DNA of 53,922 nucleotides from Rhodococcus marinonascens NBRC 14363 (GTDB lineage: Bacteria > Actinomycetota > Actinomycetes > Mycobacteriales > Mycobacteriaceae): NCBI RefSeq assembly GCF_001894885.1, contig NZ_BCXB01000029.1, forward strand, positions 1 through 53,922, written 5' to 3'. Shown piece after piece: positions 1 to 53,922 of this stretch. The translations under genes and the position numbers were made by a program. Numbering within the stretch: the stretch's first letter is position 1; the number at the start of each line of letters is the position of its first letter. The notes beneath the pieces were generated by a model. It searched no databases. It had not been told where the DNA came from and saw only the letters and a program-made list of their open reading frames with translations.

Positions 1-507
1 GATGGCGGCGAGCGCGAAGACCCGCATTTCGCGGTGTGTTCGATGTTCATAGACGCCGTACACGCGCGCGATGTGCTCGAACGACTGGTAGATGCGTGCG
101 CGCTCCGGTTCCGCGAGGAGGGTGGCGGTGACCGGGATCTTCACTCCGCCGATGGTGACGACGGCATGCGGATCGGCGAGGAGATTCCCCGTCCACGCGG
201 GGTGCTGCTCCTGACCGAAGTTGCTGCCTACAACGAAGATCTGCTTGCCCTCGCGGTGGAATAGCAACGGCGTGGTCCGCGGCGCGCCTGACTTCCGTCC
301 CGTGGTGGTAAGCAGCACGACGGGAGCAGCGATGGGGCCGAGAATCGTGAAACGGCCGTTGGTGCGCTCGAGCAGACGGCGGTCCACCGGGGTGAGTGAC
401 CTGATCACCCACGAGCCGAGGCTGGTGGAGGCGAATGCCGTCAGGGGTTCGCGGAGGATGCTGTTCTCGCTGCCCCAACGGGAATCGGGAAAGGGTGAGT
501 CGACCAT
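1..507 (-). CDS. Nitroreductase-family deazaflavin-dependent oxidoreductase (C-terminus beyond window)
   Basis: Reading the minus strand from the ATG at 507 gives an open frame of 169 codons that runs off the left edge, so the C-terminus is missing. The protein begins MVDSPFPDSRWGSENS and contains GPIAAPVVLLTTTGRKSG, then RTTPLLFHREG and FVVGSNFGQEQHPAWTGNL. This pattern is typical of the DUF385 / Ddn-like family, small split-barrel proteins that bind the deazaflavin F420 and reduce quinones or other substrates. The family is expanded in mycobacteria and rhodococci. The gene is divergent from pta, with about 70 bp between the starts. The family call is from motif recognition; the substrate is unknown. 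Confidence 0.82.
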   Translation of the reverse strand, partial: MVDSPFPDSRWGSENSILREPLTAFASTSLGSWVIRSLTPVDRRLLERTNGRFTILGPIAAPVVLLTTTGRKSGAPRTTPLLFHREGKQIFVVGSNFGQEQHPAWTGNLLADPHAVVTIGGVKIPVTATLLAEPERARIYQSFEHIARVYGVYEHRTHREMRVFALAAI

Positions 508-575
508 GACCTATCACACCGCCCTGCTCAGCCGGTGTCAATCACGCCGCATATTTCGCCGGATACGCTAGGGCC

Positions 576-2690
576 ATGGCTCCGTCCGCGACACCCCTAC
601 CAGTGAATCCGCCGCCACGTCCCCAACCCACGAGCATCTACATCGCCGCGCCTGAGGGGGATACCGGCAAGTCCACCATGGCTCTGGGGATCCTGCACAT
701 GCTCTGCGCTTCGGCGGCGCGGGTAGGGGTCTTCCGTCCCATCGCCCGATCGACCGAGAAGACCGACTACATCCTCGAACTGCTGCTCGAGCACACTACT
801 GTGGACATCAGCTACGAAGAATCTCTGGGCGTCACCTACGAGGACGTCCACGCCGACCCCACGGGCGCACTCAGTGAGATCGTCGCCCGATATCACCAGG
901 TTGCGGAGCAATGCGATGCCGTCGTCGTGGTCGGCAGCGACTACAGCGACGTGGCAAGCCCGAGCGAGCTCGGCTACAACGCTAGGATCGCCGTCAACCT
1001 TGGCGCGCCGGTTTTGCTGGCGTTGCGGGGCGCGCGACGCACCCCCGATGAGGTCGCCCAGCTCGCGAAGCTCTGCAGCGGCGAATTGGCTGTCCACCAT
1101 GCACACCTGCTGGCCGTGGTTGCCAATCGATGCGACCCCGGCGACCTCGACGCTGTTGCCGCCGCGCTGTCCCACACCGGGGTACCGGCATGGAGCCTGC
1201 CCGAGATCCCTCTGCTGGTTGCGCCGACGATGGCGGAGCTCCTCGACGCGCTCGGCGGCACGCTGTTCAGCGGCGACCCCGAATTGCTCCACCGCGAGGC
1301 GCTGGGAGTCATGGTGGGCGGCATAACGGCCGAGCACATCCTCGAGCGGCTGACGGAGGGGGTGGCGGTGATCGTTCCCGCGGACCGCTCCGACGTCCTC
1401 CTGGCGATGGTCAACGCGCATGAGGCCGAAGGGTTTCCGTCTCTCGCCGGCATCATCATGAACGGCGGCTTGTCTCCGCATCCGGCCATCACCAACCTCT
1501 TGGCGGGACTCGAGCCAAGATTGCCGATAATCACGACGGCGCTGGGCACGTTCGACGCGGCGAGCATTGCCGCGCAGACACGCGGCCGGGTGGCGGTCGG
1601 CTCGCAGCGTAAGGTCGACACCGCCCTCGGCCTCATGGAACAGCGGGTGGACGCGCCGACATTGCTCGGGCGATTGAAGCTGCCGATCCCGTCGGTGGTG
1701 ACCCCACAGATGTTCGAGTACAAGCTGATCGACAGGGCTCGCGCACAGCGAAAGCACATCGTCCTCCCCGAGGGCGACGACGACCGCATCCTCCGGGCTG
1801 CGGGCAGGCTGTTGCAGCGGAAGGTAGCGCAGCTCACGATCCTGGGTGATGAGATTGAGGTGCGGCTCCGTGCGGCGGAACTCGGCGTCGATCTCGGTGA
1901 CGCGCAGGTTCTCGACCCCCGGACATCTGAGCACGCTGGGCAGTTTGCGGCAGAATACGCGCGGCTCCGCGCGCACAAGGGCATGACCGTCGAACGCGCC
2001 CGAGAAGTAATGACAGATATTTCGTACTTCGGAACCATGATGGTGCACTTGGGAATCGCGGACGGCATGGTGTCCGGTGCCGCGCACACGACGGCGCACA
2101 CCATCCGGCCGTCGCTCGAGATCATCAAGACGACGCCAGGTGTGTCCACGGTGTCGAGCGTGTTTCTGATGTGCCTGTCCGACCGGGTTCTCGTCTACGG
2201 CGATTGTGCGGTGGTGCCCGACCCGACCGCCGGGCAGTTGGCCGACATTGCAATCTCCTCGGCCCAGACGTCAGCGCAGTTCGGCATCGAACCCCGCATC
2301 GCAATGCTGTCATATTCCACCGGCGATTCAGGTTCCGGTGCGGATGTCGACAAGGTGCGGTCGGCTACTGCCCTCGTCCGCGAACGTCGCCCGGACTTGT
2401 TGGTGGATGGTCCTATTCAATACGACGCAGCCATCGAGCAGAGTGTCGCGGACAAGAAGATGCCGGGCTCGCAGGTGGCGGGAAAGGCGACCGTCTTCAT
2501 CTTCCCTGACCTCAACACCGGCAACAGTACGTACAAAGCGGTGCAGCGTAGCGCCGGCGCCGTCGCGGTGGGCCCGGTGTTGCAGGGGCTCGGCAAACCC
2601 GTCAACGACCTGTCACGAGGGGCATTGGTCGAGGACATCGTCAACACCGTGGCGATCACGGCGATTCAGGCGCAGGGAGCGGAGAAGTGA
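576..2690 (+). CDS. pta: Phosphate acetyltransferase, long form
   Basis: Interconverts acetyl-CoA and acetyl phosphate in the cytoplasm; with AckA it links acetyl-CoA to acetate and ATP. The 704-residue protein is the long, three-part form. It has an N-terminal P-loop domain of the CobB/BioD type ([12 protein letters not shown] at about 25-36), a central DRTGG-type regulatory region at about 220-330, and a C-terminal PTA_PTB catalytic domain from about 380. The catalytic domain contains [31 protein letters not shown] and [10 protein letters not shown]. The stop codon overlaps the ackA GTG start by 4 bp, so the two are translationally coupled. Same order as Rv0408-Rv0409 of M. tuberculosis. 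Confidence 0.96.
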
Positions 2691-3892
2691 GCGAAGGCAC
2701 CGCAGGTTCGGTACTGGTCCTCAACTCAGGTTCGTCCTCGATCAAGTTCCAGTTGATCCATCCGGAGACGGGCGAGTCGTCGGCTTCCGGTCTCATCGAA
2801 CGAATCGGCGAACCGGACGGTCGCATCGTGTACCGCCATTGCGGTGGCGTGGAGGAACGGAAGGTAGCCATTCCCGACCACCGCGTCGGACTGACGATGG
2901 CGGCGGACATCGTCGCCGAGGTCGGCCGTCCGTTGAGCGAAGTGGGCATCCTCGCCGTCGGACACCGCCTCGTCCACGGCGGCGATGTGTTCTACGAACC
3001 CACGGTCATTGATGACGAAGTGGTGCAATCTATTTCAAACTTGTCTTCCCTCGCACCGCTCCACAACCCTGCCAATGTGATCGGTATCGAGGTGGCGCGG
3101 GCGGCGCTGCCCGACATCCCGCACGTTGGTGTGTTCGACACCGCGTTCTTCCATACTCTCCCCGCCGAAGCAGCCACCTATGCCATCGATCGGGAGGTGG
3201 CGAAGGAACACGGCATCCGGCGGTACGGCTTCCACGGCACCTCGCATCAGTTCGTGTCGGCCCGGGCGGCAGAATTCCTCGGCAAAGACCTCTCGGAACT
3301 GAACCAGATCGTGCTGCACCTGGGCAACGGCGCCTCGGCATCCGCGATCCGCGGTGGTCGGGCGATCGACACGAGCATGGGCCTCACACCGCTGGAGGGA
3401 CTTGTCATGGGTACGAGGTGCGGCGACATCGATCCCGGGGTCGTACTGCACCTCCACCGGAGCGCCGGAATGGGGATCGGTCAGATCGACGACCTCCTGA
3501 ACCGGCATTCCGGCCTGAAGGGTTTGTCGGGAGTCAACGACTTTCGGGCGCTGCTGACGCTCGTCGGTGAGGGGGACGAGCGCGCCGCGCTGGCCTACGA
3601 CGTGTACATTCACCGCCTACGCAAGTACATCGGTGCCTATCTCGTCGAACTGGGCGGCGTCGACGTGATCACGTTCACCGCGGGAGTAGGCGAGAACAAC
3701 GCAGATGTACGGCGCGACAGTCTGGCTGGGCTGGGGCGCCTCGGCATCGTCGTAGACGACGAGCGCAACTGCGCGGATTCTCATGCGCCCCGGCGTATCT
3801 CGGCGGACAACTCCGGGGTCCAGGTGCTGGTTGTGCCTACCGACGAGGAATTGGCGATTGCCCGAGCCGCAGCTGAGTTGGTCGGGGGCTGA
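2687..3892 (+). CDS. ackA: Acetate kinase
   Basis: Transfers phosphate between acetyl phosphate and ADP to give acetate and ATP. The 401 residues carry all the expected ASKHA-fold signatures: [15 protein letters not shown] at the N-terminus, [46 protein letters not shown] and FTAGVGENN. The length is normal for the family. Translation starts at a GTG inside the pta stop codon. The last 15 codons (ending [14 protein letters not shown]) recur, diverged, at 10225-10269 on the far side of the island that follows. This 3' end may therefore have been supplied by the inserted DNA, but the enzyme looks intact. Confidence 0.96.
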
Positions 3893-4051
3893 GCTGGGCG
3901 GCGGCGGGGTTGGTTGGGGCCCGGACAGTTGAGCCCGGCGATGCGGGACGCCCTCGATCCGGACGATCAGCGCGAGATCATCCGCACCTCGATAACCGTG
4001 ACGACCAACCGGGTGAAAGAAGCCGGCCCATATCGAGATCGAGTGGTGTGT

Positions 4052-4534
4052 CTACTGATTGAGAGCCTGTACGCCCAACTCGCTCGCGATCAGATGCAGC
4101 TGATTCACGGCGGCCGAAACGTCCGGTCGCAGCGGTTGCCGTTTCGCGCACTGCAGTAGCTCGGCGGAGACATTCAGTAGACGAGCGACCTGTTTCGACT
4201 CAACTGTGACGTGCTGCCCGCTGCGATGGCTGCCAGGTTCTTCTATCACGGGTAGCGGTGCGGCGCCGTCCACCAGCACGCTTCGCGCGGAACCGACGCG
4301 CCACAGCAGAGCGCGGTCCAGGCTGGCCAGCGTACGATCCTGCGGCCGGTCCGGGATGTTGCCGATCTCATACTGTCGCAACGTTTCCGGAGAAGGTCCA
4401 CCAAGCTCGGTCAGCTTCTCCTGCGACAGCGAAAGTTCCTCGCGGCGCCGACATATCAGGTCTCCCAGCGCCTTCTTCTGGTCAGCGGCTGGCGCGGATG
4501 ATGGCAGCCGGTCGACCTTGTGGTCTATGTCCAT
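4052..4534 (-). CDS. XRE-family helix-turn-helix regulator (phage-repressor-like)
   Basis: From the ATG at 4534 the product is about 160 residues. Residues 20-75 form a Cro/C1-type helix-turn-helix: LGDLICRRREELSLSQEKLT, then GGPSPETLRQYEIGNIPDRP. The rest (GSARSVLVDG, later SKQVARLLNVSAELLQCAK) could include a second short helical motif. It diverges from the 4874 gene across 340 bp containing an inverted repeat at 4682-4696, the classic layout of a repressor beside an early promoter. The frame stays open upstream to a TTG at 4621, but that start lacks a ribosome site, and the 4534 site is itself weak. Role as lysogeny or lysis repressor is inferred from context. Confidence 0.72.
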   Translation of the reverse strand: MDIDHKVDRLPSSAPAADQKKALGDLICRRREELSLSQEKLTELGGPSPETLRQYEIGNIPDRPQDRTLASLDRALLWRVGSARSVLVDGAAPLPVIEEPGSHRSGQHVTVESKQVARLLNVSAELLQCAKRQPLRPDVSAAVNQLHLIASELGVQALNQ

Positions 4535-4873
4535 CAGTTCTATTTGCTCGCTTTCTTCCCGACTTGGTCTGTGGCCGAACGGCTGATGTACTCCCTGGCT
4601 GGCTGGTTTGTTTCGCCCCAAACATTTTGCCCCCCGAGTTTGTTTTTGGGAAGAGGTTTCGCCAGGTTTAGGTCAGAAAATCCGCACATAGTGCGGTGAC
4701 CTGCAGATGGAGAGTCAATTGCGGTTGTAATCATCCCGTAATCCTGTAACCCTTTACCCCAAGATTTGGGAGGCGCACAGTGTGTAGACAAGGTGATTCG
4801 GATCACACCAGCAACATCAGTAACAGGAGAACCACACAGAAGCAGCTGCGAGAACAGGATTAGGGATGGAACG
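4535..4873. promoter_or_regulatory. Divergent control region of the island, with inverted repeat at 4682-4696
   Basis: This stretch between the repressor and the 220-residue gene has no convincing gene. It contains a perfect inverted repeat of six bases with a three-base loop (CCGCAC-ATA-GTGCGG, 4682-4696), a plausible operator for the adjacent repressor. The bases around 4718-4750 are AT-richer than the surroundings and may hold the rightward promoter, but no clear -35/-10 pair can be assigned by eye. Operator function is inference. Confidence 0.3.
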
Positions 4874-5536
4874 ATGAACACTTCAGCGACATTCAAAGTC
4901 CCGACCACGAAGAACCAGCTCGTGACGCAGGGCAACCAGATCGGCCGCGCCATCGAGAAGGGCCAGTGGTCCCGGGCCGCGATGGTCTACGCATGGTGTG
5001 CGCCTGGCCGTAACCAGCACGTACTGATCTGCTCGTCCGCTAACGGACAGGCGCCTCGACTCACCTTCTCAGAATTCGCAGCCCTCCGAATCTTCGGACT
5101 CCGCAAGCGCCAAACGGTATCGCAGTACTGGCATGCATGGGAATCGGCCCGTGTGGACGGCGTAGTGAACGGCGGCATCCTGGCCGGTGAGGAAGTATCC
5201 CTGCCCGAGGAGGACGAGGCAGACTGGCAGACGTACTACGACAGCGGTGCCAAGGCTGCCGCCCAACCGAGTTCCGAACAGGTGGCAGCCGGCGAAATCC
5301 CGGAACCGGAAAACGCCGAGGAAACCACCGAACTCGAGCAGGAACCCGAACCGGCCAACCCGTTCCTCGCCGCACTCGGTGACTTGTACCGCACCGCTAA
5401 GGACATCGAGAAGCTTTCTGGTGCCGTCGCCGACATGACGTTGAACGAAAACGATGCTGTCAAGCTGGTCTGCGATATTCAGGCCTTGATCGATGCACTC
5501 AGCTTGCTACGAAGTGGCATCGCGTCCATCCGATAA
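4874..5536 (+). CDS. Hypothetical protein, possible DNA-binding, first gene of island rightward operon
   Basis: From the ATG at 4874 this gives 220 residues of no family I recognise. Residues 50-85 (RLTFSEFAALRIFGLRKRQT followed by VSQYWHAWESA) have the helix-rich, basic look of a helix-turn-helix. Residues 100-155 are acidic and proline-rich (EEDEADW, PEPENAEETTELEQEPEP), a likely disordered linker. The C-terminus is a helical segment (FLAALGDLYRTAKDIEKL). The frame extends upstream to 4766, but the 4874 ATG is preferred because the composition becomes protein-like only there. It reads away from the repressor, as an early regulator of a phage-like element would. Function unknown. Confidence 0.7.
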   Translation: MNTSATFKVPTTKNQLVTQGNQIGRAIEKGQWSRAAMVYAWCAPGRNQHVLICSSANGQAPRLTFSEFAALRIFGLRKRQTVSQYWHAWESARVDGVVNGGILAGEEVSLPEEDEADWQTYYDSGAKAAAQPSSEQVAAGEIPEPENAEETTELEQEPEPANPFLAALGDLYRTAKDIEKLSGAVADMTLNENDAVKLVCDIQALIDALSLLRSGIASIR

Positions 5537-5591
5537 AACGCGGCGCACCCTTCCCGCCGATCCGAGGGGAAAGGCCGTTACGGACCCCAGG

Positions 5592-5768
5592 ATGCCGAGA
5601 GAAAGCGAGAAGCGTGTGAGCAAGAGGTCTAGGAACCTCCCCGATGAATTGATAGACCATTTGATACGGCGTAACAGCCGATCATTCGAGAAAGTACGGG
5701 CACACCATGGCAAACCCGTTCACGGCCACGACGCAGCCGGACCCCGGAACAGACGCAACGTTGTATGA
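5592..5768 (+). CDS. Possible small basic protein
   Basis: A 58-residue frame from an ATG at 5592. The first 35 residues (including NLPDELIDHLIRRNSRSFEK) look protein-like and basic. The end overlaps the next gene by about 60 bp in another frame, which counts against it. It could be a small regulator of the island or a chance frame. No family recognised. Confidence 0.28.
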   Translation: MPRESEKRVSKRSRNLPDELIDHLIRRNSRSFEKVRAHHGKPVHGHDAAGPRNRRNVV

Positions 5769-5952
5769 ATTCGGCATCGTCGGAATTCGAATAGGCAACC
5801 AGCTGATGGATTTGCCGGTCAGCATGACGCACAACACCACGCTCGGCATTCAGACACACCTCGGACCGCTCGCATTGGAAAGTCAAGACGTTCGCACACT
5901 TGCATGCATTCTCGATGAGATCGTCGAGAGGTTGGACTGGGCCGAAAATTGA
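5707..5952 (+). CDS. Hypothetical protein, island
   Basis: 81 residues from the ATG at 5707, beginning MANPFTATTQPDPGTDATLY. It has no membrane segment or signal peptide. The middle alternates hydrophobic and polar residues (EFGIVGIRIGNQLMDLPV), suggesting beta strands, and the C-terminus is an acidic helix (LACILDEIVERLDWAEN). The next gene starts 11 bp after its stop, with the ribosome site overlapping the stop, so the two are probably co-transcribed. Family and function unknown. Confidence 0.62.
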   Translation: MANPFTATTQPDPGTDATLYEFGIVGIRIGNQLMDLPVSMTHNTTLGIQTHLGPLALESQDVRTLACILDEIVERLDWAEN

Positions 5953-5963
5953 AGGAGCACTCC

Positions 5964-6383
5964 ATGACCTTCCACGAGAGCCGCAGCACCTACAACACCA
6001 GATCCTGCACCTGTGGTAAGGACCACGACAGACTCGAACACATCACTGCTGCAGTGCTTTTCTGCGCGGGACAGGACTTCGTCGAAAAGGGCATCTACTA
6101 CCAGCCGATCGAACTGGGTGACGCGGTGGCCGAAGCGGCAACCCGGGTGGGCTGGCGATACAGTCCGGCCAGGATCACGTCCGACCTGAACGAGAAGTAC
6201 CGCGATTGTCCGCGCGGACTGGTCCACAGCACTCTGCAATCCATTGTTTCTGCCGCTCTTTCCGCAGCGTTCGAGGAAGCCCGCGACGACGGCGAGGTCA
6301 CGAACGACGTGGTCGCACTCATGGTGGCCAAGGCGGCAGCCGAATCCGGGTGGTTCAAGACCGGATCACCCAATTCGAACTAG
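5964..6383 (+). CDS. Hypothetical protein, island
   Basis: From the ATG at 5964, preceded by AAGGAG about eight bases upstream, this gives 139 residues. An upstream in-frame TTG at 5949 overlaps the previous stop and is less likely. Near the N-terminus is SCTCGKDHDRLEH, a Cys-x-Cys plus His cluster that could bind metal, followed by helices (AAVLFCAGQDFVEKGIYYQP; DAVAEAATRVGW). The C-terminal half is mainly helical. No family recognised. Operon context links it to the downstream lysis genes. Confidence 0.65.
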   Translation: MTFHESRSTYNTRSCTCGKDHDRLEHITAAVLFCAGQDFVEKGIYYQPIELGDAVAEAATRVGWRYSPARITSDLNEKYRDCPRGLVHSTLQSIVSAALSAAFEEARDDGEVTNDVVALMVAKAAAESGWFKTGSPNSN

Positions 6384-6447
6384 ACCGGAATGCGCAGTGC
6401 TCCAACGTTGGGTGGGCCGGTGATCAAGGCCAGCATACAAGGGATGC

Positions 6448-6747
6448 GTGTCAAATCGCGACGCAGTGGGCGGTGGTGGCCGGTCGAGACCAGTGCATAT
6501 CACAGGAGATGACGACGATACGTGCACAGAGCTTCAAGCGGCACAGGTCTCGAAACATATCGCGGGCCAACGTAGAGGCCCCGGGCGGTCGGAGGCAGAG
6601 AACCTGGCAGTGCGACTGCTGCGCCGGTCATACAACCTATTGACAGGAATTTCTCGGAACTGGATCGAAGTATTCACCAGCGCAGAGGATTACATCGGAC
6701 TGGGCCCGGTAGGTATCTGGCCCGTATTGGGGGAGGCAGAGCAATGA
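6448..6747 (+). CDS. Possible small protein coupled to the endolysin gene
   Basis: A 99-codon frame from a GTG at 6448 (or GTG at 6493) whose TGA stop overlaps the endolysin ATG by 4 bp, the usual sign of translational coupling. The region ELQAAQVSKHIAGQRRGP and then ENLAVRLLRRSYNLLTG is protein-like, while the first 20 residues are Gly-rich and unconvincing. Without this frame, 6384-6743 would be an unusually long gap inside an operon. Function unknown. Confidence 0.45.
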   Translation: MSNRDAVGGGGRSRPVHITGDDDDTCTELQAAQVSKHIAGQRRGPGRSEAENLAVRLLRRSYNLLTGISRNWIEVFTSAEDYIGLGPVGIWPVLGEAEQ

Positions 6748-8291
6748 TTGAAGTAGACCAGACCGGCATCTCACCGAACCACAGCAGCCGACACGGCGCG
6801 CGGATCCGGTTGTACGTGTTGCACACCCAGCAGGGCAGGGGAGACGCGTACAGCCTGGCAAGGTACCTGCAGCAGCCGAGCAGCGGGGTAACCTACCACT
6901 ATTCGTGCGATAACTTCACAAACGTAGACGTGGTGGACACCGACCGCGCTTCCTGGTCCGTGCTGGACGCCAACCCCTACACGGTGAATTTTTGTTTTGC
7001 CGGCTCGTTCGCAGAGATGACCCGCAACGAGTGGAGCACAAAGTTCGGCAACGCCATACAGGAGTCGGCGCGGATCTTCGTGCAAGACGGGCGCAAGTAC
7101 GGTTTCGACAACCTGTACACCGTTGATTGGGATCAGATTGCGCGCGGCATGTCCGGTGCTACAGATCATCACGGAATCACGAAGGGCTTGCGGATCGGCA
7201 GCCACACCGACGTGGGCCAAAACTTTCCGTGGGATGTGTTCGCCGCGTGGATAGCCCACTATCGAGGCGACTCGCCACCCGTGGTGGACGTGCCGGTTCC
7301 GAACGCCATCGCGGCGAAGCGAGCCGTATCCGAATGGTTGGGGGACAAGCTGACCGAGGCAATCGAACTGCCCACACCGGACGGTCGCGGCCGCTACGCA
7401 GAGTACGAGCACGGGCACATCTACTGGACCCCGGAGTACGGCGCGCACCCGATCCCGGAAGAACTGTTCATCACGTACACCGCACTCGGCTGGGAGACAG
7501 GCTCGCTCGGCTACCCGGTGGGTGATCACAGCGAGTTGGAGGGTGGCCTGGTGCAGTCTTTCGAACGGGGCACGTTGTACCGGAAGACCGGGAAGTGGGG
7601 TTTCTACGTTGCCGGTCCAATCGGTGAACGGTGGAAGCGTGCCGGGTTCCAGGAAGGTCTTTTAGGCTGGCCTGTTTCCAACCAAATACCGTTCGACTCA
7701 GGTGCATACCAACAGTTCGACGGCGGGCGCATCTACTGGGCACCGGAAGGAACCCTCGCTGTTCTGTCCGCAGAGGGTGACGATGTGCCGCTCAGTGACC
7801 GAGCGCAGTACATTCCGACGGTGCAGGAACGGAAGCTGATGCCGGTGGACGGGATGCGTGGAGGCATAAGTTATTTCGGTGGACCTGACGATCGGAGCAC
7901 GCACGGTCGGAAGATGGGCATCTCGGGTGAACCTGCCGATAACCCTGCAGACCCGTGGTATTGCGCGATGCGATTCGGCTACTGCGAGGTTCAGCCTGAT
8001 CCGGTGAACCGCCTGTGGGTGAAGCCGGTTGCCGGAACGTCGGACTTCGAGCTGAAAGCGTATCTGCCGAATCGTCGGCTGCGGGTAGCAAATCCGGCCA
8101 ATGGGCGCGCTGTGGTGGTTCGCCCGGCGGACTGGGGTCCGGGTGCGTGGGCTGTGCCCTCAGGGCCGAAGTATCGCGTGGTGGACGTGTCGCAGCAAGC
8201 GATGAGGTCTCTTGATGCGGTGACGGATTCCTACGTGGAAGTTGAATGGGTCGATCCGGCAACACCGCTGGGTCCGGAAGAAGGGAACTGA
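6744..8291 (+). CDS. Modular endolysin: N-acetylmuramoyl-L-alanine amidase, LGFP repeats and RlpA-like barrel
   Basis: The 515-residue protein begins with an Amidase_2 domain (about 15-175) that would cut the lactyl-L-Ala bond of peptidoglycan. Candidate zinc and catalytic residues are His27 (YVLHTQQG), His142/143, His154 and Asp156 (GSHTDVGQ). Residues of about 200-350 hold LGFP-type repeats (LGYPVGDHSELEGGLVQSFE; LLGWPVSNQI; YQQFDGGRIYWAP), which bind the cell wall in mycolic-acid bacteria. The C-terminus (about 430-507) resembles a double-psi beta-barrel of RlpA type: RLRVANPANGRAVVVRPAD, GPGA, then RVVDVSQQAMRSL. There is no signal peptide, as expected of a holin-dependent phage lysin. 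It is followed at 4 bp by a holin-like gene. Confidence 0.85.
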   Translation: MIEVDQTGISPNHSSRHGARIRLYVLHTQQGRGDAYSLARYLQQPSSGVTYHYSCDNFTNVDVVDTDRASWSVLDANPYTVNFCFAGSFAEMTRNEWSTKFGNAIQESARIFVQDGRKYGFDNLYTVDWDQIARGMSGATDHHGITKGLRIGSHTDVGQNFPWDVFAAWIAHYRGDSPPVVDVPVPNAIAAKRAVSEWLGDKLTEAIELPTPDGRGRYAEYEHGHIYWTPEYGAHPIPEELFITYTALGWETGSLGYPVGDHSELEGGLVQSFERGTLYRKTGKWGFYVAGPIGERWKRAGFQEGLLGWPVSNQIPFDSGAYQQFDGGRIYWAPEGTLAVLSAEGDDVPLSDRAQYIPTVQERKLMPVDGMRGGISYFGGPDDRSTHGRKMGISGEPADNPADPWYCAMRFGYCEVQPDPVNRLWVKPVAGTSDFELKAYLPNRRLRVANPANGRAVVVRPADWGPGAWAVPSGPKYRVVDVSQQAMRSLDAVTDSYVEVEWVDPATPLGPEEGN

Positions 8292-8294
8292 AAG

Positions 8295-8507
8295 ATGAAC
8301 GTCCTGAAGAACATCCTGAAGAACATCCTTGCCAAGGAGCCGGTCCGGGTCGCCGTGGTGGCGCTGCTGGGTATCCTGCTGGGTGGTCGTGTCGCCACCG
8401 GGAAACTCGATGCGGACATGTCCGATGCGCTGCTGACAATAGCTACCGTTGTGCTCGGTGTCGGCGCGGGTGAGTTGACCCGGGCACGGGTGACGCCGAC
8501 CCCGTGA
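8295..8507 (+). CDS. Holin-like small membrane protein
   Basis: 70 residues from the ATG at 8295, four bases after the endolysin stop. A basic N-terminus (MNVLKNILKNILAKEPVR) precedes a hydrophobic segment VAVVALLGILLGG. A second segment, LLTITVVLGVG-like (ALLTIATVVLGVGAGE), is followed by a basic tail. Two membrane spans, tiny size and position directly after an endolysin fit a holin that would let the lysin reach the wall. No sequence family is assigned; the call rests on topology and context. Confidence 0.68.
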   Translation: MNVLKNILKNILAKEPVRVAVVALLGILLGGRVATGKLDADMSDALLTIATVVLGVGAGELTRARVTPTP

Positions 8508-8532
8508 GCCGTTGCGGCTGGGAGGGACCCGA

Positions 8533-8832
8533 ATGAACTGGGAAGTGCTTCTGTCAGCTGTGCTGCTGCTGGCCACGGGTAGTGTCGGGAGCGTCGCAGT
8601 AAAGGCTCTGGTGACCCGCAAGCGGGTGCGTATCGACGGTGTGGCGGTGTTGTCGGATGCCGCGATCAGGCAAGTGAAACTGGTCAACAAGCGCGTGGAC
8701 GAACTTGAACAGGATGTGATATGTGTGCGTAAATCGCAACGGGAGCATGAGGTGTGGGACAGGGGGGTGCTGACGGAATTGGAACGTCAGGGTATCGAAA
8801 TGGAACCACCACCAGAATTGTTCTGGATCTGA
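8533..8832 (+). CDS. Membrane-anchored coiled-coil protein, second holin or lysis accessory
   Basis: From the ATG at 8533, with GGGAGGGA about five bases upstream, this gives 99 residues. An N-terminal membrane span (WEVLLSAVLLLATGSVGSVA) is followed by a basic stretch and a long charged helix (AIRQVKLVNKRVDELEQDV; VRKSQREHEVWDRGVLTELE). One anchor plus coiled coil is the layout of the second membrane protein in many actinophage lysis cassettes (DUF2746-like). It is the last gene before a strong terminator at 8841. Confidence 0.65.
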   Translation: MNWEVLLSAVLLLATGSVGSVAVKALVTRKRVRIDGVAVLSDAAIRQVKLVNKRVDELEQDVICVRKSQREHEVWDRGVLTELERQGIEMEPPPELFWI

Positions 8833-8840
8833 ACACATTA

Positions 8841-8887
8841 AACCCCCTGCTACTTGGCTGTCCAGCCGGGCCGCAGGGGGTTTTGTT
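8841..8887 (+). terminator. Rho-independent terminator of the lysis operon
   Basis: Arms AACCCCCTGC and GCAGGGGGTT pair perfectly around a loop of about 20 bases that has some internal pairing, followed by TTTTGTTT. It sits nine bases after the last lysis gene, marking the operon end. Confidence 0.85.
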
Positions 8888-9376
8888 TGCTACCGGTCTC
8901 CTGGCTCGGAGAACAGATGGGCGAGGAAGCGCTGCAAGAATGCTCTCCGGCGGTGACTACCGGTTCGATCAACAGCCAGGCCCCCGCAACTGTTCGTCCG
9001 GTGCGCTTGGGGCGCCCTCGATCCGATAGATGCTGGCGTAGCCACTCGACGGTGCCACGCCCGGTGCCGGGCGATCTGCTGGGCGGAGAACCCAAGCGCT
9101 CTTGCCTGCGCGGTCGTGAACAGCCCCACTGCCGGCAGCGAGATCACCGGGAGGACAACCTTCTCTGAGCCTGCTCTCCGGGACCAGCGAGCACCACGAT
9201 TCCCACCACGCCTGCGAAGATCAGTCGAACGTCGGGGAACTACGGCTACGCCGTGACAGTTTTCCAGGAGTCGACGGTCCAGTCGTCGGTCCGTGAGGAC
9301 GGATTAGAGGAGGCTCTGCTGCCGGTCGATCTCACTTGCAGAACGCGCCCACACCGAGGCCGCAGACGGAGACCCG
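8888..9376 (-). pseudogene. Eroded DNA with remnant of an AbiEi-type antitoxin N-terminus
   Basis: No intact gene is visible here. On the minus strand a frame starting at 9147 begins MISLPAVG and then LFTTAQARALGFSAQQIARH. This matches the winged-helix N-terminus of AbiEi_4-type antitoxins common in rhodococci. After about 35 residues it degenerates and ends, while a neighbouring frame (TVEWLRQHLSDRGRPKRTGR) may continue it, suggesting frameshift decay. Identification is by motif only. If right, this is the wreck of a type IV toxin-antitoxin or similar gene within the island. Confidence 0.4.
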
Positions 9377-9592
9377 TCACTCCCTTTTCTTCTTCGGTTG
9401 ATCGCGTTTCGGCGAGAACAGTAGACGAACCGCCGCAAGCGCTGCAACACCGAAGATGCCCCCTACTACGGCGACATACGCGAACGTGGCCCAGGAGTGC
9501 GATTGCACACCAGCGGTGACCGAAGCTATCACCAGAATGATCAAACCCGCGGTCAGGCCTTGGACCTCGTTTTTCCTCAGACGCATGTGCAC
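9377..9592 (-). CDS. Small two-span membrane protein
   Basis: 71 residues starting MHMRLRKNEVQG (an ATG two codons later is equally possible). Two hydrophobic segments, LTAGLIILVIASVTAGV and FAYVAVVGGIFGVAALAAV, are separated by a short polar loop. The protein ends in a very basic tail, RDQPKKKRE. The positive-inside pattern supports a real membrane protein. It lies alone on the minus strand between eroded stretches. No family recognised. Confidence 0.5.
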   Translation of the reverse strand: MHMRLRKNEVQGLTAGLIILVIASVTAGVQSHSWATFAYVAVVGGIFGVAALAAVRLLFSPKRDQPKKKRE

Positions 9593-10171
9593 CGAGGGTA
9601 CGGGTTCGGCCGGCTGAGGACGTTGGTTTCTAGCTCAGCTTCAGTAGAAGTCGAACCCGTAATGCGATTTGGGCAGTGACTATACGAAGCAACGTACGAC
9701 GCCGCGCCGGCCAACGCACCCACTGCCGCCGCTTAGGCGGACTGGCCGACGCCAGGATTACCGCAGATGATGAGACCCAACCCCGCCGCCCCACCGGCCG
9801 TCAGCGCCGACTGATCACGGTGGTCGAGATGGCGACCCGAGGTCACTCAGCCAAGACACCTGCCCTGGCGAGCATTCTCACAGAAGACCTTTCGAAGCTC
9901 GCGAAGTACATACCAGGTTGCATCCCCTTCGCGAGGAGGCTAGCTCAGCGACGCCAACACGGTCGGCGAATTGTGCATCCTGCGAGGTTGAAGCGGCAAT
10001 CCCACCGCCGGGAAGCCCTGCGCCCTATCAGCCGTCCCAGCCCCGTTTCGACGTCTTGTCGGTCGGCTGAGCCGCTCGGTTGCGGGCTGCGGGCTTTTAC
10101 GTGCGTTCACCGTCGCGGTCGGCCCCTGCAATGGTGCAAACCGGCCCAGGCTACACGGATTTCCTTGCTGT
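9593..10171. other. No gene recognised; probably eroded island DNA
   Basis: About 580 bp without a frame of convincing composition on either strand. Open frames here are Arg/Pro/Ser-rich, as expected of chance frames in high-GC DNA. A short Gly/Ala-rich minus-strand stretch around 9725-9815 is not enough for a call. Confidence 0.5.
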
Positions 10172-10270
10172 CCTGAGGATCTCGGTGGAATCTCCGGGTC
10201 GAAATACTGGGCGCACCTGCTAGCGGGGAACTGGCAATCGCCCGTGCTGTGGCTCAATTGGTTGGGGGCG
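10172..10270 (+). pseudogene. Decayed second copy of the ackA 3' end
   Basis: Bases 10225-10269 translate to GELAIARAVAQLVGG, against [15 protein letters not shown] at the ackA C-terminus (12 of 15 residues, 34 of 45 bases by eye). Six of the differences are silent third- or first-position changes. Weaker, gapped similarity extends upstream to about 10172 (ATCTCGG, then CTCCGGG), with frame-breaking gaps. It abuts the pknG stop, where ackA would be expected to end if no island were present. It marks the right edge of the insertion. Confidence 0.68.
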
Positions 10271-10273
10271 GTG

Positions 10274-13541
<3,268 letters not shown>

Positions 13542-13545
<4 letters not shown>

Positions 13546-14906
13546 TGGTATTCCCTCAACCGGGGCCACAACCCGATGATAATTCCTCCGGACCCGACCA
13601 GCGTCAGGCCGAGTGTGACGGGACCGAGCGCGGTCAGCACCCCGGCCGCGGACGCGACGTTCGAACGCAAGTGGTCGCGGGCAATCTCGATTCCATCGTT
13701 GAGGGCGTCGTTGACGGCGGCGAATTGGGCGGCGGAATCGTCAGGTCCCGGACCGATGGCAACCGTCGCCGCCGAGTCGAAATCACCCGTGCCGAGTATG
13801 GCGTTCATCCGCTCGTGCGCCGACAACCAGCGAGTCCACGCTTCCTGAGCATTCGTCACCTCGTCCTGACCGACCCGCTGATCGACATCGCCGGGGTAGT
13901 GGGACAGTAGATCGCCGAACTGCCTCGACTTGTCGTCGAAAATCTCGTCGTAGTCGCCGTCGGAATCGCGGCGGGCCAGTTTGAGCATCTCCTGGGTGCG
14001 CGCCTGCTGGGCCAGGATTCGCCCGGCGGCCAAGTCGTGCAGCGGGCGGGCGCCCTCGGTCAGCGCGCGTCTGGCGTCGACGGAGGAGATCAGCCCGGCC
14101 ACCAGCATCCAGACCAGGAGGATTGCCGTGCACGACGACGTCAGGATCAAGCCGAGATTGAACTTGCGCCGGCTGATCCTGGCGATGGTGATTTGAGCGA
14201 ACACTAGAGCCACGAGGGACACGAAAATCAGGCCCAGTGCCAGCCAGGGCGGACGGGAGTAGCTCCGCTGAATGTCCGCGATGCGGGTTTCTTGCTGAGC
14301 GAGCAACTGCCTGGCCATCGGCAGTATGCGGTTCTGCATCAATGTGGAGGCTTCGCTGAGATAGGAGGCACCGACCGGGTTACCGGCCCGATTGTTGGCC
14401 CGCGCGGTAGAGATGACGCCCGCGTAAGCGCTGAGATCAGTGGCGATCGAGGACAGCAGCCTTCTGCTGTTCGGATCACGTACTGCGGGTCCGCCCGTCG
14501 ACGCGTAAACGAGGTCTGAGGAGGCTGTGGCCATGGCCTGCGCGTACCGGTCCTGGAGTTCGGGCGGTTCGAGACCCCCGGAGATGAACGCCGTCGTTGC
14601 CGCGGCGTCCGCCACCGACAGAGAGGTGTAGAGGCTCCGTGTCGAGTACGCGAGCGGTTCCGTCTCGGCCAGCATGGTGTCGAGGGTGGCCTCGCTGGCG
14701 TTCACAATCGATGCGGCGACGAAACCCGCGGTCAGGGTGAGGAGGGTGAGGAGGGCGCCGAGTACGGTGAGTTTGCCGGGGGTCGAGGCGAGGAAGGCGC
14801 GCAGTTCCTTCCAGGGTGTCATCACGGGTTCGACGTCGTCCTTCGCGCCGGCGGTCGAAGCGGGGCTCCCGTGGGGTTCGATCGACGGAGCCTTTCGCAG
14901 AACCAC
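13542..14906 (-). CDS. glnX: Transmembrane signal protein GlnX
   Basis: A membrane protein that relays binding of amino acids by GlnH to the kinase PknG, established for the mycobacterial operon. I start it at the GTG at 14906, which has GGGAGG eight bases upstream; an ATG at 14822 is the main alternative. The 454 residues hold a first membrane span (LTVLGALLTLLTLTAGFVAA), a long extracytoplasmic helical part, two spans in the middle (LALGLIFVSLVALVFA; GLILTSSCTAILLVWMLVAG), a second helical part, and a C-terminal span (VTLGLTLVGSGGIIIGL). The arrangement resembles a chemoreceptor-like sensor without a signalling tail. Confidence 0.88.
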
Positions 14907-15081
14907 CTCGATCACCTCCCAGGAATGTTCTCTACTAATGGCGAGCATATAAGGGAAAGCCGCGGTTCGGCGCGATCCGGACCGGTCCGGATCGTCGCCC
15001 GATTGCCTGCGGGTACTTGCGGGACGAACCGCTAGTGTGAGGGAACCGAAGGTGACCCATCAGGTCGGACAGGGGTAGTCG

Positions 15082-15831
15082 ATGCGTGGTGATGGTGACG
15101 GTTGGGTAACCGGACCGGACGGCAGTCGTCATTGGGGCAAGCATGGCGCTGCCGGGTTGTTGCTGCGCGCGCCTCTTGCCGACCAAACACCCGCGGTGTT
15201 GCTTCAGCACCGTGCATTGTGGAGTCACCAGGGCGGTACGTGGGCGTTGCCGGGTGGGGCTCGCGACAGTCACGAGACCACCACCCATGCCGCGGTACGT
15301 GAGGCGCAAGAGGAAGCAGGCATCGAGACCGAGGTGATACGGGTTCGTGGCGAGATCCTCACGACCAAGGCGGCGAGCGGTTGGAGTTACACCACGGTGA
15401 TCGCCGACACCGAGCGTCCGATGCCCACGGTTGCGAACCGGGAGAGCGTGGAGTTGCGCTGGGTTCGGGAGGCCGAGGTCACCGGTCTGCTACTGCACCC
15501 CGGATTCGAAGCGGGATGGCCGCGATTGAGGACCACCGAGGTCCGGTTGCTGCTCGACCCACAGGATGTGCCGGCGAAGCACGGAGACCTGACTCAGTTG
15601 TCGACGGTGTTGCCTCGCACGGTTCACCTACCCGACGGCACGTGCGGGTGGCTTCGGCGCGTAAAGGTACTCGAAGCGCCGCAGCTGATAGATCGTCTCG
15701 CCGAGTCAGCCGGTCATGGTAGCACTCTGGGATTGGTGACTGCCGTCGTGACCACCGATCCCGACGTGATCGATCAGTTGCCGTCCACGATCGTGATTCT
15801 TCCGCCGTCCACGGTGCTGGGCTGGCTGTAG
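15082..15831 (+). CDS. NUDIX hydrolase, MutT3-like
   Basis: 249 residues with a complete NUDIX box at about 58-81 (GGARDSHETTTHAAVREAQE, EAGI). The box binds magnesium and cuts nucleoside diphosphate-linked compounds. The C-terminal extension beyond the NUDIX fold (from about 140) matches the long form of Rv0413 (mutT3), which has the same position between glnX and thiE. Proposed role is removal of oxidised or other unwanted nucleotides. It is divergent from glnX and convergent with thiE, whose stop is 2 bp away. Confidence 0.88.
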   Translation: MRGDGDGWVTGPDGSRHWGKHGAAGLLLRAPLADQTPAVLLQHRALWSHQGGTWALPGGARDSHETTTHAAVREAQEEAGIETEVIRVRGEILTTKAASGWSYTTVIADTERPMPTVANRESVELRWVREAEVTGLLLHPGFEAGWPRLRTTEVRLLLDPQDVPAKHGDLTQLSTVLPRTVHLPDGTCGWLRRVKVLEAPQLIDRLAESAGHGSTLGLVTAVVTTDPDVIDQLPSTIVILPPSTVLGWL

Positions 15832-15832
15832 T

Positions 15833-16522
15833 TTACCCGTTCTGTCGCAACAGGATCGAGAGTGAGCGTGCGGCCGCCTGTGGGTCGTCAGCCTCGGTAA
15901 TGGCCCGGACGACGACGATGCGGGTGGCACCGGCCGCAAGGATCTCCGGCACCCGGGGTTCGTCGATGCCGCCGATCGCGAACCAGGGACGGTTCGGCCG
16001 AGAATCGGCGGTCGAATGAACCAACTCGATTCCCGACGCGCTGCGTCCGGGCTTGGTTGGAGTTGCCCACACCGGTCCCGTGCAGAAGTAGTCGACGCCG
16101 TCCTCGATCGCCGCGAGGCTCGCCTGCGCGCGGTTGTGAGTGGACCGACCGATCAGGATGTCGGGGCCCACCACGGTCCGCGCTTGCGGTACGGGTAGGT
16201 CGCTCTGACCGAGGTGGAGCACGTCCGCCCCGGCAGCCAGGGCTATATCGGCACGGTCGTTGACAGCGAGTAGCGCACCGTGGCGCCTCGCCGCGGCCAC
16301 GAGGACCGACAGTGCATTCAGTTCGTCCCGGGCATCCAACGAACCGAACTCCCTCTCCCCGGCCGAACCCTTGTCGCGGAGTTGGATGATGTCGACGCCA
16401 CCGGACAGCGCGGCCTCCGCGAATTGCGCCAGGTCGCCCTTGTCGCGTCGCGCGTCGGTGCACAGATACAAGCGCGCTGTTTCGAGGCGGCGGCCGCGGT
16501 CTGCGAAATCGGCGGGAGGCAT
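15833..16522 (-). CDS. thiE: Thiamine-phosphate synthase
   Basis: Joins HMP diphosphate and thiazole phosphate to make thiamine phosphate. From the ATG at 16522 it has 229 residues. Motifs: [76 protein letters not shown] and WFAIGGIDE. The open frame begins at 16567, but that extension would run into the TPP riboswitch of the opposite strand. It is encoded divergently from the thiO-thiS-thiG operon, as in M. tuberculosis. Confidence 0.94.
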
Positions 16523-16560
16523 GGTGGTCACTGCATGACGGTAGCCTCTACGCTGAAGGT

Positions 16561-16656
16561 GCAACACGGGAGTCCCGAGGAACGTGGGGCTGAGAGGGGG
16601 TCACGCCGAACCCGACCGTCATACCTGACCCGGATCATGCCGGCGCAGGAAGTGGA
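16561..16656 (+). ncRNA. TPP (thiamine pyrophosphate) riboswitch
   Basis: The conserved TPP aptamer pieces are in order: ACACGGGAGTCCCG at the start, GGGGCTGAGAGGG, ACCGTCATACCTGA, then CCGGATCATGCCGGCGCAGG and a closing segment next to the thiO ribosome site. The aptamer ends only about 12 bases before the thiO GTG, so binding of TPP would most simply block translation of the thiazole operon. A separate terminator is not evident. Confidence 0.93.
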
Positions 16657-16667
16657 GGTGGGATTTC

Positions 16668-17735
16668 GTGCCGAGATCGGTGTCCGTCGTCGGTGGCGGA
16701 GTGATAGGTCTGTCGATTGCGTGGCGTGCAGCCAGGAATGGCTGGTCGGTTCGTCTGTACGACCCGTCGATCGGATCAGGCGCGTCCTGGGCGGCGGGCG
16801 GAATGCTTGCCCCACTCTCCGAGGGCTGGCCGGGTGAGGAGAGCGTTCTCGAAGTGGGGATCGCGTCGCTCGACCGATGGCCTGAATTCGGCAAGGAACT
16901 CGAGGTCGGCGCGGGGGTCGACCTATTCACGTCGGAAAGTTCGCTCACCGTCGCGCTGGACGGCGCCGACGTCGAGGACCTGCGAACCATCGCCGAATGG
17001 GTGGGCGCGCAGGGTCGGGATCTGCAGATCCTGAACCGCGCCGAGGTCCGTGAATTGGAGCCGATGCTGGGCCGCGGAGTCCGGTTGGGACTCTTGGCGG
17101 TCGACGAACTGGCCGTGGATAACCGACAGCTACTGCATGCGCTGCGGCAGTGCGCGGTGGACGCGGGAGTTGAGTGCATCGCCCAGGCGGTGCACAGCCT
17201 CGAGCGGCTTGAAACGGATCAGATCGTGGTCGCCGCGGGCATCGACTCTCCGTCGCTGTGGCCCGGACTCCCGGTTCGCCCGGTCAAGGGCGAAATCCTG
17301 CGGCTGTGCTCCCGGCCCGGGGTGACGCCCGCGCCTGGACGCACCATTCGCGGCAGTGTGCACGGCCGTCCCGTATACCTGGTGCCGCGCCCCGACGGCA
17401 TCGTCGTGGGTGCCACTCAATACGAGTCGGGTAACGACACCCAGGTCACCGTCGCGGGTGTTCGTGACCTGATCGCGGATGCCGAAGCGTTGATGCCGGC
17501 TGTCGGCGAGTACGAACTGCGCGAGGTTTCCGCAGGTCTACGCCCGATGACTCCAGACAATTTGCCTCTGATCGGCCGGGTGTCCGATCGTGTCGTGGTG
17601 GCAACCGGTCACGGCCGAGGCGGCATCCTTCTGGCGCCGGTCACCGCCGACGCGACGGTGGCTCTGCTGGGGGGTTCGGCTCTGGTGGAGGCGAAAGCCG
17701 CCGACGTTGAACGTTTCGAGAAAGTAGTGAGGTAG
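16668..17735 (+). CDS. thiO: Glycine oxidase ThiO
   Basis: A FAD enzyme that oxidises glycine to the imine used to build the thiazole ring of thiamine. 355 residues, starting at a GTG preceded by GGAGGTGGG. An N-terminal Rossmann motif (SVVGGGVIGLSIAWRAARNG) is followed by GASWAAGGMLAPLSEG and, near the C-terminus, AGLRPMTPDNLPLIGRV and TGHGRGGILLAPVTA, typical of DAO-type oxidases. It is the first gene of thiO-thiS-thiG and controlled by the riboswitch immediately upstream. Confidence 0.94.
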   Translation: MPRSVSVVGGGVIGLSIAWRAARNGWSVRLYDPSIGSGASWAAGGMLAPLSEGWPGEESVLEVGIASLDRWPEFGKELEVGAGVDLFTSESSLTVALDGADVEDLRTIAEWVGAQGRDLQILNRAEVRELEPMLGRGVRLGLLAVDELAVDNRQLLHALRQCAVDAGVECIAQAVHSLERLETDQIVVAAGIDSPSLWPGLPVRPVKGEILRLCSRPGVTPAPGRTIRGSVHGRPVYLVPRPDGIVVGATQYESGNDTQVTVAGVRDLIADAEALMPAVGEYELREVSAGLRPMTPDNLPLIGRVSDRVVVATGHGRGGILLAPVTADATVALLGGSALVEAKAADVERFEKVVR

Positions 17736-17737
17736 AG

Positions 17738-18722
<985 letters not shown>

Positions 18723-18833
18723 ATCTCGGGGTCGGCTCGGGGTCGGACTCAGGGTGCGACCGGTACCAGGGGACGAAGCAGGAGTAGACCTGTGGCCGAT
18801 TCGCGCGACCGGTGGTTCCGGCATCCTTTCATC

Positions 18834-19772
18834 ATGATTGAAGTGAAGGGACTGACTAAGACCTTCGGTGCGATGAAGGCGGTGGACAACCTGACGTTCA
18901 CCGTGAAGCCGGGTATGGTCACCGGCTTCCTCGGCCCGAACGGTGCAGGAAAATCGACGACGATGCGCATGATCCTCGGGCTGGACCGGCCGGCGGCCGG
19001 CAGCGCGTTGATAGACGGCAAACCGTACAGCGAATTGGTGCAACCGCTGCGGACGGTGGGGGCACTTCTCGACGCGAAATGGGTGCACCCCAACCGCTCC
19101 GCCCGCGCCCACCTGCAGTGGATGGCCGCGTCCAACTCACTGCCCAAGAGCCGGGTCGACGAGGTGCTGCACCTCGTCGGGCTCAGCGAGGTGGCAGGGA
19201 AGAAGGCGGGCGGGTTCTCGCTCGGCATGTCCCAGCGCCTCGGCTTGGCCGCGACGCTGCTCGGCGACCCCAAGGTGCTGCTGTTCGACGAACCGGTCAA
19301 CGGTCTCGACCCGGAGGGCATCCATTGGATCCGCAACTTCATGCAGCGCCTCGCGGCCGAGGGGCGCACCGTTCTGGTTTCGAGCCACCTGCTCTCTGAG
19401 ATGGCCTTGACTGCAGAACATCTGGTGGTGATCGGGCGCGGGCGTCTGATTGCCGACACCACGGTGTCGGAATTTGTTAACAAGTCCTCGGAATCGACTG
19501 TCCGGGTGCGCAGTCCACAGTTGGACGCGCTGCGGAGCGCCTTGACCTCCAAGGGCCTCACCGTCCGGGAGGACGGATCGGGCGGACAGAAGGCTCTTCT
19601 GGTCGTGGATTCGTCCACCGAGGTGATCGGCGCTGTCGCCGGTTCCGAGGGCATCGTCCTGCACGAGTTGGCATCTCAGCGCGGATCGCTCGAGGAGGCA
19701 TTCATGAAATTGACCGGAGACGACGTGCAGTACCACGCGGAGAGCGTCGATGAGATGAAAGGTTCGCTGTAA
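18834..19772 (+). CDS. ABC transporter ATP-binding protein
   Basis: The ATPase of a two-gene exporter-type ABC system. From the ATG at 18834 it has 312 residues; the open frame reaches upstream to 18792, but the fold starts at IEVKGLTKTFG. Walker A is GPNGAGKST at 34-42, the signature is FSLGMSQRLGLA, Walker B is KVLLFDEPVNGLDPEG, and the switch His is in SSHLLSEMA. The C-terminal extension after about 220 is typical of the DrrA/YhaQ-like group. Its TAA stop overlaps the permease ATG. The substrate cannot be read from the sequence. Confidence 0.93.
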   Translation: MIEVKGLTKTFGAMKAVDNLTFTVKPGMVTGFLGPNGAGKSTTMRMILGLDRPAAGSALIDGKPYSELVQPLRTVGALLDAKWVHPNRSARAHLQWMAASNSLPKSRVDEVLHLVGLSEVAGKKAGGFSLGMSQRLGLAATLLGDPKVLLFDEPVNGLDPEGIHWIRNFMQRLAAEGRTVLVSSHLLSEMALTAEHLVVIGRGRLIADTTVSEFVNKSSESTVRVRSPQLDALRSALTSKGLTVREDGSGGQKALLVVDSSTEVIGAVAGSEGIVLHELASQRGSLEEAFMKLTGDDVQYHAESVDEMKGSL

Positions 19773-20566
19773 TGGCTGTTCTCAATGCCGAACGGATAAA
19801 GATCACCTCGACGCGGTCGCCGTGGTGGTGCACGGCAATCATCATCGTGCTGGGCCTCGGCCTCGCGGCAGTCATCGGGTTAACCACCAAGGCCGGCATC
19901 AATTCCGTCAACAACCAGATCGCTGCGGGTGAGGAACCAAACTTCGAACCCTTCCTTCCTCAGATGTCCGACGCGGTCTTAGGTGTTTCCGGGTTCGGTG
20001 TGCTCGTCCTCATGATCCTGGCCACGCTCGCGGTGACCAGTGAATACAGGTTCGGGGTCATCCGCACCACATTCCAGGCCATCCCCAACCGGGCATCCGT
20101 GCTGATCGCAAAGGCCGGTCTGATCGGGGTGTTCGGCGCCGTGCTGACCTTCGTGCTGACGTTCGGCGCCTACGCCATCGCGAAGGCGACTGCGGGGGCC
20201 GAGGCGGGAGCTGCCCTCTCGCTGTCGGACAACGCCTCGTGGCGGTCGATCTACGGGGTGCCGATCTACGCGTTCTTGTGTGTCGTGCTCGCGGTCGGTG
20301 TCGGTGCACTGCTGCGTCAGTCGGCGGGCGCGATCGCGCTGCTGCTGCTGTGGCCGCTGCTGATCGAGAACCTGTTCAACCTGTTCGGCTCATTCGGCGA
20401 GAAGATCATGCCCTTCCTGCCGTTCCTCAACGCCAACCACTTCCTGGGGGCGACCCAGGGGACCAACTTCCACTGGGGTCCGTGGGGCAGCCTCCTTTAC
20501 TTCGCGGTAGTGGTCGTGGTGATCTTCGGTGCCAGCTTGGTGGTCGTGAACAAGCGCGACGCTTGA
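19772..20566 (+). CDS. ABC transporter permease
   Basis: A 264-residue membrane partner of the preceding ATPase, translationally coupled by a TAATG overlap. It has about six hydrophobic segments, for example WWCTAIIIVLGLGLAAVIGL, FGVLVLMILATLAV, GVFGAVLTFVLTFGAYAIA, YAFLCVVLAVGVGALL and LLYFAVVVVVIFGASLVVV. A motif SEYRFGVIRTTFQAIPNRA follows the second span, as in ABC-2-type permeases with the EYR signature that contacts the ATPase. A hairpin terminator follows at 20571. Confidence 0.88.
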   Translation: MAVLNAERIKITSTRSPWWCTAIIIVLGLGLAAVIGLTTKAGINSVNNQIAAGEEPNFEPFLPQMSDAVLGVSGFGVLVLMILATLAVTSEYRFGVIRTTFQAIPNRASVLIAKAGLIGVFGAVLTFVLTFGAYAIAKATAGAEAGAALSLSDNASWRSIYGVPIYAFLCVVLAVGVGALLRQSAGAIALLLLWPLLIENLFNLFGSFGEKIMPFLPFLNANHFLGATQGTNFHWGPWGSLLYFAVVVVVIFGASLVVVNKRDA

Positions 20567-20570
20567 AATA

Positions 20571-20611
20571 CCTGATGGCCGGGATGAAACCCTCTCGCCC
20601 CGGCCATCAGG
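20571..20611 (+). terminator. Hairpin terminator after the ABC genes
   Basis: CCTGATGGCCGGG pairs with CCCGGCCATCAGG around a 14-base loop, directly after the permease stop. There is no long T run, so it may act as an intrinsic terminator without a U tail, which is frequent in actinobacteria. Confidence 0.65.
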
Positions 20612-20636
20612 TGATTTCTCGGCTAGGCTTCCCGCC

Positions 20637-22091
20637 ATGCGGCAAAGGGCAGTTTTGGCGGTCGGAGTGGCCGGTGCGCTCGCACTGGCAGGGTGTACAA
20701 CGGAGACACAATCCGGTGCACCGCCAGTCGACGCGAGCGCGCTCGCCGCCTCGGTCACCGAGGCCGGCGTGATGGAGCACCTGGAGAAACTGCAGATGAT
20801 CGCCGACGACAACGACGGCAACCGCGCATCGGGAACTTCCGGGTACGACGCCAGCGTCGACTACGTGGCCCAAGTTCTGGAAGACAACGGCTTCGATGTA
20901 CAGACGCCGGAGTTCGAGTTCCAGAAGTTCGACGTGAACGCCGCGACCTTGACGTCGGGGGACCTTGACTTCGAGGTGAATGCGCTGACCTATTCGCCGT
21001 CGACCGGGCCCGAAGGGATCGCCAGCCGCCTGGTTTCCGCGCCGAAGGAGGAGAGTCCCGGGTGTGAGGCCACGGACTACGACGGCCTCGACCTCACCGG
21101 GGCAATCGTTTTGGTGGACCGTGGTGTATGCCCATTCGCAGACAAGCAGCAGGTCGCCGCTGATCGAGGCGCCGCTGCCGTCATTGTCGTCAACAACGAG
21201 GAAGGGCCGCTCAGCGACGCAACTCTGGGTGACCCGGAGGCAGGAAAGATCCCCACCGGTGGCGTGAGCACGGCGGATGGGGCTGCACTTGAACAGGCAG
21301 GGGGCGACGTGACGCTCACGCTGGACACCGGCACCGAGTCGGACACGGCCCGCAACGTCATCGCCCAGACCGAGACCGGCGCGACCGACAACGTCGTAAT
21401 GGTCGGCGCCCACCTGGACAGCGTCCCGGACGGCCCCGGTATCAACGACAACGGTAGCGGCGTGGCCGCGACCCTTGAAACGGCCGTCCAGTTGGGTTCC
21501 TCACCCGACAGTGCGAATGCGGTGCGTTTTGCGTTCTGGGGTGCCGAGGAACAGGGTTTGCTCGGCTCGAAGGCCTACGTGAATGGTCTCAGCGATGCTG
21601 AGCGCAACGACATCGCGCTGTATATGAACTTCGACATGCTCGGTTCGGAGAATGCTGCCTACATGGCTTATGACGGCGACGACTCCGACAGGCTCGGGGG
21701 TGGTCCCGGCCCTGAGGGTTCCGCGGGCATCGAGCGGACGTTCATCGAATTCCTGGAGGGCGGTGGCACCCTCGTGGAAGGCGCCGCATTCGATGGTCGA
21801 TCCGACTACGCCCCCTTCCTCGACCACGATATTCCGGCAGGGGGCGTGTTCAGCGGCGCCGAACAGAGAAAAACCGTCGAGCAGGTCGAAAAGTGGGGCG
21901 GCAACGCGGACGTGCCGTTCGACCTGAATTACCACGGCCCGAGTGACACCATCGACAACGTCGACCCGCTTGTCCTGGCCAAAAACGCAACTGCCGTCGC
22001 CTACGCGGTTGGGGTGTACGCGGAGTCGCTCGCGGGTCCGAACGGTGTCCCTACCGGAGAGGATCGGGTGAAGGCGCGGGCCGGGGAGTGA
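20637..22091 (+). CDS. Lipoprotein aminopeptidase, M28 family with PA domain
   Basis: 484 residues with a lipoprotein signal ending ALALAGC (Cys20), so anchored outside the membrane. A protease-associated domain occupies about 120-235 (GAIVLVDRGVCPFADKQQVA), inserted before the M28 zinc peptidase. Metal residues can be seen in GAHLDSVPDGPGINDNGSG (His, Asp), FWGAEEQGLLGS (Glu-Glu), MNFDMLG (Asp) and NYHGPSDTID (His). It would remove N-terminal amino acids from peptides. It matches LpqL (Rv0418) in type and position after the thiazole genes. Confidence 0.92.
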   Translation: MRQRAVLAVGVAGALALAGCTTETQSGAPPVDASALAASVTEAGVMEHLEKLQMIADDNDGNRASGTSGYDASVDYVAQVLEDNGFDVQTPEFEFQKFDVNAATLTSGDLDFEVNALTYSPSTGPEGIASRLVSAPKEESPGCEATDYDGLDLTGAIVLVDRGVCPFADKQQVAADRGAAAVIVVNNEEGPLSDATLGDPEAGKIPTGGVSTADGAALEQAGGDVTLTLDTGTESDTARNVIAQTETGATDNVVMVGAHLDSVPDGPGINDNGSGVAATLETAVQLGSSPDSANAVRFAFWGAEEQGLLGSKAYVNGLSDAERNDIALYMNFDMLGSENAAYMAYDGDDSDRLGGGPGPEGSAGIERTFIEFLEGGGTLVEGAAFDGRSDYAPFLDHDIPAGGVFSGAEQRKTVEQVEKWGGNADVPFDLNYHGPSDTIDNVDPLVLAKNATAVAYAVGVYAESLAGPNGVPTGEDRVKARAGE

Positions 22092-22120
22092 TCCGTCACC
22101 AGCAAACGAGGGTAGGCATG

Positions 22121-22149
22121 AAAAAACCCGCAGCACGGTGCTACTGGGT
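22121..22149 (-). terminator. Rho-independent terminator for the minus-strand gene at 22162
   Basis: On the minus strand, CCCAGTAGCAC pairs imperfectly with GTGCTGCGGG and is followed by TTTTTT. It lies about 12 bases beyond the stop of the small gene ending at 22162 and may also serve the converging peptidase gene. Confidence 0.65.
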
Positions 22150-22161
22150 GGTGTGGCCAGG

Positions 22162-22449
22162 TCAGGCCATGTCAGCGCGCGGTATCTGTGTGGACCATCG
22201 GACGAGCCTCTGGTAGTCCTTCAAGGCGGGCTCGAGGTCGGCGAGGATGCGGTCGACGTCCCGGAACACGGCGGCAGCTGCCGGGTATCGGGCGAGCGCG
22301 GCAGCTTGGAGTGCGTCGTCGACGGCGATGAAGAATTCTCCACCACCCATCTCACTGTCGATGTGATCCGCCCGGCAGTCGTCGAAGCGTGGTCGCAGAG
22401 CGGTGATGATCCCCCTTGCGACCTCTTTGAATTCGATGTCGGACATCAT
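22162..22449 (-). CDS. Conserved-looking small protein of unknown function
   Basis: 95 residues from the ATG at 22449 (a second ATG follows directly). The sequence is helical and soluble: MMSDIEFKEVARGIITALRP, then GGGEFFIAVDDALQAAALAR and VFRDVDRILADLEPALKDYQ. No signal peptide or membrane span. The frame stays open to 22515 but composition there is poor. A T-rich terminator follows the stop, supporting a real gene. No family recognised. Confidence 0.62.
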   Translation of the reverse strand: MMSDIEFKEVARGIITALRPRFDDCRADHIDSEMGGGEFFIAVDDALQAAALARYPAAAAVFRDVDRILADLEPALKDYQRLVRWSTQIPRADMA

Positions 22450-22603
22450 GTCCGCGAGACTATCTCGAGCAGGGCTGATCGAAGTCCCGAGACACTTTCC
22501 CGCCGCCTTCCACATTCTCGATCACGCCGTTGCTGCACACCGGAAAACTGGCCTGGAGGATTTCCACCCCATCTTCCGGGTAGGACGACAGTCCGCGGGC
22601 ATG

Positions 22604-22642
22604 AAAAACCCCGCGGTACGGGCGCTACGAGGTTGGCGGGGT
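22604..22642 (-). terminator. Rho-independent terminator for the small minus-strand frame at 22654
   Basis: On the minus strand, ACCCCGC and GCGGGGT enclose a 21-base loop and are followed by TTTTT. It lies 11 bases after the stop at 22654, evidence that a transcript ends here. Confidence 0.6.
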
Positions 22643-22653
22643 GTGGCTCTCGA

Positions 22654-22812
22654 TCAGGCCGAATGCCGGCCGGGGAGCCTCTTGATCGAATCCACGATCG
22701 GCTCGACGTCGTCGGGGTGGGCGCCGGGGCACTGCAGGCTGAAGTGACCTGACGTGGCGCCTCGAGTGTGATTCCGGCGAATCCGGCACCACGGGGAATC
22801 GGTAAGGTTCAT
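22654..22812 (-). CDS. Small protein or gene remnant sharing a C-terminal motif with the 38410 gene
   Basis: A 52-codon frame from the ATG at 22812, which lies three bases from the proposed thiD start on the other strand. The last 20 residues, PDDVEPIVDSIKRLPGRHSA, resemble the end of the protein at 38410 (ADDVESITDSIRQLRARHLI). The first half (MNLTDSPWCRIRRNHTRGA) is Arg-rich and unconvincing, so this may be the 3' remnant of a longer gene rather than a complete one. A terminator follows. Confidence 0.42.
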   Translation of the reverse strand: MNLTDSPWCRIRRNHTRGATSGHFSLQCPGAHPDDVEPIVDSIKRLPGRHSA

Positions 22813-22815
22813 TCT

Positions 22816-23661
22816 GTGAAACTGCTGCCCCTGACCCCCGACGGCCAGACTCCTGTTCGTGTCCTCACCATCGCCGGTACCGATTCTGGTGGTGGTGCCG
22901 GGATCCAGGCGGACTCGCGGACGATGGCACTGTGTGGCGTCCACGCGTGCGTCGCGGTCGCGGCGGTGACGGTGCAGAACTCGGTGGGCGTCAGCGGATT
23001 CCACGAAATTCCCCCGGAAACGGTGGCCGCGCAGGTGCGCTGCGTCGTCGACGACATCGGGATCGGCGCGGCGAAGACAGGCATGCTGGCTTCGACAGCG
23101 ATCATCGAAGCCGTCGCCGCCGTATGCACCGAGGTCGGGATCGGCCGCGATCAACCGGTCCCGCTCGTTGTGGACCCCGTGTGCGCGTCGATGCATGGGG
23201 ATTCGCTCCTGCACGACGAGGCACTCGATGCCGTACGAAACACGCTTATACCGATCGCCACGGTGGTGACGCCGAACCTCGACGAGATCCGGTTGATCAC
23301 CGGCATCGAAGTCGTGGACGACACGACCGCACGCCGGGCGGCCGAGGCGCTCCACGCGCTGGGAGCGCAGTGGTCGATCGTCAAAGGCGGTCACCTCCGC
23401 ACCTCGGCGTCGAGCACCGACTTGCTGTTCGACGGCGACAGCTTCGTCGAGTTTACCAGCCCCCGCCTCGACACCGGCAACGACCACGGCGCCGGCGACA
23501 CGCTCGCCGCGGCGATCGCGAGCGCCCTGGCTCACGGGTGGTCGGTGCCCGACGCGGTGGCATTCGGCAAGGAATGGGTCACCAAGTGCCTGGAAGCATC
23601 CTATGATCTGGGCGGCGGGCATGGTCCCGTCTCCCCGCTGTGGCGGCTCCGGCACGTGTGA
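22816..23661 (+). CDS. thiD: Hydroxymethylpyrimidine/phosphomethylpyrimidine kinase
   Basis: Phosphorylates HMP twice to give the pyrimidine half of thiamine for ThiE. From a GTG at 22816 it has 281 residues; an upstream start at 22768 is possible. Ribokinase-fold motifs: VLTIAGTDSGGGAGIQADSR, MALCGVHACVAVAAVTVQN, AAKTGMLAS, VVDPVCASMHGDSLL, TPNLDEIRLI, IVKGGH and the catalytic GNDHGAGDTLAAAIA. No thiC is adjacent, unlike in M. tuberculosis where thiC and thiD are neighbours. No TPP riboswitch is seen before it. Confidence 0.94.
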   Translation: MKLLPLTPDGQTPVRVLTIAGTDSGGGAGIQADSRTMALCGVHACVAVAAVTVQNSVGVSGFHEIPPETVAAQVRCVVDDIGIGAAKTGMLASTAIIEAVAAVCTEVGIGRDQPVPLVVDPVCASMHGDSLLHDEALDAVRNTLIPIATVVTPNLDEIRLITGIEVVDDTTARRAAEALHALGAQWSIVKGGHLRTSASSTDLLFDGDSFVEFTSPRLDTGNDHGAGDTLAAAIASALAHGWSVPDAVAFGKEWVTKCLEASYDLGGGHGPVSPLWRLRHV

Positions 23662-23828
23662 GGCTGTGGCGGCCTCCCGACCGTCACCAGGTGTAGTTGT
23701 TCAATGGACACATACGAAATCTCTGTGACAACTCATCTGAGAGAAACTTGGACAGGGGTGAGCGGCATCGGTATAAAGGGTGAGTCGCGTCACAACTTGG
23801 TTACGGACGCATACCCTAGGAGGTCGAA

Positions 23829-24197
23829 ATGCTGATGGACCAGCAGGTCGTGGACGTGATAGACAATTCCGATCAGAATCGCTTCGAACTACGTCTGAGT
23901 GGTGATCTGGTCGGGATTCTCGGATATTTTGACCTCGCGGCATCTGGGGGCGTGGGAATGGGCGTGGCGGAAGCGAGACCGCTCATCGCGTCCCGGCGGC
24001 GGCCGGTCATCTCCTTCATGCACACAGTGATCGTGGAGGATTTCGGTCACCGCGGACTCGCGGGCGTCATGGTTGGGGGCTCGCTCGATCTCGCCCGACG
24101 TTACGGCTGGCAGGTGCGGCCCGTATGCAAGTACGTGCAGCGTTTCGTCTCTGCCCATCCCGAGTACCGCGATCTCATCGCCCCGGTCGAGTGCTGA
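23829..24197 (+). CDS. GNAT-family N-acetyltransferase (short YidJ-like type), copy 1
   Basis: 122 residues from an ATG with AGGAGG seven bases upstream. The pattern RFELRLSGDLVGILGYFDLA, then VISFMHTVIVEDFGHRGLAG and VMVGGSLDLARRYGWQVRPV, ending CKYVQRFVSAHPEY, is that of the small PF14542 GNAT group. The group has the acetyl-CoA loop (here FGHRGLAG in place of the usual Q/RGxGxG). Substrates of this group are mostly unknown. The next gene is a clear paralogue. Confidence 0.82.
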   Translation: MLMDQQVVDVIDNSDQNRFELRLSGDLVGILGYFDLAASGGVGMGVAEARPLIASRRRPVISFMHTVIVEDFGHRGLAGVMVGGSLDLARRYGWQVRPVCKYVQRFVSAHPEYRDLIAPVEC

Positions 24198-24285
24198 CGA
24201 CGGTCCGGCCACGTTCGGACCACCTCTCGGCAACGAAACCGAAATGGCACTAGCCAGAATGCCGTCTTGCTGCTTTCATAGTGGC

Positions 24286-24648
24286 ATGAATCACATTTTG
24301 GACGGTTCCGAGTCATTGGGGAGCGTGAATATCAGCGATGCTCGCGTGCTCGACAACCCTGCACATGAACGATTCGATCTGTGGCTCGGGGACGAGCTGG
24401 TCGGCATCCTCGGCTATCGAGACGAGAGTGAAATCCCTGGATTCACCACCACGTCCGGCGAGGTGATTGCTTTCATGCACACCGTCGTCAAGGAAGAATT
24501 CGGCGGTCGTGGACTTGCCGCGGTCCTCGTGCGCGAGGCTTTGGAGTCGGCCCGTACACGTGGCTGGAAAGTGCGTACCATCTGCACGTATGTGCAACAC
24601 TACCTGGCGCTGAACCCGGAACGCCTGGACGTGATGGTGGCCGACTAG
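24286..24648 (+). CDS. GNAT-family N-acetyltransferase (short YidJ-like type), copy 2
   Basis: 120 residues from the ATG at 24286. It shares with copy 1 the order RFDLWLGDELVGILGYRDES, VIAFMHTVVKEEFGGRGLAA, VLVREALESARTRGWKV and CTYVQHYLALNPE, and so arose by tandem duplication. The acetyl-CoA loop is the more canonical GGRGLAA. The 88 bp between the two genes contain no other feature. It converges on xthA, with a short tandem repeat in the gap. Confidence 0.82.
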   Translation: MNHILDGSESLGSVNISDARVLDNPAHERFDLWLGDELVGILGYRDESEIPGFTTTSGEVIAFMHTVVKEEFGGRGLAAVLVREALESARTRGWKVRTICTYVQHYLALNPERLDVMVAD

Positions 24649-24676
24649 CGTTGAACCGAGCAGCGTGCCAGCTGTA

Positions 24677-24718
24677 TCTGCGACAACGCTGTGTCTGCGA
24701 CAACGCTGTGTCTGCGAC
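24677..24718. repeat. 17-bp tandem repeat, about 2.5 copies
   Basis: The unit TCTGCGACAACGCTGTG occurs exactly twice (24677-24693, 24694-24710) and then partly (TCTGCGAC). It sits between the convergent GNAT and xthA genes, where copy number could vary without harming a gene. Confidence 0.85.
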
Positions 24719-24733
24719 GGGACCGACGCGTTC

Positions 24734-25537
24734 TCAGTCGCTGAGGTCCACGATGACCGGCGCATGGTCGCTAGCGCCCTTGCCCTTGCGCTCGCCCCGA
24801 TCGATCTCGGCTTTGTCGACACGGTCAGCGAGGGCGGGTGAACCCAGCACGAAGTCGATGCGCATGCCCTGCTTTTTCGGGAATCGCAACTGGGTGTAGT
24901 CCCAGTAGGTATAGACACCGGGGCCCGGAGTGTGGGGCCGGACAACGTCTGCGAACCCCGACTCGACGAACGCCTGGAATGCCTTACGCTCGCGTGCGGA
25001 CGTGTGGGTTCTGCCCTCGAAAAGCGCCGGATCCCACACATCCTCGTCGGTGGGGGCCACGTTCCAGTCGCCGACCAGCGCGATCTGCTCGTCCGGGTTC
25101 TTCTCCAACCACCCGACCGCGTCGGCATGCAGTTTCGCCAGCCAGTCGAGCTTGTACGTGTAGTGCGGGTCGGCAAGTTCGCGGCCGTTCGGCACGTAGA
25201 GGCTCCACACCCGGACGCCGTTGCACGTTGCGCCGATCGCACGCGCTTCCTCTGCGGGTGCCACCTCCGGATCTTTGTGGAACCCGGGTTGATCCTCGAA
25301 GCCGATCTGCACGTTGTCGATCCCGACGCGAGACGCGATCGCAACACCGTTCCATTGGCTGAGGCCGACGTGCGTCACCTCGTACCCAACTTCGCGGAAC
25401 CGCTCGTACGGAAACTGCTCGTCCTTACATTTGGTTTCCTGCATCGCCAGCACGTCGGTGTCGGTCCGCTGGAGCCAGTCCAGAATCCGGTCGGTGCGGG
25501 CACGAACAGAGTTCACGTTCCAGGTTGCAATACGCAC
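24734..25537 (-). CDS. xthA: Exodeoxyribonuclease III
   Basis: An AP endonuclease and 3'-5' exonuclease of base-excision repair. From the GTG at 25537 it has 267 residues, beginning VRIATWNVNSVRARTDRIL, where the family fold starts; the frame extends upstream but without similarity. Catalytic motifs of the EEP fold: MQETKCKDE (metal Glu), YVPNGRE (Tyr), GDWNVAPTD (Asp/Asn), GMRIDFVLGSP and the final SDHAPV (Asp-His). It is 10 bp from the acetyltransferase upstream and in the same order as Rv0427c-Rv0429c. Confidence 0.95.
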   Translation of the reverse strand: MRIATWNVNSVRARTDRILDWLQRTDTDVLAMQETKCKDEQFPYERFREVGYEVTHVGLSQWNGVAIASRVGIDNVQIGFEDQPGFHKDPEVAPAEEARAIGATCNGVRVWSLYVPNGRELADPHYTYKLDWLAKLHADAVGWLEKNPDEQIALVGDWNVAPTDEDVWDPALFEGRTHTSARERKAFQAFVESGFADVVRPHTPGPGVYTYWDYTQLRFPKKQGMRIDFVLGSPALADRVDKAEIDRGERKGKGASDHAPVIVDLSD

Positions 25538-25547
25538 GATAGCCAGA

Positions 25548-26534
25548 CTAGCGCCCGCTCCCGACACGTCGCCTGCCGCCGGGTTCGGTGGCGTAGCGGT
25601 AGTGATGGTGCGCGAGGAAGCCGATGCTGCGGTACATCGCCTGGGCGCCCTCATTCTCCCCGGCGACTTGAAGGTACGCCTGAGTGGCACCGCGTTCGCG
25701 CCCCCAGTTGATCATGTCTCCGCAGATCAGGGTGCCGATCCCCTGCCGACGGTGAGCCTCGGCCACCTCGACTGCGGTGAGGCCTACCCGGAGACGACCG
25801 TCCGGTGCGGACGTCACGGAACCACGCGCGACCGCGAGGAGAGCCGAATCGGCTGCTTCGATCCGGCCGAAGCCGAGGCTGCCGTTGTTGACCGAGTTCA
25901 GCACGTCCACCGCGAAGTTGGGTGCCGACCCGCGGTAGTGGTACAGGGCGAGCCACTTGGGATCGGGGTGATCGGCCACGATGGCGGACCTCGGTCCTTG
26001 CGGTAGCGCCAGGCTTTCGATGTCGGCTGCCATCACGACCACTTCGTCGCGGACGTTCCAGCCGAGCGGAACGTCCGCCAGTCGATCCGGGATCAGCAAC
26101 CTCAGCGGAAGGCCGCGTTCGTCGTACCAGGCCCGAAGACGCGCGAGTGTGCTTCCACGGGAAGAGTCGTTCAGATTCCCGACTGTTCCCGGATCGCCGA
26201 GTGGGGTCGCCGAGTTCGCGCGTCCGGTGAAGCCTTGTCCGTACCGGGCGAGCCACCCGTCGATCCACGCGTGCTCGACACCCGGCCAACCGTCGGCGGA
26301 GGCGAGTTCGAGGGAACGGATCTCGCTCGTCCGCACCGGACGTGCGGAAACCGCCTTGAGCGCGAGCACACGCTCGGGTGCCACCTCGACTACGGTGCCG
26401 TGCGCCGAGCGGACGATCACGAACGGTTCGATACTTTCCAAGATCCCGATGACGTCGGTCATCGGATGGCTGTGGCCTGGAGGCAACGCGTACCGCATTA
26501 CCACCCGGCTACCGAGCGGAACTTCAGTCGTCAT
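25548..26534 (-). CDS. GNAT acetyltransferase (Rv0428c-like)
   Basis: From the ATG at 26534, which overlaps the def stop by 11 bp, this gives 328 residues. The N-terminal 70 residues ([35 protein letters not shown]) look like a small barrel. The C-terminal GNAT domain has [20 protein letters not shown] with the acetyl-CoA loop RRQGIG, and [14 protein letters not shown] near the end. Substrate unknown. It is in a def-GNAT-xthA operon conserved in mycobacteria. Confidence 0.86.
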
Positions 26535-27123
26535 GCCCGAATGGGTCTTCGACCGTTCCCGGTACCCAACTGAGATCGGGAACGCCCCAGCCGGCGCGCT
26601 TGATGGTTTTCTTCGCGTCACGTGCGTTGCGGCCGATCAGCATGTCGACGTAGAGGAGACCGTCGAGATGGCCCACCTCGTGCTGGAGCATACGGGCGAA
26701 GAGATCGTGGCCCTCGATCTCGATGGGAGCGCCGTCGGCGTCCGTGCCTGTGACCTTCGCCCAATCGGCTCGTCCGGTGGGGAATTGCTCGCCCGGCACG
26801 GAGAGGCAACCCTCGAGGTCGTCGTCGGGGTCCGGCATGGTCTCCGGCCGCTCCGAGGTTTCGAGGACGGGGTTGACGACGCAGCCCCGATGGCTGTTGG
26901 TTCGGCCGTTCTCCCGCTTGTCCGGGCAGTCGTACACGAATAATCGCAGTGGTAGTCCGACCTGGTTGGCGGCGAGACCGACACCGTTGGCGGCGTCCAT
27001 AGTGTCGTACAGGTCGGCGATGAGATCAGCGAGTTCCGCAGGTGACTGGGATACCGTCTGAGTCGGTTCGTGCAGTACCGGGTCGCCCACGATCCGGATG
27101 GGGAGGATGGCCATGGTTGCCAA
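26524..27123 (-). CDS. def: Peptide deformylase
   Basis: Removes the formyl group from the initiator methionine of new proteins. 199 residues with the three metal motifs [19 protein letters not shown] and QHEVGHLDG. The last 15 residues extend past the usual end ([14 protein letters not shown]), as in the actinobacterial type. The protein starts [20 protein letters not shown]. The 3' end overlaps the acetyltransferase gene. Start choice among the two N-terminal Met codons is uncertain. Confidence 0.95.
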
Positions 27124-27289
27124 GGATAGTGCGGCGCGCCCGAGTCGATGGCACTGCCTGGGGCCTTCGTCATGGTTGAATAGTCACTGAAATACAACAG
27201 TGTAATTCGTTCCTCGGTCGACCACGCGATCGGGGGGTCGGGGGAACGTGGATTCGCTGAGATCGAGCGAGAGCTAGTCGAGGAGTGAG

Positions 27290-27628
27290 ATGGACGGCGC
27301 AACAGCGCGTAATCAGAATCAGTCTGAGCGCACCGACGAGAACAACTTCGCGGGGGCCGACGAGATCGGTGACGACGGTCTCACACGTCGGGAGCGCGAC
27401 ATCCTGTCTTTCGAGCGCCAATGGTGGAAGTACGCCGGCGCCAAGGAAGACGCGATCAAAGAACTGTTCGATATGTCCGCGACCAGATATTACCAAGTCC
27501 TCAACGCACTGGTAGACCGGCACGAGTCCCTCGCCGCAGATCCGATGCTCGTGAAGCGGCTACGCAGGTTACGTGCGAGCAGGCAGAAAGCCCGCGCGGC
27601 GCGTCGCCTCGGATTCGACGTCACATAG
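27290..27628 (+). CDS. DUF3263 small DNA-binding-like protein
   Basis: 112 residues from the ATG at 27290. After a disordered, Gln/Asn-rich start, the core LTRRERDILSFERQWWKYAG, then AKEDAIKELFDMSATRYYQV and LVKRLRRLRASRQKAR is the DUF3263 pattern of Rv0430. Its helix-turn-helix look suggests a nucleic-acid-binding role, not established here. It is divergent from def and 24 bp before the next gene. Confidence 0.86.
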   Translation: MDGATARNQNQSERTDENNFAGADEIGDDGLTRRERDILSFERQWWKYAGAKEDAIKELFDMSATRYYQVLNALVDRHESLAADPMLVKRLRRLRASRQKARAARRLGFDVT

Positions 27629-27652
27629 CGCCCAGTCGCTAAGGTCGACATC

Positions 27653-28132
27653 GTGAGTACTCCGAAACCTGAATCGTCCGGCCCGCCGTTGCGTGCCCTC
27701 GCGATGGTGCTGATTGCCCTCGCGATTCTGTTCGCAGGTCTCGGATTCGCCTCCCTCGCCGGTTCGGACTCAGAAGAGACCACCACCGCCTCGGTCACGA
27801 CCACGATCACGACCACGACCACGACCAGTACGACCACGCCCGAGTCCGCCGATGCGAGGTCGGTCTCGGTGCAGGTGTTCAACAACAGCGATGTCACCGG
27901 TCTTGCTGCGGAGACCGCCACCAGGCTGACGGACTTGGGCTGGACGGTGTCGGAAACGGGCAACTTCAGCGACAGCGACATCTCCGAAACCACGGTGTAC
28001 TACGGAACTTCCGCTGCTGAGCAAGAGGCGGCCACGGAGATCGCCGCCCAACTCGGGGTATCCGCTGCGCCGCGGATTCCGGGTATCGAAGACTTGTCCC
28101 CAGGTGTGATCGTTATCGTCACCACCGGGTAG
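27653..28132 (+). CDS. LytR_C-domain membrane protein (Rv0431/VirR-like)
   Basis: 159 residues from a GTG at 27653. One N-terminal membrane span (LAMVLIALAILFAGLGFASL) is followed by a threonine-rich linker (a run of TTT and TTITTTTTT at about 42-65) and an extracytoplasmic LytR C-terminal domain at about 75-155 (VQVFNNSDVTGLAAETATRL; VYYGTSAAEQEAATEIA). In M. tuberculosis the gene in this place (Rv0431, VirR) affects vesicle release and envelope integrity. That function is by analogy. Confidence 0.83.
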   Translation: MSTPKPESSGPPLRALAMVLIALAILFAGLGFASLAGSDSEETTTASVTTTITTTTTTSTTTPESADARSVSVQVFNNSDVTGLAAETATRLTDLGWTVSETGNFSDSDISETTVYYGTSAAEQEAATEIAAQLGVSAAPRIPGIEDLSPGVIVIVTTG

Positions 28133-28209
28133 GAGACCGGACGGCGGTGCGCGCAGCGCTGCAGTTATGATCAGTCGCAGTTCTTCGCCACCTCAAAAGG
28201 AGCGGTTTG

Positions 28210-28911
28210 ATGGCCTCGAGTTCTTCCCGGCGGATGCCCTGGCGCAGTGTCACCCCGGTGGTGGCAATTGCAGCACTCGGGTTGGCCGCATGCAGCAACA
28301 GCGAGGAACCGACCGACGTTCCCGGTACCACCCCTCCGGTCTGGACGGGCGCTGCGGATCCCAGTGCTGCAGGCGTTCCCGGCGACGCCGCGAGCGGTTC
28401 GGGTGAGTCCGGTGCGAGCGGCGCAGCTACCGCGACGCTCGAGGACGCGGAAGGCGCCGAAGTGGGTACTGCCACGTTCCGGCAGGACGGCAGCCACGTC
28501 GTGGTCACTGTGTCGGTCGAGGGTCAGACGCCCGGATTTCACGGCTTCCATGTTCATTCGGTCGGAAAGTGCGAGCCGAACTCGGTTGCACCGGCAGGCG
28601 GCGCACCGGGAGACTTCCTATCAGCGGGCGGGCACTTCCAGGCCGAGGATCGCTCGGGTCACCCCTCCAGCGGCGACCTCACTTCGCTGCAGGTGCTGGC
28701 CGATGGTACGGCCGAATTGGTCACGACCACCGATGCCTTCACGGTCGAGGATCTGAAGAACGGTGATATCGGTACCGCGGTCATGATCCACTCGGGTCCC
28801 GACAACTTCGGCAACATCCCGGCCCGTTACGCACCCGCTCCGGATCAGGAGACCCTGAATACAGGGGACGCAGGCTCCCGGGTAGCCTGCGGTGTCATCG
28901 ACGCGAGCTGA
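28210..28911 (+). CDS. sodC: Copper/zinc superoxide dismutase lipoprotein
   Basis: Detoxifies superoxide outside the membrane. From the ATG at 28210 (AAAAGGAGCGG upstream) it has 233 residues, with a lipoprotein signal ending ALGLAAC and a Gly/Ser/Ala-rich linker. The SOD domain shows the copper His pair in [12 protein letters not shown] and GGHFQ, the zinc region AEDRSGHPS and SGDL, and the later copper His in [12 protein letters not shown]. The disulfide partners are the Cys in GKCEPNS and VACGVIDAS. Matches SodC (Rv0432) in type and order. Confidence 0.94.
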
Positions 28912-28988
28912 GGTGGTGTGACATCCCGGTAAATGCCGGGATGCCGGTGTGCTGCCACACACCATGGGCCTGTGGTTGGATCGGTATC

Positions 28989-30113
28989 GTGGTAGTTTCC
29001 TTTCCTGGATCCCCGCGGCCGACACTGGGTGTCGAGTGGGAGATCGCGCTGGTCGACAGGGTCACGCGAGACCTCTCTAACACGGCTGCGGAAGTGTTCG
29101 CCGCGGTGGCGGATCTGGCTGGCCCGGGAAACCCACGCATCACCAAAGAGCTGCTGCGCAACACAGTCGAACTCGTCACCGGCATTCACTCCACCGTCGG
29201 TGAGGCGATGGACGACCTGGGCGAGTCGCTCGACCTGTTGCGTCGCGCGGCGAACCCGCTAGGGGTCGATCTCATCTGCGCGGGAACGCACCCGTTCGCG
29301 CAGTGGTCCACCCAATTGGTCACGCGCACACCGGATTATGATGAGCTGATCGAACGTACCCAGTGGTGGGGCCGTCAGATGCTGATCTGGGGTGTGCACG
29401 TGCATGTCGGTGTGTCCTCGCCGCTGAAGGTGTTCCCGATACTCAACGCCCTGTTGCAGCGGTATCCACATCTGCTGGCGTTGTCCGCGTCCTCGCCCAT
29501 GTGGGGGGGAGTAGACACCGGGTATGCGAGCAACCGTGCGCTGATGTTCCAACAACTACCCACGGCCGGGCTACCGTACCAGTTCGCGAATTGGGCGGAG
29601 TACGAAGACTTCATCAGCGACCAGATGAAGACCGGTGTTATCACCAAGATCAGTGGGATGCATTGGGACATAAGGCCCGCGCCACGCTGGGGCACAATCG
29701 AGGTCCGTGTTTTCGACGGCATCTCGACGCGCGCCGAACTCAGTTCCCTCGTCGCCCTCGTGCACTGCCTGATCGTCGATCTGGACCGGCGTTTCGAGGC
29801 GGGGGAGACGCTGCCGAACCTACAGCCGTGGCACGTGAAGGAGAACAAGTGGCGGGCCGCTCGGTACGGGCTCGATGCCGAAATCATTCTCGACGAGGAC
29901 TGCAACGAGCGCCCCGTCACCGACGACCTGAACGACCTGCTCGAGAAGCTGGCACCGACCGCCGCTCGTCTCGGCTGCGCGGACGAATTGGCCACTGTCG
30001 CAGAGATTCCACACCGGGGTGCCTCCTACCAGCGGCAACGTCGCGTCGCTGCGGCGACGGGAGGCGATCTGGTGGCTGTGGTCGGCGCGCTGGTGAAAGA
30101 GCTCGGGAGGTGA
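28989..30113 (+). CDS. ybdK: Glutamate-cysteine ligase-like carboxylate-amine ligase
   Basis: About 374 residues from a GTG at 28989; the open frame reaches 28941, but the family match starts near PGSPRPTLGVEWEIALVDR. Motifs: KELLRNTVELVTGI, LICAGTHPFAQWS, RTQWWGRQMLIWGVHVHVGV, ALSASSPMWGGVDTGYASNR and ENKWRAARYGLDA. This is the YbdK type, with weak glutamate-cysteine ligase activity in E. coli. Corresponds to Rv0433. The ribosome site at 28989 is weak, so the start is uncertain. Confidence 0.9.
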   Translation: MVVSFPGSPRPTLGVEWEIALVDRVTRDLSNTAAEVFAAVADLAGPGNPRITKELLRNTVELVTGIHSTVGEAMDDLGESLDLLRRAANPLGVDLICAGTHPFAQWSTQLVTRTPDYDELIERTQWWGRQMLIWGVHVHVGVSSPLKVFPILNALLQRYPHLLALSASSPMWGGVDTGYASNRALMFQQLPTAGLPYQFANWAEYEDFISDQMKTGVITKISGMHWDIRPAPRWGTIEVRVFDGISTRAELSSLVALVHCLIVDLDRRFEAGETLPNLQPWHVKENKWRAARYGLDAEIILDEDCNERPVTDDLNDLLEKLAPTAARLGCADELATVAEIPHRGASYQRQRRVAAATGGDLVAVVGALVKELGR

Positions 30114-30178
30114 AACGCTTTCCAGGGTAGGAGTGCTCGTTCACTCCCATTCACGGGTTATCTACACTCTGCGGGCGC

Positions 30179-30508
30179 TCAAGGATTGTCTACATTTGGC
30201 GGTCTCGCCGCCCCGGCCTGCCCCTGTTGCTCCCGGTAGGCCACCCGGCCGACCCTGTGTGCGATGACCGGAGCGGTGAACAGGGTGAAGATGCAAGCCA
30301 GGATCAGCATCCAGATGTCTACGTTGCCACGGAGTTCGATGACGGTTCCGACGAGAACCATGATAAGACCGACCACCTGAGGTTTGGTGGCGGCGTGCAT
30401 GCGTCGCAGAGTGTCCGGGAAGCGCACGATGGCGATGGCGGCCGTCAGGCTGAACAGGGCACCGCACAGCATCAGCGTGGCACCGATGACGTTCAACACG
30501 GTGTTCAC
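30179..30508 (-). CDS. mnhG: Monovalent cation/proton antiporter subunit G
   Basis: The last gene of a six-cistron Mnh/Mrp antiporter operon. From a GTG at 30508, overlapping the mnhF stop by 4 bp, it has 109 residues. Three membrane spans can be seen: NVIGATLMLCGALFSLTAAI, VGLIMVLVGTVI and WMLILACIFTLFTAPVIA. The motif IVRFPDTLRRMHAATK between the first two is the hallmark of MnhG/MrpG. Confidence 0.93.
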   Translation of the reverse strand: MNTVLNVIGATLMLCGALFSLTAAIAIVRFPDTLRRMHAATKPQVVGLIMVLVGTVIELRGNVDIWMLILACIFTLFTAPVIAHRVGRVAYREQQGQAGAARPPNVDNP

Positions 30509-30762
30509 TTGTCGCGCACCCGGAAGCGGGGCACCGAAATCGAACCGATGAAGCCCATCAGTGACAGCGCGACGATGGCGGGCACGATCGTGGAGTCTCC
30601 GGTGTAGGCGGCCCACACGGCGAGCCCGCACATGGAGAGCGCGATCAAAGTGTCCAGCGCGACGAGCCGATCCAGCGAATTGGGACCGTCCAGGAGACGA
30701 TACGTTGTCAGCAATGCGGCGACGACCAGGATGATCCCGGAAATGACCGAGACGACTATCAT
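30505..30762 (-). CDS. mnhF: Monovalent cation/proton antiporter subunit F
   Basis: 85 residues with three membrane spans (IVVSVISGIILVVAALL; LIALSMCGLAVWAAYTG; IVPAIVALSLMGFIGSI) and the MrpF motif LLDGPNSLDRLVALD. Its ATG overlaps the mnhE stop by one base, and its stop overlaps the mnhG start. Part of the membrane antiporter complex. Confidence 0.93.
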   Translation of the reverse strand: MIVVSVISGIILVVAALLTTYRLLDGPNSLDRLVALDTLIALSMCGLAVWAAYTGDSTIVPAIVALSLMGFIGSISVPRFRVRDK

Positions 30763-31331
30763 CAGTTACCCTCCTGCGTGTGGTCGTCGTACTCGTGGTC
30801 ACGGTTTCGCCAGGTGCTCGGCTTCCAGTCCGAGTCGCGCTCGAAGGCTGCGATGAACAACCGTTCCAATTGTGCGACCGTGTGATAAAAGTGGCTGACT
30901 GCCTTCTCGGAGCCCATGTCCAGGACGTGGACGTAGACAACCCGCTTGACCTGGTCGATCTCGAGAACCATGGTGCCCGGAATGTGGTTGAGGACATCGA
31001 CGCACAGGGTCAGCACCAGGTCCGACTTGATACCCAGTTGGTAGCGCCGAACGCCAGTGGCAGGCAATGGGCCGGGCCGGAGCGCGAGCCACGCAACCTG
31101 GAGGCTGGACTGGATCGAGTAGTACGCGAACATCACCGTCAAATGAAGCAGGGGAAGGACGTGCACACGACCCTCCACCGGCATTCGCGGCAGAGGCATG
31201 AGCACGGTGATGAGGGAGCCCACGGCGAGCCCGCCGATGATGTTGCCGACACTCACGTTGCCCCACAGCAGGATCCACACCCCCGTCAGCCACAGCAGCG
31301 AACCGAGGTGGAGCAGTCTATCGCGCTTCAT
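30762..31331 (-). CDS. mnhE: Monovalent cation/proton antiporter subunit E
   Basis: 189 residues. N-terminal hydrophobic spans (LLWLTGVWILLWGNVSVGNI; GLAVGSLITVLMPLP) are followed by a cytoplasmic domain with LTLCVDVLNHIPGTMVLEID, which matches the MrpE consensus around the conserved PGT. It has an unusual hydrophilic C-terminal tail (KPSTWRNRDHEYDDHTQEGN). Overlaps mnhD by 4 bp. Confidence 0.9.
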   Translation of the reverse strand: MKRDRLLHLGSLLWLTGVWILLWGNVSVGNIIGGLAVGSLITVLMPLPRMPVEGRVHVLPLLHLTVMFAYYSIQSSLQVAWLALRPGPLPATGVRRYQLGIKSDLVLTLCVDVLNHIPGTMVLEIDQVKRVVYVHVLDMGSEKAVSHFYHTVAQLERLFIAAFERDSDWKPSTWRNRDHEYDDHTQEGN

Positions 31332-32950
31332 CGAGGTGCCTCCTGTGCTTCGCCGCCGTGGTGACCGCCGAGGACTGCGTCGATGTAGATCGAGCGGTCC
31401 TGCAGATCGCTCGCCGCGCGATCGCTGATGTGGATGATCTGCCCAGCGAAGACCGTCATCGCCACCCCCACCGCGACGAGTGCGATGGTGGGTATCAACA
31501 TCATTGCAGGCATGCGGCCCACGTCGGCGCGGTCGTCGTAGGCGATGTCGGCCGCTGACTCGTCGAGCAGTGCGGACGGGCTGACATCCGCGAGATCACC
31601 TTCCGGGGCGTCTGCCCGGGCCCGCCAGAAGGCCTTGGTCCACACGCGCGCGACGACGTAGAGCGTCAGCAGGCTGGTGACGGTGCCGCCGGCGACGAGA
31701 ACCCATGCCAGAGCGCTCCCGTCCGCGGCACCGGCCTGCAGCAGTGCGACCTTGCCGATGAATCCGGAGAACGGAGGAATTCCACCGAGGTTGAGCGCCG
31801 GTACGAGGAACACGATGGCGAGGACCGGGCTGGCTGCGGCAAGCCCGCCGAGGCGACGCAGCGACGAAGACCCTGCTTGCCGTTCGATCAGACCGACCAC
31901 CAGGAAGAGTGTGGTCTGCACGAGGATGTGGTGGGCCACGTAGTAGATGGCGCCCGAGAGCCCCTCCTGCGTGGACAGCGCAATGCCGAACACCATGTAG
32001 CCGATATGACTGACCAGCGTGAAGGACAGCAGACGTTTGATGTCGGTCTGCGCGATAGCACCGAGGATGCCGACAAGCATCGTCAACAACCCGCAAATCA
32101 TCAGCACGTTGTCGAGTTCGCCCTGCGGGAAGAGCAGCGAATGCGTGCGAATGATCGCGTACACACCGACCTTGGTCAGTAGTCCGGCGAACACGGCGGT
32201 GATGGGGGCAGGCGCGGTGGGATAGGAGTCGGGCAGCCACGCCGACAACGGAAACACCGCGGCCTTGATGCCGAACGCCACGAGCAGTACGCCGAAGATC
32301 GCCGCGCGCGTCCCGGACGGGATGTCGTCTAGGCGGGTAGCCATGTCGGCGAGATTGAGTGTGCCGGTGGCGGCGTAAGCGAAGGCGATGCCGGCCAGGA
32401 AGATCAGCGAGGACAGCATCGACACCATCACGTACGACACACCCGCGCGGACCCGGTCGGCACTCGCCCCGAGCGTCAGCAGCACGAAACTCGCGGCGAG
32501 CAGCACCTCGAACCCGACGAAGAGGTTGAACAGGTCGCCGGCGAGGAATGCGTTGGAAATTCCTGCCGTCATCGCCAGATAGGTGGGCAGGAATATGGAG
32601 ACGGGTTGGTCGTCGCTGCCGTCGCGGATGCCCTGACCGACGGCGTACGCCATGACGGCGAGCAGCACGATCGATGAGACCACCAGCATCATCGCAGACA
32701 GTCGGTCGACCACCAGCGTGATCCCGATCGGGGATTCCCACCCGCCCACCTGGATCGCCGTCGTTCCGTCGCGGTCGGCGAGGAAGAGCAGCAGTCCGGA
32801 CACGATGAGCACTGTGATCAGTGCGAGGAGTGTGATGATTTGCTGGGCGCGAGGACGACGACCGAGAACCAACGTGGCCGCGGCCGCGAGCATCGGTACC
32901 AGGACGGGCAGTGGCGCGAGGGTCGTGATGATGTTCGGGGAAATGGTCAC
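31328..32950 (-). CDS. mnhD: Monovalent cation/proton antiporter subunit D
   Basis: 540 residues, about 14 membrane spans, homologous to the proton-pumping ND2/ND4-type subunits of complex I. Diagnostic pieces: GISNAFLAGDLFNLFVGFEV, the Lys-bearing helix GIKAAVFPLSAWLPDSYPTA (key Lys and Pro), IKRLLSFTLVSHIGYMVFGI and LNLGGIPPFSGFIGKVALLQ. About 60 hydrophilic residues lie near the C-terminus (ARADAPEGDLADVSPSALLD). Overlaps mnhC and mnhE by 4 bp each. Confidence 0.94.
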   Translation of the reverse strand: MTISPNIITTLAPLPVLVPMLAAAATLVLGRRPRAQQIITLLALITVLIVSGLLLFLADRDGTTAIQVGGWESPIGITLVVDRLSAMMLVVSSIVLLAVMAYAVGQGIRDGSDDQPVSIFLPTYLAMTAGISNAFLAGDLFNLFVGFEVLLAASFVLLTLGASADRVRAGVSYVMVSMLSSLIFLAGIAFAYAATGTLNLADMATRLDDIPSGTRAAIFGVLLVAFGIKAAVFPLSAWLPDSYPTAPAPITAVFAGLLTKVGVYAIIRTHSLLFPQGELDNVLMICGLLTMLVGILGAIAQTDIKRLLSFTLVSHIGYMVFGIALSTQEGLSGAIYYVAHHILVQTTLFLVVGLIERQAGSSSLRRLGGLAAASPVLAIVFLVPALNLGGIPPFSGFIGKVALLQAGAADGSALAWVLVAGGTVTSLLTLYVVARVWTKAFWRARADAPEGDLADVSPSALLDESAADIAYDDRADVGRMPAMMLIPTIALVAVGVAMTVFAGQIIHISDRAASDLQDRSIYIDAVLGGHHGGEAQEAPR

Positions 32951-33531
32951 GACTTCTCCCCGATCCCGGCCGTGTCCGTGTCTTCTCCGTCGTCGCCTTC
33001 TCCGTCGTCGAAGTCGCCCTCGTGGAGATCCTCATAAGATTCGAGGTCCTCAAGGTTCTTCAGTTTATCCAGGGGAATGGGGTTGCCGTCCTTGTCGAAT
33101 GCGTCGCCGCTGAAGCTGGGCTCACCGGTGACCGGGTCGTCCGAGCGGTCGCGGCCGGGTGCTTCGGCGGGTGAACGCCGCCGCAGGACCTTGGTGTCCT
33201 CGGGGTCGTTCTCGACGGCGTCCTGGGTGGTGATCGTGAACGAGCGGTAGGCGAGCGCGAGGACGAATCCGGCGATACCCATCGTGATGACGATCGCCGT
33301 CAGGATTATCGCCTGCGCCAGTGGATCGGCAATCGACTCGTGAATCGACTCACGACCGACGATCGGCGGGTTTCCGTCTGCGCCCCCCGACGTCAGGATC
33401 AGAAGATTGATCCCGTTGCCGAACAGCAGCAGTCCCAGCAGCATCCGCGTGATGCTGCGCTCGATGAGCAGGTAAGTGCCGGCCGACAGCAGCGCGCCGA
33501 TGATGACCAGAAATCCGATGTCGGCGCTCAT
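32947..33531 (-). CDS. mnhC: Monovalent cation/proton antiporter subunit C with acidic tail
   Basis: The first 105 residues are a NuoK-like MnhC: three spans with TYLLIERSITRMLLGLLLFG, NGINLLILTSGG and ADPLAQAIILTAIVITMGIA. The remaining 85 residues form a hydrophilic, strongly acidic tail (LENLEDLESYEDL-type sequence and DFDDGEGDDGEDTD) not found in minimal MnhC proteins. The tail is probably cytoplasmic and disordered. Overlaps of 4 bp with mnhA upstream and mnhD downstream show a tightly coupled operon. Confidence 0.92.
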   Translation of the reverse strand: MSADIGFLVIIGALLSAGTYLLIERSITRMLLGLLLFGNGINLLILTSGGADGNPPIVGRESIHESIADPLAQAIILTAIVITMGIAGFVLALAYRSFTITTQDAVENDPEDTKVLRRRSPAEAPGRDRSDDPVTGEPSFSGDAFDKDGNPIPLDKLKNLEDLESYEDLHEGDFDDGEGDDGEDTDTAGIGEKS

Positions 33532-36368
33532 CGCTTCACCTCGATCTTGGCGTCGAGGCGGGCTCCCAGGCTGCGGAGGACGTCGAGTACGAGACCGACC
33601 ACGATGAGATACACACCCAGGTCGAAGAAGAGCGACGTGACCATCTTGACGTCACCGATCAGCGGCAGTGTCACCTCGAAGACCGCGGAGGACAGCGCTG
33701 GGGCGCCGAAGAACAGCGATGCCACTGCGGTACCAGCGGCCAGGGTCAGGCCCAGGCCGAGGATCTTGCCGGCGTCGATCGGCACCGTCTCGCCGAGTTC
33801 GTATCGCCCACCCGCGAGATAGCGCAGCACCAGCGCGAGTCCGGCCGTCAGTCCGCCGGCGAAGCCGCCGCCGGGAGCGTTGTGGCCGGCGAAAAAGAAG
33901 TAGATCGACAGCACCATGATGGCCGGGAAGATCAGCCGGGTCGTCACCTCGACGACCAGCGACCGGTGTTTCGGATCGATCAGATCTCCGCCGAGTAGCC
34001 ATGTGGTCTCGGAGGAGTGCGACGTCGCCGACTCAGCTTCGACTGCGGTTGCGTCGGACACCCGCGGTGCGCTGCCGAATCGGCGGTTGCGGAATACCAA
34101 GCTCGCGACGCCGGTGGCGGCGACGAGTAGCACCGAAATTTCGCCGAGTGTGTCCCAGGCGCGGATGTCGACGAGCAGGACGTTCACCACGTTCTTGCCG
34201 TTGCCGAGGTAGTAGGCGGCGTCGGGGAGCCTCTCATAGATTGGCGTGGTGTTGCGGGCGTTGATCGCGTACGCCCCGATGGTGGTGATAGTGGCACCGA
34301 CCGCTACGGCCAGCAGAGCCCGCGGAATCTTGAACCCGATAGATCTCCGCTCGTCCACTTCGGCCGGCAACTTCCGGAAGACGAGCACGAAGATGACGAG
34401 CGTCAGCGTCTCCACCAGGAACTGGGTGAGCGCGAGATCGGGTGCGCCGTGGAGGGCGAAGAGAACACCGCATCCGTACCCACTGAGGCCGACCAGGATC
34501 ACGCTGGCCAGGCGGTTACGCATCACGGTCGCGGCAAACCCGGCTGCCACCATCATCAGGCCGATCACGAACTGCATCGACGAATCCCACAGTCGGACGT
34601 CGGCGCCGGTCCTGGTGCCGATCACGAGCAGCGCCAGCGGAACCACGACGAGCGTTCCGAGAATGGTCGCCTGGGTGAGGGGGAGTGAACCGCGCTGCGT
34701 GGCACCCGTCAGTCGCATCGACAGCGCGTCCATGCCGCGCAAAGTTGCGTCGTAGATCCGGTCGGCGTTGCCGAGTGGCAGGTGCTCGAACCGTACACGC
34801 CTGGCCCAGCGTTGTGCGACGAACATGGCGGTTCCGGCAGCGATCACCAGCAGCGTGAGCAGCAGAACGGTGTTGACGCCGTGCCACAACGCAAGATGGT
34901 AGTCGGAGGCGCCCTCGGCGGGCAGAGTATGGGAGTAGGGCGTCAGTAGCTTCTCGAGTTGTGGCGACATGAGTCCGGCGGCCAGACCCAGAACGGAGAG
35001 AATCGCGGGTGCGGCGAGGAAACCGGCCCCGGGGAGATGCATATTCTGCACTTCCGTGCTCGGGGAGTGATGCCCCTTCCGTCCGAATGCTCCCCACATG
35101 AAACGCGCGCTGTAGGCGACCGTGAGAATCGAACCGAGCACCACCACACCGACCGTGACGAATCTTGCAGGGTCCGTCAGGGCGGATGTGCTCAGCAGGG
35201 AGTCGAAAGCGGCTTCTTTGCCGATGAATCCCAGAAGTGGGGGCAGACCGGCCATGCTCGCCGCGGCCAACGCGGCAAACACCATGAGCGCTGGTGCGCG
35301 CCGACCAAGATGCGTGAGTTTGCGGATGTCGCGGGTGCCAGCCGAGTGGTCGATGATGCCGACCACCATGAACAGTGCAGCCTTGAACATCGCGTGGGCC
35401 ACAACCATCGTCATGCCGGCCAGCGCTGCGTCCCGTGTGCCGAGGCCGACGAGAACCATCATAAAACCGAGTTGACTGACCGTGCCGAACGCAAGGAGGA
35501 GTTTCAGGTCGAACGACCTCGTGGCCCGCCATCCACCAATAACCATCGTCAGCACACCGAGCGTGATGATCGTGCCCCTCCAGGGGGCCGCGTCCGCGAA
35601 GCCGGGGGCCAACCTGGCCACCAGGTAGATACCGGCCTTCACCATGGCCGCGGCGTGCAGGTAGCCGCTGACCGGCGTCGGGGCGGCCATCGCCCCGGGG
35701 AGCCAGAAGTGCAGGGGGACGATGGCAGACTTCGATAATGCGCCGACGAGAACCAGCACGATCGCGACCCCGGGCAGCCATCCGCGCGGTGCGACCTCGA
35801 TCAACTCGGACAGGTTATAGGTGCCCGCGACCTGGCCGAGAATGATGATGCCGACCAACATGGCCAGCCCGCCCGCCGTGGTGACGAGCAGCGCCTGAGT
35901 CGCGGCCCGGCGACTCGACGCGCGTTCGGCGTAGTGGCCGACCAGCAGGAACGACAGTACCGTCGTCAGTTCCCAGAAAGTGTAGAGCAGCAGCATGTTG
36001 TTGCTGGCGACGAGGCCGAACATGGCTCCGGCGAACGCCACCATCTCGGCGGCGAAGATTCCCAACCTGGGTTCGTCGTCGGTGAAGTAGCGGGCGCAAT
36101 AGACCAGGATGAGCGTGCCGATGCCCAGCACCAGGACTGACATGATCGCGGCCAGCGGATCGAACCAGAAGTCGATGTTCATCGACAAACCGGGAATCCA
36201 CTGGATTGAGAGGGTCTGCTCCGTACCCCAGTGCGCGATCACCCACCCGAGTGAAGCCAGTGGAACGAGGGACAGAAGGTAGAAAGCGTTGCGGCCGAAC
36301 CTGCGCACTACAAGCGGAGACAGAACCGCGGCTACGGCGTGGGCTAGCAGAACAGCGAGCAAAGGCAC
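33528..36368 (-). CDS. mnhA: Fused monovalent cation/proton antiporter subunits A and B
   Basis: 946 residues. The N-terminal three quarters is MnhA/MrpA, an ND5-like pump with about 20 spans: FTDDEPRLGIFAAEMVAFAG, ELTTVLSFLLVGHYAERAS, KSAIVPLHFWLPGAMAAPTP, VSGYLHAAAMVKAGIYLVAR and GTVSQLGFMMVLVG. It also contains the DUF4040/MrpA tail. From about 800 it continues into a complete MnhB domain: SLVVEVTTRLIFPAIMVLSI, then FFFAGHNAPGGGFAGGLTAG. A-B fusion explains why no separate mnhB is found. First gene of the minus-strand operon A/B-C-D-E-F-G, which exports sodium or potassium in exchange for protons. Confidence 0.94.
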   Translation of the reverse strand: MPLLAVLLAHAVAAVLSPLVVRRFGRNAFYLLSLVPLASLGWVIAHWGTEQTLSIQWIPGLSMNIDFWFDPLAAIMSVLVLGIGTLILVYCARYFTDDEPRLGIFAAEMVAFAGAMFGLVASNNMLLLYTFWELTTVLSFLLVGHYAERASSRRAATQALLVTTAGGLAMLVGIIILGQVAGTYNLSELIEVAPRGWLPGVAIVLVLVGALSKSAIVPLHFWLPGAMAAPTPVSGYLHAAAMVKAGIYLVARLAPGFADAAPWRGTIITLGVLTMVIGGWRATRSFDLKLLLAFGTVSQLGFMMVLVGLGTRDAALAGMTMVVAHAMFKAALFMVVGIIDHSAGTRDIRKLTHLGRRAPALMVFAALAAASMAGLPPLLGFIGKEAAFDSLLSTSALTDPARFVTVGVVVLGSILTVAYSARFMWGAFGRKGHHSPSTEVQNMHLPGAGFLAAPAILSVLGLAAGLMSPQLEKLLTPYSHTLPAEGASDYHLALWHGVNTVLLLTLLVIAAGTAMFVAQRWARRVRFEHLPLGNADRIYDATLRGMDALSMRLTGATQRGSLPLTQATILGTLVVVPLALLVIGTRTGADVRLWDSSMQFVIGLMMVAAGFAATVMRNRLASVILVGLSGYGCGVLFALHGAPDLALTQFLVETLTLVIFVLVFRKLPAEVDERRSIGFKIPRALLAVAVGATITTIGAYAINARNTTPIYERLPDAAYYLGNGKNVVNVLLVDIRAWDTLGEISVLLVAATGVASLVFRNRRFGSAPRVSDATAVEAESATSHSSETTWLLGGDLIDPKHRSLVVEVTTRLIFPAIMVLSIYFFFAGHNAPGGGFAGGLTAGLALVLRYLAGGRYELGETVPIDAGKILGLGLTLAAGTAVASLFFGAPALSSAVFEVTLPLIGDVKMVTSLFFDLGVYLIVVGLVLDVLRSLGARLDAKIEVKR

Positions 36369-36540
36369 TCCGTCGGGGGTCAGCGGGGTGTCGGGACGAA
36401 CGGGTTGCGTAGAGCCGTTCGTGTGGGCAGCGGGTCGGGCTTCATGTACATCCTACTGGCTTCGTTAGCCGGACCTACGATCTCGGAAAATCGGCGAAGT
36501 ATGTTATGAACACACTCGCGGACTGCTCTATCGTGTGCTC

Positions 36541-36951
36541 GTGCCTGCACGAATCCGAACCGCCGCGCTCGCCCACATCCGCGACCGGAGACTCCTGCAG
36601 ACGAGGTCGGTGGGGAAGACCGCGTTCTATATGGCAGGCGGCAAGATCGACCCGGGCGAGAACGCCGAACAAGCGTTGCATCGGGAGATCTGGGAGGAAC
36701 TCGATGCCGGAATCGTAGACGGCACCCTCGAGCCACTGGGCGTTTTCGAGGCCCCTGCCTACGGGCACCCTGTGGGTACGGACCTGCACATGACTTGCTT
36801 CCTCGCCGAACTGAGCGTCGAACCTCGGCCGACGAGCGAGATTGCCGAACTGCGGTACTTCACCGTCGGGGAGTACGCGACGATGCCTGAGGTGGCCCCG
36901 GGTTCGATGTTGGTGTTCCGCCGACTGCAATCTCTCGGACTGCTCGACTAG
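36541..36951 (+). CDS. NUDIX hydrolase, small MutT-like
   Basis: About 136 residues from a GTG at 36541 (GTG at 36535 also possible). The NUDIX box is complete: GGKIDPGENAEQALHREIWE then ELDAG, with the metal-binding REIWEE. The sequence after it (LGVFEAPAYGHPVGTDLHMT) fits the NUDIX fold. Substrate not predictable. It is divergent from mnhA and its stop overlaps the stop of the converging membrane gene by 4 bp. Confidence 0.88.
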   Translation: MPARIRTAALAHIRDRRLLQTRSVGKTAFYMAGGKIDPGENAEQALHREIWEELDAGIVDGTLEPLGVFEAPAYGHPVGTDLHMTCFLAELSVEPRPTSEIAELRYFTVGEYATMPEVAPGSMLVFRRLQSLGLLD

Positions 36952-38333
36952 TCCCGTGGCTCCCTGTAGCCCCACGCGCTGTGCCGCTCACGCACCCAGT
37001 ACACGCAGAAGCCGACCACGAGCAACATCGCCAAACCCGTGAGGTGATCGGACGCCGCCGCGGAAGCCGGCGTTGAGGGCAACCGGGTGTCGAAGCCGGT
37101 GGTCGCCATCCTCTCGCCCACTGAATCGTATTCACCCGAGTAGACGACTCTGCTGCGTGGAATGGTGGTCGCGGCCACGAACACCAGAGATGCGAACGGC
37201 AGGACGAACCCGAGCGCGGCGACGGACGCCGAACTCGGCAGGGCCGTGGCAAGGGCGAAGCCTGTCCCGACGTTCAGCACGAGCAGTTCGATCAGGAGTG
37301 AGGCGCTGGTCTCGCCGAAGGCGGGCCAGATCGCGGACACCAGCGAAACGAGGGCGGTGAGGCAGAGTCCCCACTCGGGTCTGCGAAGGTGCGGCGGGAC
37401 TAGGACCGCCACACCGATTCCCGCAGCGAGTGCGAGAACACCCACCACGAGCAGGGCGGACACGGGCGTCGTCACCGGTGTTGACCGAAGGTCGTCGAGG
37501 ACGGGCATAGCCGCGGCAGCCACACCCGTCGATGCCAGCAGGAAGCGTCCGTCGACGTGCGTGAATCTGTGCGCGATCACGGCGGTGCATGCCAGGATCA
37601 ACGCGAGGGACAACGCGACGATCAGCCACACGGTCATGGGCTCGCCGAACTCCTGATCGTCGATCCACGCCCCGAGTAGTCGGTTGAGGACCGCAAGGAC
37701 CAGCGCGCCGACCAGAGCGGTCAACAAGACAGTGCCGTCGGGTGTTTGCACCCGGAACCGGGATTGAGCTGCGACGGCTGCCAGGAGCGCGAGGACGAGA
37801 ACGCCGAGCAGCAGCCAGAGTGGAGGCTCGCCGATCGTGGACGTACTCCTTGTCGCCGGCTCGAGGTAGGCGGCCTCCGCGCGCGGCAGTCGTTGCGCAC
37901 TTGCGAGGACGAATGCGGTCGAGACGCCGAGGGCCAGTGCCAGTTGCGGTGCCCGGCGACCCCACACCGCAGCGACCACTGAACCCATCAGGATTCCGGC
38001 CGCCGCGGTCTTGGCGAAGTGCAGGGCGATCAGGGTATCGATGCCGCTCGCATAGGGCACTGCCCAGGCCACGCTCGTCAGGACGAGTGCACAGACGGCA
38101 GCCAGTAGCCACGATGCTCGCCGGGAGCCGGATCGTTGTAGACCGGCCACGGCGATGACCGCCAGGACCAGGGCCACCACGACACCCGTCGGCTGGCTGC
38201 TGAGCCATCGGTCGATCTCGCGATCCGACGCGTTGATGGTCCATGCCCGGTTGCGGGGATTGGTGAGGACGAAACCGGCCAGCCCTCCGGACGCGACAGC
38301 CGCCGCGGCCGAGATGGGTGCGCGGATGTCCAT
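36948..38333 (-). CDS. Polytopic membrane protein of unknown function
   Basis: 461 residues with roughly twelve hydrophobic segments, for example VVVALVLAVIAVAGL, LLAAVCALVLTSVAWAVPYA, LWLLLGVLVLALLAAVAA, VLLTALVGALVLAVLNRLLG and ALLVVGVLALAAGIGVAVLV. Between spans 1 and 2 is a polar loop with WTINASDREIDRWLSSQPTG. No transporter motif or catalytic signature is recognised. Alternating short loops suggest a transporter or an envelope permease-like protein. Corresponds in position to Rv0434-Rv0435c surroundings but I cannot name an orthologue. Confidence 0.78.
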   Translation of the reverse strand: MDIRAPISAAAAVASGGLAGFVLTNPRNRAWTINASDREIDRWLSSQPTGVVVALVLAVIAVAGLQRSGSRRASWLLAAVCALVLTSVAWAVPYASGIDTLIALHFAKTAAAGILMGSVVAAVWGRRAPQLALALGVSTAFVLASAQRLPRAEAAYLEPATRSTSTIGEPPLWLLLGVLVLALLAAVAAQSRFRVQTPDGTVLLTALVGALVLAVLNRLLGAWIDDQEFGEPMTVWLIVALSLALILACTAVIAHRFTHVDGRFLLASTGVAAAAMPVLDDLRSTPVTTPVSALLVVGVLALAAGIGVAVLVPPHLRRPEWGLCLTALVSLVSAIWPAFGETSASLLIELLVLNVGTGFALATALPSSASVAALGFVLPFASLVFVAATTIPRSRVVYSGEYDSVGERMATTGFDTRLPSTPASAAASDHLTGLAMLLVVGFCVYWVRERHSAWGYREPRD

Positions 38334-38409
38334 TTTTCCACCGTACTCGAGCCAGTAGGCATGGAGAGCGTAAACCTGCTGCCAACACCGAACACGTTGA
38401 TGGGTGCGG

Positions 38410-38722
38410 CTAGATCAGGTGGCGGGCGCGAAGCTGCCGAATCGAATCCGTGATCGACTCGACGTCGTCGGCGTTGACGGCGTTGACGTCGTTGACGTCG
38501 TCGGCATTGAGGTTGGAGGGCCGCATGATCAGCTCCAGGGCTGCCTCGACGAATGGCTTCGGGACAGCGATACCGTTCTCTACGGCGTACTCGAACGCCT
38601 GGACAACCACGAACTGAAATTCGCCGGCGTGGTAGGCGCCGAGCGGACTGTCCCAGTCACCCTGGGACTGGAAGTAGAAGCCTTCCGCAAAGGGCGTGCG
38701 CCAGCTCCTCCGCGGTCTTCAC
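38410..38722 (-). pseudogene. Small gene apparently split by a +1 frameshift
   Basis: The C-terminal frame (38410 to about 38690) reads EGFYFQSQGDWDSPLGAYHA, GEFQFVVVQAFEYAVENGIA, VPKPFVEAALELI and ends ADDVESITDSIRQLRARHLI. It looks like a real protein but has no usable start except a GTG at 38610, inside the conserved-looking stretch. A second frame starting with a GTG at 38722 (VKTAEELAHA) would join it if one base were removed at the CCCTTT run (38689-38694). So this is either a pseudogene, a sequence error or programmed frameshifting. Near 38470-38512 a run of GTTGACG-type repeats encodes NADDVNDVNAVNADDV. Confidence 0.55.
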
Positions 38723-38769
38723 GCGCCCCACAGCAACTGACCATCCCGTTTCTGGTGATATCGACCCTG

Positions 38770-40953
38770 TCAGAGCGACTCGGCGTAGTCCTTCAGGTGT
38801 GCCACTTGCTCGGGATCGAGTGAGGGCCGCACTTTCTCGCGTGCCTCGGCCACGTCGGCGGCGGTGACGTCGGCGGCGTCGATGTCGCGGCGCATCGCGG
38901 CCATCGCGGCTTCGCGTAGCAGCGCCGAGCAGTCGGCGGCCGAGTAGCCGTCGAGGTCGTCGGCGATGTCGTCGAGATCGACATCGTCGGCGAGAGGGAC
39001 GGACTTGCCGGATGTCCGCAGGATCGCGCGGCGGGCGTCGCCGTCCGGCGGCGGCACGAACACAAGTCGTTCGAGCCGGCCGGGGCGCAGCAGTGCCGGG
39101 TCGATGAGGTCTGGCCGGTTGGTGGCGCCGAGAACCACCACGTCGCGAAGCGGTTCGACGCCGTCGAGTTCGGTCAGCAGCGCGGCCACCACCCGATCGG
39201 ACACCCCGGAGTCGGAACTTTGACCACGTCGCGGGGCCAGGGCATCCAGTTCGTCGAGAAAGATCAGCGACGGTGCCGAATCGCGCGCTCGCTGGAACAG
39301 TTCGCGCACCGCCTTCTCGGACGAGCCCACCCACTTGTCCATCAGTTCGGCGCCTTTGACGGAATGCACACTCAGGTGTCCCGAACTTGCCAGTGCCCTC
39401 ACGAGATACGTCTTGCCGCAGCCAGGCGGTCCGTAGAGCAGAACTCCTCGCGGGGGATCCACACCCAGTCGCGTGAACGAATCCGGGTGCTGCAGCGGCC
39501 ACAGGACCGCCTCGGTCAGCGCCCGTTTGGTCTCCACCATGTCCCCGACGTCGTCGAGAGTGAGACTGCCGATCGCGAGTTCCTCGCTACCCGTTCGCGA
39601 TAGTGGGCGGATGACGTCGAGGGCGCCGAGTAGGTCGTCCTGTGTCAGGGCCGGATCGGCCGGGTTCTTGATGGCACGCGAGGCGGCGCGCAGGGCCGCT
39701 TCCCGGCACAGCGCGGCGAGGTCGGCGACGACGAACCCCGGTGTGCGGGCGGCGACCGCGTCTAGGTACAGCGCGTCGGTGGGAACCTTTCGCAGGAGAA
39801 GTTCCAGGAGCGCCTTGCGGGTGGCGCCGACGGGCAGCGTGAGGGCGAGTTCACGGTCGCAGAGGTCTTGCCTGCGTAACCGGGTATCTATCGATTCGGG
39901 GTGCGCCGTCGTCGCAACGAACGCGACCCCGACAGTCTCGACGCCGCGGCGGAGTTGATCGACGATCAGTGCCGACACGGGTTCGGGGGTGGAAGGCAGC
40001 AGGGCGTCGATGTCGGTGATCAAGAGGACGCCGCCGGTGCGAATCGACTCCGCGGCCACCGTGACCCGCTGCAGCCGTGAATCGGCCTCCAGCGCGCCGA
40101 CACTCGGTCCGTCGAGTTCCACGACCCGGTGCGAGGCAAGCGTCGAACGGGCGAAAGTCGCCTTGCCGACTCCCGCTGGCCCGGTCACCAGCACGCCCAG
40201 ATGAGGTGAGGCACCCAGCTTCCGGAGTAGTTCGGGTTCGTCGAGCGCCAGCCCCAGCCACTCGGTGAGTTTGGCCGCCTGGGTGTGGGCGCCGATCAGG
40301 TCCTCGACCGGAACCGACGGCACCTCGGCGGTTTCGGCGGGAGTCGCGGAAGCGCCGGATCGTGATGTCGTGGGGGAGGTCGTGGCGCGCGCACCCTCGC
40401 CCCAGTAGACCGCGGTGTTGGGTTGGACGCTCACCGGACCACCGGTCGGATCGACCCCGGTCACAGTGAGTAACTCTGACGTCCAGGCGACACCGAACGT
40501 CCGCGAGAGAGCCTGGGTGGCAGGGAGGGTGCTCGTTCCCGGGCCGAGGTCGCGGGGGAGCAGCGACACGGTGTCGCCGACGGTGAGGACCTTGCCGAGC
40601 AGCGCCTGGCGCAGGGTGATATCGGAAACGGAGTTGACTGCCAGGTTCGAGCCGCTGACCGTCACGGTCTTCCCGCCGTAGACCGTCACCGGCGTCACGA
40701 CGACGGTGCTGTTCTCGGACAGTCCTGCGTTGGACAGCGTCACGTCATCGAGGAGCGCAGTCCCGGTGGGAGTTCCGGACGGCGTTCGACCGGCGACCGC
40801 CGCGGTCCGGCGGGCGCCAACCAGCGAGATGGCGTCCCACTCGCGGATGCCGAGCGCGGCCAGGGCTTCCGGATGTAGCCGCACCACGCCACGTCGAGTG
40901 TCGGCGGCCGACGTGTTCAGTCGGACCGTGAGCGCGAGTTCCGGTGAGGTCAC
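38770..40953 (-). CDS. Double AAA+ ATPase, Cdc48/VCP-like
   Basis: 727 residues from a GTG at 40953. The N-terminal part (up to about 230) is a Cdc48 N-domain-like double barrel (VVRLHPEALAALGIREWDAI). The first AAA module has Walker A GPAGVGKATFA and Walker B-like VLLITDIDALLPS, where an Asp-Ile-Asp replaces the usual DE, so it may be catalytically weak. The second has GPPGCGKTYLV, LIFLDELDALAPRRG and ATNRPDLIDPALLRPGRLER, a full active site. It would unfold or remodel protein complexes. It corresponds to Rv0435c, upstream of pssA as here. Confidence 0.9.
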   Translation of the reverse strand: MTSPELALTVRLNTSAADTRRGVVRLHPEALAALGIREWDAISLVGARRTAAVAGRTPSGTPTGTALLDDVTLSNAGLSENSTVVVTPVTVYGGKTVTVSGSNLAVNSVSDITLRQALLGKVLTVGDTVSLLPRDLGPGTSTLPATQALSRTFGVAWTSELLTVTGVDPTGGPVSVQPNTAVYWGEGARATTSPTTSRSGASATPAETAEVPSVPVEDLIGAHTQAAKLTEWLGLALDEPELLRKLGASPHLGVLVTGPAGVGKATFARSTLASHRVVELDGPSVGALEADSRLQRVTVAAESIRTGGVLLITDIDALLPSTPEPVSALIVDQLRRGVETVGVAFVATTAHPESIDTRLRRQDLCDRELALTLPVGATRKALLELLLRKVPTDALYLDAVAARTPGFVVADLAALCREAALRAASRAIKNPADPALTQDDLLGALDVIRPLSRTGSEELAIGSLTLDDVGDMVETKRALTEAVLWPLQHPDSFTRLGVDPPRGVLLYGPPGCGKTYLVRALASSGHLSVHSVKGAELMDKWVGSSEKAVRELFQRARDSAPSLIFLDELDALAPRRGQSSDSGVSDRVVAALLTELDGVEPLRDVVVLGATNRPDLIDPALLRPGRLERLVFVPPPDGDARRAILRTSGKSVPLADDVDLDDIADDLDGYSAADCSALLREAAMAAMRRDIDAADVTAADVAEAREKVRPSLDPEQVAHLKDYAESL

Positions 40954-40979
40954 CCGTTGAGCCTACGTGCGGGGGTGCT

Positions 40980-41843
40980 CTATTGAGCTCGGGGCCGACG
41001 CAGTCCGAGTCGCGCCGCCGACCGCCGCCCGCGGGCGGCGGGATGACGGCGGATCGCGCGCCGCTCGGCGGGCTTGATGTCCCACGTCTCGGGTCGGGCG
41101 GCCACCCACCGCTTGGAACGGACCGCGAAGGGAATGTGCACGAGATACGCCGCGATGAGGGCGATCAACAGAATGTACGGGTAGGTCACCAGGGCCGCCG
41201 CCGCGAGCGCCACGAGGACGAGCAGACCTGCAGCCATGCGCGGGGGCACGGACACAGTCTTGAGTGCCAATGTGGGGACCCTGCTGACGATCAGGGCGGC
41301 GGTGAGCACTGTCCATGCCACGACGACGGGATACGACGACCACCAGCCCTCACCCCACTGGGCTGTAGCTGCCAGCGGGGTCAGCGCGACCAGCGCGCCG
41401 GCGGGCGCAGGCACACCGGTGAAGTACTCATTTTCGTAGCCGGGGATGTCGTCTTCGTCGAGCAGCGTGTTGAACCGCGCCAGTCGCAGCACGATGCTGA
41501 CCGAGTAGATCAGCGCGATGATCCAGCCGAAGCTCTGACCGTCCAACAGTGTTACGTAAAGGATCAGGGCGGGGGCGACGCCGAACGAAATGGAATCGGC
41601 CAGCGAATCCAGTTCGGCACCCATCTTACTGGTGGCGTCGAGAAGTCGTGCGATCCGCCCGTCGAGGGAGTCGAGCACGGCGGCCGCACCGATCATGGCG
41701 AGTGCCCTGCCGAGGTCGCCGTCGAGTGCGAATTTGATGCCGGACAGTCCAGCGCAGAGGGCGAGGATCGTGACTACGCTCGGCAGCAGCCGAACCGCCT
41801 GTTGAGGCCTTCCCCGCCGTTGTCGGCTCGCGCTGGCGATCAC
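40980..41843 (-). CDS. pssA: CDP-diacylglycerol-serine O-phosphatidyltransferase
   Basis: Makes phosphatidylserine from CDP-diacylglycerol and serine in the membrane. 287 residues, starting at a GTG that overlaps the psd stop by 4 bp. The CDP-alcohol phosphotransferase signature is intact: [20 protein letters not shown], then [12 protein letters not shown], giving DGxxAR-x8-Gxxx-D-xxx-D. Several membrane spans follow ([31 protein letters not shown]), then a basic tail. Coupled to psd, which decarboxylates the product. Confidence 0.94.
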
Positions 41844-42553
41844 GACAGTTGAGCGATGACGGTCTCGGCGCCGATCGTTCGCTGTCCACGCTCTGCGAGC
41901 AGCACGGTGCCCGCAGGGAAGTAGGTGTCGACACGGGAGCCGAAACGGATCAGGCCGTACGTGTCGCCGATCGGGAGAGCATCGCCGACCTCGGCGTCGC
42001 AGACGATCCTGCGGGCGAGCAGTCCGGCAATCTGCACGACCGCGATGTCGTGGCCGCCAGGTGTGCGCAGCAGCATGCTGTTGCGCTCGTTGACCTCACT
42101 GGCGTCGGCGAGGTCGGCCGAGAGGAACTGCCCGGGTCGGTGGACGACCTTCTGCACGACGCCGCCGACCGGGCTGCGTTGCACGTGCACGTCCAGCACG
42201 GATAGGAAGATGCTGACCCGGGGGAGCGGTTCGGTACCCATGTTCAGTTCGCTCGGCGGCACCGCCGTGTCGACGAGCGCGACCTCACCGTCGGCGGGTG
42301 CGACCACCACACCGATGCGGTTGGGTGGCACGCGGTGCGGATGCCGGAAGAAGGCGGCGCACGCTGCGGCGGAGGCGATCGCCCCACGACGGACCCAGGT
42401 GTGCTTGCGGCCGAGGACAGCCACACCCAGCGGGGCGAGTACAAAGGGCAGTCCAGCCGGATGGAGAGGTGGAACGGCTCCGCGGACGAGGTCGGCGATG
42501 TGACCTACCCCTGTGGTTTGCGGGGTTCCGGGTGGTGTGGGCTTGCGTGCCAC
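41840..42553 (-). CDS. psd: Phosphatidylserine decarboxylase proenzyme
   Basis: Converts phosphatidylserine to phosphatidylethanolamine. 237 residues from a GTG at 42553 with AGAGGAG upstream. A membrane-bound beta part ([37 protein letters not shown]) leads to the self-cleavage site in [12 protein letters not shown], where the Gly-Ser bond breaks to make the pyruvoyl group. This is the short bacterial type, as in Rv0437c. Operon with pssA. Confidence 0.93.
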
Positions 42554-42732
42554 GGGCTCCTCTTACTGTGTCGGACGGGCGTGCTGCCTTCGCATTGTGC
42601 GATAGCCCCCACAGATTACGTGAGCACTACCGACTGCAATGGCATCAGGGGAGAGTGCGCACCCGGGAGATCTGATGTGCGATCGGACTGTTGCCGGATG
42701 ACGGTTGTCCACCCAGCGACTGCCCAGGCGGA

Positions 42733-43188
42733 CTACTTGCGCTCGGCCTCCGACTTGATGCGGGCGAGCGTCGTGTTCATGCCGTTGACGAGATCGACCT
42801 CGAAGTCGTCATTGCCGCCCAAGACCGTCTTGACCAGGAACCGCGACACCTTCGACACCTCGGCCGGTATGTCGCGGCGCTCGGTGACCTTGGTTCCGCC
42901 GGCAATGGGCTCGAGTTCGTAAGACCAGACGGTGCCGTTCTCGAGGATGCGGAACGCGATCGTCTTGTTCGGCTGGAACTTCACGACCTTCGACCTGGTG
43001 GGCCAGACGAGGAAACCCTTGCGGTTGATGTTGAGGGTTCTCGTGCCTTCTTGGACGATTCCACCGAGGACGCGCATCTGGCGGCACTGAGGGCTCCACT
43101 CGCCCATCCTCTTCAGGTCGGACACGACCGCCCACACATCCTGCGGGGTCGCGTCGATATCGATATTCGCTTCGAGTGCGTTGGGCAT
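42733..43188 (-). CDS. SRPBCC-family lipid- or ligand-binding protein
   Basis: 151 residues from the ATG at 43188 (ggagacat upstream); the open frame extends further but is unlike a protein. The START-like pattern is clear: ANIDIDATPQDVWAVVSDLK, RMGEWSPQCRQMRVLGG, VVKFQPNKTIAFRILENGTV, WSYELEPIAGGTKVTERRDI. Such polyketide-cyclase/dehydrase-like proteins bind hydrophobic ligands in a deep pocket. The ligand is unknown. Closest neighbour genes give no direct clue. Confidence 0.86.
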   Translation of the reverse strand: MPNALEANIDIDATPQDVWAVVSDLKRMGEWSPQCRQMRVLGGIVQEGTRTLNINRKGFLVWPTRSKVVKFQPNKTIAFRILENGTVWSYELEPIAGGTKVTERRDIPAEVSKVSRFLVKTVLGGNDDFEVDLVNGMNTTLARIKSEAERK

Positions 43189-43281
43189 CGGATGTCTCCA
43201 GTCAGGAAGGTGATACGGGCAGTAACAATTACTTCCGCGCCATCGTAGGCGCGACACACAATCGCGTGTGCGGCAGGTCAC

Positions 43282-43634
43282 TCAACCCGCCCGGCGGACG
43301 ATCCGCACCCCTTCCGCTATCTCGTCGAAAGCGGTGTAACCAAATGGGGAGGGTTGACGATGAGTTCATTGTGGACGAAAGTTTGCAGATGTAAGGAAAA
43401 GAGTTGTCCAGCTTATTTTCGGAAGTGATCTGTCGTGAATGTTCATTCGATCCTGCGGTGGGATCGTAGTTCGGTCCCTCTGCTCCAGTCGGCCCGCATG
43501 CAGGGCCGCCCGTCGAAGTGGCCGAGTGAAAAACTCGAACGCCTCCTGACGCCCTGCGAGATCGAGGAAGTTCTCCGAGGCAAGTAGTAGATCGATCCGC
43601 GCGGCCCGCGCCTTGGGGGCGCCTGATCCGACCG
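43282..43634 (+). other. Gap with one possible 50-residue frame (43435-43587)
   Basis: No well-supported gene in this stretch between two minus-strand genes. A plus-strand frame from a GTG at 43435 to 43587 encodes 50 residues ending KWPSEKLERLLTPCEIEEVL, which is protein-like, but it has no clear ribosome site. The same DNA read on the minus strand (ARIDLLLASENFLDLAGRQE) also looks fairly protein-like, so direction is uncertain. It may be a gene remnant. Confidence 0.25.
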
Positions 43635-44891
43635 CTACCGCAGCGGGTCGAAATGCCGTATGACGCCGGGAACCTGGTCGCCGGTCATCGACTGGGCGAT
43701 CATGCGACCGGTGAGCGGACCCAGGGCGACGCCCCACATTCCATGACCGCCCGCCACGTGGACGCGGGGCGAGCGGGTGGCACCGATGAGCGGAAGGCCG
43801 TCGGTGGTGCAGGGCCGGGACCCGACCCACTCCTCCTGACGTGAATCCCAGTCGATACCGGTGAACATGGGTTTCGCGGCCTCGACGATGGCTTGGACGC
43901 GCCGAGGGTCGAGAGGCGCATCGGGCCCGCGGAATTCCATCATTCCGGCGACGCGGAAACGGTCGTGCAGTGGAGTGCATGCCACCCGCTGGGTGGGGAA
44001 GTACACCGGGTTCTTCGGTATCTGGCGGGGTTGGACGCTGAAGCTGTAGCCGCGGCCGGCCTGAACGAGTGCCCGTACACCGAACGGCCGGGCGAGCGCG
44101 TTCAGCCTGGCACCGCTGGCGACGACGACGGAATCGGCGGTCACGGAATCGGCGGTACGCGACAACAGTCGGACACCGCGGCGTTCGCTGTCGCGGACCG
44201 CCGAGACGTCGAAGCCGGACACGATCTCGCCGCCGCGGTCCAGCACAGCGTCCGCAAGGGAATGCACGAAACGCGGCGGATCGATGAAGCGTTGGTTGCG
44301 CAGGCGGAGACCCGATCGGACACCGCCGCCGAGGCTCGGTTCGAGAGATCGGATCTCGTCTCCGTCGAGTCGGTCGTACTCGACTTCTCCGCCCGCGGCT
44401 TCGAGATGCCGGAACTCGTCGACGAGCAACTCCCGATCGTCGTTCGACTGGAACGCGGCGAGAAACGGGTCGGCCAGGTGCGTCTGCTCCCGCACGCCGC
44501 CGTCCGCGAGTTCGTCGTAGGAACCCAGCGACATCCGGTTCACCTCGGCGTACACCTTCATCGCGGACTCCCAGTGGGAGGCAGTGCAGTGCCTGGCGAA
44601 GCCGACGAGAAAACGCAAGAGGCGGACGTCGGTGGTGAACGGAACGTAGACGGGGGAGGACGGATTCAGCATCGCGCGCAGCCCGTACTTCAGAACCGCG
44701 GGTTCGGGCAGGGGCAGCGTCAGCGCCGGTGCCAGCCATCCCGCGTTGCCCCATGACGAGTCGCCCGCGACACCCTTTCGATCGACGACGGTGACGCGGA
44801 CGCCACGCTCTTGAAGAAACCATGCCGTGGACAATCCGACGATGCCGGCGCCGACGATTGCGACGTGGTCCGGGTGTTTGGCTGCGCTCAT
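43635..44891 (-). CDS. FAD-dependent D-amino-acid dehydrogenase-like oxidoreductase
   Basis: 418 residues of the DadA/DAO type. An FAD-binding motif VAIVGAGIVGLSTAWFLQER sits at the N-terminus. It is followed by GDSSWGNAGWLAPALTLPLP, the DadA-like AGWL segment, and later RPCTTDGLPLIGATRSPRVH and AGGHGMWGVALGPLTGRM that close the FAD site. Such enzymes deaminate D-amino acids or related amines. It lies downstream of the PucR regulator gene on the same strand, with 88 bp between, so regulation by it is plausible. Confidence 0.9.
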   Translation of the reverse strand: MSAAKHPDHVAIVGAGIVGLSTAWFLQERGVRVTVVDRKGVAGDSSWGNAGWLAPALTLPLPEPAVLKYGLRAMLNPSSPVYVPFTTDVRLLRFLVGFARHCTASHWESAMKVYAEVNRMSLGSYDELADGGVREQTHLADPFLAAFQSNDDRELLVDEFRHLEAAGGEVEYDRLDGDEIRSLEPSLGGGVRSGLRLRNQRFIDPPRFVHSLADAVLDRGGEIVSGFDVSAVRDSERRGVRLLSRTADSVTADSVVVASGARLNALARPFGVRALVQAGRGYSFSVQPRQIPKNPVYFPTQRVACTPLHDRFRVAGMMEFRGPDAPLDPRRVQAIVEAAKPMFTGIDWDSRQEEWVGSRPCTTDGLPLIGATRSPRVHVAGGHGMWGVALGPLTGRMIAQSMTGDQVPGVIRHFDPLR

Positions 44892-44979
44892 GAGTCCATG
44901 ATCGGTCGAGGACGGCGCTGGGGGAGTGGCCGCTTGGCCAGTGCAGGACAGGGACCCCAGTGCAATTGGACAGGGGGCC

Positions 44980-46143
44980 TCAGCGGTCCCGCAATCCGGC
45001 CAGTTTCAGATGCAACATCAGGATGAGCCGGGTGTCCGCATCGGTCAGGTCGACCTCGCATGAGTCGACGCAGCGCCGTAGCCGGTTCCGCAGCGTGTTG
45101 GGATGTACGTGCAGAGTGGCGGCCGCTGCGGCGACATCGCCGCCGCAGCGGAGGAAGGCGCTGGCTGTGGCCACCAGATCTGTACCGTGCTGGTCGTCGT
45201 GTCGGGCGAGTGCGGCGAGCGGGGTCAGAGCGCCCAGTCCGTCGAAGATGTCCGCTACGTGCAGCGCAAGCACCGAGCCGAGGCTCTCTCTCATGGTCCC
45301 GACGGCGCCGCCTGTTCGCGCGTGCTGGAGGGCGGTGAGTACGCGGTCGGCGTCCCCTTTCGATAGGTGCGCCTGACTGGCCGTGTTCACCTCGCGCCCG
45401 ATCGCCACCACGAACGTGGGTCCGCTGCGAGAGCGCCCGAGGAAATCCTCGGCGAGGCGTCGGACATCCGTTTCGGATGCTGCGAGCACCACGTAGATGA
45501 CGTCGTCGAACTGAGCGGCGACCGAATCGACCGCCAGCGCGTCGAGGTACAGGGAGAAGGAAGAAAGGCCTCCGGACGGCACCGATCGTCCGATCGCAAC
45601 CGGGGCGGCGGCCGCGACCGTCAGTCGCCCCTCCATCCCAAGGGCCTCGGCGGCTCGGGAAGCGGGCTCTCCCCCGTTGATCAGCGTACGGACCCGATCG
45701 ACCTGCACTCTGCGCGTCACGTCGCTTCGATCCCGCTCAGCCGCGATGTGTTCGGCGACGAAGGGGGCCGCTGACCGCAGGATCGATTCCTGCATGGGGG
45801 TTGGGACGGAGTTCATCGCCGCCCAGATGGACCCGACCGGCCGGTCGCCGTCGCGTACGGCGATCGCTGCGCGTGGCAGAACCTCGGGTAGGTGCAGGTC
45901 GACGTAGAGGACATCGGTGTCGCGATACAACCGCTCGAACACCCCGGCGTCGGTGAGTAGCTGCCGATACCGGCCCGGCACCTGCCGTTTGAGGATTGTG
46001 TCGATGCGGGCTTCGTCCACCGACTGCTCGCCAGTCGAATAGGCGAGCACCGTCGAATTCTCGTCTTCAATGGTGACCGGGGCGCCGATCAGTTCGGCGA
46101 GTGACTCCGCCACTGCGAACAGGTCCTCACTGCGCAGGTCCAT
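44980..46143 (-). CDS. PucR-family transcriptional regulator
   Basis: From the ATG at 46143 this gives 387 residues; an ATG at 46242 would overlap the start of the divergent dehydrogenase gene. An N-terminal sensor-like part ([20 protein letters not shown]) and a central GGDEF-like region ([20 protein letters not shown]) precede the C-terminal PucR helix-turn-helix: [33 protein letters not shown]. PucR proteins activate catabolic operons in response to small molecules. It lies between the DadA-like gene and the divergent alcohol dehydrogenase, either of which could be a target. Confidence 0.88.
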
Positions 46144-46240
46144 GACCTGGAGCCTAATCTCTGGAGAGCCTGTGGGCGGGTCGGCCCGAATTGTCGAATT
46201 GCCCTGGCGGCTGCTCCCAGTACGGGGCATTGTTGTAGAC

Positions 46241-47272
46241 ATGGCGGCGGCGCTGGTCGAATCCGGGACGATGTCGGCGTGGCGTGCTGTCAGTCCAGGC
46301 CCCGTCTCGGGTCACCCACTGGAGTGGGGGCGTGAGGCGATCCCCGAGCCCCGCCCCGGCGAGTTGTTGGTCAGAGTGTTGGCGTGCGGTGTGTGCCGAA
46401 CCGATCTCCACGTGACCGAGGGAGATCTCCCGGTGCACCGACCCCGGGTGATTCCAGGCCACGAGGTGGTCGGTGAGATTGCCGCACTGGGTGATTCGGT
46501 GTCCGGCGACTTCTCTACCGGGGATCGGGTGGGTATCGCGTGGCTGCGCTTCACCTGCGGACGCTGCGCGGCCTGCAGGCGGGGTGCCGAGAATCTGTGC
46601 AGGGAATCGCAGTACACGGGATGGGACGCCGACGGCGGATACGCGGAGTTCGCGACCGTGCCCGCCGACTATGCGCTGCGTCTGCCGGGCGGCTATACCG
46701 ATAGCGAACTTGCGCCTCTGCTGTGCGCCGGGATCATCGGCTACCGCGCGCTCGAACGTGCCGTCGTGCCGGATCGCGGCGCGCTCGGGATCTACGGATT
46801 CGGCGGCAGTGCCCACCTCACAGCCCAGGTTGCGCTGGCCAGGGGTGCACGGGTCCACGTGATGACGCGGGGGGTAGAGGCCCGCGCGCTGGCGGAGCGA
46901 CTCGGAGCGGTTTCCGTGCAGGCAGTGCGCGACGTGCCGCCCGAACCGCTCGACGCGGCGATTCTGTTCGCGCCGGTCGGAGATCTGGTGCCCACCGCAA
47001 TGGAGGCGCTCGCAGACGGTGGCACTCTGGCGATTGCGGGAATCCACCTCAGCGACATTCCTCCGCTCGAATACCAGAAGCATCTGTTCCGGGAGCGACA
47101 GATCCGGAGTGTCACCGCCAATACACGCGCGGACTCGGTCGAATTCCTGCGCATCGCAGCGGAACGTCGGTTGACCATCGATATCCACCCTTATCCACTC
47201 GACCGGGCCGATTGCGCCTTGCGTGACTTGTCCGACGGAAATTTCAGTGGTGCAGCAGTTCTCGAGATGTAG
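46241..47272 (+). CDS. Zinc-dependent alcohol dehydrogenase
   Basis: 343 residues from the ATG at 46241 (ATG at 46271 is possible). Catalytic zinc site: [13 protein letters not shown] (Cys) and [13 protein letters not shown] (His, Glu). Structural zinc site: four Cys in [20 protein letters not shown]. The cofactor fold contains [20 protein letters not shown], with GFGGSA binding NAD(P). It belongs to the AdhP/AdhA group of medium-chain dehydrogenases. The substrate is probably a small alcohol or aldehyde. It is divergent from the PucR gene. Confidence 0.92.
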
Positions 47273-47342
47273 AGGGACGAAAATGACTGGACGGGGTCAC
47301 GTTCCCTGCCCGTCCCTGGTCTGTCGCGGATAGGCTCGACGT

Positions 47343-48122
47343 ATGGCTGGCGTCGAGGGCGTTCTGCTCGATATCGACGGGGTACTGGTTACTTCGTGGC
47401 ACCCGATCGACGGTGCTGCCGTCGCCGTGCGAGAGGTGCGTGACCGCGGCCTCGCGTGCGCCTACCTCACCAATACGACCTCGCGGACGTGCGACGAGAT
47501 CGCGGATTCACTGCGCTCCGCAGGGATCGAGGCCGAATCCGGCGAGATCGTGACCGCGGCCCGGCTCACCGCGGAGTACGTACGGGCGACGTATCCGGGG
47601 TGGCGGGCCTGGGTCCTCAACAGCGGCGATGTTGCGGCTGACCTGTCCGGTATCGAGTTGGACGAAGACGACCCACAGGTGGTGATCCTCGGTGGGGCCG
47701 GCCCGGAATTCACCCACCGTGCGCTCAGTCGCGTGGTGGAGCTGATGCTCGACGGTGTCCCCGTCGTCGCGATGCACCGCGGCACTACCTGGGCGACCCG
47801 CGACGGGTTGCTCATCGACACCGGCACCTACCTCCCAGGGATGGAGGAGGTCGTGGGGACCAATGTCGTCTCGGTGGGTAAGCCGTCGCTCGCAGCGTTC
47901 CTCACCGCCACCGAACTGATGGGTACGGAACCCGATATGACCATGATGGTCGGCGACGACCTGACGGGCGATGTCCTGGCCGCACAACGGGTCGGACTCA
48001 CCGGTGCGCTGGTGCGGACGGGCAAGTTTCGGCAGTCGGTTCTTGATCTTTCTCAACAGCGACCGGACCATGTCATCGACTCCGTCGCGCAACTCCCCAG
48101 GCTCCTCGACGAACTTGCCTGA
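47343..48122 (+). CDS. HAD-superfamily IIA phosphatase
   Basis: 259 residues with HAD motif 1 LLDIDGVLV (nucleophile Asp), motif 2 YLTNTTSRT, motif 3 VSVGKPS (Lys) and motif 4 MVGDDLTGDVLAAQ. The large insertion between motifs 2 and 3 marks the IIA cap type, like NagD or the mammalian LHPP/PGP phosphatases. Substrate unknown. 70 bp after the dehydrogenase on the same strand, without a clear terminator between. Confidence 0.9.
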   Translation: MAGVEGVLLDIDGVLVTSWHPIDGAAVAVREVRDRGLACAYLTNTTSRTCDEIADSLRSAGIEAESGEIVTAARLTAEYVRATYPGWRAWVLNSGDVAADLSGIELDEDDPQVVILGGAGPEFTHRALSRVVELMLDGVPVVAMHRGTTWATRDGLLIDTGTYLPGMEEVVGTNVVSVGKPSLAAFLTATELMGTEPDMTMMVGDDLTGDVLAAQRVGLTGALVRTGKFRQSVLDLSQQRPDHVIDSVAQLPRLLDELA

Positions 48123-48200
48123 CCGCGGTGCGGGACTATCCGGACGAGAACAGGTAGTCTCGACGATTCCTCCAATTCGACGTTCCCAGAAGGAGCTTCC

Positions 48201-48749
48201 ATGCTCGCTGTCTCCGCGCCCGCCGCCTCGGCAACTCGTACTCGCACCTCCTCACTGTTCGACCGGCGGCTTGTGCGTGCGGGAGCAGCAATGGCAGTGG
48301 GCCTCGGCATTGCGGCGGGAATCTCGGTTGCCGGTGGAGGCGTCGCCGCGGCCGCCCCAGTCATGTGCGTCTCCCCGCCATCCGACAACGACATCCAGGT
48401 GTCGGACACCGCCAGTTGCGGAGCCATGGCGAACGACGGCGGTCTCTCGCGTGCGTCGGCGATGGAAAGTGGTACGGCGGTGAGCGTTGCCAACGGTGAG
48501 GGTTCCTCCACCACCACCTACGCAAACGGCTTCGGAACCTCGCTCGGCACCTCGACGGGTTCGGGCCAGGCGTACGCGATCTCACTCGGCGGCGGCATCG
48601 CTCGTTCCGCTGCGAACGACGGCGCAACCACCGTCGCGATCGCCGGCTGGGGTTCTGGTGCGACAGTCGACTCCACTGGCGTCGACTGTGTCGGCGCGCT
48701 GTCTCTCGCATTCAATCTGAACACCGGTCAGTTCTGCGCGATGCGCTGA
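48201..48749 (+). CDS. Secreted small protein with four cysteines
   Basis: 182 residues from an ATG with AGAAGGAG upstream. A long twin-basic N-terminus (TRTSSLFDRRLVRAGAAM) leads into a signal peptide (AVGLGIAAGISVAGGGVAAA, cleavage near AAAAP). The mature part is rich in Gly, Ser, Ala and Thr with alternating beta-like sequence (TYANGFGTSLGTSTGSGQAY) and has four Cys, enough for two disulfides. It resembles Rhodococcus/Nocardia secreted proteins of unknown function. The gene precedes groEL2. Confidence 0.78.
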   Translation: MLAVSAPAASATRTRTSSLFDRRLVRAGAAMAVGLGIAAGISVAGGGVAAAAPVMCVSPPSDNDIQVSDTASCGAMANDGGLSRASAMESGTAVSVANGEGSSTTTYANGFGTSLGTSTGSGQAYAISLGGGIARSAANDGATTVAIAGWGSGATVDSTGVDCVGALSLAFNLNTGQFCAMR

Positions 48750-50603
<1,854 letters not shown>

Positions 50604-50680
50604 AGGCGGTTGCGCCTCCTGTGAGCGGCTGAGGAGTCCACGGACTCCCTCACCACGCACAGGCCCGAAGTGCCCGAAGA

Positions 50681-50714
50681 GGCCCGGGACACCTCATGGT
50701 GTCCCGGGCCTTTT
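50681..50714 (+). terminator. Rho-independent terminator of groEL2
   Basis: GGCCCGGGACACC pairs perfectly with GGTGTCCCGGGCC around TCAT, followed by TTTT. It separates groEL2 from the peptide cassettes, so these need their own promoters. Confidence 0.92.
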
Positions 50715-50792
50715 CTTGTGTCTGAACTCGACTTCTGCTCATTTTGTTCAGTTGCTCAACTCATTTTCTCGTTCTGGTCACATGCCGACAAA

Positions 50793-50828
50793 ATTCGTGT
50801 ACAAAGAACCTATTCGTGTACAAGGAAC
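50793..50828. repeat. Two direct repeats, 17 bp, 19-bp period
   Basis: ATTCGTGTACAAAGAAC (50793-50809) and ATTCGTGTACAAGGAAC (50812-50828) differ at one base. Each contains the palindrome TGTACA. A 19-bp period, nearly two helix turns, suits side-by-side binding of a regulator. They lie about 70 bp before the remnant gene at 50898. Confidence 0.75.
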
Positions 50829-50897
50829 GCTCGGCAACCATTCCGAACAACGGCTCTGGTTGGTTGCCGTGTAGGTACGACAGAACAGGGAAACGAA

Positions 50898-51381
50898 GTG
50901 AGTTACAGGCAAGAGCGGCGCAACGCGCACTGGACGGCGTTGGTAGCTCTGTCATCTGCTTCAGCGAAGGCTGTGCGACTACCGTGAAGACGGTCGAGGA
51001 GAAGGGCCTACGTTCCTGGCGAGGGCGTGGCGACCGATCGTCGATGCCGGGTCCATCGATGTCGAGTTCGGGGCGTCAATGCTGAGTCTCGCAATCGCGA
51101 ACCCGTCGCTGAATCAGGGGATCGGAGCCAGCGTGGGGAACATCTGTGGTCCAGTCGGAGGCCTCGGCCGTGCCGAGAACGACCCGTTGGGCCACGGCGA
51201 GAAGCTTGCTAGTACAATCATGTTCATCTCATTCGACCCGGGACTTCCTGGCGGGCAGGGCATTCTGAATGCGCGGTCGATCGGCCGTGGGCCGGCACTG
51301 CCGGAGGATCAGGTGGGCAACGGGGAAGACCCACACGAATCGTCGCCGCGTCCTCGCCGTATCGATTGGGCTACGGATTGA
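50898..51381 (+). pseudogene. Probable remnant of a secreted-protein gene
   Basis: A GTG at 50898 opens a 29-residue frame (VSYRQERRNAHWTALVALSS) that looks like the start of a signal peptide but soon stops. In another frame the stretch from about 51053 reads SIDVEFGASMLSLAIANPSL and NQGIGASVGNICGPVGGLGR, a believable exported-protein sequence, before decaying into Pro/Arg-rich sequence. Together they look like a gene broken by frameshifts. A real 100-residue frame from the ATG at 51079 cannot be excluded. Function unknown. Confidence 0.4.
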
Positions 51382-51625
51382 GTCTAAGGAACATCACTTT
51401 CTCCAATCTGTCTCTGCAACAGTAGATCTGCGCATCTATTGATCCAGCTTGCGGACGACCAAGCTCTTGTGATGTCGAAAAGTTCTATGCACAAGGTGCC
51501 GGAAAATATTGCAGCAAAATAGTTTCCGATTGGTATACACTTTGGGCCAAGTTGATGATTTAATGTTATCGACGGTAACGGAGACGACGAATTCCGTTGC
51601 TGCGCTGCGACTACCAGGAGGATTC
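51382..51625 (+). promoter_or_regulatory. AT-rich leader of peptide cassette 1
   Basis: No gene. The DNA is markedly AT-richer than the genome average. Around 51558-51600 the sequence TTTAATGTTATCGACGG and then TAACGG resembles the segment upstream of cassette 3 (TCTAATGTATCGG, TAACGG at 53031-53054), so it is probably a shared promoter region. The -35 and -10 elements cannot be fixed by eye. Confidence 0.45.
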
Positions 51626-51703
51626 ATGGGAAGCACCACCATCACCGAGGTCATTGAATTCATCTTCGGTCAGCTCAGTGGTTCTGTGGACCAATTCAGC
51701 TGA
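51626..51703 (+). CDS. Cassette 1 peptide a (25 residues), PorH/PorA-like candidate
   Basis: An ATG preceded by AGGAGG encodes 25 residues starting MGSTTITEVIEFIFGQL and ending QFS. There is no signal peptide. Charges are Glu/Glu/Asp against none positive, with hydrophobic residues spaced for an amphipathic helix (VIEFIFGQL). The same pattern, MGS...F(I/V)F..L...F(F)S, is found in peptides at 52189 and 53100. Translation is supported by conservation of start, length, ribosome site and stop context among three copies, while the surrounding DNA has drifted. A channel-forming role is inferred from the groEL2-linked PorH/PorA of corynebacteria. Confidence 0.75.
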   Translation: MGSTTITEVIEFIFGQLSGSVDQFS

Positions 51704-51714
51704 TCGAACCGCTT

Positions 51715-51729
51715 CCCGGCGCTGCCGGG
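51715..51729 (+). other. Hairpin between peptides a and b, cassette 1
   Basis: CCCGGC-GCT-GCCGGG is a perfect six-base stem. Related but imperfect hairpins occur at the same place in cassettes 2 (about 52275-52290) and 3 (about 53183-53197). Without a T run it is not a standard terminator; it may stabilise or partly attenuate the mRNA between the two peptides. Confidence 0.5.
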
Positions 51730-51779
51730 ATGCACGTTTGACGAACTGGCGCACCTGCGTCCAAATGATGGAGGAAACA

Positions 51780-51881
51780 ATGGGAAGCTTGGCTGGCGGC
51801 ATCACCGCGATTTCATCAGTTTTTGAGGCGATCTTCGGGCTCGGAGGCGTGATTATCGCGGGGTCGATGGAGGACTCCTGA
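51780..51881 (+). CDS. Cassette 1 peptide b (33 residues), PorH/PorA-like candidate
   Basis: An ATG preceded by GGAGG encodes 33 residues: MGSLAGGITAISSVFEAIFG, then a hydrophobic LGGVIIAG and the end SMEDS. Peptide b differs from the other two b peptides in its acidic end; those finish SSL or GSL. The hydrophobic middle is long enough to cross or line a membrane as a helix. 76 bp separate it from peptide a, with a small hairpin between. Co-transcription with peptide a is likely. Confidence 0.72.
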   Translation: MGSLAGGITAISSVFEAIFGLGGVIIAGSMEDS

Positions 51882-52188
51882 CGAGCCGATAGACCTCGAC
51901 TCGGCCGTGGTGGTGGACTTGTTTCAGGGCCACAGCAGAGTTGATCGCTTCGGCTGTTTCAGTGTCATGCCGGCATCACTGTAGACGCTGGTGTCAGCCG
52001 AACGAGATTGAATCGGCGGGGCGGGATGATAGCGCTCCTGCCTTGCCGATGATCATCCTTGGTGTGGCATAGGTCGGAAACTGCTGTAAAACAGTGGTTT
52101 TCGATCCATTGGCACACACCGCAGAAGGCGCGAACACGGCAATGGATACATGAATTCCGTTGCTGAAGATCAATCAATAGGAGGATAC
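51882..52188 (+). other. Spacer and leader of cassette 2, with pspC 3'-end remnant at 51957-51990
   Basis: No gene. 51957-51990 matches 27 of 34 bases by eye with the 3' end of the pspC-like gene (53397-53430), including CTGCCGGCATCA-type sequence. Around 52046-52110 the DNA resembles 52766-52830 before cassette 3, showing that the spacer was duplicated with the peptides. GAATTCCGTTGCTG before peptide a also occurs before cassette 1. Confidence 0.6.
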
Positions 52189-52263
52189 ATGGGAAGCTTG
52201 ACATCCGATCTCGTCACGTTCATCTTCGGGAGCCTCGAAGATTTCACGGTGTTCTTCAGCTGA
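52189..52263 (+). CDS. Cassette 2 peptide a (24 residues), PorH/PorA-like candidate
   Basis: An ATG with TAGGAGG seven bases upstream encodes MGSLTSDLVTFIFGSLED and ends VFFS. It shares with the cassette 1 and 3 copies the MGS start, a phenylalanine-rich amphipathic core and the FS end followed by TGATC. It is acidic (two Asp, one Glu, no basic residues) and has no signal peptide. Confidence 0.75.
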   Translation: MGSLTSDLVTFIFGSLEDFTVFFS

Positions 52264-52336
52264 TCGAACTACCTTCCGGCGCCGCCGGGACGGATCTACA
52301 GACGGGCGCAGTGCGTCCAAGACCACGGAGGAAACT

Positions 52337-52426
52337 ATGGGAGACGCGGAGTCGGGAAGCATCGACGCGGGCATGTTGAAAATCGTGCTGCAAATAATGC
52401 AGGGTATCTTCACAAGCTCTCTGTGA
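52337..52426 (+). CDS. Cassette 2 peptide b (29 residues), PorH/PorA-like candidate
   Basis: An ATG preceded by GGAGG encodes MGDAESGSIDAGMLKIVLQI and ends IFTSSL. The N-terminal third is polar and acidic; the rest is a hydrophobic helix with one Lys. It has the same length and SL end as the cassette 3 copy. The leader GTGCGTCCAAGACCACGGAG resembles those before the other b peptides. Confidence 0.73.
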   Translation: MGDAESGSIDAGMLKIVLQIMQGIFTSSL

Positions 52427-52448
52427 TCCTGGCAAGCAGGTAGGGCCC

Positions 52449-52495
52449 GAAGCGCACTGTGCTCGTGGATTTTTTCCACGGCCGCAGTGCGCTTC
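52449..52495. terminator. Long hairpin after cassette 2
   Basis: GAAGCGCACTG and CGTGGA pair with TCCACG and CAGTGCGCTTC around a T-rich loop, a strong two-part stem 22 bases after the peptide b stop. A U-rich tail is weak (TTCTTGTTT six bases on), but the stem is the most stable structure in the spacer and probably ends the cassette transcript. Confidence 0.65.
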
Positions 52496-53099
52496 AGTCA
52501 TTCTTGTTTCGGTGTCTGAGTGTCTGGCCGGCATCAGCATCCACGCCGCTGGGTAGACGAGCGCGGCGGTGCCGCCCGTGACCGGTGCGCGATGACGGTC
52601 AGGGGACGGAAGAGATTGGCTTCGGTGGAGCCGAGTCGATGAAAAGACTATCGGGCACAGTTGCTGGAATCAATAGCGCATTTGTTGCCCGCTGTCTCTA
52701 ATTCGTCTCTGCCATAAGCAGAGTGACTAATTCACTGCGCGTCTGCCCATAATGCCGTTGTCGTGCCGATGATGTATTGGGTGTGGTGCTTGCAATCTGT
52801 TGCAGAAGGTGGATTTCGATCGATCTTCTTCCCTCGATCACGGGACCCCGAGAGCGGTGCCACTACCTACCCGAGCGCTGCCTCACCCTAGTGGAACTTG
52901 CAGAACGCCTTGTCGGGGGTATGCTCTCGTCGTGTTTCGATTGTGAGGTCCTCCTGCGTCCAGCATTGGGCATCGGACTCTAGATAGGCACCGGGACCAC
53001 CCGGGGAACCTGGTCATTTCAGAAAGCTGATCTAATGTATCGGAAAGTAACGGAATGTGAAGACCGCTGCTTGGAAACAACTGGCTAGCAGGAAGATTC
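52496..53099 (+). other. Spacer and leader of cassette 3, with pspC 3'-end remnant at 52517-52620
   Basis: About 600 bp without a supported gene. 52517-52620 aligns well with 53401-53505, the C-terminal coding part of the pspC-like gene, but its stop codon is lost and the match ends abruptly: a truncated duplicate. 52766-52830 resembles 52046-52110. Near 53031-53054 is a probable promoter region shared with cassette 1. A frame at 52777-52983 is Cys-rich and unconvincing. Confidence 0.6.
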
Positions 53100-53171
53100 A
53101 TGGGAAGCGTACCTGACGCACTCGCGTTCGTCTTCGATCTGCTCACAGAGACGGTGAAGTTCTTCAGCTGA
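53100..53171 (+). CDS. Cassette 3 peptide a (23 residues), PorH/PorA-like candidate
   Basis: An ATG with AGGAAG upstream encodes MGSVPDALAFVFDLLTETV, then KFFS. Compared with cassettes 1 and 2 it keeps MGS, the F(V/I)F core, a Leu-rich middle and the FFS end, and adds one Lys. The stop context AGCTGATC is the same in all three copies. No signal peptide. Confidence 0.75.
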   Translation: MGSVPDALAFVFDLLTETVKFFS

Positions 53172-53249
53172 TCAAACCACCTCTCGGCGCTATCGGGACG
53201 GACCTCTACCGAAGAGACGCACGATGCGTTCAAGTTCATGGAGAAACTG

Positions 53250-53339
53250 ATGGGAAGCGCTGATATCTCGTCCGCGATCATCTCGGGAGCGAAAGTTGTT
53301 CTGATGATCTTGTCTGGTTTTCTCGTGGGTTCTCTGTGA
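53250..53339 (+). CDS. Cassette 3 peptide b (29 residues), PorH/PorA-like candidate
   Basis: An ATG preceded by GGAGAAAC encodes MGSADISSAIISGAKVVLMI and ends FLVGSL. The hydrophobic part (VVLMILSGFLV) could span a membrane; a single Lys and a single Asp balance the charge. Same length and end as the cassette 2 copy. The next feature downstream is the convergent pspC-like gene. Confidence 0.73.
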   Translation: MGSADISSAIISGAKVVLMILSGFLVGSL

Positions 53340-53398
53340 TCCAGGCGAGCGGATAGGGTTCGACACAGCCCGTTTCAGTGCTTCTGGTTTCACGGGTT

Positions 53399-53605
53399 TC
53401 AGTGACCTGCCGGCATCAGCATCCACGCTGCCAGATAGACGAGCGCAGCGGTGCCGACCGTGACCAGCGCGGCGACGACGGTCAGCAGTCGGATGAGATT
53501 CACGTCGGCACCCACGTATTCGGCGAGGCCGCCGCAGACTCCCGCGAACATCTTCTGGTTTCCGGATCGAGTGAACTGGCGGGGAGTGTTGCTGTCGAAT
53601 GTCAT
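53399..53605 (-). CDS. PspC-domain small membrane protein
   Basis: 68 residues from the ATG at 53605 (the frame is open to 53638). After a short polar start it reads QFTRSGNQKMFAGVCGGLAE, YVGADVNLIRLLTVVAALVT, VGTAALVYLAAWMLMPAGH, a complete PspC domain with GVCGGLAEY and the hydrophobic hairpin. PspC proteins act in envelope-stress responses. Its 3' end was copied twice into the spacers of the peptide cassettes, so it belonged to the duplicated unit. Confidence 0.9.
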   Translation of the reverse strand: MTFDSNTPRQFTRSGNQKMFAGVCGGLAEYVGADVNLIRLLTVVAALVTVGTAALVYLAAWMLMPAGH

Positions 53606-53922
53606 GCTTGCAGTCTGGTCTGCGTGGCCAGTTCGCACATCGGGAGATACCCCGATCTCGACCCTGGTCTTTCGTCAGGGGTTTCCGTGTTCCGAGGTCG
53701 AGTTCCGCCGACCTCAGAACTGTGAAGGGCACAGGCCCGAGCGGACGTGATGTGCTCTCTGATTTGAATTTTCTGCGGCGCGTGGCTGTTGCAACTTCCG
53801 CGCCTCGTCCTGCACGGACCGCGAAGCGTCATGGAAGGCGTAGAGCGTTACCAATAATCGGCAATCGGGAGTTCAGCCCGGTTGCAATATCGGGTCAACA
53901 ACATCCTCCTCGGGGTGGTCGA
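53606..53922. other. No gene recognised at the right edge
   Basis: 317 bp with no convincing frame on either strand. A short inverted repeat, GAGGTCG ... CGACCTC at about 53693-53715, may be a weak regulatory or terminator element. A gene beyond the edge could have its leader here. Confidence 0.4.

Follow-up and report, generated by a model that had tools for sequence, protein, structure and literature searches.

A conserved two-gene cassette (a, followed by b) is present in three tandem copies downstream of groEL2 in Rhodococcus marinonascens NBRC 14363; the window, i.e., the whole stretch of DNA analysed, is the 53,922 nt of contig NZ_BCXB01000029.1. The cassettes likely encode leaderless peptides of the mycomembrane, and the full explanation that we prefer, in which these peptides are O-mycoloylated, as predicted, and form PorH/PorA-like wall channels, has about an even chance of being correct. 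The frames, their pairing, an excess of synonymous change, tandem repetition and location beside groEL2 are features of the sequences themselves, as are the MytC-type gene found in relatives and the PPK2 gene found in one of them (G023). On this ground, the six peptides are likely an ultra-short, multiplied form of the PorH/PorA kind that is genetically tied to a protein mycoloyltransferase. Features of the locus are given in Table 1.

Table 1. Features of the cassette locus (positions are those of the window).
Feature	Position	Strand	Remarks
groEL2, 541 aa	48978..50603	+	94-96% identical to groEL2 of named Rhodococcoides, Aldersonia, Antrihabitans
Predicted terminator 3' of groEL2	50676..50715	+	18-pair stem, T-rich tail
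Decayed MytC/Cmt1-type mycoloyltransferase gene remnant	50910..51315	+	Two pieces in different frames, inner deletions
a1, 25 aa	51626..51703	+	Match to a model; counterpart a1 in G007
Predicted hairpin, a1-b1 gap	51714..51730	+	
b1, 33 aa	51780..51881	+	Match to b model; predicted single helix, residues 3-32
a2, 24 aa	52189..52263	+	Match to a model; counterpart in G007
Predicted hairpin, a2-b2 gap	52272..52293	+	
b2, 29 aa	52337..52426	+	Match to b model; counterpart in G007
Duplicated pspC-like gene 3' end	52490..52625	.	79% to 53371-53508; presumably left by cassette duplication
a3, 23 aa	53100..53171	+	Match to a model
Predicted hairpin, a3-b3 gap	53180..53201	+	
b3, 29 aa from MGS start	53250..53339	+	Match to b model
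PspC-domain protein, 79 aa; neighbour outside cassette	53399..53638	-	PF04024, E 1.3e-21

The original prediction described six short ATG frames in three a/b pairs with ribosome sites, and all six were recovered where it had placed them, each with a purine-rich site directly before its ATG (6/6). The shared features that it ascribed to the a peptides, namely an MGS start, F(I/V)F and an FS end, are present in all three, and b2 and b3 are indeed the two b peptides of 29 residues ending in SL. The b3 frame also holds an alternative ATG 4 codons upstream of the MGS start. Using a filter chosen after the data were seen (a ribosome-binding site plus ATGGG, 20-40 aa), six frames were observed in 50604-53398, compared with a mean of 0.048 and a maximum of 1 in 500 dinucleotide shuffles of the same interval. 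The predicted terminator following groEL2 suggests that the cassettes are transcribed apart from that gene; a promoter scan returned 1 promoter where 1.3 were expected. The three cassettes can be aligned as DNA repeats from 5' of a to past b. A second copy of the pspC-like 3' end follows b2 (79% over 138 nt), and a scrap of it, 23 nt long, is found downstream of b1. A unit comprising a, b and the pspC end was therefore likely duplicated in tandem to produce the array.

Since the cassettes are DNA repeats, their mutual likeness alone proves little, and both the repetition and a G+C content of 0.56, vs. 0.64 for the window, would also suit a duplicated non-coding or regulatory stretch in which the frames are by-products. 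We consider that explanation scarcely credible, as the frames and both peptide ends are kept in 18 genomes, changes are biased to synonymous sites, and the ribosome sites and the shuffling result also speak against it. As a stronger test than shuffling, models of a (8 rows) and b (9 rows), both built from 5 genomes, were searched in 301 family genomes. At E<=1e-3 each model matched in 17/301 genomes, 16 of which were common to both; in G083 and G039 the partner peptide was found adjacent at E 0.38 and 0.0125, respectively, giving 18/301 genomes with a/b pairs. Weaker matches, mostly within long frames, were discarded. The carriers span five genera and 13 of the 18 were absent from model building. 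Within the window's genus the pair occurs in 7 of 28 genomes, the other 21 being without a/b matches at E<=1e-3. The b gene lies on the same strand as a and downstream of it, with a gap of 46-114 nt (18 pairs), and the usual sizes are 25 aa for a and 30 aa for b.

Among 11 closer pairs of equal length, pS was 0.40 and pN 0.15 (pN/pS 0.37; Fisher p 1e-13 for synonymous bias, with sites treated as independent), and changes at codon positions 1/2/3 numbered 61/28/93. The bias was absent in one (G124a/G139a) of the nine pairs that were printed singly. When all equal-length pairs were taken, which are near saturation, the coding signal was weaker (pN/pS 0.54 for a and 0.51 for b). Lack of conserved frames in related groEL2 loci had been named in advance as grounds to reject the original prediction, and synonymous-biased change as support for coding; frames are conserved at those loci, which did not refute the prediction, and the 11 pairs taken together carry the bias. 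Comparative analysis thus supports the a/b frames as coding, paired, leaderless and multiplied. In addition, cassettes 1 and 2 each have their own counterpart in G007, and hence were probably distinct before the lineages split.

Certain features of the peptides are conserved. Ser3 and a C-terminal Ser are each present in 20/20 a peptides (G083 excluded), and among 19 b peptides (that of G027 is cut by the contig, and G039 and G083 were excluded) Ser3 occurs in 18 and the SL end in 17. Basic residues are rare, Cys is absent and net charge runs from -5 to 0. As read from the sequence, the peptides (23-33 aa) have no signal peptide: a basic N-terminus leading into a cleavable hydrophobic segment is absent. 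Hydrophobic moments exceeded those of shuffles (mean z 2.3 and 1.9; single values 0.7 to 3.1), and a structure model of b1 is a single helix (residues 3-32, mean pLDDT 78, pTM 0.37). Pfam and NCBIfam searches with the six peptides, along with four further small ones, returned no family except one chance row, and the MspA domain (PF09203) was not among the Pfam matches of the six. A PDB sequence search with one b peptide gave no match, and phage and plasmid records held no match for a b-like peptide. Homology searches with two longer peptides of other genera, of 53 aa in Dietzia and 48 aa in Hoyosella, returned 9 and 3 proteins, respectively, and those that are named are hypothetical.

Two short amphipathic peptides encoded together could conceivably be a two-peptide bacteriocin, or surfactant-like peptides released against competitors. 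However, their charge and the lack of a leader argue against this, reading by eye of the ORF lists beside the pairs showed neither an immunity gene nor an exporter gene, the MytC-type neighbour would be left unexplained and the phage and plasmid searches were empty; we therefore regard it as improbable. Small hydrophobic peptides in repeated cassettes also recall the membrane toxins of type I toxin-antitoxin systems, or a toxin encoded with its antidote. This we judge to be more improbable still: Rfam gave three matches, all far under the family thresholds, and no antisense RNA candidate, there are two conserved peptides per unit, and adjacency to one chromosomal enzyme type in 14/17 loci is unlike a mobile toxin system. 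Both alternatives had been offered by the original prediction and neither gained support, the peptides being acidic or neutral, and leaderless.

The neighbourhood of the pair lends weight to the PorH/PorA-like reading. In G023 the gene order is groEL2, a MytC/Cmt1-type mycoloyltransferase gene (PF00756, Ag85 superfamily), a, b and PPK2 (PF03976). A groEL2 gene lies upstream within the retrieved stretch in 12 of the 18 carriers, the window included, mostly at <=3.2 kb (7.8 kb in G002); it was not near the pair in the stretches retrieved from G124, G105, G083, G039 and G027, and that of G085 is cut by a contig end. Outside the window, 14 of 17 loci have a MytC-type gene no more than about 1 kb from the pair, be it upstream, downstream or divergent; none was found in the stretches retrieved from G027, G083 and G039. 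The G272 copy, from a poor assembly, is split into two pieces that overlap. G124 and G105 have a MytC-type gene beside the pair with no groEL2 in the 19.5 kb retrieved, which weakens groEL2 as the constant neighbour. In C. glutamicum the MytC gene presumably lies apart from porH/porA.

The best solved match of the peptide-adjacent enzyme is Cmt1/MytC, at 262 bits vs. 175 for PS1/MytA and 113 for Ag85A. In a tree of 42 locus sequences plus Cmt1, MytA and Ag85A, the peptide-adjacent enzymes included group with Cmt1, and MytA and Ag85A cluster with three enzymes from contig C13 of the window's own genome; the Cmt1 branch is long and its join is supported at 91/83. By these sequence comparisons the neighbour enzyme is nearer to Cmt1 than to MytA or Ag85. 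In the window, groEL2 adjoins the cassettes and the mycoloyltransferase gene has decayed to a remnant (80% over 15 aa, 41% over 148 columns). PPK2 is absent from the window's contig; a remnant of it lies on another contig of the same genome, C24, where MytC-type genes (one with an inner TAA) are interleaved with four more tiny leaderless peptides. In G007 the region is on one contig, with the window's contig (C29) matching to position 2257 and C24 from position 2289 (positions in L227, reversed); at the break nothing in G007 matches ~0.2 kb on the C29 side and ~1.1 kb on the C24 side. As aligned, the C24 array is syntenic with the continuation of the cassette locus in G007. Contigs C40, C28, C49, C46 and C13 of the same genome carry MytC-type or related genes with no filter-passing peptide nearby.

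Tiny ORFs also appear to be dense around MytC-type genes. Among the loci of the 29 best-matching of 121 genomes searched, the window's excluded, at least one candidate was present in 15, with 26 candidates in 112 kb, vs. 17 in 1321 kb for 80 named actinobacterial groEL loci away from such genes (Poisson 9e-24); without the nine loci of a/b carriers there were 8 in 78 kb (1e-5), and in the carriers and some of their relatives 53 tiny ORFs in 135 kb near such genes vs. 20 in 326 kb far from them, densities that are guides and not proofs since the filter was post hoc and the first background was taxonomically wider. The 20 far candidates include six a/b peptides and a further six that resemble them (L235, L237). 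Under a looser filter, the groEL2-PPK2 interval held three peptides of 43-52 aa in G111 and a single one, of 62 aa, in G029, and no MytC-type gene is present in either stretch; both genomes are small and belong to a Corynebacterium-like genus (g3), presumably Corynebacterium itself. Tentatively, and with somewhat less assurance than for the preferred explanation of the cassettes, we suggest a modular mycolate-peptide system in Rhodococcus and its kin, in which mycoloyltransferase genes would travel with their own leaderless substrates (about 21-63 aa) in multiplied and diversified arrays beside groEL2 and PPK2, including the shortest gene-encoded porin subunits known.

In the mechanism that we propose, a and b would be made from one transcript and would leave the cell by the same route as PorA/PorH, with no cleaved signal. 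A MytC/Cmt1-type transferase would add mycolate to a conserved Ser, candidate sites being Ser3, the C-terminal Ser of a and the Ser in the SL end of b; because the copy beside a1 is decayed, the enzyme would act from elsewhere in the window's genome. Helix bundles of a and b may then oligomerise into a small hetero-oligomeric channel of the mycomembrane, and because G007 holds a separate counterpart for each of cassettes 1 and 2, the pores would differ between unlike cassettes. The pore is the weakest step of this mechanism: the helices are short, three MspA-type porins are encoded elsewhere in the window's genome, and the genomes would look the same if the peptides were mycoloylated but formed no pore. 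Helices of 23-33 residues may not be long enough to span the rhodococcal mycomembrane, and with MspA-type porins present in the genome a further porin is not required. Replacement of MspA porins by a/b was considered and rejected, as MspA-type genes are kept in 8/8 of the carriers included.

The a/b peptides could instead be mycoloylated surface peptides with a structural or regulatory role, modified by the MytC-type enzyme and forming no pore, like ProtX, which the cited passages describe as a mycoloylated small protein of C. glutamicum without known function (PMC5310785). The MytC/Cmt1-type neighbourhood fits that reading equally, as do the shortness of the peptides and the existing porins. 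However, the strict coupling of two peptides at a groEL2-PPK2 position agrees with the two-component channel of PorH/PorA described in passages of PMC3792995 and PMC12632848, and we consider a poreless role unlikely, though a good deal less so than a bacteriocin. For the PorH/PorA-like pore put forward by the original prediction, then, the genetic part has been strengthened (coding, paired, leaderless and multiplied genes at a groEL2 locus, groEL2-PPK2 in G023, with a MytC/Cmt1-type neighbour), and the mycomembrane pore is a prediction.

The passages of PMC5310785 cited here report that Nocardia, Gordonia and Rhodococcus have orthologues of mytC, not every one of which is active in C. glutamicum, and state that as of 2017 the protein mycoloylation pathway had no demonstrated conservation outside Corynebacterium. 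The extent of protein mycoloylation and of PorH/PorA-like pores outside that genus is the question to which this locus speaks, and since gene neighbourhood names candidate substrates and enzyme together, it becomes directly testable. At the level of titles and abstract openings, with subscription papers outside the scope, no report of PorH/PorA-like peptides or MytC-linked micro-genes in Rhodococcus was found. If true, the pore would have gene-encoded subunits below the present size limit, which is 37 aa according to passages of PMC5944148. The locus also points to a whole gene class that has no Pfam or NCBIfam name and, if the modular system holds, protein mycoloylation would amount, beyond Corynebacterium, to a surface-building code that is widespread and can be expanded.

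Among known systems, the MspA-type porins are mycomembrane channels of the same group of bacteria, e.g., those of R. ruber, with two neighbouring genes, and R. corynebacteroides (passages of PMC9233653), but they are unrelated to a/b and far larger (genes of 540-702 bp, with signal peptide). ProtX with MytC/Cmt1 offers the same substrate-enzyme relation that the a/b neighbourhood suggests, the best solved match of the neighbour enzyme being Cmt1. According to the passages cited, MytC is required to mycoloylate PorA, PorH and ProtX, S56 of PorH (in its C-terminal NFSS) and S15 of PorA are the residues modified, and the channel activity of PorA depends on its mycolate (PMC5310785); PorA is mycoloylated in vitro by MytC and not by MytA, and PorA and PorH are without signal peptides (PMC11927696). 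Corynebacterium porH-porA is flanked by GroEL2 and PPK2, and PorACur of C. urealyticum (37 aa) and PorACj of C. jeikeium (40 aa) are leaderless and lie between the same two genes (passages of PMC3792995 and PMC5944148). Like these two, a and b are very short and leaderless, and in G023 are located between groEL2 and PPK2; in PorACur and PorACj, however, a single peptide is the channel, whereas a and b are a conserved pair and shorter still, at 23-33 aa vs. 37-57 aa for PorH/PorA-type channel peptides in the passages cited.

Sequence similarity of a/b to PorH/PorA was not detectable, in that hhalign gave probabilities of 0.6, 0.3, 13 and 1.2% in a low-power test. A search with PorH and PorA sequences in 13 genomes of the Corynebacterium-like genus g3, also a weak test, found little; the best PorH match, itself weak (E 0.0066), lies in G111 in the same groEL2-PPK2 interval as its 43-52 aa peptides. 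The cassettes differ further from PorH and PorA (57 and 45 aa) in size, with members usually of 25 and 30 aa, and in forming three tandem pairs in the window, and from the groEL2-PPK2 stretches of G111 and G029 in that a MytC-type gene adjoins a/b in most relatives. As in porH-porA, two adjacent genes for tiny, leaderless, predicted helical peptides lie downstream of groEL2, with PPK2 beyond them in G023, and the FS end of a resembles the NFSS end of PorH that carries the mycolate at S56 (passages of PMC5310785).

In the window, a GGCG...CCGG hairpin is predicted immediately 3' of each a stop codon, and this element could set the a:b ratio. A similar sequence was also found in two relatives, G007 and G023; at this position the remaining relatives carry different hairpins, or none. 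Directly 5' of groEL2, the window also holds an ORF of 182 aa with a start that resembles a signal peptide.

On another contig of the R. marinonascens genome, C24, tiny leaderless peptides are interspersed in an array of MytC-type (MytC/Cmt1-type mycoloyltransferase) genes, one of which contains an inner TAA and some of which are fragments. The reverse strand of the G007 stretch (L227) encodes two a/b pairs and several additional tiny peptides (21-33 aa), in many cases SGS- or GSG-rich, that lie among four MytC-type genes within ~8 kb. A third type of peptide (21-28 aa), with the pattern MGSI...ELY/EVF..., was observed near MytC-type genes in four genomes.

Features of the window, of contig C24 and of stretches from relatives (L numbers)
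Feature	Stretch	Position
182 aa ORF	window	48201-48749
Predicted post-a hairpin	window	51714-51730
Predicted post-a hairpin	window	52272-52293
Predicted post-a hairpin	window	53180-53201
MytC-type gene array	L251 (C24)	1421-12803
Tiny leaderless peptide, 29 aa	L251 (C24)	3828
PPK2 remnant	L251 (C24)	6213-6390
Tiny leaderless peptide, 34 aa	L251 (C24)	8575
Tiny leaderless peptide, 25 aa	L251 (C24)	10064
Tiny leaderless peptide, 21 aa	L251 (C24)	11547
Third-type peptide	L215	9101
Third-type peptide	L229	2320
Third-type peptide	L228	2934 (oriented stretch)
Third-type peptide	L128	~210 nt 3' of groEL2
Two tandem pairs, Dietzia natronolimnaea	L060	9927-11098
Two tandem pairs, G011	L237	9078-9930
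Peptide pair, genus g47	L279	664 and 983
Peptide pair, genus g47	L285	730 and 1014

Other peptide pairs were observed among the relatives. The two tandem pairs of D. natronolimnaea (47 aa + 52-53 aa) are flanked by groEL2 on one side and a MytC-like gene on the other, and those of G011 (63 aa + 41-48 aa) adjoin PPK2, with groEL2 upstream. Genus g47 has a distinct pair (45-63 aa + 48 aa) directly 5' of a MytC-type gene, the 48 aa member of which is a Hoyosella hypothetical protein.
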